A DNA stretch of 51,993 bases, from the NCBI GenBank assembly GCA_937871295.1, contig CALMRE010000196.1, positions 1 through 51,993 on the forward strand, in the 5' to 3' direction. This document shows, in pieces, positions 1 to 51,993 of this stretch. Position 1 is the stretch's first letter; every line of letters begins with the position of its first letter. A program made the translations under genes and the position numbers. The notes under the pieces are model-generated. The model was not told the DNA's origin. It did no database searches and was given only the letters and a program-made list of their open reading frames with translations. The DNA is from an uncultured bacterium. Lineage in GTDB: Bacteria > UBP6 > UBA1177 > JAKLFG01.

Positions 1-2
1 TT

Positions 3-50
3 TCATGCACAGTTATACTCCTTTTCCTGTGTCTGAAAAGTCGGGGCCAT
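3..50 (-). other. Possible 15-aa leader peptide (MAPTFQTQEKEYNCA*) overlapping (ATGA) the start of a further gene that runs off the left edge
   Basis: On the minus strand GGGAGGG-TTATA-ATG, a 15-codon frame, and TGA overlapping a second ATGAAA preceded by AAAGGAG; downstream of the palindromic promoter at 105-138. Confidence 0.35.
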
Positions 51-104
51 TATAACCCTCCCTGTTTTTTGTTTCCGAGAACCGTTCCCTTATGTTCTCT
101 TTAC

Positions 105-138
105 CAGCATACCTTTTAACGGGGACATAGATTGTCCC
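105..138 (-). promoter_or_regulatory. Palindromic promoter, site 0: GGGACAATCTATGTCCC-N10-TATGCT
   Basis: 17-bp palindrome GGGACA-N5-TGTCCC at 122-138 with TATGCT at 105-110 on the minus strand; same geometry as three sites in the 43.7-52 kb island. Confidence 0.6.
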
Positions 139-1324
139 CCATCAATTTTTCCCGCAGTTCTTTGAAGGCTTCGGCGTGGAGGTTGAGGAGTATCTCGCCC
201 GACTTGGGGCCGAGGTCACGGTATTTCTCCGGTAGCGGGATATCGAGTATGCGTTCGAATTCGGGGGCGAGCGGCGTAAGGTCCACCGCCTTCCCCGCCG
301 AGTCGGCATGGATCATCGTAAAGTATCCGGCGATGCCGCCACCCGGGAAGCGCCGCAGTTTTTTGAGGAGCGTCACCGCCTTCCCCGCCCGCATCACCGG
401 CAGTTTCGCCGCCGCCATGTGATAGCGCGCCGCCAGTTCCCCCGCCAGCCGGAAACTGTTCGGGATCCGCAGACGGTCGCAGAGCGCCGTGACGAGTTCC
501 ACCCCCGCCGCGTCGTGACCGTAGTGATGCGGCAGGATGGCCGGATCGGTCAGCCCCTTGCCGAGATCGTGGCAGAGCGCCGCGAACCGCAGGTGCGGAT
601 CGGCCGTCGGCAGGCGATGGAGCAGTTGCATCGCGTGGTCGAAGGTATCGGTCTCTCCCTCATGGTAGTAGTCGGGCCCCGGCGTGAGGCCGACGAGAGC
701 ATGCAGTTCGGGAAAGTGAACGGCCAGCGCGCCGACATCGCGCAACACCGTGAAGAACCGCCACGGCGCGCGGGTGGCAAGCGCCCGAACGCACTCCATC
801 CAGACCCGTTCGGGCGAAAGGGTGTCGAGTTCCGGCACGAGCCGCCGCATGAGTTCGAGCGTCGTATCTTCGAGTGTGAAGTCGGGCAGGAGCGCCGCGA
901 ACCGGGCGACGCGGTAGAGCCGCAACGGGTCCTCGGCAAAGGCGTCGCTGATGTGGCGGAGCCGTTTCTGCGCGATGTCCTTCCGGCCGCCCCACGGGTC
1001 GATGAGTTCGCGCGTTTCAAGGTCCTGCGCAATGGCGTTGATGGTGAGGTCGCGCCGTTTCAGGTCCTCGACGAGCGTCACGGCGGGCGAGGAATCGGTG
1101 TCGAAGCCGCGGTAACCGGGGGCGCTTTTCGATTCCCGCCGCGCAAAGGCATACTCGGCGCCCTCAACGATATAGACCGGGAACGCTTTGCCGACCCGCT
1201 GTGCGCCGGGGAACCGGCTCAGGAACGCCTCTTCGGTCGCCCCGACCACGACGAAATCGTCGTCGCCCTTATCGAGTCCCAGTATCTCGTCGCGGATCGA
1301 TCCGCCGACGCGGTATATCTTCAT
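116..1324 (-). CDS. cca: CCA tRNA nucleotidyltransferase / poly(A) polymerase family with HD domain
   Basis: N-term MKIYRVGGSIRDEILG, later DLTINAIAQD, FAEDPLRLYRVARFAALL and HD motif LCHDLGKG; start set at MKIYR rather than the ORF-track start. Confidence 0.9.
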   Translation of the reverse strand: MKIYRVGGSIRDEILGLDKGDDDFVVVGATEEAFLSRFPGAQRVGKAFPVYIVEGAEYAFARRESKSAPGYRGFDTDSSPAVTLVEDLKRRDLTINAIAQDLETRELIDPWGGRKDIAQKRLRHISDAFAEDPLRLYRVARFAALLPDFTLEDTTLELMRRLVPELDTLSPERVWMECVRALATRAPWRFFTVLRDVGALAVHFPELHALVGLTPGPDYYHEGETDTFDHAMQLLHRLPTADPHLRFAALCHDLGKGLTDPAILPHHYGHDAAGVELVTALCDRLRIPNSFRLAGELAARYHMAAAKLPVMRAGKAVTLLKKLRRFPGGGIAGYFTMIHADSAGKAVDLTPLAPEFERILDIPLPEKYRDLGPKSGEILLNLHAEAFKELREKLMGDNLCPR

Positions 1325-1383
1325 CGCCCCTCCGTTGCGCCGGGAAATAATAGCGAAGTGCGCGCCGAATAGCAATCGTTCAG

Positions 1384-1412
1384 TTGACATTTCTTTAATA
1401 ATAGGGTATATA
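1384..1412 (+). promoter_or_regulatory. Sigma70-type promoter for tRNA-Gly: TTGACA-N17-TATATA
   Basis: Perfect -35, 17-bp spacer, near-consensus -10, 12 nt before the tRNA. Confidence 0.75.
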
Positions 1413-1423
1413 GGCGGCACTGA

Positions 1424-1498
1424 GCGGGTGTAACTCAGTGGTAGAGTGCTAGCTTCCCAAGCTGGAAGTCGCGGGTTCAAGTCCCGTCGCCCGCTCCA
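1424..1498 (+). tRNA. tRNA-Gly (anticodon CCC), CCA encoded
   Basis: Acceptor GCGGGTG/CGCCCGC, D arm ACTC..GAGT, anticodon stem CTAGC/GCTGG with loop TTCCCAA, T arm GCGGGTTCAAGTCCCGT, terminal TCCA. Confidence 0.93.
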
Positions 1499-1517
1499 AA
1501 TTTTTTTGCCTGGTGAT

Positions 1518-4500
1518 GTGCAAAGAGTACGGTTTCTCTCAGTAATTTTGCTTTTTCTGCTCGCCTCGCTCTTTATCGTCCGTTTTTCCTTCTATCCGCT
1601 GGTCCGTTCTTATCTCGAGATACAGTACGATATCCGTGTCGATATCGGCAAGACCGCTGTCTGCGGGCTCGCCTGCCTGACGCTGCCGACCCTCTCGATC
1701 GAACAGCCGGGGGTATTCCGGTTCGAGGCGGAACAGGTCACCGTGTCGGCCGCTCTGCGCCGCGAGGGACCATTCGACTATGTGCCGGTCATCGCACGGT
1801 TCGCGGTCGGCAAGGCGCACCTCGCCATCAGCGACCTCGACGCCCTCATGGGCGATTCCGACGAACCGCTCTTCGGCCCCGAATTCCCCTATTTTCCGGT
1901 TGAACAGGCCACCGTCGAACATATCTCGGTGACGCTGTCTCTGCCGGGACGCGAACTGAAACTCAACGATATGTCGTTCACGGGCGACGGCGAATACACC
2001 TTCCATCTCCCCGAAGCGGTCTATACGCAGAACGGTCTCCGCGCACCGCTCCGCGCCACCGCGACGCTCTCCTTCAGCGCAAAGGGCCGCACCTACGCGG
2101 TGCGGTCGCTCAAAGGCTCCGGCGCCGGCTTCGAACTTTCGGGCAACGCCACGCCGGAAGGGTTCAGGGGTCGCGCCGTGGTGCAGATCGCCCGTATCGT
2201 CGAGCGGCTCGACGACCAACCGGCGTCGGGCGAGATCGTCGCCGAGCTCGAAGGGATACTTTTCGGCGGCGCCCCGCGGATAGAGGCCGATATCCGCGGC
2301 ACCGGGCTGGGCTGGAACGACGAATTCCGCCTTTGGGACCTCGCGGCGCATCTCACCGCCGACCCGCGCGGACTCACGGTCGACCAGTTGGTGCTTTTCA
2401 ACAAGGAGGATCCGTTCCTCTCGCTCGGCGGCGCGATGAACTGGCGCGAGTCGGTGATACGCGGACAGATCCGGCTGTGGGATCTCGACTTCATGAACAC
2501 GATGAAACGCTTTCAGGCGCCGTGCTGGGTCAATATGTGGATATCGGGAACGATCGACTACGATTTCTCGTTCGAAACGCTCGTCGCACAGTACCGCCCC
2601 CGGCTGACGGTGCGCGACTTCGCTCTCCACGACGACGGGACGCTTTCGATACTCGATCTCAAGGACACCTATCAGGTCGTCGGCCGCGGCGAGATCCGGG
2701 CCGAACGCATCACGCTCAATGAGGCCGAAGTGACGGTAAGCGACGACACGACCCATCTGTTCCTGCACGACACGTGGTTCGACCTCGACGACGACGGAAA
2801 GATACACATCCTCATAAAGCCCAGATCGTGGATAGACCTCGCCCACGTGGACAAGATCGCCGAACTGCCGGCGGAGGGACGCGGCAACATCGATATGGCG
2901 CTCACCTCCTTTTACCGGAATCCGCGCATCGTCGGCCATTTCAAGGGAGAGAACTGCGCCGTACAGGGCTTCGAAGCGGGAACCTGCGACATGACGGTGG
3001 AACTCAAGGATTTCGTCCTGTCGTTCCTCGGCAACAGCATCGCCTACCGGTCGGTCCGTTCGGAAGGCTCGCGGGTGGCGCTCGATTTCAACAAGACACC
3101 GAGCGACATAACGTTCCTCTTCAACAACATGAGCGGCGACCTGAAGGATGTCGGCCCGGTCCTGCGGCGCAAATTGCCCGATCTCGGCGGCCGCTTCTCC
3201 TTCACCGCCGAGGGACGCTACGCGGGACATCTCGCGTCGCTCACCGGCCGCGCACAGGCCGACAAGCCGCGCCTCAACGACACGCCGATCGCGGACCGCG
3301 TGTCGGTCGCCTTCACCGACCAGAAGGATATGCTGCGCATCACCAAGGGGGCGATCCTGCTCGGCGACAGTTCGCTCGCCCTGTCGGGCACGATGAACCG
3401 GCGCACGTGGGAACTCGATGTCAAGGCGACGCTCGACGCCTTCTTCCGGAAGGACTTCCCCTTCCTCGAGGAGTCCTCCTTCATCGCGCCGCGCGCCTCA
3501 GTGACCGCCGCCGGCACCCTGTTCTCTCCGAACTTCTCCGCCGAACTGTTCCTCGGCCGGGTGGAATATCAGGGGGTGGTGATGGGCAACCTGTCGGCCG
3601 CCGCCGCCTACAATTACGAAAGCGGCCGCTTCACCGCGTCGGGCAACCTCGGCGAGGCGGCCTCCTTTCGCGGCGAGATGCAGGGGTTCGATCCGGCGAC
3701 GCTCACCGCGACCGCCAAGGTCAAGGATTTCGTGCACAAGAAAGGAGACCTGTTCTTCAAGACCTCGTTCGACGCGAAATGGACCGAAGGAGAACTCGAC
3801 GCGCGCGTCGGCAAACTGATGATAGAGAAGCGCGGACTGTTCGTCCGCAACTCCCAGCCGTTCCGCATCAAGGGACTCTGGGACCGCCTGACACTGGAAC
3901 AGACGGTGTTCGACGGGGAAACGGTGAACGCGACGGTGCGCGGAGAACTCCGGAAGGGCAAACCGCATATCGAGGCGGCCGGGACCCTCTTCCCGGCGGC
4001 GCTCAAAGCCTTTACGGATACCGACCTGATCTCCGATGTCTCCGGCAACGCATCCTTCCGCATCGCGCTGGAGGATGAGGCGCTGTCGGGCAATCTGTCG
4101 GTGCGCGGTCTGGGCTTCACCCTCGTCCCGTATGACCTGACGGTGTCGGCGCTCGACGGTTCGTTCTCCTTCGACAACGACGCGTGGAAGATAGACGCCC
4201 TCAACGGACTGATCGGCGGCGGCAAACTCGATGTCAAGGGTTCCGGCACCGTGAACCCGGCGTGGGGCGGCCAGTTCGACCTTTCCATCATCAACGCCGC
4301 GGCGCGCGAACGGCACATCGGCGCTTTTTCCTTCTCGGCCGACCTCGACATCATGGCGATAGCCGGGGAAACGCCGGCTATCGGCGGCGATATCGAGATA
4401 AAGAATATCACCTACCGCGACGATCTGTCGCTCGACAACGAACTGGTGAAACTGCTCGGCAAACCCCGCTCGCGCCGCGCGGCGAAGAACGGCCAAGAGA

Positions 4501-5255
4501 CGGCCTTCGACCCGCGGCTCAACCTCCGCGTGACGGGCCGCAACGCCCTGCGGGTGATGAACAATCTGCTCAAGGCCGACGTCGCCTTCGACACCCGGCT
4601 GACCGGCACCCTGTCGCGCCCCGAGCTCGACGGCTCCCTCCAACTGAACGCCGCCGAACTCACCTTCAAGCAGAACCGTTTCGCGCTCGACCGCGGCATC
4701 GTGACCATCGAGACCGAGGAACGGATCCGCCCCTATCTCGACGTACAGGGAACGACCCGTATCTACGCCCGTTCCAAGGAGACCGAGTACAAACTCGTGC
4801 TCGGCGTCACCGGCTACCCTGAGGAGCTCGCGATACGCCTCACCACGATGCCGCAGTTGGAGGAGACGCAGGCCTATTCTCTGCTCCTCTGGGGCGATTT
4901 CTTCGACCCGACCCAGCCGGGGGTCGAGAACCTCGCGCTGGTGGCGGTGACCGACATCATGGGCATCTCCGACGAGGTCAAGAAGAACTTTCAGTTGACC
5001 CGCTTCGAACTGACGCCGAAATACAGCGAGATCGACTACAAGACGGTCCTCAAGATCATCGCCGTCAAGGAGATATATCCGTTCCTGGTGATGTCGGTCG
5101 AATCGAATCCGGCCGATCCGGCCGACCAGATGATCATGCTCTCCTACCGCGGCTCGAATTTCGACCTGTCGCTCGACTGGAAATACAAGAACAAACTCGA
5201 GACGAACTACGGCGGCGTCGGCGTGAACTTCATCCTCAACTATCTGTTCGAGTGA
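1518..5255 (+). CDS. tamB: TamB-like translocation/assembly module protein (DUF490 C-terminus)
   Basis: About 1245 aa, N-terminal TM, repetitive beta-rich body, C-term GIVTIETEERIRPYLDVQGTTRI...YSLLLWGDFFDP; followed by an Omp85 gene. GTG start at 1518 is approximate; the ORF-track start lies inside the tRNA. Confidence 0.8.
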   Translation: MQRVRFLSVILLFLLASLFIVRFSFYPLVRSYLEIQYDIRVDIGKTAVCGLACLTLPTLSIEQPGVFRFEAEQVTVSAALRREGPFDYVPVIARFAVGKAHLAISDLDALMGDSDEPLFGPEFPYFPVEQATVEHISVTLSLPGRELKLNDMSFTGDGEYTFHLPEAVYTQNGLRAPLRATATLSFSAKGRTYAVRSLKGSGAGFELSGNATPEGFRGRAVVQIARIVERLDDQPASGEIVAELEGILFGGAPRIEADIRGTGLGWNDEFRLWDLAAHLTADPRGLTVDQLVLFNKEDPFLSLGGAMNWRESVIRGQIRLWDLDFMNTMKRFQAPCWVNMWISGTIDYDFSFETLVAQYRPRLTVRDFALHDDGTLSILDLKDTYQVVGRGEIRAERITLNEAEVTVSDDTTHLFLHDTWFDLDDDGKIHILIKPRSWIDLAHVDKIAELPAEGRGNIDMALTSFYRNPRIVGHFKGENCAVQGFEAGTCDMTVELKDFVLSFLGNSIAYRSVRSEGSRVALDFNKTPSDITFLFNNMSGDLKDVGPVLRRKLPDLGGRFSFTAEGRYAGHLASLTGRAQADKPRLNDTPIADRVSVAFTDQKDMLRITKGAILLGDSSLALSGTMNRRTWELDVKATLDAFFRKDFPFLEESSFIAPRASVTAAGTLFSPNFSAELFLGRVEYQGVVMGNLSAAAAYNYESGRFTASGNLGEAASFRGEMQGFDPATLTATAKVKDFVHKKGDLFFKTSFDAKWTEGELDARVGKLMIEKRGLFVRNSQPFRIKGLWDRLTLEQTVFDGETVNATVRGELRKGKPHIEAAGTLFPAALKAFTDTDLISDVSGNASFRIALEDEALSGNLSVRGLGFTLVPYDLTVSALDGSFSFDNDAWKIDALNGLIGGGKLDVKGSGTVNPAWGGQFDLSIINAAARERHIGAFSFSADLDIMAIAGETPAIGGDIEIKNITYRDDLSLDNELVKLLGKPRSRRAAKNGQETAFDPRLNLRVTGRNALRVMNNLLKADVAFDTRLTGTLSRPELDGSLQLNAAELTFKQNRFALDRGIVTIETEERIRPYLDVQGTTRIYARSKETEYKLVLGVTGYPEELAIRLTTMPQLEETQAYSLLLWGDFFDPTQPGVENLALVAVTDIMGISDEVKKNFQLTRFELTPKYSEIDYKTVLKIIAVKEIYPFLVMSVESNPADPADQMIMLSYRGSNFDLSLDWKYKNKLETNYGGVGVNFILNYLFE

Positions 5256-5259
5256 CGCG

Positions 5260-8202
5260 ATGCGTACGGCGTGGCTGTTCCTGCTGCTCTTTCTCGCACC
5301 GCTCCTGTGCGGCGCCGCGACGGTCGAGCGGATCGACTGGAAGAGCGATCTGCCGTTCGACGACTACCGGCGGCTCGTGAAGATAAAGACCGGCGCGCCG
5401 CTGTCGCAGAAAACGGTGCGCCGCACGGTGCGCCTCCTCTACGCCACCGGCCGTTTCGAACAGATACTCGTTTCGGCGGCGCGCGGCGGCGCGGAGGACG
5501 GGCTCATCCTCACCGTGACGGCCCTGCCGCTTCTATTCATCGACGAGATAACGATGCGCGGGAACAGCGCGCTGTCGGACAACCGGATAAAACTCGCGGG
5601 CAATCTCCGCCGGTTCACCCCCTTTTACGAAGCGAGCCTCGAACGGATACGCGATGAGATACTGTTCGCCTATCGCAGCGAAGGCTACGCCGACGCACGG
5701 GTGAGCATCGAGGTGAAAAAACGTTCCGCCGCCGTGGTCGATCTCGATTTCTCGATACAAGAGGGCGAACGACGCGTGATAAAGGCGGTCAAACTGGTCG
5801 GGGAAGCGCTCCCGTCGGAGAAACGGGAACTCGAGAATGAATTGTCGCTCGCCAACGCCTTCGCGCCGCTCACCGACGAACGGGTCCGCGAAATGGACGA
5901 CCGCGTCGAACGCTACTACCGCGACCGCGGCTATCTCGATGCGACGGTGCGGCATCAACTGGCCGAAAAGGGAACGGTTCTCATGACGATCAATCGGGGG
6001 TCGCGCTACGAACTGGCGATCAGCGGCCGCGCCGCCTTTTCCGAAGCGACGCTCCGCGCCCTCATCCGGCACATCGAGAACTGGCAGCACAACATCGAGG
6101 CTACCGCCGCGCGGTTGACCCTTTTCTATCAGGCGGCCGGGTTCCCCGACGTGTCGGTATCGACCAAGGTCGACCGCGAGCGCTCCGCCGGCCGGGAGAA
6201 GGTGCGTATCGCCGTCACCATCGCCGAAGGGGCGCGCCGCTTTCTTGACGGCATCGTCTTCTCCGGGGTCGCGGAGGAGAGCCCCGACGAACTCAGAGAC
6301 CGCCTCTTCGAATATGTCGAGACCCGGCTCGAGGCCGAGGAATTCCCCGCGATAAGCATCGACCGCACCATCATCGGCGGCGGCTACCGCGACACCGACG
6401 GCACGCGCGCCACCACCATGGCCCGCACCAATAAGGACCGCGCCGTCCTGCCGGAAACGCGGTACGCCGTCCCGACCGCCTATCTGGACGACATCGCGCG
6501 CTATCTGGAATCACTGTACACGGCGCGCGGCTGTCTGTCGGCGGCGGTCGACCGGGCCGCCATCGTCCGCGACGGCGAAATGCTCTACCTCAGCGTCGAG
6601 ATGACCGAAGGTCCGCGCTCGCTGCTCACCTGGGTCGGCGTCGACACCGGCGACACGGAACTTGACGAGGAACTTTTCTCGGAACTGGATCTCGCAGCGA
6701 ACACCCCCTTCACTCCGGCGCTCATCGATGACGCCGTGGCCCTGCTGAACGCCGAACTTCGCGCGCGGGGCTATCTGTTCGCCCGCATCCGTGACGACCG
6801 GACGGTGAAAGGGACCGGCATCCGCGTCATCTTCCGGACCGAGGATCTTTTCCCGGTCACTGCCGGAGAACTGGTGGTGAGCGGCAACGCCATCACCGCC
6901 GAACCGGTGGTGCGCAGTCTGGTCCGCTTCGGCCCCGGCGAACCGCTGTCGACCGGACTATTGCACGACGCCCGGCGCGATCTGCTGACCACCGGCGTCT
7001 TCGACACCGCCGATATCGCCCTCATCGACGAAGAATCTCCCGACAGCATCAAGGACATCGTCGTCACCGTTTCCGAGGCGTGGCGCTTCCGCATCGACAT
7101 CGGCGCGGGACTCGCCACCGACGAGGGAGGCCGGCTGTTCGGCGCCTTCGAGTACAAAAATATCCTCGGCCGCGTCTTCACCCTGCGCCTTTCCTATAAA
7201 TTCGCCCACAAGATACCGTGGTTCATGAACAGCGCCTTCGAGGACTATTTCCTCCACGACCTCTCGTTCTTTGAACGATTCGACCGGACGGTGACCGGTT
7301 CGATCATCGTCCCCGACCTTTATTTCCTCCCTTTCTCCCTTTCGTTCCAGACGGAGGTCTTCCACATCCACGACTCGCGGTCGGCCAGCGGCCTGCCGTA
7401 CCTGATCGACAAGAACGGCATACTGCTCTCGTTCTACAAACGGTTCGGCGATCACTATTTCCTTGCGGTCAACGCCGAACTGTCGCGGCAGGATGAAGAG
7501 GAATATCTCAAGGACGCGCAGAGCGGAGCGGTCACCCTCGACCGGGCGACACGCTACCTCTTCAGCCCCGAATTGGAGGGATGGGTCGACTACCGCAACA
7601 GCCCCGTGAGCCCCGACCGCGGCTTCAAGATCGGTCTGCGGGTCCGCAACACCACCTCGCTGGCGGGCGACGACACCAAATACACGCTGTTCGAGAATTA
7701 CGCGTCGGTCTACCTGCCGCTCCAGTACCGCCAGACCGCTTCGGGCGACTATGTCCCGCGCGATACGCTGGTGTGGCATTCATTCCTCAAATACGCCGCG
7801 CTGCTTCACCATTCGGGAGAACTGACCTCCGACGACACGCTGAAACTCGGCGGTTCGACCTCGGTGCGCGGGTTCGCCCAGAACTCCATGATACCCGCCG
7901 ACAACGATGACGGCGAAAGGCAGGGAAGTTACTACCTGTTCCTGCGCAACGAGATCCGCTTCAAAATACGGGACAGTTTCTACCTCGTCACCTTTTTCGA
8001 CGCCGGCAATCTCTGGGAGAAACTGGAGAACATCGGGCAGGGGGAATTGCTGCGCTACGGCACCGGCGGCGGACTCATGATCGCCTCGCCCATCGGCTCG
8101 ATCAACCTGCAGGCGGGGGTGAACCTCTTCCCGCAGAAAGACAAAAATCTCGACTACAAGGAAGATCTCTGGAGTTTCCACTTCTTCATATCGTCTTTTT
8201 AA
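5260..8202 (+). CDS. Omp85-family outer-membrane protein (TamA/BamA-like, POTRA + surface antigen domain)
   Basis: Signal peptide, POTRA-like repeats, C-term LKLGGSTSVRGF...FFDAGNLW...GINLQAGVNLF-type barrel ending in F. Confidence 0.85.
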   Translation: MRTAWLFLLLFLAPLLCGAATVERIDWKSDLPFDDYRRLVKIKTGAPLSQKTVRRTVRLLYATGRFEQILVSAARGGAEDGLILTVTALPLLFIDEITMRGNSALSDNRIKLAGNLRRFTPFYEASLERIRDEILFAYRSEGYADARVSIEVKKRSAAVVDLDFSIQEGERRVIKAVKLVGEALPSEKRELENELSLANAFAPLTDERVREMDDRVERYYRDRGYLDATVRHQLAEKGTVLMTINRGSRYELAISGRAAFSEATLRALIRHIENWQHNIEATAARLTLFYQAAGFPDVSVSTKVDRERSAGREKVRIAVTIAEGARRFLDGIVFSGVAEESPDELRDRLFEYVETRLEAEEFPAISIDRTIIGGGYRDTDGTRATTMARTNKDRAVLPETRYAVPTAYLDDIARYLESLYTARGCLSAAVDRAAIVRDGEMLYLSVEMTEGPRSLLTWVGVDTGDTELDEELFSELDLAANTPFTPALIDDAVALLNAELRARGYLFARIRDDRTVKGTGIRVIFRTEDLFPVTAGELVVSGNAITAEPVVRSLVRFGPGEPLSTGLLHDARRDLLTTGVFDTADIALIDEESPDSIKDIVVTVSEAWRFRIDIGAGLATDEGGRLFGAFEYKNILGRVFTLRLSYKFAHKIPWFMNSAFEDYFLHDLSFFERFDRTVTGSIIVPDLYFLPFSLSFQTEVFHIHDSRSASGLPYLIDKNGILLSFYKRFGDHYFLAVNAELSRQDEEEYLKDAQSGAVTLDRATRYLFSPELEGWVDYRNSPVSPDRGFKIGLRVRNTTSLAGDDTKYTLFENYASVYLPLQYRQTASGDYVPRDTLVWHSFLKYAALLHHSGELTSDDTLKLGGSTSVRGFAQNSMIPADNDDGERQGSYYLFLRNEIRFKIRDSFYLVTFFDAGNLWEKLENIGQGELLRYGTGGGLMIASPIGSINLQAGVNLFPQKDKNLDYKEDLWSFHFFISSF

Positions 8203-8313
8203 CGACGGCCCCAACCCTCATCAAAAACTGCCTTTGCTCTAACCGTAAATTAACAATAACCTTATAAGAAGCCAATCGTTAGTTGTTTGTTTTTTAATGA
8301 ACGGAGTGCCGTT

Positions 8314-8958
8314 ATGAAGTTCAACATCCTTGATCTCCTGCTTCCCCGCGAAACGAAATTCTACGATCATTTTGAGGAACAGGCCGACATCCTCATCAAA
8401 GCGGCGTTGGTATTCCACGATCTGATGACCAACCTCGACAAGATGCCCGAACACGAGATCAAGCAGCGGCTCGGCGAGATAAAAGAACTCGAGACCAAGG
8501 GCGATTCGGTCGAACACAAGATCATCGACGATCTTTCGGAGACCTTCATCACCCCGTTCGACCGCGAGGATATCCATGCGATGGCGGTCAACATCGACCG
8601 GGCGCTCGACATCCTCAACAGTTCGGCCAACAAGATCGACATGTACAACATCCGGAAAACGCCGGACCATGTGATCCACTTCGCCGACATCATCGTCGAC
8701 ATGTGCAAAGAGCTGCGGACCCTTATGGGACTCTTCCGGGCAAAGAGCAGCGTCGACGAAACGGTCGCGAAGATACATCAGTTCGAGAACAAGGCCGACT
8801 ATCTTTTCCACATCAGCATGGCCGATCTGTTCAACAACAACACCAATGCGGTCGAGATAATCAAGTTCAAGGAGGTGTACGAACATCTCGAGAACCTGAC
8901 CGACTGCATCGACTACATCGCCAAGACGATCCGCGGCATCATCGTCAAATTGGGGTAA
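8314..8958 (+). CDS. DUF47 / PhoU-like putative phosphate transport regulator
   Basis: MKFNILDLLLPRETKFYDHFEEQADI; immediately upstream of PiT transporter. Confidence 0.88.
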   Translation: MKFNILDLLLPRETKFYDHFEEQADILIKAALVFHDLMTNLDKMPEHEIKQRLGEIKELETKGDSVEHKIIDDLSETFITPFDREDIHAMAVNIDRALDILNSSANKIDMYNIRKTPDHVIHFADIIVDMCKELRTLMGLFRAKSSVDETVAKIHQFENKADYLFHISMADLFNNNTNAVEIIKFKEVYEHLENLTDCIDYIAKTIRGIIVKLG

Positions 8959-8962
8959 CGGC

Positions 8963-9982
8963 ATGGATCTTATATTTCTGCTGGTCGTGACCATCGTCAT
9001 CCTGGCGCTCATCTTTGATTTTCTCAACGGGTTCCACGACGCCGCCAACGCCATCGCCACCGTCGTCATAACCAAGACTCTGACGCCGTTGCAGGCGGTA
9101 CTGCTCGCCGGGTTCGCCAACTTCTTCGGCTATTTCACGCTGGGGACCGCGGTCGCCAAGACCATCGGCAAGGATGTGGTCAACATCGGCATGATCATCA
9201 AAGAATACGATACAGCGACCTCGCTCATGGTCATCCTCGCCGCACTCATCGGCGCGGCGCTGTGGGATGTCCTCACTTGGCTGTGGGGACTGCCCACCTC
9301 CAGTTCGCACGCCCTCATCGGCGGTCTTTTGGGCGGCGCCATCGCCGCCGCCGGGACACAGGTCGTCGTCGGCGCCGGGGTCATCAAGATCGTCTCCTTC
9401 ATCATCATCGCGCCGCTTCTGGGCATGGTCGCGGCGGTGCTATTCACCATTCTCATCATGCATCTCTTCCGTAAGACTCATCCGGTCAGAGCGGCCGGCA
9501 TCTTCAAGCGGCTGCAACTTATCTCGGCCGCCGCCTACAGCGTCAGCCACGGCACCAACGACGCACAGAAGACGATGGGAATCATCACCATGGCGCTGGT
9601 CGCCGCCGGGATGAAGCAGAACTACGAGATAGACCACTGGATAATCCTGTCGTGCTATGTCGCGATATCGATCGGCACGATGTTCGGTGGCTGGCGCATC
9701 GTCAGAACGATGGGGACCCGCATCACCAAGATCAAGGCGATGGAAGGTTTCTGCGCTGAGACCTCATCGGCGCTGGTGCTTTTCGGCACCGCCCAGTTCG
9801 GTATACCCGTCTCGACCACTCATGTCATCGCCGGCTCCATCATGGGGGTCGGCACCGTCGAACACGCCTCGACCGTCCGCTGGATGACGGCGCGCAAGAT
9901 CATCTGGGCGTGGATACTGACCATCCCCGCATCGGGCGCCTGCGCCGCCCTGTCGTACTGCGTTATCCGGCTGTTCCTCTGA
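8963..9982 (+). CDS. pit: PiT-family inorganic phosphate transporter
   Basis: FDFLNGFHDAANAIATVV, GLPTSSSHALIGGLLG, SHGTNDAQKTMG, PVSTTHVIAGSIMGVG. Confidence 0.93.
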   Translation: MDLIFLLVVTIVILALIFDFLNGFHDAANAIATVVITKTLTPLQAVLLAGFANFFGYFTLGTAVAKTIGKDVVNIGMIIKEYDTATSLMVILAALIGAALWDVLTWLWGLPTSSSHALIGGLLGGAIAAAGTQVVVGAGVIKIVSFIIIAPLLGMVAAVLFTILIMHLFRKTHPVRAAGIFKRLQLISAAAYSVSHGTNDAQKTMGIITMALVAAGMKQNYEIDHWIILSCYVAISIGTMFGGWRIVRTMGTRITKIKAMEGFCAETSSALVLFGTAQFGIPVSTTHVIAGSIMGVGTVEHASTVRWMTARKIIWAWILTIPASGACAALSYCVIRLFL

Positions 9983-9992
9983 CCGGGAGCGG

Positions 9993-11762
9993 TCATTCGG
10001 CGATGAGTTCCCCTATCTTCTTTTTCGCGTGGGCAAGCCCCTCGTCGATGAAGGTGCGGTCGAACGGACCGGTCGGGGCGACCGCCTCGAAGATGCGGCC
10101 CGGCTTGGCGATGGTGTCGAAACTGAACCCGTGTTTCAGTTTGAAGGCATACTTGTCGCGGTAGATGGAGCGGCCGAGCGCCAATATCTCCGCGTCGGTA
10201 AATGTATAGCCGGCCACCGCGAGCGATTCGCGCACCACCTCCGGGGTATAGATGCCCCGCGCAAAGAGACAGACGCAAAGGCTCGTGAGTATCTGCCGCC
10301 AGAACTCCTCTTTCATCAGTTCATCGACTATCTGCGGCGGCGTCATCGCCTTACCGCTCTTTATCGCGTTCTGATCGAGGCTGTAGCCGGCGTTGTCGAG
10401 GTGGCTGTGGCGCGTCCCGAGCAGGAAGCCGAGATAACTCGCCGGACCGGTCGGATAGCCCGGCATTTCGTTGCCGCCGAAAGCGAGCGCGTAGTCGGCC
10501 CCGCCATAGACCGAGGCCGCGTGGGCCGAGCCTTTCGCGAGCGCTTTATAGAAATCGTTCGGCTGATTGACCAGATGCTCCATCGCCTTGATGTAGGTCT
10601 TCCAGTCGCCCCACGCCAGCTTGAGTTCCATCGTTTCCTTCTCGGTAATGACCCCCTTTTCCTGCGCCTCGGTGGCCCACGCGAGGCAGACCCCCGCCGA
10701 CATCGAATCGACGCCGACCTTCTCGACCTCGTCGATGAGGAGGAACATCCCGTCGGGGTCGCCGATGCCAAGCATCGAACCGAGTGCATAGATGAGTTCC
10801 CAATCGTAGCCGACCATCGTCGTCTTGTAGAAGTACGGTTCATTCTCGTAGGGCTCGCGGACCGCCGCGATATGGATACAGCCGACCGGGCAGTGGGCGC
10901 ACGCAAGCCGTCGCCCGAGATACTTCGATGCAAGCGATTCTCCCGATATCGCCTCGGCGTGCTCGAAACTCCCGCTCTGCAGGTTGCGCGTCGGCATTGC
11001 CTTGAGTTTCTGCATCGTCATCACATTCCCGGCGGTGCCGAGGTCGTGGTATTTCTTCATGACCGGCGATTCGACCGCCGCCTTGAAGATCTGGTCGTAG
11101 AGATCGCGGTATTTTTTCTTGTCCTCTACCGGTATCGACCGTTCGCCCGATATGACGAAGGCCTTTATCTTCTTGCTACCCATCACGGCACCCATCCCGA
11201 GACGGCCGAAATGGCGGTAGGTCTCGGTGGTGGCCGACCCGAAGGCAACCTTGTTCTCGCCGCCGCGGCCGATGCGTATGATGGAGCGGACGCCCGCCCC
11301 CGGCTCGCCGCCGCGGATGATCGACCCGGCGGTGAAGAGGCTCTTCATCCCCCAGATCGAGGTCGCGTCGCGGAAATGGACCGTCGCGCCGTGTATCGCC
11401 ACATAGACCGGCAGTTCGCTCGCCCCGGTGATGACGATGGCGCCGTAACCCGCCATCCGGATCGCCTGCGCGGCGCGGCCGCCGGCGTGGCTCTCACCAA
11501 GATTGCCGGTCAGCGGCGACTTGAACATTGCGACCGTCTTGGAGGCGAGCGGGAACAGACCCGTCAGCGGTCCGACCGAGAATATGAGCGGCGCCTCGGG
11601 AGCGTAGGGATCGATACCCGCCGGACAGTGCTCCTCAAGCAGTTTTATCGCCGCACCGGTGCCGCCGAGATACTGCGCGAACAGTTCCGGCCGTTCGACC
11701 GACCGATAACTTTTTTTGGTCATATCGATGTAGAGGACCTTCGTCGGATACGCGTGTGTCAT
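9993..11762 (-). CDS. aor: Aldehyde:ferredoxin oxidoreductase (tungsten/AOR family)
   Basis: KVLYIDMTKKSYRS, LGGTGAAIKLL, SPLTGNLGESHAGG, CAHCPVGCIH cluster motif; start at MTHAYPTK. Confidence 0.9.
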   Translation of the reverse strand: MTHAYPTKVLYIDMTKKSYRSVERPELFAQYLGGTGAAIKLLEEHCPAGIDPYAPEAPLIFSVGPLTGLFPLASKTVAMFKSPLTGNLGESHAGGRAAQAIRMAGYGAIVITGASELPVYVAIHGATVHFRDATSIWGMKSLFTAGSIIRGGEPGAGVRSIIRIGRGGENKVAFGSATTETYRHFGRLGMGAVMGSKKIKAFVISGERSIPVEDKKKYRDLYDQIFKAAVESPVMKKYHDLGTAGNVMTMQKLKAMPTRNLQSGSFEHAEAISGESLASKYLGRRLACAHCPVGCIHIAAVREPYENEPYFYKTTMVGYDWELIYALGSMLGIGDPDGMFLLIDEVEKVGVDSMSAGVCLAWATEAQEKGVITEKETMELKLAWGDWKTYIKAMEHLVNQPNDFYKALAKGSAHAASVYGGADYALAFGGNEMPGYPTGPASYLGFLLGTRHSHLDNAGYSLDQNAIKSGKAMTPPQIVDELMKEEFWRQILTSLCVCLFARGIYTPEVVRESLAVAGYTFTDAEILALGRSIYRDKYAFKLKHGFSFDTIAKPGRIFEAVAPTGPFDRTFIDEGLAHAKKKIGELIAE

Positions 11763-12178
11763 GACCGCACCTCCTCTTTTCCGGTATCCTTGCGTAGTTC
11801 GAGAACCCCGTGCGGGCAGTATTTCGCGCAGATGCCGCACTGTACACAGATGAGCGGCTTCTGCGTCTCATTGTTCCAGAAGACCGCCTTGAGAATGCAG
11901 GCGTTCCGGCAGGCGCCGCACCCGATACATCTCTCCGCCTTCAACCGGACACCGCCCTCCGGACGCACCTCCAGCGCATCGACCGGGCAGGCCCGGGCGC
12001 ACGGCGGATTCTTGCATGACCGGCAGACGATGACCGTGAACCCTTTCGACATGCCGCCCGCCGACTTGACGCCGATGCAGGAATTGGACAGCCCGCCGAT
12101 ACCGCTACGCCGCGAACAGGCGAACATGCACAGCTGGCAGCCGACGCACCGTTGCGCATCGATCACTTTGAGCTTCAT
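11759..12178 (-). CDS. 4Fe-4S ferredoxin, AOR partner (HycB/CooF-like)
   Basis: Cys motifs CVGCQLCMFAC, CRSCKNPPCARACP, CIGCGACRNAC, CVQCGICAKYCP; overlaps AOR start by 4 bp. Confidence 0.9.
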   Translation of the reverse strand: MKLKVIDAQRCVGCQLCMFACSRRSGIGGLSNSCIGVKSAGGMSKGFTVIVCRSCKNPPCARACPVDALEVRPEGGVRLKAERCIGCGACRNACILKAVFWNNETQKPLICVQCGICAKYCPHGVLELRKDTGKEEVRS

Positions 12179-12210
12179 GAAATCTCCCTCAGAAATGAGT
12201 GTAACGCTGC

Positions 12211-12239
12211 ATCATAAAGCAAACAGGGCATTTTAGCAA
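12211..12239 (-). promoter_or_regulatory. Sigma70-type promoter for ferredoxin-AOR operon: TTGCTA-N17-TATGAT
   Basis: Hexamers read on the minus strand. Confidence 0.5.
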
Positions 12240-12320
12240 AAAAATCGATGCCGCCTTCTCCGGCAGACCTCCCTTTCACCATCCCAACACATCCTGTGTG
12301 CCATTTTTTCTCAATAAAGG

Positions 12321-12349
12321 TTGACAAGTATATTTCTTTGTACTAATGT
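12321..12349 (+). promoter_or_regulatory. Sigma70-type promoter: TTGACA-N17-TAATGT
   Basis: Consensus -35 and near-consensus -10 upstream of 12395. Confidence 0.6.
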
Positions 12350-12394
12350 AAAAACGCCTTGATTTGAGATATGGGGCCTAACAGGAGGATCGAC

Positions 12395-13912
12395 ATGTTG
12401 TTCCGCCGTTTGTTTTTCGTCGTCTGCGTTACCCTGTTGCTGTTGCCGTCCGGGGGTGCTTCCGCAGCCGATACCGATCCCTTCGACACGGCGCAATTCT
12501 TTGATTCGATCGCCGGATCGGACGCCGTATTCGTCGGCGAATACCTGCAGGGCGGCAAAACCAAAGGCCGCGTCCGCCGCATAAAGGACATCTTCGGCTC
12601 GGTACCCGACGAAATGATCGTCACCGATATAGACAACCAGAAACATTGGATCAATCATCGGTTCAACTATCAGCCACGCACCCAGTATATCTTCATCGTG
12701 AAAAAGGCGGGCAGCGATTACGCGCTCCATGTCGACTCGATATCGGTGCCGGTCATGGGCGATAAGGTGAACTTCTCCTTCGGCACCCCCTACTACAACA
12801 ATTTCTGGCAGTTGTTCAATCTGGATCTGTTTGAGGCGATCGTTGCGGCGGTGCGCGAGAAGACCACCGGCGGCATACAGCCCGCTACCGAGGAGAAACT
12901 GCAGGGACTTTTCAAGAAGTACGTTGTCGCCAAAGAGATCAACTCGCTTAAGGCGCTCATCCCCGCCGCCGCCCACCTTTCGTTGCGATTGGACGAGGTC
13001 GAATATGTCAAACTGGTCTCTCAGGCCGATATGCTCGGCTGCCTCGCGGTCAAATTCTCCGCGCAGGTCATGGGCGACCTTTTCTTTAAAAAGAATGTTC
13101 TGTCGAAGCTTAAGGCGCTCGCGCAGGACGCCCAGATAGCGGCCGCGAAATCGGCCGCTTCGACCGACGCCAAGGAGTCGGTCCGGGAACTTTCCGAACT
13201 GCTCAAGGCGACGGAACTCTACAATCCGGCGTCGAGCGAATGTTTCCCCGAAGAGACCCCTTCCTCCAATAAAAAGGTCTTCCTGCAGGCGGTCATAGAA
13301 CTCGATACCCCCGACACCAAGAAAATAATCGCCCGCGAACTGGGGACCGAGGATGTGCAGTGGCTTTCCTCCATACTCGGCACCTTGGCCGAATACGAGG
13401 GGGCCGACCTCATAGAGCTGGTTCTTTCCGCTTCGGTGAACGAACATTCCAGCGAACGGAAACTTGAGTACGCGAACTACTTCGACCGCATAAAATCGAA
13501 AGAGTCGGCCGCCGTACTGATCAGTCTGTTCGACAAGAATGATAATCTGTTCTGGAAAAAGATCATCCTTTCGACGCTCGGCAAGTACGGTTACGAGGAG
13601 TCGCTCGCTTTCCTCGTGAAGGTCATGCAGGAGGCGCAGAACGAAGAGGTCCGCACCACCGCCGCCATCGCCACCGGTTCTCTGGACAAAAAGGATGGCG
13701 TGGTGCCGCTGTACGATTTCATCAAGCGCGAGAAGTCGATACTCGCCAAATCCATAGCGGTCGACGCCCTCGCCCAGATCGCCGACAAGAGCGTGCAGGT
13801 ATACCTCAAGAAGATCATCACCGAAGAAGAGAACAAGAAGATCCGCGAACAGGCCGCCAACGCCTTGGAGGACAATCTCTTCATTCTCCGTTACGGTCGA
13901 AAGAAGCAGTGA
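12395..13912 (+). CDS. Secreted HEAT-repeat-containing protein
   Basis: Signal peptide MLFRRLFFVVCVTLLLLPSGGASA; helical repeats such as EVRTTAAIATGSLDKKDGVVPLYDFI and KIREQAANALEDN. Confidence 0.65.
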   Translation: MLFRRLFFVVCVTLLLLPSGGASAADTDPFDTAQFFDSIAGSDAVFVGEYLQGGKTKGRVRRIKDIFGSVPDEMIVTDIDNQKHWINHRFNYQPRTQYIFIVKKAGSDYALHVDSISVPVMGDKVNFSFGTPYYNNFWQLFNLDLFEAIVAAVREKTTGGIQPATEEKLQGLFKKYVVAKEINSLKALIPAAAHLSLRLDEVEYVKLVSQADMLGCLAVKFSAQVMGDLFFKKNVLSKLKALAQDAQIAAAKSAASTDAKESVRELSELLKATELYNPASSECFPEETPSSNKKVFLQAVIELDTPDTKKIIARELGTEDVQWLSSILGTLAEYEGADLIELVLSASVNEHSSERKLEYANYFDRIKSKESAAVLISLFDKNDNLFWKKIILSTLGKYGYEESLAFLVKVMQEAQNEEVRTTAAIATGSLDKKDGVVPLYDFIKREKSILAKSIAVDALAQIADKSVQVYLKKIITEEENKKIREQAANALEDNLFILRYGRKKQ

Positions 13913-14628
13913 CCGATCCGCGTCAGCGCGTTGCCGAATTCCTCAAATGGCAGAATGCCGCTTCTCCTTTCTTCCTGCCTAAAGAACTGCTCGTGAAGCG
14001 GTCGGCACCCGCCGTCCCTTCCGCCTTTACCGCCCCCACGATACCGACGCAGAGCGGCGATCCCGAATCGGCCATGGCGCTCCTTGCCCGCGAAACGGCC
14101 GGTTGCATGAAATGCCCCCTCGGCGAAACGAGGACCAAGCTCGTCTTCGGCGTCGGCGATGTCCGCGCACGACTCATGTTCATCGGCGAGGGACCGGGCG
14201 AAGAGGAGGATCTGCAGGGGATCCCGTTCGTCGGGCGCGCGGGGCAACTACTCACCAAGATCATCGAGAACGGGCTTAAGATACCGCGCGAATCGGTCTA
14301 CATCGCAAACATCGTCAAATGCCGCCCGCCCAAAAACCGCGCCCCTTTCAAGGAAGAGGCCGACGCCTGCATCGGATATCTGAAAAGCCAGATAGCGGTC
14401 GTGCGCCCCGAAGCGATCGTACTGCTCGGCAAAACGGCGATGCAACACCTGCTCGGGCTCGACCTCAAGATCGGCGACGCCCGCGAGCGATCCTTCGAAT
14501 TCGACGGCATCCGCGTCTTCGTCACCTATCATCCCTCGGCGCTCCTGCGCAATCCCGACTACAAGCGGCCGACGTGGGAGGACATGAAAAAGGTGATGAC
14601 CTTCCTCGGTCTGCCGGTCGAGGGCTAG
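13909..14628 (+). CDS. Uracil-DNA glycosylase, family 4
   Basis: CMKCPLGETRTKLVFGVGDVRARLMFIGEGPGEEEDLQGIPFVGRAGQLL, HPSALLRNP; GTG start overlapping upstream stop. Confidence 0.92.
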   Translation: MTDPRQRVAEFLKWQNAASPFFLPKELLVKRSAPAVPSAFTAPTIPTQSGDPESAMALLARETAGCMKCPLGETRTKLVFGVGDVRARLMFIGEGPGEEEDLQGIPFVGRAGQLLTKIIENGLKIPRESVYIANIVKCRPPKNRAPFKEEADACIGYLKSQIAVVRPEAIVLLGKTAMQHLLGLDLKIGDARERSFEFDGIRVFVTYHPSALLRNPDYKRPTWEDMKKVMTFLGLPVEG

Positions 14629-15983
14629 GAGACTATCTTCACTTTCAGCCAATCGTCGCGCCGATAGAGCGCAAGAAAAAGAAAAGCGTTGAGCGCCATC
14701 GTCACGGCGATGGTGGCCCATATACCGCCCGCGCCGAAACCGCAGAATACGGCGAGGAACCAGGCGAGCGGTATCCGCGCCAGCGTCACCGGCAGACTCA
14801 CCGTGAAGCTCGGACGGGTGTAGCCGGCGCCGGTGAAGGCGCCGTCCTCGAGGACGATCAGCAGCGACTGCAACACTTCGGCCGGCATCACGATGTAGAT
14901 GTAGGCGACACCGAAGGCGACCAGTCCGGGGTCATCGTTGAAAAGGGCCACCAGAAAAGGGGCCGATAGCATCGTCAACGCCGTGTAGCCGAGCGAGAGG
15001 AGCGCCACGATCCTCAGCGCGTAACGGGTTCCCTCTATCGCCCGATCGGGCCGCCCCGCACCGAGGTTCTGGCCTACGAAGGTGGAGAGGCCCATCGCCA
15101 GACCGAAGGAGAAGAAGTAGGCGATCGATTCGATCCGGTGTCCGATCCCCATCGCGCCGACCGCGGTGTCGCCGAACCGAGCCGTTATGTTTGCGATAAA
15201 GAAGTATATGAGGGAGAACATCATCCCGGTCAGCGCAATGGGATAGCCAAGTGAAAGATAGCGCCGCAGCGGGATCAGCCCCTCTCCGACGACAACTTTG
15301 AACGACAGCCAGCCACGACGGCGCATCAGCCACCAGAACCAGATACAGGCGACGGCATAGGAAATGATCGTCGCGTAGGCGGCGCCGCGCGTCTCGAGCC
15401 GCGGAAAAGGGCCCAGCCCGAACATGAGTACGGGAGAAAGAACTATATTCAACACGAACGTGGCGCCATAGACCCGCACCGGCATGCGGGTGTCGCCGCG
15501 CGCTATCATGATGGAGTGAAGCGAGAACATAAGGAAGATGATCACGGTGAATATCGTCATCACTTCAAGATACTGGATTCCCGCCCGGGTGGCGACCGGC
15601 GACATGCCGACATAGGCGATGAGGCGAGGAACGATCGGATATACAAAGGCCGTCAGCAACGCGCCGGTCACGACGGTATACAGCAGCGACCGGCCGGCGT
15701 TCGCCGCCGCGAGATCAGCCCTCCCCTCCCCGGCATTCCGCGAGACCCCGGCCGATATGCCGGTGGTGACCAAGTGAGAAAGACCGTGTATGGCCCATAC
15801 CAGAAACACCGAACCCGAGACGCCCGCAAGATAGTCGGCGCCGAGACGGCCGATCCAGAACATATCCACAATATTGTAGCCCGCCTTGAGTATGTTGAGC
15901 GCGATGACCGGCAACGCCAGCCTCAGCAGCGTCTCGCGTACCGGCCCACCGGTGATATCGGGGAGAGAGATCGTTTTTCCCAT
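14625..15983 (-). CDS. MATE-family efflux transporter
   Basis: LPVIALNILKAGYNIVDMFWIGRLGADYLAGVS, multiple TM helices. Confidence 0.9.
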   Translation of the reverse strand: MGKTISLPDITGGPVRETLLRLALPVIALNILKAGYNIVDMFWIGRLGADYLAGVSGSVFLVWAIHGLSHLVTTGISAGVSRNAGEGRADLAAANAGRSLLYTVVTGALLTAFVYPIVPRLIAYVGMSPVATRAGIQYLEVMTIFTVIIFLMFSLHSIMIARGDTRMPVRVYGATFVLNIVLSPVLMFGLGPFPRLETRGAAYATIISYAVACIWFWWLMRRRGWLSFKVVVGEGLIPLRRYLSLGYPIALTGMMFSLIYFFIANITARFGDTAVGAMGIGHRIESIAYFFSFGLAMGLSTFVGQNLGAGRPDRAIEGTRYALRIVALLSLGYTALTMLSAPFLVALFNDDPGLVAFGVAYIYIVMPAEVLQSLLIVLEDGAFTGAGYTRPSFTVSLPVTLARIPLAWFLAVFCGFGAGGIWATIAVTMALNAFLFLALYRRDDWLKVKIVS

Positions 15984-16154
15984 AGGTTCGCCTAGCCTCT
16001 GTCAGGTCGGAGCATCCTAATTGAAAAGCGAGTAATTTCAAGAATAATGGTCCTCCGGCGATAAAAGTGTATAGATTTTTGTGGAAATCGCGCCGGTTCG
16101 TGTATATTCTTCCGTCGTTGGAGCACGTGGATAGGACAGAAAGGAGAACGGAGC

Positions 16155-17633
16155 ATGATGAAAGGCGCTTATCTGTGCGCGGTCCTTGCCGCGGTGTTGC
16201 TGCTGACCGGCCCGCTGGACGCGGCCAAGAAGAAAAGCAAACCGGCGACCAAACCGGCGGCCGTGGCGAAAGGGCCGAAGAAATGTTCCGAACTCGACGC
16301 GGAATTCAAGCGGAAGGTGAGCGACCTCAAGGCGAAATGGAAGGCGGCCGACGAAGGTCCGGAGCGGGCGCTCGACGAGACCGAGCGGACGCTGACCGAC
16401 ATGGATAAGAACGGCGCCGCCAAACTGCGGAAGTTCGCCGACGAACTGGAGGCGCAGAAAAAGCAGGAGATCGAAGCGGCAAAAAAGGATTTTGAAAAGT
16501 CGATGGCGCAGTTCAATAAGAAAGATGACGGCGCCAAGCGCACCTTCGAGATGGAGGCCGACCGCCACCGCCGCAGAATAGCCGAACTCGAGAAACAGAA
16601 GGCCGACACGCAGAAGGATATGCAGAAGATCGAAGATCTTCGCAACCGTATCGAACACGAGCACTCGATGGAGGAACAACGGCTCCTTGCGGAGTTCGAG
16701 AAAGTGAAGATGGCGGCCGAGGACGAGAATCGGAAATACCGCAAGCAGATCGAGGAGGAGTACCAGAAGAAATTCGACGAACTCAATGCGAAACTCGGCG
16801 AGTGGGATGTCAAAGAGGCCGAAAAGAAAAAAGAGACCGAAGGCTTCGACCGGCAGATAGAGGAATTCGCGATGCAGACGGCCCAGAAACTCGATCTTTT
16901 CCAGCAGGAGATCGAGAAACGGCGCGCCGAAGCGGAGACGAAGTTCAAGGAGGCGGAACTCGAGAACGCCCACATGGCGCTCGACATGGAATTGGCCAAG
17001 GAGTCGCAGCGGCTGAACGCCGAGATCGAGAAATACCGCAAGGAACGGCTCGAAAAGAAAAAAGAGAAGGAACAGCAGGTGAAGGATTTTCTCGCGACCA
17101 AAGAGGAATTCCGCAAACGGAACGACCGCCTCATTCAACTGGCCCAGCAGTACCGCGACAGTCAGCTCGACAAGAAGAAAGCCGAAGAAGAAAAGTCACA
17201 GGAACGCTGGAACAACGATAAGAAGCGGCGCGACGAACAGTATCAACGCCGCCTGCAGATGGAATATCGCGCCAAGATGGATGCCCTCATCAAGAAACAG
17301 GATAAGATAGCGCTCGATATCGAGAACGAAAAGAACACGCTGATGACGCGGGAAGGCAACTTCAAGCGGCAGACCGAGACCAAGGAGGCGGCGATAGAGA
17401 GCGAGAAGGCGCGTGTCGAGGAACGACACAAAAAAACTCTCGCCAAGATAAACGACAAATTCGACCGCATGGAGATCGAGGAGAAGCAGACGCAGGAACT
17501 GATACACGACCAATTGGAGGAAAAACGGGACTCGCTCATCGCGACCCGCGAAAAGAACAAGGCCGACCGGCAGGAACTGCTCTACAAGATGAAGGACGAC
17601 TACGAAGCGCAGAGGAATTCCTGCGCCAAATAA
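16155..17633 (+). CDS. Secreted long coiled-coil protein of unknown function
   Basis: Signal peptide followed by ~440 aa of charged E/K/R-rich heptad-like sequence. Confidence 0.6.
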   Translation: MMKGAYLCAVLAAVLLLTGPLDAAKKKSKPATKPAAVAKGPKKCSELDAEFKRKVSDLKAKWKAADEGPERALDETERTLTDMDKNGAAKLRKFADELEAQKKQEIEAAKKDFEKSMAQFNKKDDGAKRTFEMEADRHRRRIAELEKQKADTQKDMQKIEDLRNRIEHEHSMEEQRLLAEFEKVKMAAEDENRKYRKQIEEEYQKKFDELNAKLGEWDVKEAEKKKETEGFDRQIEEFAMQTAQKLDLFQQEIEKRRAEAETKFKEAELENAHMALDMELAKESQRLNAEIEKYRKERLEKKKEKEQQVKDFLATKEEFRKRNDRLIQLAQQYRDSQLDKKKAEEEKSQERWNNDKKRRDEQYQRRLQMEYRAKMDALIKKQDKIALDIENEKNTLMTREGNFKRQTETKEAAIESEKARVEERHKKTLAKINDKFDRMEIEEKQTQELIHDQLEEKRDSLIATREKNKADRQELLYKMKDDYEAQRNSCAK

Positions 17634-17646
17634 CTTTCCCCAACAG

Positions 17647-17674
17647 TTGCAAAACAGATACTCCGCGCTATAGT
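17647..17674 (+). promoter_or_regulatory. Sigma70-type promoter: TTGCAA-N16-TATAGT
   Basis: Upstream of CDS 17710. Confidence 0.5.
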
Positions 17675-17709
17675 CTCATGGGTGGACCGATCATATTTAC
17701 GAGGTTTTT

Positions 17710-18879
17710 ATGACCCGTTCCTGTTTTCTTCCGTTCTGTTTTGCGGCGGCGTTTCTTGCCTGTGAGAATCAGACCGGACGGCCGATCTATCAGGATGCCG
17801 ACCTCGTCTTCGACAAAGATCAGACCGGGCAGGACGATCCGTCGGATCTGCCGGACGATCCGGTTGCCGATGATATTCTCTATGATGATGTGCCTGATCT
17901 GTCGGACGACCGCATCGACGAAGATAGCTACGATGAAGATATGGCCGATGAGGACCTCGTCGAGGAAGAGCAGGCGCTCCCCGACTTCGACATCGTGCTG
18001 GGCGACTGTCCTGAACTTACGGCGGGATGGAACACCGATTTTATCGTGAACGGCGAGGAATCGAAGGCGCTCGTCCGTTCCTTCATTTTGTCCCTTCCCG
18101 ACGGCATCGCGATGAAACGCGGCTGGCCGGTCGTCTTCAACTGGCACGGCGTCGGGGTCACGGCCGATAACTTTCTCCCGATGCTCGACACCTGGCAGAA
18201 CAACGACATCATGCCGTTCATCCTCGTCACTCCCGAAGATAACAACCTGCAGATGGCGACGGTGCCGCCGCAGGGGGTCGACTGGGACAACCTTGTTCTC
18301 GACAACGGCAGCATCGAGGCGGAACTGTACGACCGGCTCATCGAATGTCTCGACCGGCAGTTCGGCGTCGACTACACCCACATCCATCTCACCGGCTTCT
18401 CGGCCGGCTCGATAGCCTGCGACAGTCTCGGGGTGATGCGCGGCGAACAGATCGCCTCGATCTTCACCTATTCGGGCGCCTATTTCTCGAACCCCGAAAA
18501 CCCCGCCGATCTCGGCGCCGCGTTCTCCGGTTTTATCAAGTGGCCGCCGCTCGACACCGCCAACAAGTTCGTACAGGTGCTCGTTCACGGCGCCGGCGAC
18601 GCGAACTGCGGCACCCGCAACGGCTGCGACATCTGGAGTACGATCGGTCTTTCCGTGAATTTCGAACACATGGCCGAATTCGACGCCCCCTACCTAAGCG
18701 GTCTCGGTCACGATGTCATCCTCTGCGACCATGATCAGGGACACCTCATGACGGGGGTGACGCAGCCCTCCTTGATACAGTTCTTTAAGGATCATCCGCT
18801 CGGCACCGATATATCGCCCTACCGCAACGGGCTGACCGGCCAGTTCGCCGAATTCTGTGCTTTGGTGCCGGCGCAATGA
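17710..18879 (+). CDS. Lipoprotein with acidic linker and PHB depolymerase/feruloyl-esterase-like alpha/beta hydrolase domain
   Basis: Lipobox FLAC, long D/E-rich tract, GxSxG as LTGFSAGSIACDSLGV. Confidence 0.7.
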   Translation: MTRSCFLPFCFAAAFLACENQTGRPIYQDADLVFDKDQTGQDDPSDLPDDPVADDILYDDVPDLSDDRIDEDSYDEDMADEDLVEEEQALPDFDIVLGDCPELTAGWNTDFIVNGEESKALVRSFILSLPDGIAMKRGWPVVFNWHGVGVTADNFLPMLDTWQNNDIMPFILVTPEDNNLQMATVPPQGVDWDNLVLDNGSIEAELYDRLIECLDRQFGVDYTHIHLTGFSAGSIACDSLGVMRGEQIASIFTYSGAYFSNPENPADLGAAFSGFIKWPPLDTANKFVQVLVHGAGDANCGTRNGCDIWSTIGLSVNFEHMAEFDAPYLSGLGHDVILCDHDQGHLMTGVTQPSLIQFFKDHPLGTDISPYRNGLTGQFAEFCALVPAQ

Positions 18880-18899
18880 CCGATAGAGGGGAGGAGCAG

Positions 18900-19706
18900 A
18901 TGGAGATACCGGTCTATTTCCCCGGCGATCGCTACGAAACGCCGGAAAATATCGCGCGCCCTTTTCTCGACAAATTGCTTCTCGGGAGCCGCTGGTACTT
19001 CTATCTTTCCCTGATCGACATTCAGCGTCGTCACGCCCCGCTGGCACGGGCCGGGAAGTACAACCGCGCTCTGTGGGCCGCCGGCAGTATGGAAGCGTTC
19101 CGCCGCGCCGAATCGGTCGGCTGTCGCTTCCGCATGAGCGGCATCGACAACATCCGGAAGGATCCCGAAAAACCGCTCGTCATCATCAGCAATCACATGT
19201 CGACGCTCGAAACTATAGTCTTTCCGGGCATTTTTGCCGGTCTGCGTCCCATCACCTTCGTCATCAAGGAAAGCATCGTGCGCAACCCGCTTTTCCGCGA
19301 CATCATGAAGGCGACCGATCCCATCGTCGTTTCACGCAAGAACCCGCGCGACGATCTGAAAAAGGTGATGAGTGAAGGAGTGGAACACCTGAAAAAGGGA
19401 ACCTCGGTCATCGTCTTCCCGCAGTCGACCCGCACCGACGGGTTCGATCCGGCCCATTTCAACTCGATGGGGGCGAAACTGGCGAAAACGGCGGGGGCGC
19501 GCCTGATGCCGGGCGCCATCAAAACCGACTTCTGGGGCAACGGCGGGATCAAGGCTTTCAAGGAGTTCGGCCCTCTCCACCGCGACCGTATCGTCCATAT
19601 GGAGTTCGGCGAACCGATCTCCCTGACGGGGAACGGCTCGGAAGAACATCTCGCGACCATCGAGTTCATCCGGACACGGATGGAACGCTGGCAAAGCGAA
19701 AAATAA
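18900..19706 (+). CDS. PlsC-like 1-acyl-glycerol-3-phosphate acyltransferase family protein
   Basis: NHMSTLETI motif (NHxSxxD/E), FPQSTRTDG; RBS GGGGAGGAG before ATG at 18900. Confidence 0.8.
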   Translation: MEIPVYFPGDRYETPENIARPFLDKLLLGSRWYFYLSLIDIQRRHAPLARAGKYNRALWAAGSMEAFRRAESVGCRFRMSGIDNIRKDPEKPLVIISNHMSTLETIVFPGIFAGLRPITFVIKESIVRNPLFRDIMKATDPIVVSRKNPRDDLKKVMSEGVEHLKKGTSVIVFPQSTRTDGFDPAHFNSMGAKLAKTAGARLMPGAIKTDFWGNGGIKAFKEFGPLHRDRIVHMEFGEPISLTGNGSEEHLATIEFIRTRMERWQSEK

Positions 19707-19707
19707 G

Positions 19708-19735
19708 TTGACATTCAGCCGCCCATCATTATAGT
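19708..19735 (+). promoter_or_regulatory. rpsO promoter: TTGACA-N16-TATAGT
   Basis: Consensus hexamers between PlsC-like stop and rpsO. Confidence 0.6.
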
Positions 19736-19790
19736 ACCGCCCGTTACTTTGTTGTATTGATTGAACTTTAGTTTCCAACGGAGGAAACGG

Positions 19791-20057
19791 ATGCTGGAGA
19801 AAGCAGCCAAACAGAACGTCATCGCCAAATTCAAAGTGCATGACAAGGATTCCGGATCGCCGGAGGTGCAGATCGCCCTTCTGACGACCCGCATCAATGA
19901 GCTCACCGAGCACTTCAAGATCCACAAAAAGGACAACCACGGTCGTCTCGGCCTGCTCAAGATGGTCGGCAAGCGCACGAAACTCCTCAGATATCTGAAG
20001 GACAACAATTTCGCCCGCTACGCCGATCTCATCAAAGAACTCGGTCTGAGAAAGTAG
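19791..20057 (+). CDS. rpsO: 30S ribosomal protein S15
   Basis: [51 protein letters not shown]. Confidence 0.98.
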
Positions 20058-20113
20058 CGTACACCCTTGTGTACCGCGCACTATCCTGAACCGCACCCAC
20101 AAAAGAGGTACTT

Positions 20114-22348
20114 ATGAGAACACATCTCACCGAATCGATCGTATTTGAGGGAACGCCCCTTGTCCTTGAAACGGGCAAATACGCCAAACAGGCCGACGGC
20201 GCCATCTGGTGCCGCTACGGCAACTCGGTCCTGCTCGCAACGGTCGTCGCTTCCAAAGGCGATGTCCCGGCCACGCAGGATTTCTTTCCGCTGACGGTCG
20301 ACTACATCGAGAAATTCTATGCGGCGGGCCGCTTCCCCGGCGGCTTCCTGAAGCGCGAAAGTCAACCGAACACCGACGAAAAACTGGCGGCCCGCATCAT
20401 CGACCGCCCCATCCGCCCGCTCTTCCCCTCGTGGTACCGCAGCGAAACGCAGATACTGGTGAACCTCTTCTCGCACGACGAGAACTGCGACCCGCGCGTC
20501 GTCGCCATCACCGCCGCCTCGGCGGCGCTCATGATCTCCGAGGTCCCCTTTCTCGGCCCCATCGGCGGTGTGCGTGTCGTTCTGAAGGAGGGCGAATACC
20601 ACATCAATCCCAACGCCGCGATACAGCAGGAGTCCCGGCTTAACATCATCATGGCGGCCAACCGCGACTCGATACTGATGGTCGAGGGCGAGGCGCGCGA
20701 GGCCTCCGAAGAGGAGATCGCCGAGGCGCTTTCCCGCGGTCACAAGGCGATCCTGCCGCTCGTCGAGATGCAGGAGGCGCTCATGGCGAAGGTCGCGCCG
20801 GTCAAACGGCAGGACCCGCAGAATCCCGAGGACGCGGCGCTCCGCAACTTCATCGAACTGTTCGCGGCCGACCGGCTCAAAGAAGCGCTCGGCATCCGGG
20901 AAAAACTGGCCCGTTACGAGGCGATAAAAGAGGTCAAAAAAGCGGTCGGCGAACGGGTCGCCGAATCGCTGGCGGGCGGCGCCCAGTTCCTGAACGCCGA
21001 GGACCCCGAAAAGGTCCGGAACCGCGCCAACGGCATGTTCGAGGATGTCCTTAAAAAGACCATGCGCCGCATGATCACCGAGGACGAAAGCCGTATCGAC
21101 GGACGCGGCCCGCGCGATATCCGTCCGATCTGGGCCGAGGTCGGCGTACTGCCGCAGGTCCACGGTTCGGCGATCTTCACCCGCGGCGAGACCCAGTCGC
21201 TGGGCACCATCACCCTCGGGGTCACCTCCGACGAACAGCGGGTCGACACGGTGCTTGAAGAGACCCGCAAACCCTTCATGCTCCACTACAACTTCCCCTC
21301 CTTCTCGGTGGGCGAGGTCGGACGCCTCCGCGCGCCGGGCCGCCGCGAGATAGGCCACGGCAACCTCGCCGAACGGGCGCTCAAGACGCTGATGCCGTCC
21401 AAAGAAGAGTTCCCCTATACCGTCCGCGTCGTTTCCGAGATACTCGAGTCGAACGGTTCCTCTTCGATGGCCAGCGTCTGTTCCGGCTGCCTCTCCCTCA
21501 TGGACGCCGGGGTCCCCTTCAAAAAGCATGTCGCGGGCATCGCGATGGGCCTCATCAAAGAGGGTAACGAGTACGCGATCCTCTCCGATATCATGGGCGA
21601 CGAGGATCACCTCGGCGATATGGACTTCAAGGTGGCCGGGACCAAGGACGGCATCACCGCGATACAGATGGACATCAAGATCGACGGCCTCCCGCAGGAG
21701 GTCATGCGCCGGGCCCTCGCACAGGCGCGTGAAGGGCGGCTCCACATCATCGGCGAAATGGAAAAAGCATTGCCGGAACACCGTCCGGAACTTTCCCCGC
21801 TCGCCCCGAAACTGGTCACCATCCACATCAACCCCGAGCGGATACGCGACCTCATCGGGACCGGCGGCAAGAACATCAAATCGATCGTCGAGAAGACCGG
21901 CGCCGAGATCGAGGTCCAGCAGGACGGCTCGGTACTCATCGCCGCCAAGGACGGCGCAGTGCTCGATGCGGCCATCGCGATGGTCAAGTCCTTCACCGAC
22001 GAACCGGAGAAGGGCAAGGTCTACGAAGGTGTGGTCAACCGCATCGAGGAATACGGCGCCTTCGTCGAGGTCATGCCGGGCCAGACCGGCCTGCTCCATG
22101 TCAGCCGCATTGCCGATAAACGGATCGAGAATGTCGGCGACGTGCTCAAACTCGGTGATACGATACGCGTGATCGTCGTCGAACTCGAAGGGGCCGGCAA
22201 GTTCAAACTCAGCATGAAGCCCTCCGACTTCGAGCGCGATTTCACCAAGGATGACGGCGAAGAACCGCGCCGCGAGCGCCGCCCCGACCGCGACCGTGGA
22301 CGCGACCGCGACCGTAAGCCCCACGGCGACCGGAAAGACCGCTCGTAA
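20114..22348 (+). CDS. pnp: Polyribonucleotide nucleotidyltransferase (PNPase)
   Basis: RNase PH-like domains, KH (IRDLIGTGGKNIKSIVEKTGAEIEVQQDG), S1 (GKVYEGVVNRIEEYGAFVEVMPGQTGLLHVS); downstream of rpsO. Confidence 0.98.
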   Translation: MRTHLTESIVFEGTPLVLETGKYAKQADGAIWCRYGNSVLLATVVASKGDVPATQDFFPLTVDYIEKFYAAGRFPGGFLKRESQPNTDEKLAARIIDRPIRPLFPSWYRSETQILVNLFSHDENCDPRVVAITAASAALMISEVPFLGPIGGVRVVLKEGEYHINPNAAIQQESRLNIIMAANRDSILMVEGEAREASEEEIAEALSRGHKAILPLVEMQEALMAKVAPVKRQDPQNPEDAALRNFIELFAADRLKEALGIREKLARYEAIKEVKKAVGERVAESLAGGAQFLNAEDPEKVRNRANGMFEDVLKKTMRRMITEDESRIDGRGPRDIRPIWAEVGVLPQVHGSAIFTRGETQSLGTITLGVTSDEQRVDTVLEETRKPFMLHYNFPSFSVGEVGRLRAPGRREIGHGNLAERALKTLMPSKEEFPYTVRVVSEILESNGSSSMASVCSGCLSLMDAGVPFKKHVAGIAMGLIKEGNEYAILSDIMGDEDHLGDMDFKVAGTKDGITAIQMDIKIDGLPQEVMRRALAQAREGRLHIIGEMEKALPEHRPELSPLAPKLVTIHINPERIRDLIGTGGKNIKSIVEKTGAEIEVQQDGSVLIAAKDGAVLDAAIAMVKSFTDEPEKGKVYEGVVNRIEEYGAFVEVMPGQTGLLHVSRIADKRIENVGDVLKLGDTIRVIVVELEGAGKFKLSMKPSDFERDFTKDDGEEPRRERRPDRDRGRDRDRKPHGDRKDRS

Positions 22349-22349
22349 T

Positions 22350-22787
22350 ATGACCGGCGGCGTCATCGTCAGGATAACCGCCGCTCCCGGCATCACCCTC
22401 CCCGCCTATCAGACCATCGGTTCCTCCGGAGCCGATGTACGCGCCGCCACCGATACCGTCATCCCGGCTCACGGCTGGGGCGCCGTCCCGACGGGGCTCT
22501 TCTGCGAGATACCGCCGGGGTGGGAACTGCAGGTCCGTTCACGCAGCGGACTGGCGCTCAAAGAAGGGATATTCGTCCTCAATTCGCCCGGCACCGTCGA
22601 CAGCGACTACCGCGGCGAGATAAAGGTCATCCTCGCCAATCTCTCCGATAAAGAGTTCACCGTGAAGGCGGGCGACCGGATCGCGCAACTGGTCCTCGCG
22701 AAGGTCGAGACGGCGCAGTTCACCGCCGCGGAAACGCTCTCCGGCACCGACCGCGGCGCGGGCGGCTTCGGCCACACGGGGAAATAA
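22350..22787 (+). CDS. dut: dUTP diphosphatase
   Basis: PAYQTIGSSGADVRA, RSRSGLALKEGIFVLNSPGTVDSDYRGEIKVIL, GDRIAQLVLAKV, RGAGGFGHTG. Confidence 0.96.
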   Translation: MTGGVIVRITAAPGITLPAYQTIGSSGADVRAATDTVIPAHGWGAVPTGLFCEIPPGWELQVRSRSGLALKEGIFVLNSPGTVDSDYRGEIKVILANLSDKEFTVKAGDRIAQLVLAKVETAQFTAAETLSGTDRGAGGFGHTGK

Positions 22788-22811
22788 GCAACTCCAGACG
22801 GTGGATGAGGT

Positions 22812-24980
22812 TTATTTTTGTGACACCGGTTTTACGGGAAGGATGAACTCGAAGCGGTCCTCCAGTTCACCTTCGTACAGGAAACGGTAACTTGCGTAGT
22901 TCGCCAGCACCTTCTTGACATAGTTGCGCGTCTGGAAGATCGGTATATTCTCTATCAGTTCGTCGAGCTCCATCCCCTCCATCCGTTTGAGCCAGCGGTC
23001 TATCTTGCCGGGACCGGCGTTGTAGGCGGCCGCCGCGAGCGCCATACTCCCCTGATACCGTTTCAGCAGGTTGCCGAGGAACTTCACGCCGAAGCGGGCG
23101 TTGGTGAAGGGCTTTTTCAGCAGGTCCACCGTCACCTTCCCGCCGTACTCCTCGTCTTTCGCAAGGAGTTGTGCGGTGCCGGGAAGCAGTTGCAGAATGC
23201 CGATGGCGTTGGACGGCGACACCGCTTTGGCCTCGAACATGCTCTCCTGCCGCGCGATGGAAAAGACAAAGAGCGGCGATACGCCGTAGAGCGCCGCGTG
23301 CGGCACGATCTCCTCCTCGTAGCCCACCGGGTACTGCATCCGGGCGATCTCACCCGAGAAACCGGTGGTGGTCGGCAGAGACCGTATGAAGGTCCCGGCA
23401 AGTCCGTAACTGCCCACCTCACGCGCGAGGAACGCGGCGAAAAGCCGGTCCTCGGTCATACCCGATCCGATCACCGTGTCGCGAACGATCCACAGCAGCG
23501 CCGCCGCCTTGTCGGCGCGGCCGTTCAGCCACAACGCGGCGACCCACTGCAGTTCGGGCTGGAACCGGTGTTCGGGGTTGATGAGCGGGGCGGAGGCGGG
23601 CCGATCGGGCATCTCGATGCCGATATTCTTGGCGCGAAGCCGCGAGGCGGCGAGCATCCCGTAGTAGGAAAGCGGCTGTTCGAGCGCTATATCGCGGAAG
23701 GCGGCGACCGCGGCGGCGTCGCGCCCCTGCTTTTCGTCGATGCGGGCGGTCCAGTAGCGGGCCCGCAGGCCGTCGTAGCTGTTGCGAAGACTCGCCTGCG
23801 TAATGTTCTGCAGTATGGAAAAGGCATCGTCGTACCGTTTTTGCAGGTAGCGTATCCAGAAAACGAGAAATTCTGCCACCTCGCGGTGTTCGGTCTCCGG
23901 ATGTTCCGCAAGCAGGCGAAGGTACAGTTCCTCGGCGCGGGGCCAGTTCTCGGTCAGTCGCTCCATGTCGGCGGCATAGTAAAGGAAATCATCGGCCTTC
24001 TCGGCGGTCGCCAGCCGCTCATAGCCCTTGAGATAGTAATCTATCGATTCGGGGTTCTTGCCGAGCGCCGCGTAGGAGTAGCCGCCCCAGCGGTAGAGAT
24101 CGCGCAGGTCCGCCTCGGTGAATTCGAAACGGTCGAGGTAGCCTTCGAGGTTCTGGTATATCTCTATCGCGTTCTGGTGTTCGCGCTGACGGGTGTTGGC
24201 CATCGCCCGCAGGAGACCGGCGCGCCAGTCGGTGATATCCTTCGCGGCGTCGCTTCTGGCGAACTTCTTGCCGATACGAAGACAGCGGTCATAGCGGAAG
24301 GCGCGGTAACTGGCGTACATCTGCCACAGCAGGTAGTCGCGTCGCTGGTCCTTCTTTCCTGCCCACGCGGCGGCGAACAGGAGGTCGATCTCGTCCTCGA
24401 AACCCTCCGAAAGTTTCATCCCGAGCCCCTTGAGGAACGCGAAGGCCTCCTCCGGATCCTTTTTCATCAGTTCGCGCAGATAGATGCGGATCACCCCCTC
24501 GTCGGCGACCGGCCGGTATTCCTGCATGAACTCGGCCATCCGTCCGAGTTCGGCCAGCCGTCGCAGGTAAAGCGGATGGAGCCGCGAGAAATAAGGTTCG
24601 CCGATATCGTTGATGAGGTCGCGGATCATCCCGGGATCGAGTTTCCGCCACCGGTCGGCGACAAAGAGATACACCGCGACGGCGCGCGACGCGGTCCCCG
24701 CCGGACTCGCCAATATACGCGGCGTGAATTCGGGATCGCCCTGACGGACTCCGGCCAGTTCCCCGTAGATGTCCACGGCCGGCACCTGCGGATCGAATAT
24801 CCGCTCCCCCGCGCCCATCAGGCAGGAAATGGTGTCGCCGCCGCCGCAAAAGATATCGCGGTCCTCGGAGGTAAAGGCGCGGTACGGGGCGAAAGCGGCC
24901 GCAAAGGAGATATCCTGCGGAGCGCCGCGCGAGAAATCGAGTTCGAGCGATATGAACAGGGCAAGAAGGAGCGCGCTCAT
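22812..24980 (-). CDS. Soluble lytic murein transglycosylase (Slt-like, TPR + SLT domain)
   Basis: ARQESMFEAKAVSPSNAIGILQLLPGTA and AAYNAGPGKIDRWLKR in C-terminal SLT domain. Confidence 0.9.
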   Translation of the reverse strand: MSALLLALFISLELDFSRGAPQDISFAAAFAPYRAFTSEDRDIFCGGGDTISCLMGAGERIFDPQVPAVDIYGELAGVRQGDPEFTPRILASPAGTASRAVAVYLFVADRWRKLDPGMIRDLINDIGEPYFSRLHPLYLRRLAELGRMAEFMQEYRPVADEGVIRIYLRELMKKDPEEAFAFLKGLGMKLSEGFEDEIDLLFAAAWAGKKDQRRDYLLWQMYASYRAFRYDRCLRIGKKFARSDAAKDITDWRAGLLRAMANTRQREHQNAIEIYQNLEGYLDRFEFTEADLRDLYRWGGYSYAALGKNPESIDYYLKGYERLATAEKADDFLYYAADMERLTENWPRAEELYLRLLAEHPETEHREVAEFLVFWIRYLQKRYDDAFSILQNITQASLRNSYDGLRARYWTARIDEKQGRDAAAVAAFRDIALEQPLSYYGMLAASRLRAKNIGIEMPDRPASAPLINPEHRFQPELQWVAALWLNGRADKAAALLWIVRDTVIGSGMTEDRLFAAFLAREVGSYGLAGTFIRSLPTTTGFSGEIARMQYPVGYEEEIVPHAALYGVSPLFVFSIARQESMFEAKAVSPSNAIGILQLLPGTAQLLAKDEEYGGKVTVDLLKKPFTNARFGVKFLGNLLKRYQGSMALAAAAYNAGPGKIDRWLKRMEGMELDELIENIPIFQTRNYVKKVLANYASYRFLYEGELEDRFEFILPVKPVSQK

Positions 24981-26227
24981 TTTTTCTCTATGTGGGAGAC
25001 CGAGGTAAGTATCTGTTCAGCCATCACGCGGCATATCTCCCACAGGAATTTCGCCGCGGCCGTCGGCGACTCTTCGAGCAGTTCCTTGATGATAGAACGG
25101 CGCACCACGATGAAGGTGGAGGGCTTGTCGACGAACAACGTGTAGTTCATCGGCTTTCCCGAGAAGAAGGAGACCTCGCCGATAAGACTGCCGGCGGTAA
25201 GCGCCTCTATCTGGCGCGACTTGCGCAGGACCGATACCTGCCCTTCGAGCATGATCAGCAGTTCCCCCTCGGGGTGTATCGGGAAGGAGAGAATGTCGTA
25301 CTTGTTCTGGGCGCGCACCTCCGACGAGGCGACCAGCCGTTCTATCTGCTCCTCGTCGAACCCGGAGAAAAGCGGTAGCGATCGCGCCACTCCCGCGACA
25401 TCGAGCAGTTTCTCGGCCGCCGCCGCCTCTTCGTCGGCCGCGCGCGCCGTGACGAAGATCGCCGAGAAATTGTCCTCGGCTCCGGCTTTGTAAACGGTGT
25501 CCATCAGCGCCTTTATCTCGCGGTCGAGGAACCGTTTTTCCTCCAGCGCATCGATGCCGGGGACCGACAATTGAAGGGTGAGCTCGGCGATACGCGCCGC
25601 GTCAAAGTAACGATGGACACCGTCGGAACATACCAGAAAACGGTCGTTCAGCCGTATCTCGAAATCACGCGTCTCGACCTCGATGGTGTCGTCGAGTCCC
25701 ACGGCGCGGGTCAGCGTATTGGAGAGCGAGCCGTCCAGCCCGTCGGGGGAGACGCCGTACCTGCGTTCATAGTCGCCGCGCATGGTGTGGTCGGTGGTCA
25801 ACTGGGTCATCACCGCGTTGCGGATGAGATACAGCCGCGAATCACCGACATGGAGCAGGAAACCCGCCGTGTCGATGGCCAGCAGCAGCGTGAGTGTCGT
25901 CCCCATCCTGCCGCAGGAGCCGCTCTTGTCGGCCTCCTGCCAGACGGCGGTGTTGGCGCGGATCGCCCCCTCGGCGATCAGGTCGAGCACCTTCTGACGG
26001 TTCTCGGGACTGCGGGTCAACCGGAAGGCCTGCACGACGGCGTAATGCTCGATGATGTGCCGCTCCAGCGTGTCGACCGCCAGTTGGGCCGCCACCTCGC
26101 CGTGCTTGCCGCCCCCCATGCCGTCGGCGACGATATAGAGTCCCTTTTCGGGCCACTCGAGTATCCAGTCCTCGTTGTTGGAGCGTTTTTTGCCGATATC
26201 GGTGATGCAGGATGAAACGAACCGCAT
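24977..26227 (-). CDS. PP2C-family protein phosphatase fused to C-terminal cyclic-nucleotide-binding domain
   Basis: DIGKKRSNNEDW, YIVADGMGGGKHGEVAAQLA, LHVGDSRLYL, LVCSDGVHRY, AEDNFSAIFV; then cNMP-like LPLFSGFDEEQIERL...GELLIMLEGQVSVL...GSLIGEVSFFSGKP. Confidence 0.88.
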   Translation of the reverse strand: MRFVSSCITDIGKKRSNNEDWILEWPEKGLYIVADGMGGGKHGEVAAQLAVDTLERHIIEHYAVVQAFRLTRSPENRQKVLDLIAEGAIRANTAVWQEADKSGSCGRMGTTLTLLLAIDTAGFLLHVGDSRLYLIRNAVMTQLTTDHTMRGDYERRYGVSPDGLDGSLSNTLTRAVGLDDTIEVETRDFEIRLNDRFLVCSDGVHRYFDAARIAELTLQLSVPGIDALEEKRFLDREIKALMDTVYKAGAEDNFSAIFVTARAADEEAAAAEKLLDVAGVARSLPLFSGFDEEQIERLVASSEVRAQNKYDILSFPIHPEGELLIMLEGQVSVLRKSRQIEALTAGSLIGEVSFFSGKPMNYTLFVDKPSTFIVVRRSIIKELLEESPTAAAKFLWEICRVMAEQILTSVSHIEKK

Positions 26228-26249
26228 GGATACTCCGTCATATCGCAAG

Positions 26250-26278
26250 AAGATAACGGAACGCTTTGCTCAAGTCAA
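26250..26278 (-). promoter_or_regulatory. Sigma70-type promoter: TTGACT-N17-TATCTT
   Basis: Minus strand, upstream of PP2C gene. Confidence 0.5.
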
Positions 26279-26306
26279 TTTTTGGGGTATTCCGGGAAAG
26301 AAAAAA

Positions 26307-26383
26307 TGGCGCGGTCGGCCGGACTTGAACCGGTGGCCTCCGACGTGACAGGCCGGCGTTATAACCAACTTAACTACGACCGC
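26307..26383 (-). tRNA. tRNA-Asp (anticodon GTC), CCA encoded
   Basis: Minus strand GCGGTCG...CCGGC-CTGTCAC-GTCGG...TTCAAGT...CGACCGC-G-CCA. Confidence 0.93.
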
Positions 26384-26398
26384 GCCTCAAGGAACAAA

Positions 26399-26474
26399 TG
26401 GTGGGTGCTACAGGACTCGAACCTATGACCACCGGCGTGTAAAACCGATGCTCTACCAGCTGAGCTAAGCACCC
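26399..26474 (-). tRNA. tRNA-Val (anticodon TAC), CCA encoded
   Basis: Minus strand GGGTGCTTAGCTCAGCTGGTAGAGCATCGGTTTTACACGCCGG...TTCGAGTCCTGTAGCACCCACCA. Confidence 0.93.
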
Positions 26475-26525
26475 GACCAGCGGGGCGTATTCTTACCATG
26501 CACCGCGGCATTGTCAACATATTTT

Positions 26526-28955
26526 TTATTTTTCGAACAGGAGTTCCTTCCTCAGGCCCTCCTGCTTCCGGTTCACGCGACCGCGATATTCTTCGATAAG
26601 TTTGTCGATCGCAACGATGTCGAGCTTCTTGCGCGAAAGACGCAGGTGGGTCAGTTCGGCGATCGCCTCCTCGTAGAGTCCCGCCCCGGCCAGACGGCGC
26701 GCCGCATCAATGCGCCACTGTGGATTGCCGCCGATGTCGGCCCCCTTGAGGAGGTACTTGAGCGATTCGCGCAATTCACCGCGGGCCAGAAGCCAGTCGC
26801 TCTTCCACCGGTAGTAGCGGGCCAGATCATCCTTGCGGATAAGCGCCTTGTCCTGCAGGCGGCCGTCCATCGCCGCACATTTTTCGGGAGCATGCCGGAT
26901 ATACATCTGGGCCAGTTGCAGAAGATCGTTGAAATTAGCGGTCAGTTCCACCCCGCGCTCCATCTGGACGATGGCGCCGGCATGGTCCTTCTTCTGCCGC
27001 GCCGAAACGCCCCGGAACATATAATAGCGTCCCTTCTCCGGCGACGACAGATCGCCCAGTCGCGGCGCAACCATGTCCAGCAGCGCATCAAGCCGGTCGT
27101 ATTTGCCGCGGCCGACATAGGCGTTGCCCGCCGTCTCGAAATATTCGACCTCGCGTCCTTCGATGAAGTACTCCACCAGCCCGGGGTCTTCGTTCTGCGC
27201 GCCGATGAATCGCGCGATCGCCTCCCGCGCTCCCGCGCGGTCGAAAGGAAGCAGCGCCCGCATGGACCGTTCCAGATCGCGGGCGCGCAACTGCCGGAAA
27301 ATATCGCCAAGCAGGAGCCCCAGTCGCTGATCGGGGACGCGCCGCAGACTCTCGGCGTAGAGCGAAAGCGCCTCTTGGGCCGACCCGAGCCGCAGCAGCG
27401 CGGAGGAGGTGAGATAATAGACGAAATAGTAATCGGGCGCCTTGGCGGTCGCCTCCGACAGATACGGGAGCGATCTCAGAAAGGCTTCGGCGGTCTGGCC
27501 GTTGTAATGGCGGAGCGCTTCGCGCAGGGGGGGCTTGAAATCGGCAGGGTAGCGCGTTATGAGCGTTTCATACGGCAGGGTGTCCTTGACGCGGTAGAAA
27601 TCGAGTTCGTCGCCGGTGGTCGCGCCGTAGAGCAGTCCCGCCGCCGCCGCCGCCGTGACACCGAGGAAAAGATGCCGCCGCAGCCCCTTGAGTTCAAAGG
27701 CGCCGGAGGCCATCAGGTATACCGCGACGGACGGGAACAGTATGGCGAGATCGTGCAGATTGAAGTCGAGCGTATTGTGCATCAGGAGGAACAGCAGTAT
27801 CGCCGCCGCACCGCACCGGAGATGATGCCTCCGGTTATACTTCACGAAGAACCAGACAAAGAACGCCGCCGCGAGGAGCGCGATAAGGATGCCGTGTTCC
27901 AGCGCGAATTGCACCGGTTCGTTCTCCAACTGGATGAAAAAGAGCCCCGGATCGCCCTGATAGTAGGGATAGACGTGTTTGAAACTGCCGAAGCCCGATC
28001 CGGTCATCCAGAAGTCGGCGAGATATTCCCTGACCGTCGCGATGAGAGCGAACTTGTCGAAGTAGTCGGGACGCGTCATGTCGAATTCGGCGACGATGAA
28101 TTGGTAGCCGATATAGAAGGCGGTGAGTATCGCAACGATGACGAAGAGGGTGGGCAGGGCGACCGCCGTGGTACGGTGTTTGAGATACTTGAGGGCGCCG
28201 AACAGGATGATGGCGAGCAGCACCGCGAGTATGCCGCCGCGCGACAGCGTCATGATGACACCCAGCAGATTCACGAAGAACAGCGCGCCGTAAAAGACTC
28301 GCGCGCGGGCGAAGTCGGCCTCGGTCGCCGTCGCGAGCGACAGGAGCGCCGCCACGCCGAAAAAGGCGGCGGCGTGGTTCATGTTGATGAGCGTCGGGTG
28401 GATGAGGAGCGGTCCGCGCAGGGTCGAACCGAGCCACTGCGTTTCGCCGGTCATCTTGAGGAACACGCCGAACACGAAGACCGCCGTCGCGCTCAGGATG
28501 ATGGTATCGGTCACGGCGCGCCGCCAGCCGCGGTGTTCTCCTTCCAGCGTCCGCTGGAGCATCACCGCGAACAGGACAAGCGCCCCGGTCCGCAGAAGCG
28601 AATATATCGTGTCGGGCAGAGACAGCGTGAGCGGCCGCCACCCGTGCGGCCCGGCGATCGCATGGAAATAGTGAGCCTTGGGCGATAGGAACGCGACGAG
28701 CGCCGGCGGCAGCGGCAGGAGCTGGAAGAGCCCCCACAGGATGAGCACCCCGAGCGGCAGGAGCAGGTACGGGATGAAGAGCCTCTTGCCCGCAACGATC
28801 ATCCATCCGCTCCAGATAAGGTAGAGCGACGCGGTGAGCGCGATGAGGAACATATTGCCGGGGACATGGGTATAGACCCCGCCCAACAGGAAGGGAGCAA
28901 GGATGACCGGCGCGGCGAAGGAAAGGAATATGATGATGTTCTTCACTATCGGCAT
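26526..28955 (-). CDS. O-antigen ligase/polymerase-like membrane protein with C-terminal TPR-type helical region
   Basis: Many N-terminal TM helices, MTLSRGGILAVLLAIILFGAL, then soluble helical repeats. Confidence 0.7.
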   Translation of the reverse strand: MPIVKNIIIFLSFAAPVILAPFLLGGVYTHVPGNMFLIALTASLYLIWSGWMIVAGKRLFIPYLLLPLGVLILWGLFQLLPLPPALVAFLSPKAHYFHAIAGPHGWRPLTLSLPDTIYSLLRTGALVLFAVMLQRTLEGEHRGWRRAVTDTIILSATAVFVFGVFLKMTGETQWLGSTLRGPLLIHPTLINMNHAAAFFGVAALLSLATATEADFARARVFYGALFFVNLLGVIMTLSRGGILAVLLAIILFGALKYLKHRTTAVALPTLFVIVAILTAFYIGYQFIVAEFDMTRPDYFDKFALIATVREYLADFWMTGSGFGSFKHVYPYYQGDPGLFFIQLENEPVQFALEHGILIALLAAAFFVWFFVKYNRRHHLRCGAAAILLFLLMHNTLDFNLHDLAILFPSVAVYLMASGAFELKGLRRHLFLGVTAAAAAGLLYGATTGDELDFYRVKDTLPYETLITRYPADFKPPLREALRHYNGQTAEAFLRSLPYLSEATAKAPDYYFVYYLTSSALLRLGSAQEALSLYAESLRRVPDQRLGLLLGDIFRQLRARDLERSMRALLPFDRAGAREAIARFIGAQNEDPGLVEYFIEGREVEYFETAGNAYVGRGKYDRLDALLDMVAPRLGDLSSPEKGRYYMFRGVSARQKKDHAGAIVQMERGVELTANFNDLLQLAQMYIRHAPEKCAAMDGRLQDKALIRKDDLARYYRWKSDWLLARGELRESLKYLLKGADIGGNPQWRIDAARRLAGAGLYEEAIAELTHLRLSRKKLDIVAIDKLIEEYRGRVNRKQEGLRKELLFEK

Positions 28956-28963
28956 CGTATCCC

Positions 28964-30520
28964 CTAAAAGACGCGATAGAACAACTGTACCGTGATTATA
29001 TGGTTCGCATCGATCTCGGCCGAAAGGAACGGCTGGCGCTCAACTTGGAAGTAGTACTGGATCGTGGCAAAACTCGATATCCAGAACGAGACGGTGGTCT
29101 CCGAACGGAAATAGCTGTTCTTCGGCTCCTCAATGGTCACCAGCGACACGAACTCCTCCTTCAGTTCGACGAACGAGAAGGGCATCAGCGTGAAGTAGAC
29201 GGTGAATTCGGGGCCGTGCGAGTAGCTGAAGGGATCTATGCGGAACACCTCCTTCTCCGGGGTGGCGCCGTCGTCGCTCGAGTCGTCGTAGTAGAACGGC
29301 GCGATATCCTGCTTGAAACCGTACCCGGTGCGGGCCGTGATGAAGAACAGGTTCCCCCAGCGGTATTCGAAGTTGAGCCCGACCCCCTCCTGTATGGTGG
29401 TGGGCGATCCGGTCTTCGATATCAGGATGTCGTCGGCCGGCATCGTCCAGCGACGGCCGTCGCGTTCAACACCGACATAGGTATGACCGGTGGCCGAATA
29501 ATCGCGGTAATCGAAGAAGAACTGCGTGGTGAGTCGCGTAGAGATATAGGGGCCGACCCACTTCCGGAGGCGGTAGACCACCGAGGTGTCGAATTTCGCC
29601 AGATCGCGGGTGTTCTCTATCCGTTCCTTGTCCTGCAGCATGAAGTCCTCGAACAGGTCGAGCCGGGCGTTGTAGAGCCAGTCGCCGTCGTCGTAGGTGG
29701 CGCCGAAGTTGAGCGCGCTGCCCAGCGTCAGCGAGTTCTGATCGGGCGTCGAACCCTTGAAATCGCCGTTGTTGATGAAGGACATGTTGCCCGACAGAAG
29801 CAGACGGAGATCCCAGTTCCCCTTCTCGGTCGCCTGTTCGTCGCCCGTTACCTCGCCGCCGCCGAGCAGTTGGCGTGTCTTCTCATCGAAGATAAGCAGG
29901 ACCGTCGCGGCCTGCCGCTCGACCAGCCGCACCGTCACGAAATTGCGGTACGAATCGGGCGCCTCGCCGCGCTTGGCGACCCGGAACAGTCCCGGCTTGA
30001 ACAGCCAGATGACCGGCTTTTCGCCGCGCGTCTCGTCGGTGCCGGTGCCGGCCCCGTGGTAGAGTTTGCTCTCCTCTTCGGTTATCTGGTAGCCTTCGCG
30101 GAGCGGATTGTTGTAGGCATCGATGACCCTCACGATCAGGGCACTCCACAGCGGCATCACCACCGTCACCCGTTCGGGCTTGAGCGTCACATAAAAAACC
30201 ATCCGTGTGTCGAGCGGTCCCGATCCGATGTAGACCACATAGGTGCCCGGATCAAGCGCCACCCGTTTCCCCGGTTCGGCGTCGGTGATGAACTCCTCGC
30301 CGCGGTAGACGGCGTAGGTCGGTTCGCGCTGACTGTCGACGAGGAACGGGACGAACAGCGCCCCCTTCTCCATCGGCACCAGCGTCGTATCGCGGGCGAG
30401 CTGTTCGCGTATCTCGGGGTCGGTCACCTGCTGGGAATCGAGCGTAAGACCATAGAGCGCGCCGCCCCACAGTATCAGAACGCACAGGATGGTGGCGTAA
30501 AGCGTCCTATTTTCTCTCAA
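28964..30520 (-). CDS. Envelope protein with N-terminal TM/signal and predicted C-terminal outer-membrane beta-barrel
   Basis: Hydrophobic N-terminus; alternating beta-rich C-half ending SAEIDANHIITVQLFYRVF with terminal F. Confidence 0.5.
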   Translation of the reverse strand: MRENRTLYATILCVLILWGGALYGLTLDSQQVTDPEIREQLARDTTLVPMEKGALFVPFLVDSQREPTYAVYRGEEFITDAEPGKRVALDPGTYVVYIGSGPLDTRMVFYVTLKPERVTVVMPLWSALIVRVIDAYNNPLREGYQITEEESKLYHGAGTGTDETRGEKPVIWLFKPGLFRVAKRGEAPDSYRNFVTVRLVERQAATVLLIFDEKTRQLLGGGEVTGDEQATEKGNWDLRLLLSGNMSFINNGDFKGSTPDQNSLTLGSALNFGATYDDGDWLYNARLDLFEDFMLQDKERIENTRDLAKFDTSVVYRLRKWVGPYISTRLTTQFFFDYRDYSATGHTYVGVERDGRRWTMPADDILISKTGSPTTIQEGVGLNFEYRWGNLFFITARTGYGFKQDIAPFYYDDSSDDGATPEKEVFRIDPFSYSHGPEFTVYFTLMPFSFVELKEEFVSLVTIEEPKNSYFRSETTVSFWISSFATIQYYFQVERQPFLSAEIDANHIITVQLFYRVF

Positions 30521-31106
30521 GTTCGGCGGCGATCTTTTGTATGAATTTCTCGATCTCTTTGTCCATCATCTCGCCGAGCGCCCGGACCGTCTGCACCGCC
30601 TCCGGGCCGAAGACCTCGCGCCGCTCCTCGACCGGCAGCGAAACGAGCACCTTCCCCGTCTTGAACTCCTTGAGCGTCAGCACCATGTTGAGGTGAGCGA
30701 ACCAGCGGTCGCCGCTGTCGAACTGATCTATCTCGAGCACCTCGCCCGATATCTCGTAGTCGGGCGTCTTGTCGAGCTTGATGATGAGATCGGAGAAGAT
30801 CTGGGCCGTCTTGAGGTGGTTGTAGAGGACATCGGTCAGCATATCCTCGGGCCGCGACGCCCAGTAGTGGTTGGTGAAGTAGAATATCTCGTAAGGGGAG
30901 GTGCGGTAGACGAGGTTATAACGCCGGTAGACCTTGTCGATCTCGAGCGTCTTGACGCGGGCCGTCGCCTCTATCTGGGCGACCGGCGCCGGGTTGGGCC
31001 GGTAGTAGACGCGATAGTAGTGTTTCTGCCCCTGCGACCCGAAACAGCCGCCGAGGAGGAACGCCGCCGCGACGGCGCACAGCGCCGCGATCCATCCCTT
31101 TCTCAT
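30507..31106 (-). CDS. PqiC/ABC-transport-auxiliary-type lipoprotein
   Basis: Lipobox AAFLLGGCFGS; adjacent to MCE gene; VLYNHLKTAQIFSDL, LMDKEIEKFIQKIAAEL. Confidence 0.65.
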   Translation of the reverse strand: MRKGWIAALCAVAAAFLLGGCFGSQGQKHYYRVYYRPNPAPVAQIEATARVKTLEIDKVYRRYNLVYRTSPYEIFYFTNHYWASRPEDMLTDVLYNHLKTAQIFSDLIIKLDKTPDYEISGEVLEIDQFDSGDRWFAHLNMVLTLKEFKTGKVLVSLPVEERREVFGPEAVQTVRALGEMMDKEIEKFIQKIAAELERK

Positions 31107-32083
31107 TTTCCGTCTCCCGAACCGGTGCCCGACAGGATGGCGGCCGGATTCTCCATGATGATGCGGGTGAACTCGTTGAAGTTGTGCATGCTCTCCGAAA
31201 GGTTCGCGAGCGACTGGTTGATGTCCTCCTGACTGCGCATGAGCGTCAGGTTGACCGTCTCGGTGGTCTTCTGCAGGGAATCGAGCAGCAGCGATATCTT
31301 CTCCATCGTCCCCTTGATATCGGCCTCGCGCACCGCGCCGCCGAGTTCGTCGGCGGTCCCCTTGAACGAGGTCAGCGTTCCGGTGATGACCCCGTCACTC
31401 GCCGTCATGCCGCGGATGTCGGTCACCACGGCGTCTATCTGGGTCATACTCTGGTTGAGTTTCTTCATGAACTGGGCCGATTCGCCGGTCAGCGCGTGGA
31501 CATTGTCCTTGTTCTGCGCGAGTATGGTATTGAGCGACGACGATATGCCGGCGATGTTGTTCGCGATCTGTTTGACCGTCTCGGGCTTCACCTCTTTGAC
31601 GACATTGTTCACATTGTTGAGGATGATCTCGAGTTTCTCGGCGATGACCTCCGCCTTACCGGTGATCTGGTCCCACTGCGATTCGATGGAAGGTACTTCA
31701 CCGTTCTTCGGGATGTCCTTGAACTTGCCGCCCCCCTTGAGTTCGAGGAACTTAAGTCCGGTGATGCCGATATTGCCGAGCTGGGAGGTGGTCCCCTCCT
31801 TCATCGGGGTCCCCGGCTTGAGGCAGTAATCTATCCGGATGATGGAAGTATCCAACTCGTCTATAGATATCTGCTGGACGCTGCCGATGTTCATCCCCTG
31901 GAACTTGACGCTCGACCCTTCGGAGAGCCCGGCGACCGAAACATTCTGGAATCTCGAATAGTAACAGTCCTCGCGCTTCAGCATCTTGTCGCCGACGATG
32001 ATGCCGATGACGAGGAGGAACAGCCCCACGCCGAATAAAAAGAAAAGGGCGACGCGCCGTTTTTGAGCCGGGGTGATCTGCAT
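31103..32083 (-). CDS. MlaD/MCE-domain protein
   Basis: N-terminal TM, then GLSEGSSVKFQGMNIGSVQQISID (MCE motif); helical C-terminus. Confidence 0.85.
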   Translation of the reverse strand: MQITPAQKRRVALFFLFGVGLFLLVIGIIVGDKMLKREDCYYSRFQNVSVAGLSEGSSVKFQGMNIGSVQQISIDELDTSIIRIDYCLKPGTPMKEGTTSQLGNIGITGLKFLELKGGGKFKDIPKNGEVPSIESQWDQITGKAEVIAEKLEIILNNVNNVVKEVKPETVKQIANNIAGISSSLNTILAQNKDNVHALTGESAQFMKKLNQSMTQIDAVVTDIRGMTASDGVITGTLTSFKGTADELGGAVREADIKGTMEKISLLLDSLQKTTETVNLTLMRSQEDINQSLANLSESMHNFNEFTRIIMENPAAILSGTGSGDGK

Positions 32084-32109
32084 TACCATAAACTAAACGA
32101 TCCGGCGTC

Positions 32110-32138
32110 ATTCTAAAGATTGCGGCGCCGTTTGTCAA
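32110..32138 (-). promoter_or_regulatory. Sigma70-type promoter for MCE operon: TTGACA-N17-TAGAAT
   Basis: Minus strand, upstream of 32083. Confidence 0.6.
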
Positions 32139-32172
32139 TTTAATGGAAAAGCGCGCGTGAAGGGTTCGGGTG

Positions 32173-33783
32173 TTACAGCGTCTCTCTGACTATCTTGCGG
32201 TCGGCGCAGTGGTAGCGGACGCGGCGGTATTCGCGCTGCGGTTCCGCTCCCTCCGTCTCGGGCTTCTTGACGACTATCTCGGTGGTCTCCAGCGTCACTT
32301 CGCCGCCCCAGAGGAATTCGATGCCGATGAGGGTATCGCCGATGAAGTCCTTGACCAGTTGCTTTCCCTCGAACTGGTGGACGAGGGCGAGACTCTTTTC
32401 GGTGGTGTGTTCCTCGTCGACCGTGATGACCGGCGGATGGTAGAGATGTTCGAGCAGCATCTGCTTGTAGTCCTCGGCCTTGCGGCTCTTGATGTAGTAC
32501 CGCCAGACGCCGCGCGCCTCGTCGAGCCGCTTGCCGACGACGAACAGATCGAACCGGTCGACGAATTCCTGATCGACGAAGGTATTGATGAGCATGAAGT
32601 CGCTGAAGTTGTCGCGCAGGGCGAATATCGCCTTTTTCCCGTTGCCGGTCTTCTCGTCGAACGCCTCGCGCAGGTTGGCATCGCCGATGAGTTGGAAACG
32701 GCGCGACATCTTGCCACGATCGGCCAGCTCCTCGACCCACCGGATGAGCCGGAGCCCCACGGCGTAGGGGTTGAGCCCGACACGGCTGATGCTCGTCACC
32801 CCGGAGTTGACCCGGGCGTAGTCCGATTCGTGGCCGACGATCCGCTCGTCGCGCAGGAACAGTTCCTCGTGCCAGTAGCTCGCCCACCCTTCGTTGAGTA
32901 TCTTCGACCGTATCTGCGGCTGGAAGTAGAGCGCCGTATTGCGGACCACCTGAATGAGCGACCGCATCCAGCCGTTCTCCTCTTTCTTGAGGAGCGGCGA
33001 CCGGTCGTGGATGAACTGCAGGAGGTCGTGGTAGCGCGTCTCCTTTTTCGCCCCCTGCCGCTCGAACTTCGCGACGAATTCGGGATAACGGCCGCGCACC
33101 TCGTTGAAGAACAGTTCTTCGGCCGCAGGCCCCTTCTCGTCCACAAGTTTGTTATATTTCTCCAGTTCGCGGTAGTAGTCGGCCGTCGGCAGTTTCACGA
33201 TCTCCTGCAAGAAGGGGCCGAAGTAGAAGGCGGTCCGCGCCGAGGGATCGAGTTCGGAGGGGTATTCGCGCTCCGCCATCTCGGAGAAGTAGCCGGTGAT
33301 GTTGTCGATGCCGCGCGCGAATTCGATGACATAGTCGACCCAGCGGCCGTATTCGCTCCGCAGGTTGGCGACCAGCCGTTTGTCGGCGAGCGCCTGCCCG
33401 ACGAAGTCGTCGTTCCAGGTGTTCTTGAAGAGGAGGTTGTTCTGGAACATGTCGATGTGGCCGAGGACATGATAGAAGATCATGACATTCAGCCAGTCGG
33501 GGTTGTTGTCGTTGTAGAACGAGATCGCGGGACGCGAGTTGATGACCGTCTCGTAGGGGTTCGACGGGTAGAGTTTGTATTTCCCCTGCTCCTTGAGCAC
33601 TTCGACATCGTTGGCCCAGTAGTCGTAGAGGGTCGGTATCATGACCTTCGGCGACAGCTCGATCAGGTCGCGGTTGGTGACGATGTATTCGAGCGATTCG
33701 TTGTCGAAGGAGAGGCCGGCGGCGCGGGCGCGGCGTTTGCATTCCTCCATGATGCCTTTCACATGCTGGCTGATGAGTTCCAT
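32173..33783 (-). CDS. SpoVR family protein
   Basis: IFYHVLGHIDMFQNNLLFKNT, NEGWASYWHEELF, NPYAVGLRLIRW. Confidence 0.92.
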   Translation of the reverse strand: MELISQHVKGIMEECKRRARAAGLSFDNESLEYIVTNRDLIELSPKVMIPTLYDYWANDVEVLKEQGKYKLYPSNPYETVINSRPAISFYNDNNPDWLNVMIFYHVLGHIDMFQNNLLFKNTWNDDFVGQALADKRLVANLRSEYGRWVDYVIEFARGIDNITGYFSEMAEREYPSELDPSARTAFYFGPFLQEIVKLPTADYYRELEKYNKLVDEKGPAAEELFFNEVRGRYPEFVAKFERQGAKKETRYHDLLQFIHDRSPLLKKEENGWMRSLIQVVRNTALYFQPQIRSKILNEGWASYWHEELFLRDERIVGHESDYARVNSGVTSISRVGLNPYAVGLRLIRWVEELADRGKMSRRFQLIGDANLREAFDEKTGNGKKAIFALRDNFSDFMLINTFVDQEFVDRFDLFVVGKRLDEARGVWRYYIKSRKAEDYKQMLLEHLYHPPVITVDEEHTTEKSLALVHQFEGKQLVKDFIGDTLIGIEFLWGGEVTLETTEIVVKKPETEGAEPQREYRRVRYHCADRKIVRETL

Positions 33784-33820
33784 GGCAACGGCCCTCGTCC
33801 TTGTTCGTTACACCGGGTAC

Positions 33821-33849
33821 AGCATAGCAACCGCTAAAAATAAAAGCAA
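33821..33849 (-). promoter_or_regulatory. Sigma70-type promoter for spoVR-like gene: TTGCTT-N17-TATGCT
   Basis: Minus strand hexamers upstream of 33783. Confidence 0.5.
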
Positions 33850-33859
33850 CTTCAAACTA

Positions 33860-35266
33860 TCAATACAAAAGGACGATGCCGCCCGGCTGCGTCCCGGTCT
33901 CAAAGTCCCCCTCGATATGTTCCGGCGTCCCCACGACGATGTCGGAAAGCCCGTCACCGTTGATATCGCCGATGTCCTTCACCATCGCGCCGAAGGTATC
34001 GCCCGGCACCGGCGGCTCGGCCGTGACGACCACCGGCGTCCCCTCCGGGAACGGGAACGCGGTGACCGCGCCGGTCGAATCGGCGCCGTAGTATTTGTGC
34101 CCCGCGAGGAGCGCCCCCTTCCCCTTCCCGCCGAAGTCGGGCGTGAAGGCGATATCAGCGAGATCGCCCGCGAGAGCATCATTATCGGCCGGAATGAGTG
34201 TCGCGACCAGCGCAAAAGCGCCCGCCGTGAAGGTGTAGACGAACAGGCCGCCGGTCGTGTGATAGTCGGGCGCCATCACCGCGATATAGGTGGTCCCGGC
34301 GACGGTGAAGAGGATCACCTTACTGCCGAAGCCGGTCGCGTCGGTCCCGTCGGGGAACAGCGTCGCCGACGGCCCCTGCGACCAGTCGTCGCCCGTTTTA
34401 TAGAGGTAGACGCCGCCGGTGTTGGCCGACTCCGCATCCTTCTTGAGCCCCCAGCCGCCCGCCACGAGGTCGGGCGTTCCGTCGCCGTCGACATCGCCGA
34501 CCGCGAGCGACGCACCGAGGTACTGCTTGTTCTCCGCCAGTTGCGCCTCCATGTAGAATGCCGGTTCGGCCGCCGGTCCGCCCGCCGCCCCTTTCCATAC
34601 CGCGATGAGCCCCGTGTCGTTCGGCCCAGCGTTCTGGCCCCCCGCGATGAGATCGTCACAGCCGTCGCCGTCGGTGTCGAAGCAGGCGAGCGACTGTCCC
34701 ATCACATCGGACTGCCGCCGGACGCCGTCGGGAAGCGACAGGACCGCCGTAGCCGGGTCGGCGTCACCGCCGAAGAAGAGCGCAATGGTCCCGCAGTTCG
34801 GGGTCGTCCCGACCGAGTCGAGGTGGGCCGACACGGCGAAGTCGGCCGTACCGTCGCAGTTGAGATCGCAGTAGCCGCCGATGGTGTAGCCGAACCCCGC
34901 GCCGGGCCGCTTATCGGGATGGGTCAGCACCTTCTCCGCATCGGTGAAGGCGGTTGGAATAGTTCCTTTCTTATAAAGATACACTTTGCCCGACGGATTC
35001 TCGCCCGGCGTCGCGGTGAGGTCGGCATAGTGGGCGCCGACGGCGAAGTATTGAGCGTTCCCCGCCGATGAAGAGATGCCGTAAAAGCCCCCTTCGCCAA
35101 GGATGCGCCGCTGGGTCAGCACCCGCGCCGTGTCGGCATCGGTCACCGCATCGCCATCATCGGCGATAGCGTCATTATCGGTGTCGGTATCCTTCGTTTC
35201 GCTACAGGCGAAAAGCGCCAGCGCCGCCACCAGCGCCGCTATCCCGAAAAGCATTTGTTTCATCAT
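33860..35266 (-). CDS. Lipoprotein with acidic linker and FG-GAP/integrin-alpha-type repeats
   Basis: Lipobox LALFACSE, DTDTDNDAIADDGDAVTDAD, repeats such as GDVDGDGTPDLVAGG and GDINGDGLSDIVVGTP. Confidence 0.8.
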   Translation of the reverse strand: MMKQMLFGIAALVAALALFACSETKDTDTDNDAIADDGDAVTDADTARVLTQRRILGEGGFYGISSSAGNAQYFAVGAHYADLTATPGENPSGKVYLYKKGTIPTAFTDAEKVLTHPDKRPGAGFGYTIGGYCDLNCDGTADFAVSAHLDSVGTTPNCGTIALFFGGDADPATAVLSLPDGVRRQSDVMGQSLACFDTDGDGCDDLIAGGQNAGPNDTGLIAVWKGAAGGPAAEPAFYMEAQLAENKQYLGASLAVGDVDGDGTPDLVAGGWGLKKDAESANTGGVYLYKTGDDWSQGPSATLFPDGTDATGFGSKVILFTVAGTTYIAVMAPDYHTTGGLFVYTFTAGAFALVATLIPADNDALAGDLADIAFTPDFGGKGKGALLAGHKYYGADSTGAVTAFPFPEGTPVVVTAEPPVPGDTFGAMVKDIGDINGDGLSDIVVGTPEHIEGDFETGTQPGGIVLLY

Positions 35267-35311
35267 AATTCTCCCCGACCGTTCGCACCATTGTAACCGC
35301 AGCGAGTTAAA

Positions 35312-35339
35312 TTGCAAAATGCGGGCTTTCCGGTATACT
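35312..35339 (+). promoter_or_regulatory. Sigma70-type promoter: TTGCAA-N16-TATACT
   Basis: Upstream of speE. Confidence 0.55.
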
Positions 35340-35371
35340 GCCGCGTCGCATCCTTATTAAAGGAGAAAGAG

Positions 35372-36205
35372 ATGTGGTTCTACGAGAATTATGACGAGAA
35401 GGCCTCGCTGGGGCTTAAGGTAAAGCGCAAACTCCATGAAGAACAGAGTAAATTCCAGAAGATAGAGGTCTACGAGACCGAGTTCTTCGGCAATCTGCTG
35501 ACGCTCGACGGACTCGTGATGCTCTCGACCAAGGACGAATTCGTCTACCACGAGATGATCACCCACCTGCCGCTCTGTACCCACCCCAAACCGGAGCGGG
35601 TGCTGGTGGTCGGCGGCGGCGACGGCGGCGCGATCCGCGAGATACTGCGCCACGACACGGTAAAAGAAGCGGTCCTCTGCGAGATAGACGAACGGGTGAC
35701 CCGCGTCTGCGAAGAGTACTTCCCCTCGACCGCCGGCAAACTGGGCGACCCGCGCGTCAAGTGCCATTTCGACGACGGCTTCGCCTTCATGCAGAGGCAC
35801 GAGAACTATTTCGATGTCATCATCACCGACTCCTCCGATCCGGTCGGCCCCGGCGTGGCGCTCTTCAAGGAGGACTACTACCGGCTGGTCAAAAAGGCGC
35901 TCCGCCCCGGCGGCATCATGGTGTCGCAGAGCGAAAGCCCGTGGTTCTACGAGGAAACGATGGGTTCGATGACCGCCGCGATGGGGCAGGTCTTCAAGAA
36001 TGTGCAGACCTACATCGCGATGATACCGCTCTATCCGTCGGGATTCTGGACCATATCGTTCGCCTCCGACGACCACCGGCTGGAGAAATTCGACGCGGCG
36101 CGCAGCGCCAAGATCGCCGCGAACAGCAAATACTACAACCCCGACATACACCGCGGCGCACTCGCACTCCCCAACTTCGTCCGCGCCATCGTGAAGAATA
36201 AGTAA
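35372..36205 (+). CDS. speE: Spermidine synthase
   Basis: FQKIEVYETEFFGNLLTLDGLVMLSTKDEFVYHEMITHLPL, VLVVGGGDGGAIREIL, IITDSSDPVGPG; RBS AAAGGAG. Confidence 0.95.
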   Translation: MWFYENYDEKASLGLKVKRKLHEEQSKFQKIEVYETEFFGNLLTLDGLVMLSTKDEFVYHEMITHLPLCTHPKPERVLVVGGGDGGAIREILRHDTVKEAVLCEIDERVTRVCEEYFPSTAGKLGDPRVKCHFDDGFAFMQRHENYFDVIITDSSDPVGPGVALFKEDYYRLVKKALRPGGIMVSQSESPWFYEETMGSMTAAMGQVFKNVQTYIAMIPLYPSGFWTISFASDDHRLEKFDAARSAKIAANSKYYNPDIHRGALALPNFVRAIVKNK

Positions 36206-36215
36206 CGGGCCTGCC

Positions 36216-37631
36216 GTGAGACCCACACCGATCCACGCGAAGATACATATCCCGCTCATCGTGTCGGCGATCCTTATCTCGGCGCTCTCCTATATCCGTT
36301 TTTTCATCACCGGCTCGATCGGGCTCGACACCCACTTTCCGCCGCTCCCCGCCGCCGAGGCGATCGGCGCCCTCTTCATCGGTGCGGTGGCGCTCGCCGG
36401 GTACGGTTACTACAATGCCGTCCTGCGCGGCGTCGAACTCGGGCTGTCGTTCGACCGCGTCCTGCGGCTCGCCAAGGTGCTCGGTGTTCTATCGCTCGTC
36501 GCCCTGCCGCTCCTGTCCAACGACATCTTCATCTACCTCTCCTGCGGTCAGGCGCCGCTCATGGGGATCAATCCGTACACCGACGCGGTGATGCTCCCCG
36601 GCACCGACTACCACCGGTTCGTCCCGCCGATATGGGCCGAAGGGCCCTACTGCAAATACGGACCCGCCGCCGTCTCCATCGCGCAGTTCGCGGTGCTCAT
36701 CGGCGGATCGAACCCCTTCGCGGGGATATTCGTGTGGAAACTGCTCGTGTTCGCCGCGTTCCTGCTGTTCTGCGACGCAACGGCGCTGCTGCTCAAACGG
36801 TTCGGGACCGCCGACGGCCCCGCCGCCCCCTTCATCCTCCTCTGCCCCATCCTCTGGGTGCAGGCGGCGGGACAGGGGCACAACGATATCTTCGCGGCGC
36901 TGTTCCTCGTCGGGTCGCTGCTCGCGCTGGCCCACGGCCGCTTCCTGCTGTCGATACTGCTGCTCACTCTCGGTCTGCAGGTGAAATTTTATCTGCTCCC
37001 GCTCTTTTTTCTCTTCTTCCTCGCGTGGTGGCAGACGGTCGGCCTCACGCGGCGGACGGCGCTCATCCTTGCGCTGTCGATATGCTGCGCCGCCGGGTTC
37101 ACCCTTCTACTCCATTTCCCCTATTGGACCGGCTGGGAGACGCTGACCGCCATTTACGGGCCGCTGGTGAGCGAACAGCCGATGAACAATGCCGCCTACC
37201 TCATTCCCTACGCCCTGTCGGGCGTCATACCGGCGCTGCGGCCCCATCAGGAACTGCTCGAGACCGCGCTCCATCTCTCCCTGTTGGCCATCACCGCCCT
37301 GCTCGCGCTGTGGCAGTTAGGGCGACTTCTGAAAAAAAAGGATGCCGCCTATCTCGTTTTCGTGCGGATCATGGCGCTGGTCATCTGCTTCGCGGCGCTC
37401 CGGTTCCACGCGTGGTACTTTATCGCCCTCCTGCCGCTGTGCAGCGCCGGTCTTCCGCCGGTCTGGCTGCGGTGGGGCGTCCTCGTGTTTCCGCTGACGC
37501 TCATTTTCGATATCCATAACTTCCTGCCGCGTGATTCGTATGCCCTCATGGCGATACTCCCCGCGACGGTGGTGCTGGTCAATCTCCTGTTCTTCTTCCG
37601 GCTCCGCGAACGACTCACCGGCGGGCCATGA
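36216..37631 (+). CDS. Polytopic membrane glycosyltransferase (polyprenol-phosphate-sugar dependent, GT-C/GT87-like)
   Basis: About 10 TM helices, PLLSNDIFIYLSCGQAPLMGINPYTD, WVQAAGQGHNDIFAALFL. Confidence 0.65.
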   Translation: MRPTPIHAKIHIPLIVSAILISALSYIRFFITGSIGLDTHFPPLPAAEAIGALFIGAVALAGYGYYNAVLRGVELGLSFDRVLRLAKVLGVLSLVALPLLSNDIFIYLSCGQAPLMGINPYTDAVMLPGTDYHRFVPPIWAEGPYCKYGPAAVSIAQFAVLIGGSNPFAGIFVWKLLVFAAFLLFCDATALLLKRFGTADGPAAPFILLCPILWVQAAGQGHNDIFAALFLVGSLLALAHGRFLLSILLLTLGLQVKFYLLPLFFLFFLAWWQTVGLTRRTALILALSICCAAGFTLLLHFPYWTGWETLTAIYGPLVSEQPMNNAAYLIPYALSGVIPALRPHQELLETALHLSLLAITALLALWQLGRLLKKKDAAYLVFVRIMALVICFAALRFHAWYFIALLPLCSAGLPPVWLRWGVLVFPLTLIFDIHNFLPRDSYALMAILPATVVLVNLLFFFRLRERLTGGP

Positions 37632-39526
37632 AACGGCTGCCGCTGCTTCTCATCCTCGTTCTGACGGCGGCGACGGCGACCATCCTTTTCCTCCGTCACG
37701 GAACGCGCGGCGATGAGCGGACCGGCCGCTATCTCGCCCTGCTCGGCGCGCAGGAACCGCCCGGCGCACTGCCGGCTCCCAAGGAACGGGCCGAATGGGA
37801 AACGGCGCGCGTTTTCTACCGCGGGAAACTCATCGAGGCGCTTGGACTCGACCTGCTCCCCGACCGGCCGCTCAACCAGAGAACCGTCGGAGAACAGCTC
37901 TTCGATACCTACCGCGTCAGCCGACTGATGTTCGATTCGCTCCCCGACATGCACGGGCTGGCCGATCTGTATCTTCCCGCCGCCGGCGCCGCTCCTTTCC
38001 CGGCAGTGCTCTTCATCGCCTCCGCCGACGAAGGGGCCGGCGAGGCGGCGCTTCTGCGGACCGCCGTGACGCTTGCCGCCGCCGGCGCCGCGACGCTGAT
38101 ACTCGAACTGCCGGGACGCGGCGACCGGCGTCCGACGGGCCACGGCGACACGGCGCTCTTTCTGTCGGGACTGACCCCGGCCGGGCTGGCGGTATGGGAA
38201 ACGCAACGGCTCCTCGATATGCTGCGACGACGCCCCGATATCGATCCCCGGCGCATCGCGGTCGCCGGCGCGGGCGACGGCGGTATGACCGCGCTCTACA
38301 CCGCGGCGCTCGACGATAGGGTCGCGGCGGGCGCGACGCTCCTGTCGATCGGGCGCTTCGGCGCGGGCGCCGGTTCGCCGGCACTGTCGGAACTGCTCCT
38401 CTTCCCCCGGCGCGATCTCGAACAGCATCATATCCTCGCGCTGGTCGCCCCGCGTCCCTTCCTGATCGTCGCCGGGAAGAAAGATGCCGAACGGACCGCC
38501 GCCGCGACCGAAACGGCGCGCCGCGCCCGTGAGACATACCGCTTTCTGGGCGGCGATGAACGGCTCGAGTTCGCCGTCGCACCCGGCGCGCGCCGCTACC
38601 AACCGCCTCACCGCGCACTGCTGTACGATTTCCTGACGCGGCATCTCGGCACCCGGGCGATCCGCGAGGAGGAGCAGGAACCCGAACACGCCCCCTTTGC
38701 GCTTCCCTTCGCCCCGGCGCAGGAGATGACGCTCGCCGAATTCGCACGGCGCGAAGCGCTGCTTCTGCGCGAGGAACTCCGCGAACGGCGCGACGATAGA
38801 GGTCCCGCCCTGTACGCCGTCGAACTGGCCGAGTCGCTGCGCGACCTGTCGGGGGCGGGACTCTTCTATCCCCGGCTCACCGACCTGCCGCTACCCGACA
38901 CGCTTCTCGACTGCACTGCGCCCGATCGCGCCGCCGCCGCGGTGATCGTCCTGAAAGGCCCGCGCTCGGGCCCGATAACCAAAACGCTTTCTGAAGCGCG
39001 CATGACGATCTGCGAACTCACTACCGGCGACACCTCCTCCGCGACCGCGGCAGACGCACTGATCACCGGCATACCGCTCGCCTTTCTGCGCGCCGACGAC
39101 ATCATCACCGTCGCGGAGGATCTTTTACGGAAAGGATATGCCGCCGTCGGTCTCTACGCCGAAGGGACCGATGACGCGCTCGCGGCGCTCCTCGCCGCCC
39201 ACCGCACCGACGCGATCGGCTGGATCGCCCTGCGCGACGCCGCACTCACCCTCGTCCCGGGAACGGGCATATCGGACGATATCGAACGGGCCGCGCTCGC
39301 CGCTCCCCGGCTTCTGCGGTCGGGCGATATCGGCGATCTCATCGCCGCACTCGCCCCGCGCCGTATACTGCTTGCCGGTATGCGCGGATCCGACCACGCT
39401 CCGCTCGACCCCGCCGCCGTCCGCCGTCTGGTCTGGGAAACGCGTCATCTGGTGATCGACCCCGCCGGCGCCGAAGAGACGCTTCACCGATTCCTTGCGA
39501 CGCACGGGACGACCCCCTCCCCCTAA
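37628..39526 (+). CDS. Large alpha/beta-hydrolase-type protein (acetyl-xylan-esterase/DLH-like), nucleophile motif altered
   Basis: RRIAVAGAGDGGMTALYTAALDDRV at the nucleophile-elbow position; LVAPRPFLIVAGKKD. Confidence 0.5.
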   Translation: MKRLPLLLILVLTAATATILFLRHGTRGDERTGRYLALLGAQEPPGALPAPKERAEWETARVFYRGKLIEALGLDLLPDRPLNQRTVGEQLFDTYRVSRLMFDSLPDMHGLADLYLPAAGAAPFPAVLFIASADEGAGEAALLRTAVTLAAAGAATLILELPGRGDRRPTGHGDTALFLSGLTPAGLAVWETQRLLDMLRRRPDIDPRRIAVAGAGDGGMTALYTAALDDRVAAGATLLSIGRFGAGAGSPALSELLLFPRRDLEQHHILALVAPRPFLIVAGKKDAERTAAATETARRARETYRFLGGDERLEFAVAPGARRYQPPHRALLYDFLTRHLGTRAIREEEQEPEHAPFALPFAPAQEMTLAEFARREALLLREELRERRDDRGPALYAVELAESLRDLSGAGLFYPRLTDLPLPDTLLDCTAPDRAAAAVIVLKGPRSGPITKTLSEARMTICELTTGDTSSATAADALITGIPLAFLRADDIITVAEDLLRKGYAAVGLYAEGTDDALAALLAAHRTDAIGWIALRDAALTLVPGTGISDDIERAALAAPRLLRSGDIGDLIAALAPRRILLAGMRGSDHAPLDPAAVRRLVWETRHLVIDPAGAEETLHRFLATHGTTPSP

Positions 39527-39539
39527 CACTCAAATCTGT

Positions 39540-39568
39540 TTGCATTTTTACGGCAGGTGTGCTACCAT
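39540..39568 (+). promoter_or_regulatory. Sigma70-type promoter: TTGCAT-N17-TACCAT
   Basis: Upstream of 39606. Confidence 0.4.
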
Positions 39569-39605
39569 ATCGCAGTTCAATGATTTTCAGGTCGGAGGTA
39601 TCTTC

Positions 39606-41210
39606 ATGATGTTCGCGCGCGTAACGATGGCGGTCGCCCTTCTGCTTCTGCTGGGTGCCTGCGACGAGAAAAAGGAAAGCACCAACTGTATCGGCGGCTG
39701 TCCCGACGGCTGGACCTGTAACGAAGAGCAGGGTGTATGCGAGGAGCTCGGCGCCAACGACGACGATACCGACACCGACGCGGGCGATATCGATAAGGTG
39801 CTCCCCGAAGGGACCGACATCGTCGACGCTTCCGACAGCGAAGCGCCGCTCCCGGAGGGCGACGAAGAGATCATGGACGACGCCGAGACGCCCGACATCG
39901 ATACCGAAGGGATGGAATGCACGCCCAGCGCCGAGGAGCCCTGCACCTACACCGGTCCGACCGGCACCGAGAATATCGGCCCCTGCAAGGCGGGCAAGCG
40001 TGTCTGCAAGACCGACGGCTCGGGCTGGACCAACTGTTCGGGCGAAGTGGTGCCGCTCTACGATCTCTGCGGTGACGGCATCGACCAGAACTGCGACGGC
40101 ACCGCCGACAACCTCGATATGGACGGCGACGGCGTGACCGAATGCGGCGGGGTAGACTGCTGTCACACCACCGAGGGAGAAGATGGCTGTCCCGAACCGG
40201 AGAAGGTCTATCCCGGCGCCCCCGAGATACCCAACGGCCTCGATGACAACTGCAACGACCAGATAGACGAAGGTCTCTACGACTGCGACGACGCGCTGAG
40301 CGGCGACACCGCGATGGACTACGCCAAGGCGATCGGCCTGTGCGCCGCCGCGACCGAGGGCGGCACCGAATGGGGCGTCATCAGCGCCCAGTTCCTGATG
40401 CCCGACGGCACCGGCGCGCCGCACGCCCAGAGCCACGGGATACTACCCGCTTTCGGGAACGTCATCCTGCCCAAGAAAGGCGACGCGATGGCGATGCTCA
40501 CCACCGGGTTCGCCGCCAATCCGTTCGACAGCAACAAGTTCGGTGGACAACAACAGACCACCGGCACCGCTCCGGGCGACTGGCTGACGCTCAACGGCAA
40601 TGTCTTTCCCGCCGCACCCGCCTGCCTTGGTGCCGGATCGACCGGCTCGGTGAACGATGCCGTGATGCTGAATTTGCGCGTCCGCGCTCCGGCCGCCGCG
40701 AAGTCGTTCAGTTTCAACCTCTATTTCTTCTCGCAGGAATACATTCGTTTTGTCTGCTCTGACTATAACGACTTCTTCCTAACGCTTCTCGATTCGGAAT
40801 ATAACGATAGCCCTGACGCCGACCCAAACAAACTTAACCCCACGGACAAGAACCTCGCAATGGACGCCGCGGGCAACCCGGTCGGTGTCAACCTCGCACC
40901 AACAGGTTTGTTCAAGCAATGTACAGACGGTGAAAGCGATCCCGATTTTGACCCAGCCACCCCGGGCACCGTCATCTCCACCTGCGAGAACACCGATGAA
41001 CTCGCCGGCACCGGCTTCGAGAGTTACGGCGGCACCGGCTGGCTGACCACCCGCGGCAATGTGGTGGGCGGCGAGATCATCGAACTCCGCTTCGTCATCT
41101 GGGACACCGGCCCGGCCGGTCTTCCCGACTACATCTACAATTCGGCCGTCATTATCGATAATTTCGAATGGCAGTACGAGGCCTTCACCCCCGGCACCGG
41201 CCCCTCCTGA
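39606..41210 (+). CDS. Lipoprotein with acidic tether, MopE-type putative metal-binding motifs and choice-of-anchor-L domain
   Basis: Lipobox LLLLLGACDE; CGDGIDQNCDGTADNLDMDGDG, PNGLDDNCNDQIDEG; TGFAANPFDSNKFGG...SFNLYFFSQEYIRFVCSDYNDFF. Confidence 0.8.
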   Translation: MMFARVTMAVALLLLLGACDEKKESTNCIGGCPDGWTCNEEQGVCEELGANDDDTDTDAGDIDKVLPEGTDIVDASDSEAPLPEGDEEIMDDAETPDIDTEGMECTPSAEEPCTYTGPTGTENIGPCKAGKRVCKTDGSGWTNCSGEVVPLYDLCGDGIDQNCDGTADNLDMDGDGVTECGGVDCCHTTEGEDGCPEPEKVYPGAPEIPNGLDDNCNDQIDEGLYDCDDALSGDTAMDYAKAIGLCAAATEGGTEWGVISAQFLMPDGTGAPHAQSHGILPAFGNVILPKKGDAMAMLTTGFAANPFDSNKFGGQQQTTGTAPGDWLTLNGNVFPAAPACLGAGSTGSVNDAVMLNLRVRAPAAAKSFSFNLYFFSQEYIRFVCSDYNDFFLTLLDSEYNDSPDADPNKLNPTDKNLAMDAAGNPVGVNLAPTGLFKQCTDGESDPDFDPATPGTVISTCENTDELAGTGFESYGGTGWLTTRGNVVGGEIIELRFVIWDTGPAGLPDYIYNSAVIIDNFEWQYEAFTPGTGPS

Positions 41211-41218
41211 GGCGCGCC

Positions 41219-43576
41219 ATGAACGGCTCCAACCAGACCGACAAGCGGACGCGCAAGCGCCTGAAAGAGGTCCCGCAGCACATCGTTGAAATGCCGGCCG
41301 ACGAACCGAAAGAGCGCATCCCGGCGCTCATCAACCTCGGCCAACGCCTGCGCGACAAAGATCGCCGCGAGCCGCTTTCCTACGATCGGTTCCTGCGCTT
41401 CTCCGCCGAGCAGCCGGAACTCGCCTTCCGCGACATCTTCCAGCTGTTCCACGATATGGTCAACCACTATGTCCGGACCGGCCGCGACGAATACCGCGGC
41501 GACCCCGAATCGGTCGGCTTTATCAACTACGACTGCCACGACCTGTTCGTCAAGGGACTCGACAACCCCTTCTTCGCCGACCGCCTCTTCGCCAACCGCC
41601 TCATGACGCTGGTCAACGGTTTCAAGAAGGGGATACAGAACAACCACATCATCCTCTTCGAGGGCCCCCCCGGCAGCGGCAAAAGCACCTTCCTCAACAA
41701 TATCCTGCAGCGGCTCGAGGAGTATGTACGCACCGCCGACGGCGTCTATTTCAAGACCTACTGGCGGCTCGACATCAAGCGGCTCGGCGGCTTCCAGAAC
41801 GCCGAAAAACCGCTGCGCCGCGCCGCCGACAAGGCCGGGAGCGAGGAACTCCATGAACGGCTCGACGGCTGGAAGGAAAGCGATCCGCGTTTCCCCAAGG
41901 AGCACCTCAGTTTCTCCTGCCCGAGCGGCGATCACCCGATACTGCAGATACCCAAAGCACAGCGGCGCGAACTGCTCGACGAACTCCTGCCGAAAAATTC
42001 CTTCAAGACCAAACTCTTTCAGCGCAAGGAATATGAATGGGTGCTGAAGGGGGAACCGTGCGCCATCTGCCGGTCGCTCTACGACATCCTCCTCGACATC
42101 CTGCGCGATCCGCTCGAGGTCTACAACATGGTCCACGCGCGGCGAATGCACTTCAACCGCCAGTTCGGGAGCGGCGTGACCATCTTCAACCCCGGCGACC
42201 CGCTCTACCGCAAACCGGTGACCAATCCGTTCCTGCAACGGATGATCAGCGACCTGCTGAAGAACGACGGCGTCGAGTTCATCTCGTCGGTCCTCGCCAA
42301 GACCAATAACGGCGTCTACGCCCTCATGGACATCAAGGAGAACAACATCGAGCGGCTGCGCGATCTCCACGGCATCATCAGCGACGGCGTCCACAAGGTC
42401 GACCTGACCGAGGAACGCATCAAATCGCTCTTCGTCGGGCTCGTGAATCCCGAGGACAAGACCCACTACGAGAATGTAAAATCGTTCCAGGACCGCATCA
42501 TCACCGTGAAGATCCCCTACATACTCGACTACAACACCGAGGTCGCCATCTACCGCAACAAGTTCGGCAAGGCGATCGACCGCCTCTTCCTCCCCGGCGT
42601 TCTGACCAATGTCGCCAAGATCGTCGTCTCGTCCCGGCTGGAGAAGGATTCGCCGGCGATCCGCGCATGGATCCCCGACGCCGACCGCTACCGCAAATAC
42701 ATGGATAAACATTCGCTCCTCCTCAAGATGGACCTCTACACCGGCCGCATACCCGACTGGCTGTCGGAAGAGGATGTCCGCAGATTCGACCGGACGATGC
42801 GCGCCGACCTGCTCGCCGAGTCCGAGTTCGAGGGATCCTCCGGCTTCTCGGGGCGGCAGTCGCTCAATATCTTCTCGCAACTCATCACCCACTTCTGCGA
42901 ACCGGGCAAACTCATCACCATGGATATGGTCGTGAAGTATTTCAGCCGCGAGGGGGAACCGCTCTTTGAATCTATTCCCGACGGCTTCATCGAATCGCTC
43001 GAGGACCTCTACGATTACGGCGTACTGCAGGAGGTCAAGGAGGCGCTCTATCTCTTTAACGAAAAGCAGATAGCGCGCGACATCCGGAACTACCTCTTCG
43101 CGATAAATTTCGATATCGGCGCGGTCGAGAAGAACGGCGACACCGGCGACACCATCGCCGTGACCGAGGAATACTTCCACGGAATGGAAAGTTTCCTGCT
43201 CGGCCCCGCGACCTCCGAGCGGCGGCGCAGTGAATTCCGCGCGGAAACGCACGCCGAATACATCACCGTCACCATTTCGCAGGAGATGAAGGTCGAAGGA
43301 AAACCGCTCACCGATACGACGCTCTACAAAACGCTTTTCGAGCGCTATACCCGCAATCTCCGCGAGAATGCGCTGGCCCCGTATGCCGCCAACGAGAACT
43401 TCCGCCGCGCGATACAGGACTTCGGCGCCGCCGGGTTCAACACCTACGATGAACGGCTCAAGCGCGATGTCTCGTTCCTGCTCCAGAATCTCAAAGGCAA
43501 GTTCAAATATACGCAGGAAGGGGCGCGCCAGATAGCGCTCTATGTCCTCGACAAGAAGCTCTACGAGAAGTACTGA
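41219..43576 (+). CDS. PrkA-family AAA serine protein kinase (divergent)
   Basis: ILFEGPPGSGKSTFLNNIL Walker A; GEPCAICRSLYDILLDI; GLVNPEDKTHYENVKSFQDRIITVKIPYIL; PrkA-type C-terminal region. Confidence 0.85.
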   Translation: MNGSNQTDKRTRKRLKEVPQHIVEMPADEPKERIPALINLGQRLRDKDRREPLSYDRFLRFSAEQPELAFRDIFQLFHDMVNHYVRTGRDEYRGDPESVGFINYDCHDLFVKGLDNPFFADRLFANRLMTLVNGFKKGIQNNHIILFEGPPGSGKSTFLNNILQRLEEYVRTADGVYFKTYWRLDIKRLGGFQNAEKPLRRAADKAGSEELHERLDGWKESDPRFPKEHLSFSCPSGDHPILQIPKAQRRELLDELLPKNSFKTKLFQRKEYEWVLKGEPCAICRSLYDILLDILRDPLEVYNMVHARRMHFNRQFGSGVTIFNPGDPLYRKPVTNPFLQRMISDLLKNDGVEFISSVLAKTNNGVYALMDIKENNIERLRDLHGIISDGVHKVDLTEERIKSLFVGLVNPEDKTHYENVKSFQDRIITVKIPYILDYNTEVAIYRNKFGKAIDRLFLPGVLTNVAKIVVSSRLEKDSPAIRAWIPDADRYRKYMDKHSLLLKMDLYTGRIPDWLSEEDVRRFDRTMRADLLAESEFEGSSGFSGRQSLNIFSQLITHFCEPGKLITMDMVVKYFSREGEPLFESIPDGFIESLEDLYDYGVLQEVKEALYLFNEKQIARDIRNYLFAINFDIGAVEKNGDTGDTIAVTEEYFHGMESFLLGPATSERRRSEFRAETHAEYITVTISQEMKVEGKPLTDTTLYKTLFERYTRNLRENALAPYAANENFRRAIQDFGAAGFNTYDERLKRDVSFLLQNLKGKFKYTQEGARQIALYVLDKKLYEKY

Positions 43577-43674
43577 ACCCCGTTGAAACAGGTACCTGTG
43601 GTCCGTTTAGCGGGCCCACAAGCCGGAATAAATCGGCACGGTCAAAGGCTTACTGACTTCGACAATGAATGCAT

Positions 43675-43704
43675 ATAAGAAAAACAGGAATGTCGAGCAT
43701 TCCT
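43675..43704 (-). terminator. Rho-independent terminator of the minus-strand nuclease gene
   Basis: Minus strand AGGAATG-CTCGA-CATTCCT followed by GTTTTTCTT. Confidence 0.65.
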
Positions 43705-44738
43705 TAGAGTTTGTTTAGTTCCGCTTCTATCAGTTTGTAGGTAGTCCTCATCTCCTCCGCCTGCGCGAACGCGAGGAGGTCCTTTCGTGACAAGGTGCCG
43801 CTCTCAAGGAACTGCGCGAGGTACTTGGATGTGAACTCCACCATCAGGAGGCCCTTCTCCATCTTTTTGAGGATCTCGCGGTTGTTCTCGATGTTGGTCT
43901 CGACCAGAGTCCTGATCGAAAGGAAGTCTTTCATCTCGGTCACGAGACGGTTGACCAGCGCCGCCAGAACATCCCGGTCCAGATCGACCGGCTTTGCATT
44001 AAGCACGATGTCTCGCGCCAGCAGATAGGCGATGGCAAGGTTGTCGAAGTCGTTCTTCTGGCTGTCGACCAGCACTACAAAACCGGCTTCAGGGAGAAAG
44101 AGTACCCCGTCGCAGTTCTTCTGGATACCTGCGCTTGCCGTTCCTTTGTCGAATACGATAAGGGGTATGTCGGCTCCTCGATTAACCTGAGCCTCCAGCA
44201 GTTGGCTCCATGCGGTGTCCTTGCGGTTCTTCGAGATGTCGGCCGAGGTGATATCCCCCAGATCGACCGACTTGTCGAATTTGCACTCGATGGCGATCCG
44301 CTTGCCGCCACCCTCGGCGATATCACAGAGGATGTCGCCGGTCTTGTTGCGCGGCAGTTCGCCCGTCTTGTCCCCGGTCAGCGTGACCGCGTCGCTGATC
44401 CCTTTCTTTTTCAAGAACTCGGTGAGGTAGTCATATATCTCCCGTTCACCGATCTTTCCCTTTCCCGCTGATCGGTCGTAGGTGACCTTCTTCATGTCGA
44501 AAAGGATCTTCAGATATTCCAGTTCCGTGCCGAGTTCGTTCTTGGTCTTGGCGAGGAAGGCGCCTATACGCTCCTCCATCAGGGCGAGAACCCCTATATA
44601 GAGCGCCTTGAAGAGCCGCTCTTCGCGGTCCTCTTCGGGAACCTTGTCGAAGTAATTGAAGATGATGTCGTTCTGGATGGCATACGAAGTGATCTCCAGT
44701 TGCTTGAGCTTTTGGTTCAAGCTGATTGCTTTGGTCAT
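43704..44738 (-). CDS. PD-(D/E)XK-type nuclease-like protein, island nuclease 1
   Basis: GEREIYDYLTEFLKKKGI...KTGDILCDIAEGGGKRIAIECKFDKS (D...ExK); RBS GAGGAGAGGT before ATG at 44738. Confidence 0.65.
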   Translation of the reverse strand: MTKAISLNQKLKQLEITSYAIQNDIIFNYFDKVPEEDREERLFKALYIGVLALMEERIGAFLAKTKNELGTELEYLKILFDMKKVTYDRSAGKGKIGEREIYDYLTEFLKKKGISDAVTLTGDKTGELPRNKTGDILCDIAEGGGKRIAIECKFDKSVDLGDITSADISKNRKDTAWSQLLEAQVNRGADIPLIVFDKGTASAGIQKNCDGVLFLPEAGFVVLVDSQKNDFDNLAIAYLLARDIVLNAKPVDLDRDVLAALVNRLVTEMKDFLSIRTLVETNIENNREILKKMEKGLLMVEFTSKYLAQFLESGTLSRKDLLAFAQAEEMRTTYKLIEAELNKL

Positions 44739-44850
44739 AGACCTCTCCTCTCGTGGTTGCTGACGGATAATACCCTTATGAGAATGCATAATCCATTTTT
44801 TCCGGTGTTGAGCCTCTCCTGCGGCACGAAATTCATTTTAACCGGCCAAA

Positions 44851-44883
44851 GGGACGCGGTGTGTCCCGGTTGAAGAGTAAAAT
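44851..44883 (+). promoter_or_regulatory. Palindromic promoter, site 1: GGGACGCGGTGTGTCCC-N10-TAAAAT
   Basis: 17-bp GGGAC-N7-GTCCC at 44851-44867; TAAAAT at 44878-44883; no recognisable -35; 43 nt from palindrome to ATG of ORF A. Confidence 0.7.
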
Positions 44884-44910
44884 TGGACCAAGAGACGAAG
44901 GAGGCAAGGT

Positions 44911-45669
44911 ATGGGCATTCGGCAATTCAACGGTTTTCCCCGGCTGACATGGAGCGAAGAACGATTTCTTGGGTATATTCGAGATCTACTATACCGCAGT
45001 CCCATGACCATAAGGCCCAGAAGACCTCTCGGCGAACGCACGGCAAATGCCGGTCATTGCCTTGAGACCGGTTTCGGGCGAGAAATGCTCATCATCAAAA
45101 TCGATCCCATGAACTACCTACGGTTCAGATACACAGACGGGGTCCGCGCGCTGGCCTATCTGGCCGGATGCCCGTTTGCAATGGCTTCGGGGCTGTCGAG
45201 TCGTCTCCATTTCGAGGAAAAGGATACCCGTGATCTTTTGGCCGGGTATCTTGAAAGCATTGCAGGCAAGCCAGTCGACCGTTTAATGAGCGCCTCTCGC
45301 CGAGAGAGACTTCGGCTTCAGTGCGAACACAGACATCTGAACCCCGTGCCTTACGCGGTGATCGATGATGAGTGGCGATACCTGATGATATGCGCCGTCG
45401 CGTGCAACGGCTACGACCTTTCGTTGTCCGAAAGCAGGGCAGGGTGGTTCGTGGATATCGCGATACATGGGCGCGGACAGGGCGCGCTGAAAACGCTGAC
45501 AAGGGAATTGTCGACAGCGGGGAAATTCATCTTCAGAACCGAAGAGAATGCGCGTTTCTTCATGGCCGAGTTCGACCGTGTGGCGCAGGAGGTCAGGTCG
45601 CCAGTGCCCTTCGAAACGCCGGCCGAGCGGCAGCGTAGGGTGATAGCGGCGCTGATCGGAAAAAAGTGA
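44911..45669 (+). CDS. ORF A: uncharacterised protein, single copy of repeat unit shared with ORF B
   Basis: RBS GAAGGAGG; MGIRQFNGFPRLTWSEERFLGYIRDLL start matches ORF B MGMKMFRGLPKIKWEKDRIFRYIRGAL. Confidence 0.75.
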   Translation: MGIRQFNGFPRLTWSEERFLGYIRDLLYRSPMTIRPRRPLGERTANAGHCLETGFGREMLIIKIDPMNYLRFRYTDGVRALAYLAGCPFAMASGLSSRLHFEEKDTRDLLAGYLESIAGKPVDRLMSASRRERLRLQCEHRHLNPVPYAVIDDEWRYLMICAVACNGYDLSLSESRAGWFVDIAIHGRGQGALKTLTRELSTAGKFIFRTEENARFFMAEFDRVAQEVRSPVPFETPAERQRRVIAALIGKK

Positions 45670-45734
45670 CAAGAGCCATAGAGCAGTTGTAATATGTCGT
45701 CGGTACACGAACCTTCTTCTTGGGTGGAGAGAAC

Positions 45735-47159
45735 ATGGGTATGAAAATGTTCCGGGGTCTTCCAAAGATCAAATGGGAGAAAGACCGCATCTTCCGCTAT
45801 ATCAGGGGAGCCCTTGCCGAAGGGGAATTCCGGATCGTGGAACGGGAACCGGTCAATGAACCGTCCCTATTCCCCTTAGAGCTATCTTTCCCTGTCGTCG
45901 CCGCGCCGCAGGGGATAAGAGACCGACTGCCGAGGCTTGCCGCAGGCCATGTGAAAGAAGAAAGCAACGGCAGGCCGGCACCGGCACCTCGTCCGGGGTC
46001 GGCATCGTCCTATGACCATGTGCTGGAGGCTATCGAACTCTTGGCCGTGCTTCTAGGCATACCGTTCCGTTGTGAGTCGGCCGTTTCGCGGGTACTGTTG
46101 TTCGATGACAGGGAAGAACGGTCGAACGTCCTTTCCCTTCTAAATATACTGACCGAGCAGGAAGCGCCGGACAATTGGAGAGACCGTCCCCGCATCGAAC
46201 GCGAGATCGGAGGCGGAACGCCGGGGGAGTTGTCCCTTAGTGAGTATATCGATGTGCCATGCGGCGCCGACCCGTTCGCCACCGACGACGAGGAAGGCTC
46301 ATTAAAGGAAGGAAGCATCATCTACAGCCTCATCTACGGGACGGCCCATGATTCTCCGGCAGGCGTTCAGTCGATGGAGATACTCAATCGACGTGTGTTC
46401 AATTCGCCGAGACCGGATCTCGGCACGGCGGAGGAAAAAGACCTCTTCACCAAGGAGCTTCACCGGATACGGGAGAAGGTACTTGACGGGGCAAAAGAGC
46501 CCGACAGAAAGGCGGATATGGGACGGCTATTCGATCATTGCCGGGGCCGAGCCCTGCCAAGCGGTGAATGGAACCCCGCCGCAGCGCTTGCACGGCTACG
46601 CGACTTTTTGAAGGGCAGCGGCATATCGTTGACCGATATGACGAATTCGTATGAGTATGAGGGACCCGGAGAAAAGCCCTTTATTTACAAGATGCAGATG
46701 CGGAACAAGGATACCATCAGCGCGATTTATGATCTTTTCCGGCTCCTATCGGTTCTTGAGAAAGTCCCCTGCAAAGAGGGGATGCCGGTCGGCGACAAAC
46801 TGATCATCTACGACAAGGAGGGACGGTTCTTTAAGGAAATGCTTACCCTCGCGGAGAACACGAAAGAACGGGCGCAACGGGAAGTGACGCCGCTCAGCGA
46901 GGAGGAAAGCGACCGGGTGCTTATCTTGAGCGCGTTCTCATGTCCTGTCCGTATCGAAGAGAAGGAGCTCGGTCCGGGTATCGAGTTGCAGTTCATTCAG
47001 GAGGGGGCGTCGCCGTTACAGAGCGAGAGCATGGGACGGCTGTTGTGGCGCTTCTTCTACGATGGCAGGGCTATGTTCCCAGATAAAGATACCGCAAGAG
47101 AGTTCCGCAAGAGACTGGAAGTTGCGATAACAGGTCAGTTCGCCCGCATGATCCAGTAA
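45735..47159 (+). CDS. ORF B: uncharacterised protein, tandem duplication of the ORF A-type unit
   Basis: RBS GGAGAG; same strand 65 bp after ORF A; LPKIKW...YIRGAL and internal LPSGEW...LRDFL unit starts. Confidence 0.75.
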   Translation: MGMKMFRGLPKIKWEKDRIFRYIRGALAEGEFRIVEREPVNEPSLFPLELSFPVVAAPQGIRDRLPRLAAGHVKEESNGRPAPAPRPGSASSYDHVLEAIELLAVLLGIPFRCESAVSRVLLFDDREERSNVLSLLNILTEQEAPDNWRDRPRIEREIGGGTPGELSLSEYIDVPCGADPFATDDEEGSLKEGSIIYSLIYGTAHDSPAGVQSMEILNRRVFNSPRPDLGTAEEKDLFTKELHRIREKVLDGAKEPDRKADMGRLFDHCRGRALPSGEWNPAAALARLRDFLKGSGISLTDMTNSYEYEGPGEKPFIYKMQMRNKDTISAIYDLFRLLSVLEKVPCKEGMPVGDKLIIYDKEGRFFKEMLTLAENTKERAQREVTPLSEEESDRVLILSAFSCPVRIEEKELGPGIELQFIQEGASPLQSESMGRLLWRFFYDGRAMFPDKDTAREFRKRLEVAITGQFARMIQ

Positions 47160-47806
47160 AGGACGCTAGTCTTGACACCAAAGGCCGACCCGGCCTCAAG
47201 TTCGTATTTATCATTCACGATAATATCTTCTAGGCCGTCCGATATATTTTTCTGCACCTTTTTCTTCAATAGCTCGACATTCCCTTGGCGTTCGATTTCT
47301 TTATTGATGTTCTCCCAGTACTTTATGGTCTTTTCCTCTCTGCGATATTCTTCAGGAATCTCGCATTGAGGATGAGTGGCAAAAAGAACAACGTAAAGAG
47401 AAGACGCTGCTTTCGTTTCACCGTTCACATTAATCAATTTCTTTTTATCGTTTTTTATCCTTTCCAAGTATTTTTGCAAGCCTCCAAAAGCATCGAACGA
47501 GTACATCGCTTTTATTTCTACGAGAGCTATCGGTTGTTGTTTCCTATTGAGAATCGCCATATCAATCCGGGGCCTCTTCTTGCCTGGGAGTGTTTTTATC
47601 TGAGGTTCCCACTCCCTCGCAACGATATAGTCAAGGGGGAAGAGTCTCTCGTAAAGAGAAAAAGCCCAACGGTCCCTAAGGGGGAGTTCGATTTTACTGG
47701 TTAATGCCAAATAAGCCAGTTCGTCTTTTTTGAAAGACCCCGCTAAGGAAGAAAGGGATTTTTTCAGAGCCTCTTCGATCATTTTCTTTTCATTTTCAGC
47801 GTTCAT
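47135..47806 (-). CDS. PD-(D/E)XK-type nuclease-like protein, island nuclease 2
   Basis: RPRIDMAILNRKQQPIALVEIKAMYSFD (D...ExK); RBS AGGAGG; 3' end overlaps ORF B by 25 bp. Confidence 0.65.
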   Translation of the reverse strand: MNAENEKKMIEEALKKSLSSLAGSFKKDELAYLALTSKIELPLRDRWAFSLYERLFPLDYIVAREWEPQIKTLPGKKRPRIDMAILNRKQQPIALVEIKAMYSFDAFGGLQKYLERIKNDKKKLINVNGETKAASSLYVVLFATHPQCEIPEEYRREEKTIKYWENINKEIERQGNVELLKKKVQKNISDGLEDIIVNDKYELEAGSAFGVKTSVLYWIMRAN

Positions 47807-47849
47807 GGCAAATGCCTCCTGTAATTTTTATCTGATCACGGAACAGTTC

Positions 47850-47878
47850 AGTATACTTTCGTCAGTTGTCTGACACAA
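47850..47878 (-). promoter_or_regulatory. Promoter of nuclease 2, TTGTGT-N17-TATACT, with inverted repeat GTCAG-ACAA-CTGAC
   Basis: Inverted repeat at 47861-47874 lies in the spacer and overlaps the -35. Confidence 0.55.
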
Positions 47879-47923
47879 GAAAATTCTGACAAGCGCGCCG
47901 AAGGCGCTTTTCCTTTATGGCTA

Positions 47924-48640
47924 TCAAGGTAAAAGCATTGGTATCGGTCCACTGTTCCCACATACCACTCCATTTCTTATCTCTTGTAAATGCCACCAAG
48001 GTCCTTTCGTATCGGGCCAATGGGCAAGGGCGGCGTCATACTGCTGAATCTGAAAGCCGGCGGCCACCCGACCGGCTCCTTGTGGATAAAGCAGGATGTA
48101 GGGAACTCCTCCCCACGGGGCGATGAGGGAACCGTCCTCGTAATCGGTCAGCATGACCGAGAGAACCTCTTCGAGCGACACCTCAGGCCACGGGATATTT
48201 TTCTTTCCGTGCGCGGTCAGACACCTCAGGTTGTCCTGTGAATGGCTTTCGATGTTCAGTAGAGTAATGTGCTGTTCGCTCAGCGCCTTCTCGAAGGCAT
48301 AGAGTTCGTCGTTGATCGATTCCTGCGCCGAGCGCCAGTTATGGAAGAAATCGGAAAGGATGAGGGTGTTGTAGCCCTCGGCGGCGATACGAGCCACCTG
48401 CACAGGGGCATCAGGCCATGACCATGAACCCACCGGTTCAAAGTGATCGTAACCTTCATAGGGCTCCCGGGCAAGGAGAAGCGGGACGACCGTTCTTTCC
48501 CCGGCAGAACTCAACAAAGGTAATATCCGCAGGGTAAAGGCCGCCGCCTCGGCCTCGGTTACCCCTGATATTCTCATGCGGAAACTCGTGGGGAACAACC
48601 GTTTCTCTTTTTCGGGGCAAGGAAATAATGTCAATTGCAT
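47924..48640 (-). CDS. Uncharacterised protein encoded directly downstream of the P-loop ATPase
   Basis: 238-aa ORF, start 10 bp after the ATPase stop; no recognised domain. Confidence 0.6.
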   Translation of the reverse strand: MQLTLFPCPEKEKRLFPTSFRMRISGVTEAEAAAFTLRILPLLSSAGERTVVPLLLAREPYEGYDHFEPVGSWSWPDAPVQVARIAAEGYNTLILSDFFHNWRSAQESINDELYAFEKALSEQHITLLNIESHSQDNLRCLTAHGKKNIPWPEVSLEEVLSVMLTDYEDGSLIAPWGGVPYILLYPQGAGRVAAGFQIQQYDAALAHWPDTKGPWWHLQEIRNGVVCGNSGPIPMLLP

Positions 48641-48650
48641 GGTCGTTCTC

Positions 48651-49244
48651 CTATATGTTGTCGAGCGAATAAGTCAGTTTGTTCCGGGTCTGGCCAACAT
48701 GACCGAAGATGGTCACTTTCCGTTCCTCCCTTTCCTTATGGAGAAGCACTATCGCGGCCGCCTCGCGGTGGATAAAGGGAATGGTCAGCTTGTGGTGACG
48801 AGGAGGGTCCTGTTCTTCTCCGTGGCGATGAGCAACAAGAAGCATCTTTATCTCGCGCTCGAAAGCGAACAGTTTGAGCTTCAGGAATGTGTGCTTGAGG
48901 TCGAAGTAAGCGCCGTAGCGGTGTCCGTGATCAATGTCTTCCAGTCGGTCGATGATGAGTACATTCAATCGGGCACCCTTCTTTTGCTCGTATTCTTCAC
49001 ACAGGAGAGGAATGTCTTCAAAAGGGATGTGAGGCCTGTGGCGGCACCAGAGGTCGGGGCAATTCCCGGTCGGAGGCTCCTTACCGGCCGAAAGGTAGAG
49101 TACGCCGGCCCCTTTGCGACGCCATGCGAATGCCATTTCCCGGGCGAGGGTCGTCCGCCCGCTTCGGGGCGTGCCGGCAAGGATCGACACCATGAAGGAG
49201 GGGATGAAGCGGATGATCTTTTCTGCCTTTTTGTCGAGCGTCAT
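48651..49244 (-). CDS. P-loop ATPase of RecA/DnaB-helicase-C-like fold
   Basis: Walker A AGTPRSGRTTLA, Walker B NVLIIDRLEDI, DnaB-like IHREAAAIVLLHKEREERKVTIFGHVGQTRNKLTYSLD; RBS GGAGGT before ATG at 49244. Confidence 0.65.
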   Translation of the reverse strand: MTLDKKAEKIIRFIPSFMVSILAGTPRSGRTTLAREMAFAWRRKGAGVLYLSAGKEPPTGNCPDLWCRHRPHIPFEDIPLLCEEYEQKKGARLNVLIIDRLEDIDHGHRYGAYFDLKHTFLKLKLFAFEREIKMLLVAHRHGEEQDPPRHHKLTIPFIHREAAAIVLLHKEREERKVTIFGHVGQTRNKLTYSLDNI

Positions 49245-49273
49245 GCGACCTCCGTGCAATACAGATAAAGACA

Positions 49274-49305
49274 TTTTCTCTACCTACCGGGACGCCCTAT
49301 GTCCC
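49274..49305 (-). promoter_or_regulatory. Palindromic promoter, site 2: GGGACATAGGGCGTCCC-N10-GAAAAT (minus strand)
   Basis: Palindrome 49289-49305; GAAAAT 49273/49274-49279 at the same offset as site 1; 44 nt to ATPase ATG. Confidence 0.6.
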
Positions 49306-49318
49306 GCCCGGAAGAATT

Positions 49319-49347
49319 TTGCATTTTGGGGTGTTTCCTGCGATACT
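49319..49347 (+). promoter_or_regulatory. Sigma70-type promoter of WYL regulator: TTGCAT-N17-GATACT
   Basis: Between palindrome site 2 and ATG 49373. Confidence 0.5.
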
Positions 49348-49372
49348 CAGACACCTTAACGGGAGGAACATC

Positions 49373-50320
49373 ATGGCCAACACGCATCGTATCCTTCACA
49401 TCCATCGTGAGATCCGCCGGAAAGGGTGGTGTTCGGTCCGCGAGGTGGCCGAGGAGATGGAGGTCAGCGACCGGCAGGTCAAGCGCGACATCGAGTACAT
49501 GCGGCTTTACCTTGAGGCGCCGATCGTTTACTCGCGGGAGAAAGGCGGCTACTATTATAAGAAACCGTGGGACATCTTCGACTACGCCGACGAGAAGATG
49601 CTCTTGTTCTATGTCTTCGCGGAGCGCATCGCCAACAACCTGTCGCTCATGCCGATAGTGTCGCGTGAACTGCTTGAGGATATCGAGGAGCAACTCCTCA
49701 CCGAGTACCAGCCGCTGCTCGGCAGGATAACCTATGAGTTATCCGACCATGAGCGGGTCAACGAGAAACTGCTGCGCGCCGTCCTTTCGGCGATGAGGAC
49801 CTACACCGCTCTCGCGGTGAAATATTGTAATGCGGCGGGAGAATGTTCGGAGCGCATCATCGAACCGTGGCATCTCATCAACTATTCGGGAAAATGGTAT
49901 CTTCTCGCGTGGTGCCGGGAGGCGAAGGAGATACGCACCTTTATGCTGTCACGTATGACCGATCTGAAGAACACCGAAGAGCCGTTCAAGAAAAAGATAG
50001 ACGAGGACCTGCTGGAGAAGTACCTGCACAAGGGCTACGGCATTTTCAAGTTGCCCGAGGCGCAGGAGGTGACGATACGGTTCCACGGGCCCATCATCCC
50101 GTTGGTCAAGAACCGCGTCTGGCATCCGGGGCAACGATTCGTCGAGACGACCCACAAAGGAAAGCCGTGTCTCGAACTAACATTACCGGTCAGCGGTTTC
50201 ACCGAGATAACCTACCATGTACTCGGCTTTACTCCCTATGCCGAAGCGGTCGCCCCCAAGGAGTTCCGCGATCAGTGGCTCAAACGACTGAAGGAATCGA
50301 TAAAACTGTTCTCGAAATAA
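49373..50320 (+). CDS. HTH-WYL transcriptional regulator
   Basis: N-terminal HTH CSVREVAEEMEVSDRQVKRDIEYMR; WYL domain IEPWHLINYSGKWYLLAWCREAKEIRTFMLSRM; RBS GGGAGGA. Confidence 0.92.
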   Translation: MANTHRILHIHREIRRKGWCSVREVAEEMEVSDRQVKRDIEYMRLYLEAPIVYSREKGGYYYKKPWDIFDYADEKMLLFYVFAERIANNLSLMPIVSRELLEDIEEQLLTEYQPLLGRITYELSDHERVNEKLLRAVLSAMRTYTALAVKYCNAAGECSERIIEPWHLINYSGKWYLLAWCREAKEIRTFMLSRMTDLKNTEEPFKKKIDEDLLEKYLHKGYGIFKLPEAQEVTIRFHGPIIPLVKNRVWHPGQRFVETTHKGKPCLELTLPVSGFTEITYHVLGFTPYAEAVAPKEFRDQWLKRLKESIKLFSK

Positions 50321-50341
50321 CGTCCTTTATTTCTTTCTGGT

Positions 50342-50375
50342 GGGACAGTCCATGTCCCGCATGTTGCGGTATGCT
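50342..50375 (+). promoter_or_regulatory. Palindromic promoter, site 3: GGGACAGTCCATGTCCC-N11-TATGCT
   Basis: Palindrome 50342-50358, TATGCT 50370-50375; 46 nt from palindrome to ATG 50405. Confidence 0.7.
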
Positions 50376-50404
50376 GTTCCTGTGTTCATTACAGGGAGAA
50401 GTGC

Positions 50405-51993
50405 ATGTCGGGCGTCGATCAAGGGATGAGAGACAGTTTCATTGAGAGTCTGCCGGTTACCCGAGAATTCCTCTTGGGGCTTCCGGTCAGGGGCTATGCC
50501 AAATTCTACAAGAACCGCTGTCTTCGGGAGGCTGTGGCCCGTTACAAGATATCCGACGAAGAGGCGCGGCTCCTGTATATTCTCGCCGTCATGTTCATGA
50601 AGAACGACGATGTCATCAAGCTCTCCTCTCTGGCCAAGGACCTAAAGCTCTCCACCAAGGAGCAGATGCATATTCTGGAGATATCGCGGGGTCTTATCGA
50701 ACGAAAACTGATAGAGAGCCCGAACAGGAGAAGGGGCGTCGATCCCATCAATCCCTGCCTGCCGGTCAACGACCGGGTGGTAAGTTTCATCCTTTTCGGG
50801 CGGGAAGATGCCGGGATCAGTGATGGAGACAACCTTTACGAGGTGCTTGCCGCCGCACGCAAGATATATACCGGTCACGATGCGGATGAAGACCCGCCCT
50901 TGCTGTTCCATCAAGAGATGCGACGGCTGATCGAACACATATCTCCGGTCAATCCGCTCTATCCCTACATCAAGAGAGCCTGCGATCATGAAGCGATCGT
51001 CTTCCTTCTTGCCGCGGAGCGCAAACTGGACGGTAACGACACGGTGTCCATGCAGGATGTTCTGAAGGCACTGTACGGGAACGAACTCGCGAATCGGGCC
51101 CGTTTCATGAAGCGTATCGTGAAAAAGGAACTGGTACTTCTCAAAGAAAAGGTTCTCGTACTCGACGAAAGGATCAAAAGCACCTTCCGTAGCACTACCT
51201 CTATCCTTCTTTCCGACTCTGTCGCCCGCAAACTCTTTTTCAATGAGGAAAGCGAAGAAGAGATGGATGAGAAACGGAGGTATTTTTCATCCAGCATTCT
51301 CGAATTCCGAGCGGCCGAGTCGTTCCATGAAAAGATATTCCTCGACGGGCGGCTTGCCGATGAAATTGATACCATCACCCAAGCGATCTCTCCCACAGGG
51401 TTCGAACGGATAGGCGGAGAGCTCAAGAAACTGAAGATGCCTCAGGGGATCACGATATTGTTCCATGGCACGTCGGGGACCGGCAAGACGGCGTCGGTTT
51501 ATGAATTGGCGAAACGCTGTGACCGTGATGTCGTGCAGGTGAGTATCAGTCAGATCCGCGATATGTGGGTCGGCGAGTCGGAGAAGAACACTAAAAGGAT
51601 CTTCTCCGAGTACGCAAGAGCACGGGAAGAACTGCCGGTAGAACCGATACTGCTTCTTAATGAAGCCGACGCTCTACTGAACCGCAGGATGTCGACCAGC
51701 CGCAGCGTGGATATGATGAATAACGCGATGCAGAACATCCTGTTGGAGGAGTTGGAGCGCTTTCAAGGCATCCTTTTCGCGACGACCAATCTCATAGAGA
51801 ACATGGACGACGCCTTCAGCAGGCGGTTCCTGTATAAGTTGGAATTCCCCAAACCATCGGAGATCGTCAGAAGAAAGATATGGAAAAAGAAGTTGCCGGG
51901 GATGGATACGGCGATGCTGGCCGCTCTGTCCGAGTTCGAGTTCTCGGGCGGCCAGATAGACAATATCGCCCGGCGGGTGCTCATCGGCAATCT
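50405..51993 (+). CDS. AAA+ ATPase (Cdc48/FtsH-like module) with long N-terminal region; truncated by window edge
   Basis: Walker A LFHGTSGTGKTASVYELAK, Walker B ILLLNEADALL, sensor 1 LFATTN, FSRRF, FSGGQIDNIARR; open to the last base. Confidence 0.88.
   Translation, partial: MSGVDQGMRDSFIESLPVTREFLLGLPVRGYAKFYKNRCLREAVARYKISDEEARLLYILAVMFMKNDDVIKLSSLAKDLKLSTKEQMHILEISRGLIERKLIESPNRRRGVDPINPCLPVNDRVVSFILFGREDAGISDGDNLYEVLAAARKIYTGHDADEDPPLLFHQEMRRLIEHISPVNPLYPYIKRACDHEAIVFLLAAERKLDGNDTVSMQDVLKALYGNELANRARFMKRIVKKELVLLKEKVLVLDERIKSTFRSTTSILLSDSVARKLFFNEESEEEMDEKRRYFSSSILEFRAAESFHEKIFLDGRLADEIDTITQAISPTGFERIGGELKKLKMPQGITILFHGTSGTGKTASVYELAKRCDRDVVQVSISQIRDMWVGESEKNTKRIFSEYARAREELPVEPILLLNEADALLNRRMSTSRSVDMMNNAMQNILLEELERFQGILFATTNLIENMDDAFSRRFLYKLEFPKPSEIVRRKIWKKKLPGMDTAMLAALSEFEFSGGQIDNIARRVLIGN

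What the first reader, a model, noticed from the sequence alone, without database searches (positions are those of the whole stretch)
44851..50375. Palindromic promoter class GGGAC-N7-GTCCC + 10/11 nt + -10, repeated in the island
Site 1 (+): GGGACGCGGTGTGTCCC-GGTTGAAGAG-TAAAAT. Site 2 (-): GGGACATAGGGCGTCCC-GGTAGGTAGA-GAAAAT. Site 3 (+): GGGACAGTCCATGTCCC-GCATGTTGCGG-TATGCT. All have the same 17-bp palindrome length, the same offset to a -10-like hexamer, no recognisable -35, AT-rich DNA upstream, and 43, 44 and 46 nt from palindrome to the start codon of ORF A, the P-loop ATPase and the AAA+ gene. The left half-site sits where a -35 would be. Other promoters read in this window have normal TTGACA/TTGCAA -35 hexamers. 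This looks like a dedicated regulon operator, used either by an activator replacing -35 contacts or by a repressor.
Basis: partly seen in the sequence, partly recalled or inferred. Interest (0 to 1): 0.88.

Follow-up and report, generated by a model that had tools for sequence, protein, structure and literature searches.

The report
WYL-activator promoters controlling bacterial defence genes
The repeated 17-bp palindrome is the docking site of a WYL-domain regulator, probably a DNA-damage-sensing activator like Caulobacter DriD that replaces the missing -35 box and switches on anti-phage and DNA-repair genes; in sister lineages related WYL proteins use the same promoter layout with different recognition words.

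Summary
The palindromes are real and non-random: 4 exact copies in the window, 0.05 expected. In five genomes of the same family, 36 distinct copies fall into 17 in coding calls (one has the promoter layout and is probably miscalled) and 19 intergenic. Among the intergenic ones, strong -10 boxes pile up at exactly 10 (7) or 11 nt (8), against at most 2 at any other offset. The promoters lack -35 boxes and are conserved upstream of orthologues: the WYL-linked AAA+ genes and addAB.

The regulator is very probably the neighbouring WYL protein. This genome's only two WYL genes both sit beside GGGAC sites. In a sister family, WYL paralogues sit beside palindromes of identical geometry (5-N7-5, 10 nt, -10) with other half-sites (TGGGC, ACGAC, CAGGC), matching the WYL clade and its recognition helix. 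The ACGAC class equals the published Caulobacter DriD consensus, ATACGAC-N7-GTCGTAT; DriD is an ssDNA-activated activator that binds over the -35. Cognate promoters precede type I-C cas3, HsdM, type IIG and III restriction genes, AbiE, Schlafen, AAA+ and addAB genes.

Best reading: a DriD-type activator family recruited to defence islands, with operator words that diversified along with the regulator. Activation and ssDNA sensing are inferred.

The parts
122..138 (-). Operator palindrome GGGACAATCTATGTCCC (fourth site); -10 TATGCT at 111-106 on the minus strand, 10 nt away; its gene lies off the left end of the contig
44851..44867 (.). Operator palindrome GGGACGCGGTGTGTCCC, bidirectional promoter
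44878..44883 (+). -10 TAAAAT towards ORF A, 10 nt from the palindrome
44835..44840 (-). -10 TAAAAT towards the PD-(D/E)XK-like gene, 10 nt from the palindrome
43704..44738 (-). Predicted PD-(D/E)XK-like nuclease gene, weak hit to PF24608 (E 0.005); a 73% identical homologue in G002 also has the operator upstream
44911..45669 (+). ORF A, unknown function, controlled by site 1
   Evidence: no family hit
45735..47159 (+). ORF B, distant paralogue of ORF A (21% identity), same operon
49289..49305 (-). Operator palindrome GGGACATAGGGCGTCCC; weak -10 GAAAAT at 49278-49273
48651..49244 (-). P-loop ATPase gene (short, no curated family), target of site 2; a 36% identical homologue lies behind the second AAA+ gene in G002
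49319..49347 (+). Canonical promoter of the WYL gene: TTGCAT-17-GATACT, not a palindrome promoter
49373..50320 (+). WYL regulator: wHTH + WYL (PF13280, 3e-18) + WCX (PF25583); the presumed operator-binding protein
50342..50358 (+). Operator palindrome GGGACAGTCCATGTCCC; -10 TATGCT at 50370-50375, 11 nt away
50405..51992 (+). AAA+ ATPase gene (PF00004; best defence-database match is the AAA domain of IetA, far below the NCBIfam cut-off), cut by the contig end

Best explanation
The palindrome is the operator of the adjacent WYL-domain regulator, a DriD-type activator. The dimer's two winged HTH domains read the two 5-bp half-sites, one on each side of where sigma region 4 would contact a -35 box. 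The dimer anchors RNA polymerase on promoters that have a -10 (10 or 11 nt downstream of the palindrome) but no -35. By analogy with DriD and PafBC, the WYL domain is expected to bind single-stranded DNA from damage or phage attack and so gate activation. The regulator in this family is made from ordinary -35/-10 promoters; its targets are defence-type genes in the island and elsewhere, plus the addAB recombination operon. In sister families WYL paralogues kept the geometry but changed the half-site word together with the recognition helix. Shown here by sequence: the operator, its fixed geometry, its conservation, its targets and the covariation with WYL. Inferred: binding, activation, ssDNA as the signal.
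For: Position: in 36 distinct exact palindromes from 5 genomes, strong -10s occur at offset 10 (7) or 11 (8) beside the 19 intergenic copies and at most 2 at any other offset from 3 to 29; beside the 17 copies in coding calls only one has a -10 at 10/11, and that gene call is doubtful. Pattern with -10: 14 hits, 0 reversed controls. Conservation: WYL/AAA+ in 5 loci of 3 species (one with a degenerate site, GTGAC..GTCCC + 11 + TAGAGT) and addAB in 3 species. Regulator: the window genome has only two WYL genes, both next to GGGAC sites. Covariation: the same 5-N7-5 + 10 nt + -10 layout with TGGGC, ACGAC or CAGGC in sister-family WYL clades; WYL with helix HIDT[VI]K has TGGGC or, in a separate lineage, TGGRC; HIDTVL has ACGAC, HIDTVM has CAGGC, RQVQ has RCGAC, RxVK has GGGAC. 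Literature: the DriD consensus is ATACGAC-N7-GTCGTAT, the site overlaps -35 at constant distance from -10, -35 matches are 1-2/6, and driD itself is not autoregulated but activates a divergent operon (PMC12340889). Homology: DriD and PafBC are the top Foldseek hits and among the best PDB sequence matches. Regulator promoters: TTGACA-17-GATACT upstream of the second WYL conserved in three species, TTGCAT-17-GATACT in the window.
Against: No binding or expression data. A repressor could also sit here. In sister-family groups A and C the WYL gene itself lies behind the operator, which fits negative as well as positive autoregulation. G003 has GGGAC promoters but no WYL gene was found (83% complete), and G016 has a CAGGC site without its WYL. 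Recognition helices differ at several positions, so no single residue is proven to set the word. The addAB promoters also contain a second possible promoter (TTGTAA-16-TACAAT). The AF2 model is weak between domains (mean pLDDT 63).
Confidence: 0.78

Rival explanations
1. The WYL protein is a repressor (like BrxR or CapW): the palindrome overlaps the promoter, and ligand binding releases it.
For: Known WYL regulators of defence systems (BrxR, CapW) repress (BrxR: PMC9122601; CapW from general knowledge). The operator overlaps the promoter, and in sister-family groups A and C it precedes the WYL gene itself.
Against: A repressor needs neither a fixed 10/11-nt phase to the -10 nor the absence of a -35, yet both hold over otherwise unrelated promoters. 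BrxR binds downstream of its promoter through 11-bp repeats with a 5-bp spacer. Operator geometry and one half-site class equal those of the activator DriD.
Confidence: 0.15
2. The palindrome belongs to another regulator (for example LexA or an unlinked factor) and WYL is merely a neighbour.
For: LexA exists in these genomes. G003 has GGGAC promoters but no WYL gene was found in an 83% complete MAG.
Against: The operator word changes with the WYL clade while geometry stays. The set of genomes with TGGGC promoters equals the set with group A WYL genes. No GGGAC palindrome lies in the fetched lexA loci.
Confidence: 0.05
3. The palindromes are chance or structural repeats (REP-like, terminators) without a regulatory role.
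For: 17 of 36 copies fall in coding gene calls, as background.
Against: 15 copies vs 2 for the control in the own genome; strict -10 spacing beside intergenic copies only, bar one doubtful gene call; conservation upstream of orthologues.
Confidence: 0.02

Closest known systems
DriD (Caulobacter crescentus WYL activator)
   Same: wHTH-WYL-WCX protein; 17-bp core of two 5-bp half-sites 7 bp apart (consensus ATACGAC-N7-GTCGTAT, identical word in the sister-family ACGAC class); site over the -35, constant distance to -10, poor -35; regulator not under its own site in the window's family; divergent target operon; recombination and repair genes among the targets.
   Different: Here the half-site is GGGAC; the targets are mainly defence systems; several paralogues with different half-sites coexist in one genome in the sister family, some of them with the operator in front of their own gene.
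PafBC and SiwR (actinobacterial WYL activators)
   Same: WYL/WCX fold; promoters lacking a -35 with the activator site just upstream of the -10.
   Different: PafBC is a heterodimer reading a -26 motif; SiwR's 19-bp palindrome spans the -35 to -10 region of one operon.
BrxR / CapW (WYL repressors of BREX and CBASS)
   Same: WYL regulators sitting in defence islands and binding inverted repeats.
   Different: Repressors of the local operon; BrxR uses 11-bp repeats with a 5-bp spacer downstream of the promoter, not a fixed-phase site replacing -35.

Membership tests
DriD-type WYL activator | wHTH + WYL + WCX architecture | tested here: met
   Pfam WYL and WCX over cut-off, HTH_11/DeoR-like HTH weak in the window protein and over cut-off in its paralogue; AF2 model domains and Foldseek top hits PafBC/DriD
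DriD-type WYL activator | Target site of two 5-bp half-sites separated by 7 bp | tested here: met
   consensus from PMC12340889
DriD-type WYL activator | Half-site ACGAC | tested here: not met
   GGGAC in the window's family; met only in sister-family groups B and D. So the window regulator is filed as a variant, not as DriD itself
DriD-type WYL activator | Site over the -35 at constant distance from the -10, with poor -35 | tested here: met
   Offsets 10/11 only; -35 mean 1.9/6
DriD-type WYL activator | Regulator gene not controlled by its own site | tested here: met
   By sequence only: canonical promoters for both WYL genes of the window genome; not so in sister-family groups A and C
DriD-type WYL activator | ssDNA binding in the WYL domain and transcription activation | not testable with these tools
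   Needs biochemistry
BrxR/CapW repressor | Operator downstream of, or steric to, a complete promoter | tested here: not met
   The operator occupies the -35 region and no -35 is present
LexA/SOS box | Site present at lexA and used by LexA | tested here: not met
   LexA genes found; no GGGAC palindrome in the fetched lexA loci
IetA (for the AAA+ target) | NCBIfam IteA/IetA score over cut-off and subtilase partner | tested here: not met
   65 bits vs cut-off 510; no protease noticed behind the paralogous AAA+ genes (by inspection)

The most novel reading that the evidence does not exclude
An uncultured phylum runs an inducible immune regulon through DriD-type activators. Each WYL paralogue commands a private promoter word, orthogonal to the words of co-resident paralogues. 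Defence genes (CRISPR type I-C, restriction systems, AbiE, Schlafen, AAA+) are captured behind copies of that promoter, so ssDNA from phage attack or damage would switch on immunity and recombinational repair together.
Probability: 0.45. Interest if true: 0.85.

Novelty: new variant of a known kind. Interest (0 to 1): 0.74.

Why it matters
WYL regulators of defence studied so far are mostly repressors of one local operon, and DriD is known from a handful of Caulobacter repair and checkpoint genes. Here a DriD-type activator geometry appears to command many unlinked defence systems. The natural set of paralogues with GGGAC, TGGGC, ACGAC and CAGGC words gives a ready-made recognition code for this regulator family. 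It makes the question of how immunity is induced by infection or DNA damage directly testable with small parts: one WYL protein, one promoter, ssDNA.

Tried and rejected
The idea that the palindromes are REP-like repeats or terminators was dropped because of the strict -10 spacing and conservation. SOS control was dropped because LexA is separate and the fetched lexA loci lack the site. Calling the AAA+ gene IetA was dropped (far below cut-off, no protease partner noticed). ORF A and ORF B remain unassigned: no Pfam, PADLOC or NCBIfam hit, and no plasmid match for ORF B. The named genome collection gave only two relatives of the WYL protein: G002's contig and a distant actinobacterial protein at 24% identity. 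Degenerate sites were not scanned genome-wide.

Full report
CHECK OF THE OBSERVATION. The exact palindrome GGGAC-N7-GTCCC occurs four times in the window (122, 44851, 49289, 50342); dinucleotide shuffles give 0.05. The own genome holds 15 copies against 2 for the reversed control. With a -10 added (N9-12, TANNNT), five genomes of the same family give 14 hits and no control hit; every hit has 10 or 11 nt, none 9 or 12.

An unbiased test took all 36 distinct exact palindromes in those genomes without regard to the -10: 19 are intergenic, 17 lie in coding gene calls. Strong -10s beside the intergenic copies pile up at offset 10 (7) and 11 (8), with at most 2 at any other offset from 3 to 29. Beside the 17 copies in coding calls there is one -10 at 10/11 (G002, upstream of the PD-(D/E)XK homologue); I judge that gene call spurious, by inspection.

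Site 44851 has a -10 on both sides. Site 122 has the same layout towards a gene off the contig. Site 49289 has only a weak -10.

NO -35. Over 41 such promoters the best -35 match at 16-18 nt averages 1.9 of 6, below the 2.4 of random sequence. The palindrome covers about -40 to -23 (centre -31/-32), so the left half-site lies where a -35 would begin.

CONSERVATION. The same-genus genome G002 keeps the palindrome between the WYL and AAA+ genes while other island genes differ. A second WYL/AAA+ pair (61% identical WYL) exists at contig C12 and has the palindrome between the divergent genes; G004 has the same and G002 a degenerate copy. The addAB operon carries it in three species, where a second possible promoter (TTGTAA-16-TACAAT) is also conserved.

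WHO READS IT. The window genome (99% complete) has just two WYL genes, both beside GGGAC sites. WYL homologues of the sister family sit beside palindromes of the same geometry and spacing but other words. Genome scans gave TGGGC (33 rows; all distinct sites at 10 nt) in exactly the ten genomes holding a group A WYL gene. ACGAC and CAGGC track groups B and C with few exceptions: contig ends, one orphan CAGGC site in G016, and an ACGAC site in G015 without a detected group B gene; these two scans also returned some control hits, so a few of their rows are background. The WYL tree groups by operator word, and the word follows the recognition helix: HIDT[VI]K with TGGGC/TGGRC, HIDTVL with ACGAC, HIDTVM with CAGGC, RQVQ with RCGAC, RxVK with GGGAC. 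In the sister family a promoter block of about 60 bp is copied in front of unrelated genes. In the window's family the promoters share only palindrome, spacing and -10, which argues for constraint rather than recent copying.

MECHANISM. The published DriD consensus is ATACGAC-N7-GTCGTAT. DriD sits over the -35 at constant distance from the -10, on promoters with 1-2/6 matches at -35; it does not regulate its own gene and it activates a divergent operon (PMC12340889). The ACGAC class here equals that word; GGGAC is a variant. The regulator's own promoters are canonical and conserved (TTGACA-17-GATACT; TTGCAT-17-GATACT in the window). PDB sequence and Foldseek comparison put DriD and PafBC among or at the top, although the model is weak between domains. 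I therefore favour activation. Binding, activation and ssDNA as signal are inferred.

TARGETS. Window's family: AAA+ genes, PD-(D/E)XK genes, AddAB, a DrmD-like helicase followed by type III restriction genes, a type IIG restriction gene, Fic, ORF6N. Sister family: cas3-cas5-cas8c of type I-C, HsdM with Schlafen-like and other genes, McrB-like, AbiE, Schlafen AlbA_2, dynamin-like and other GTPases, BRO, cyclic-phosphate receiver, lipoproteins, and the WYL genes of groups A and C. Some of these lie 100-300 nt downstream of the operator, so assignment is less sure for them.

VERDICT. Real, functional-looking, and a new variant of a known kind: a DriD-type WYL promoter family attached to defence genes, with operator words that diversified together with the regulator.

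Noticed in passing
L083 and L203 (G023, G026; ACGAC sites): Three to four copies of an almost identical ~60-bp promoter block stand a few kb apart in front of unrelated genes downstream of a group B WYL gene, like a series of promoter cassettes.
   Followed up: partly
L207:10215, L208:8033, L206:7045, L212 (TGGGC sites): A conserved 127-aa acidic protein of unknown function (MT[ES]SLFEGIAEAMEG...) is a recurring target, located next to ThiS/ThiF-like genes (by inspection).
   Followed up: no
L091 (G020:C65), minus strand upstream of the group C WYL gene: A gene of 1272 aa that looks like Cas12a lies beside the WYL gene (by inspection only).
   Followed up: no
window 44911-47159: ORF A and ORF B are distant paralogues (21% identity) without any known family.
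   Followed up: partly
L100 and L026 (G003, G002): DUF488 genes lie downstream of the palindrome in two genomes; the -10 is good in only one of them.
   Followed up: partly
L227 (G000:C223): A DrmD-like SNF2 helicase is followed by type III methyltransferase and restriction genes, behind a GGGAC site with a CATAAT -10.
   Followed up: yes
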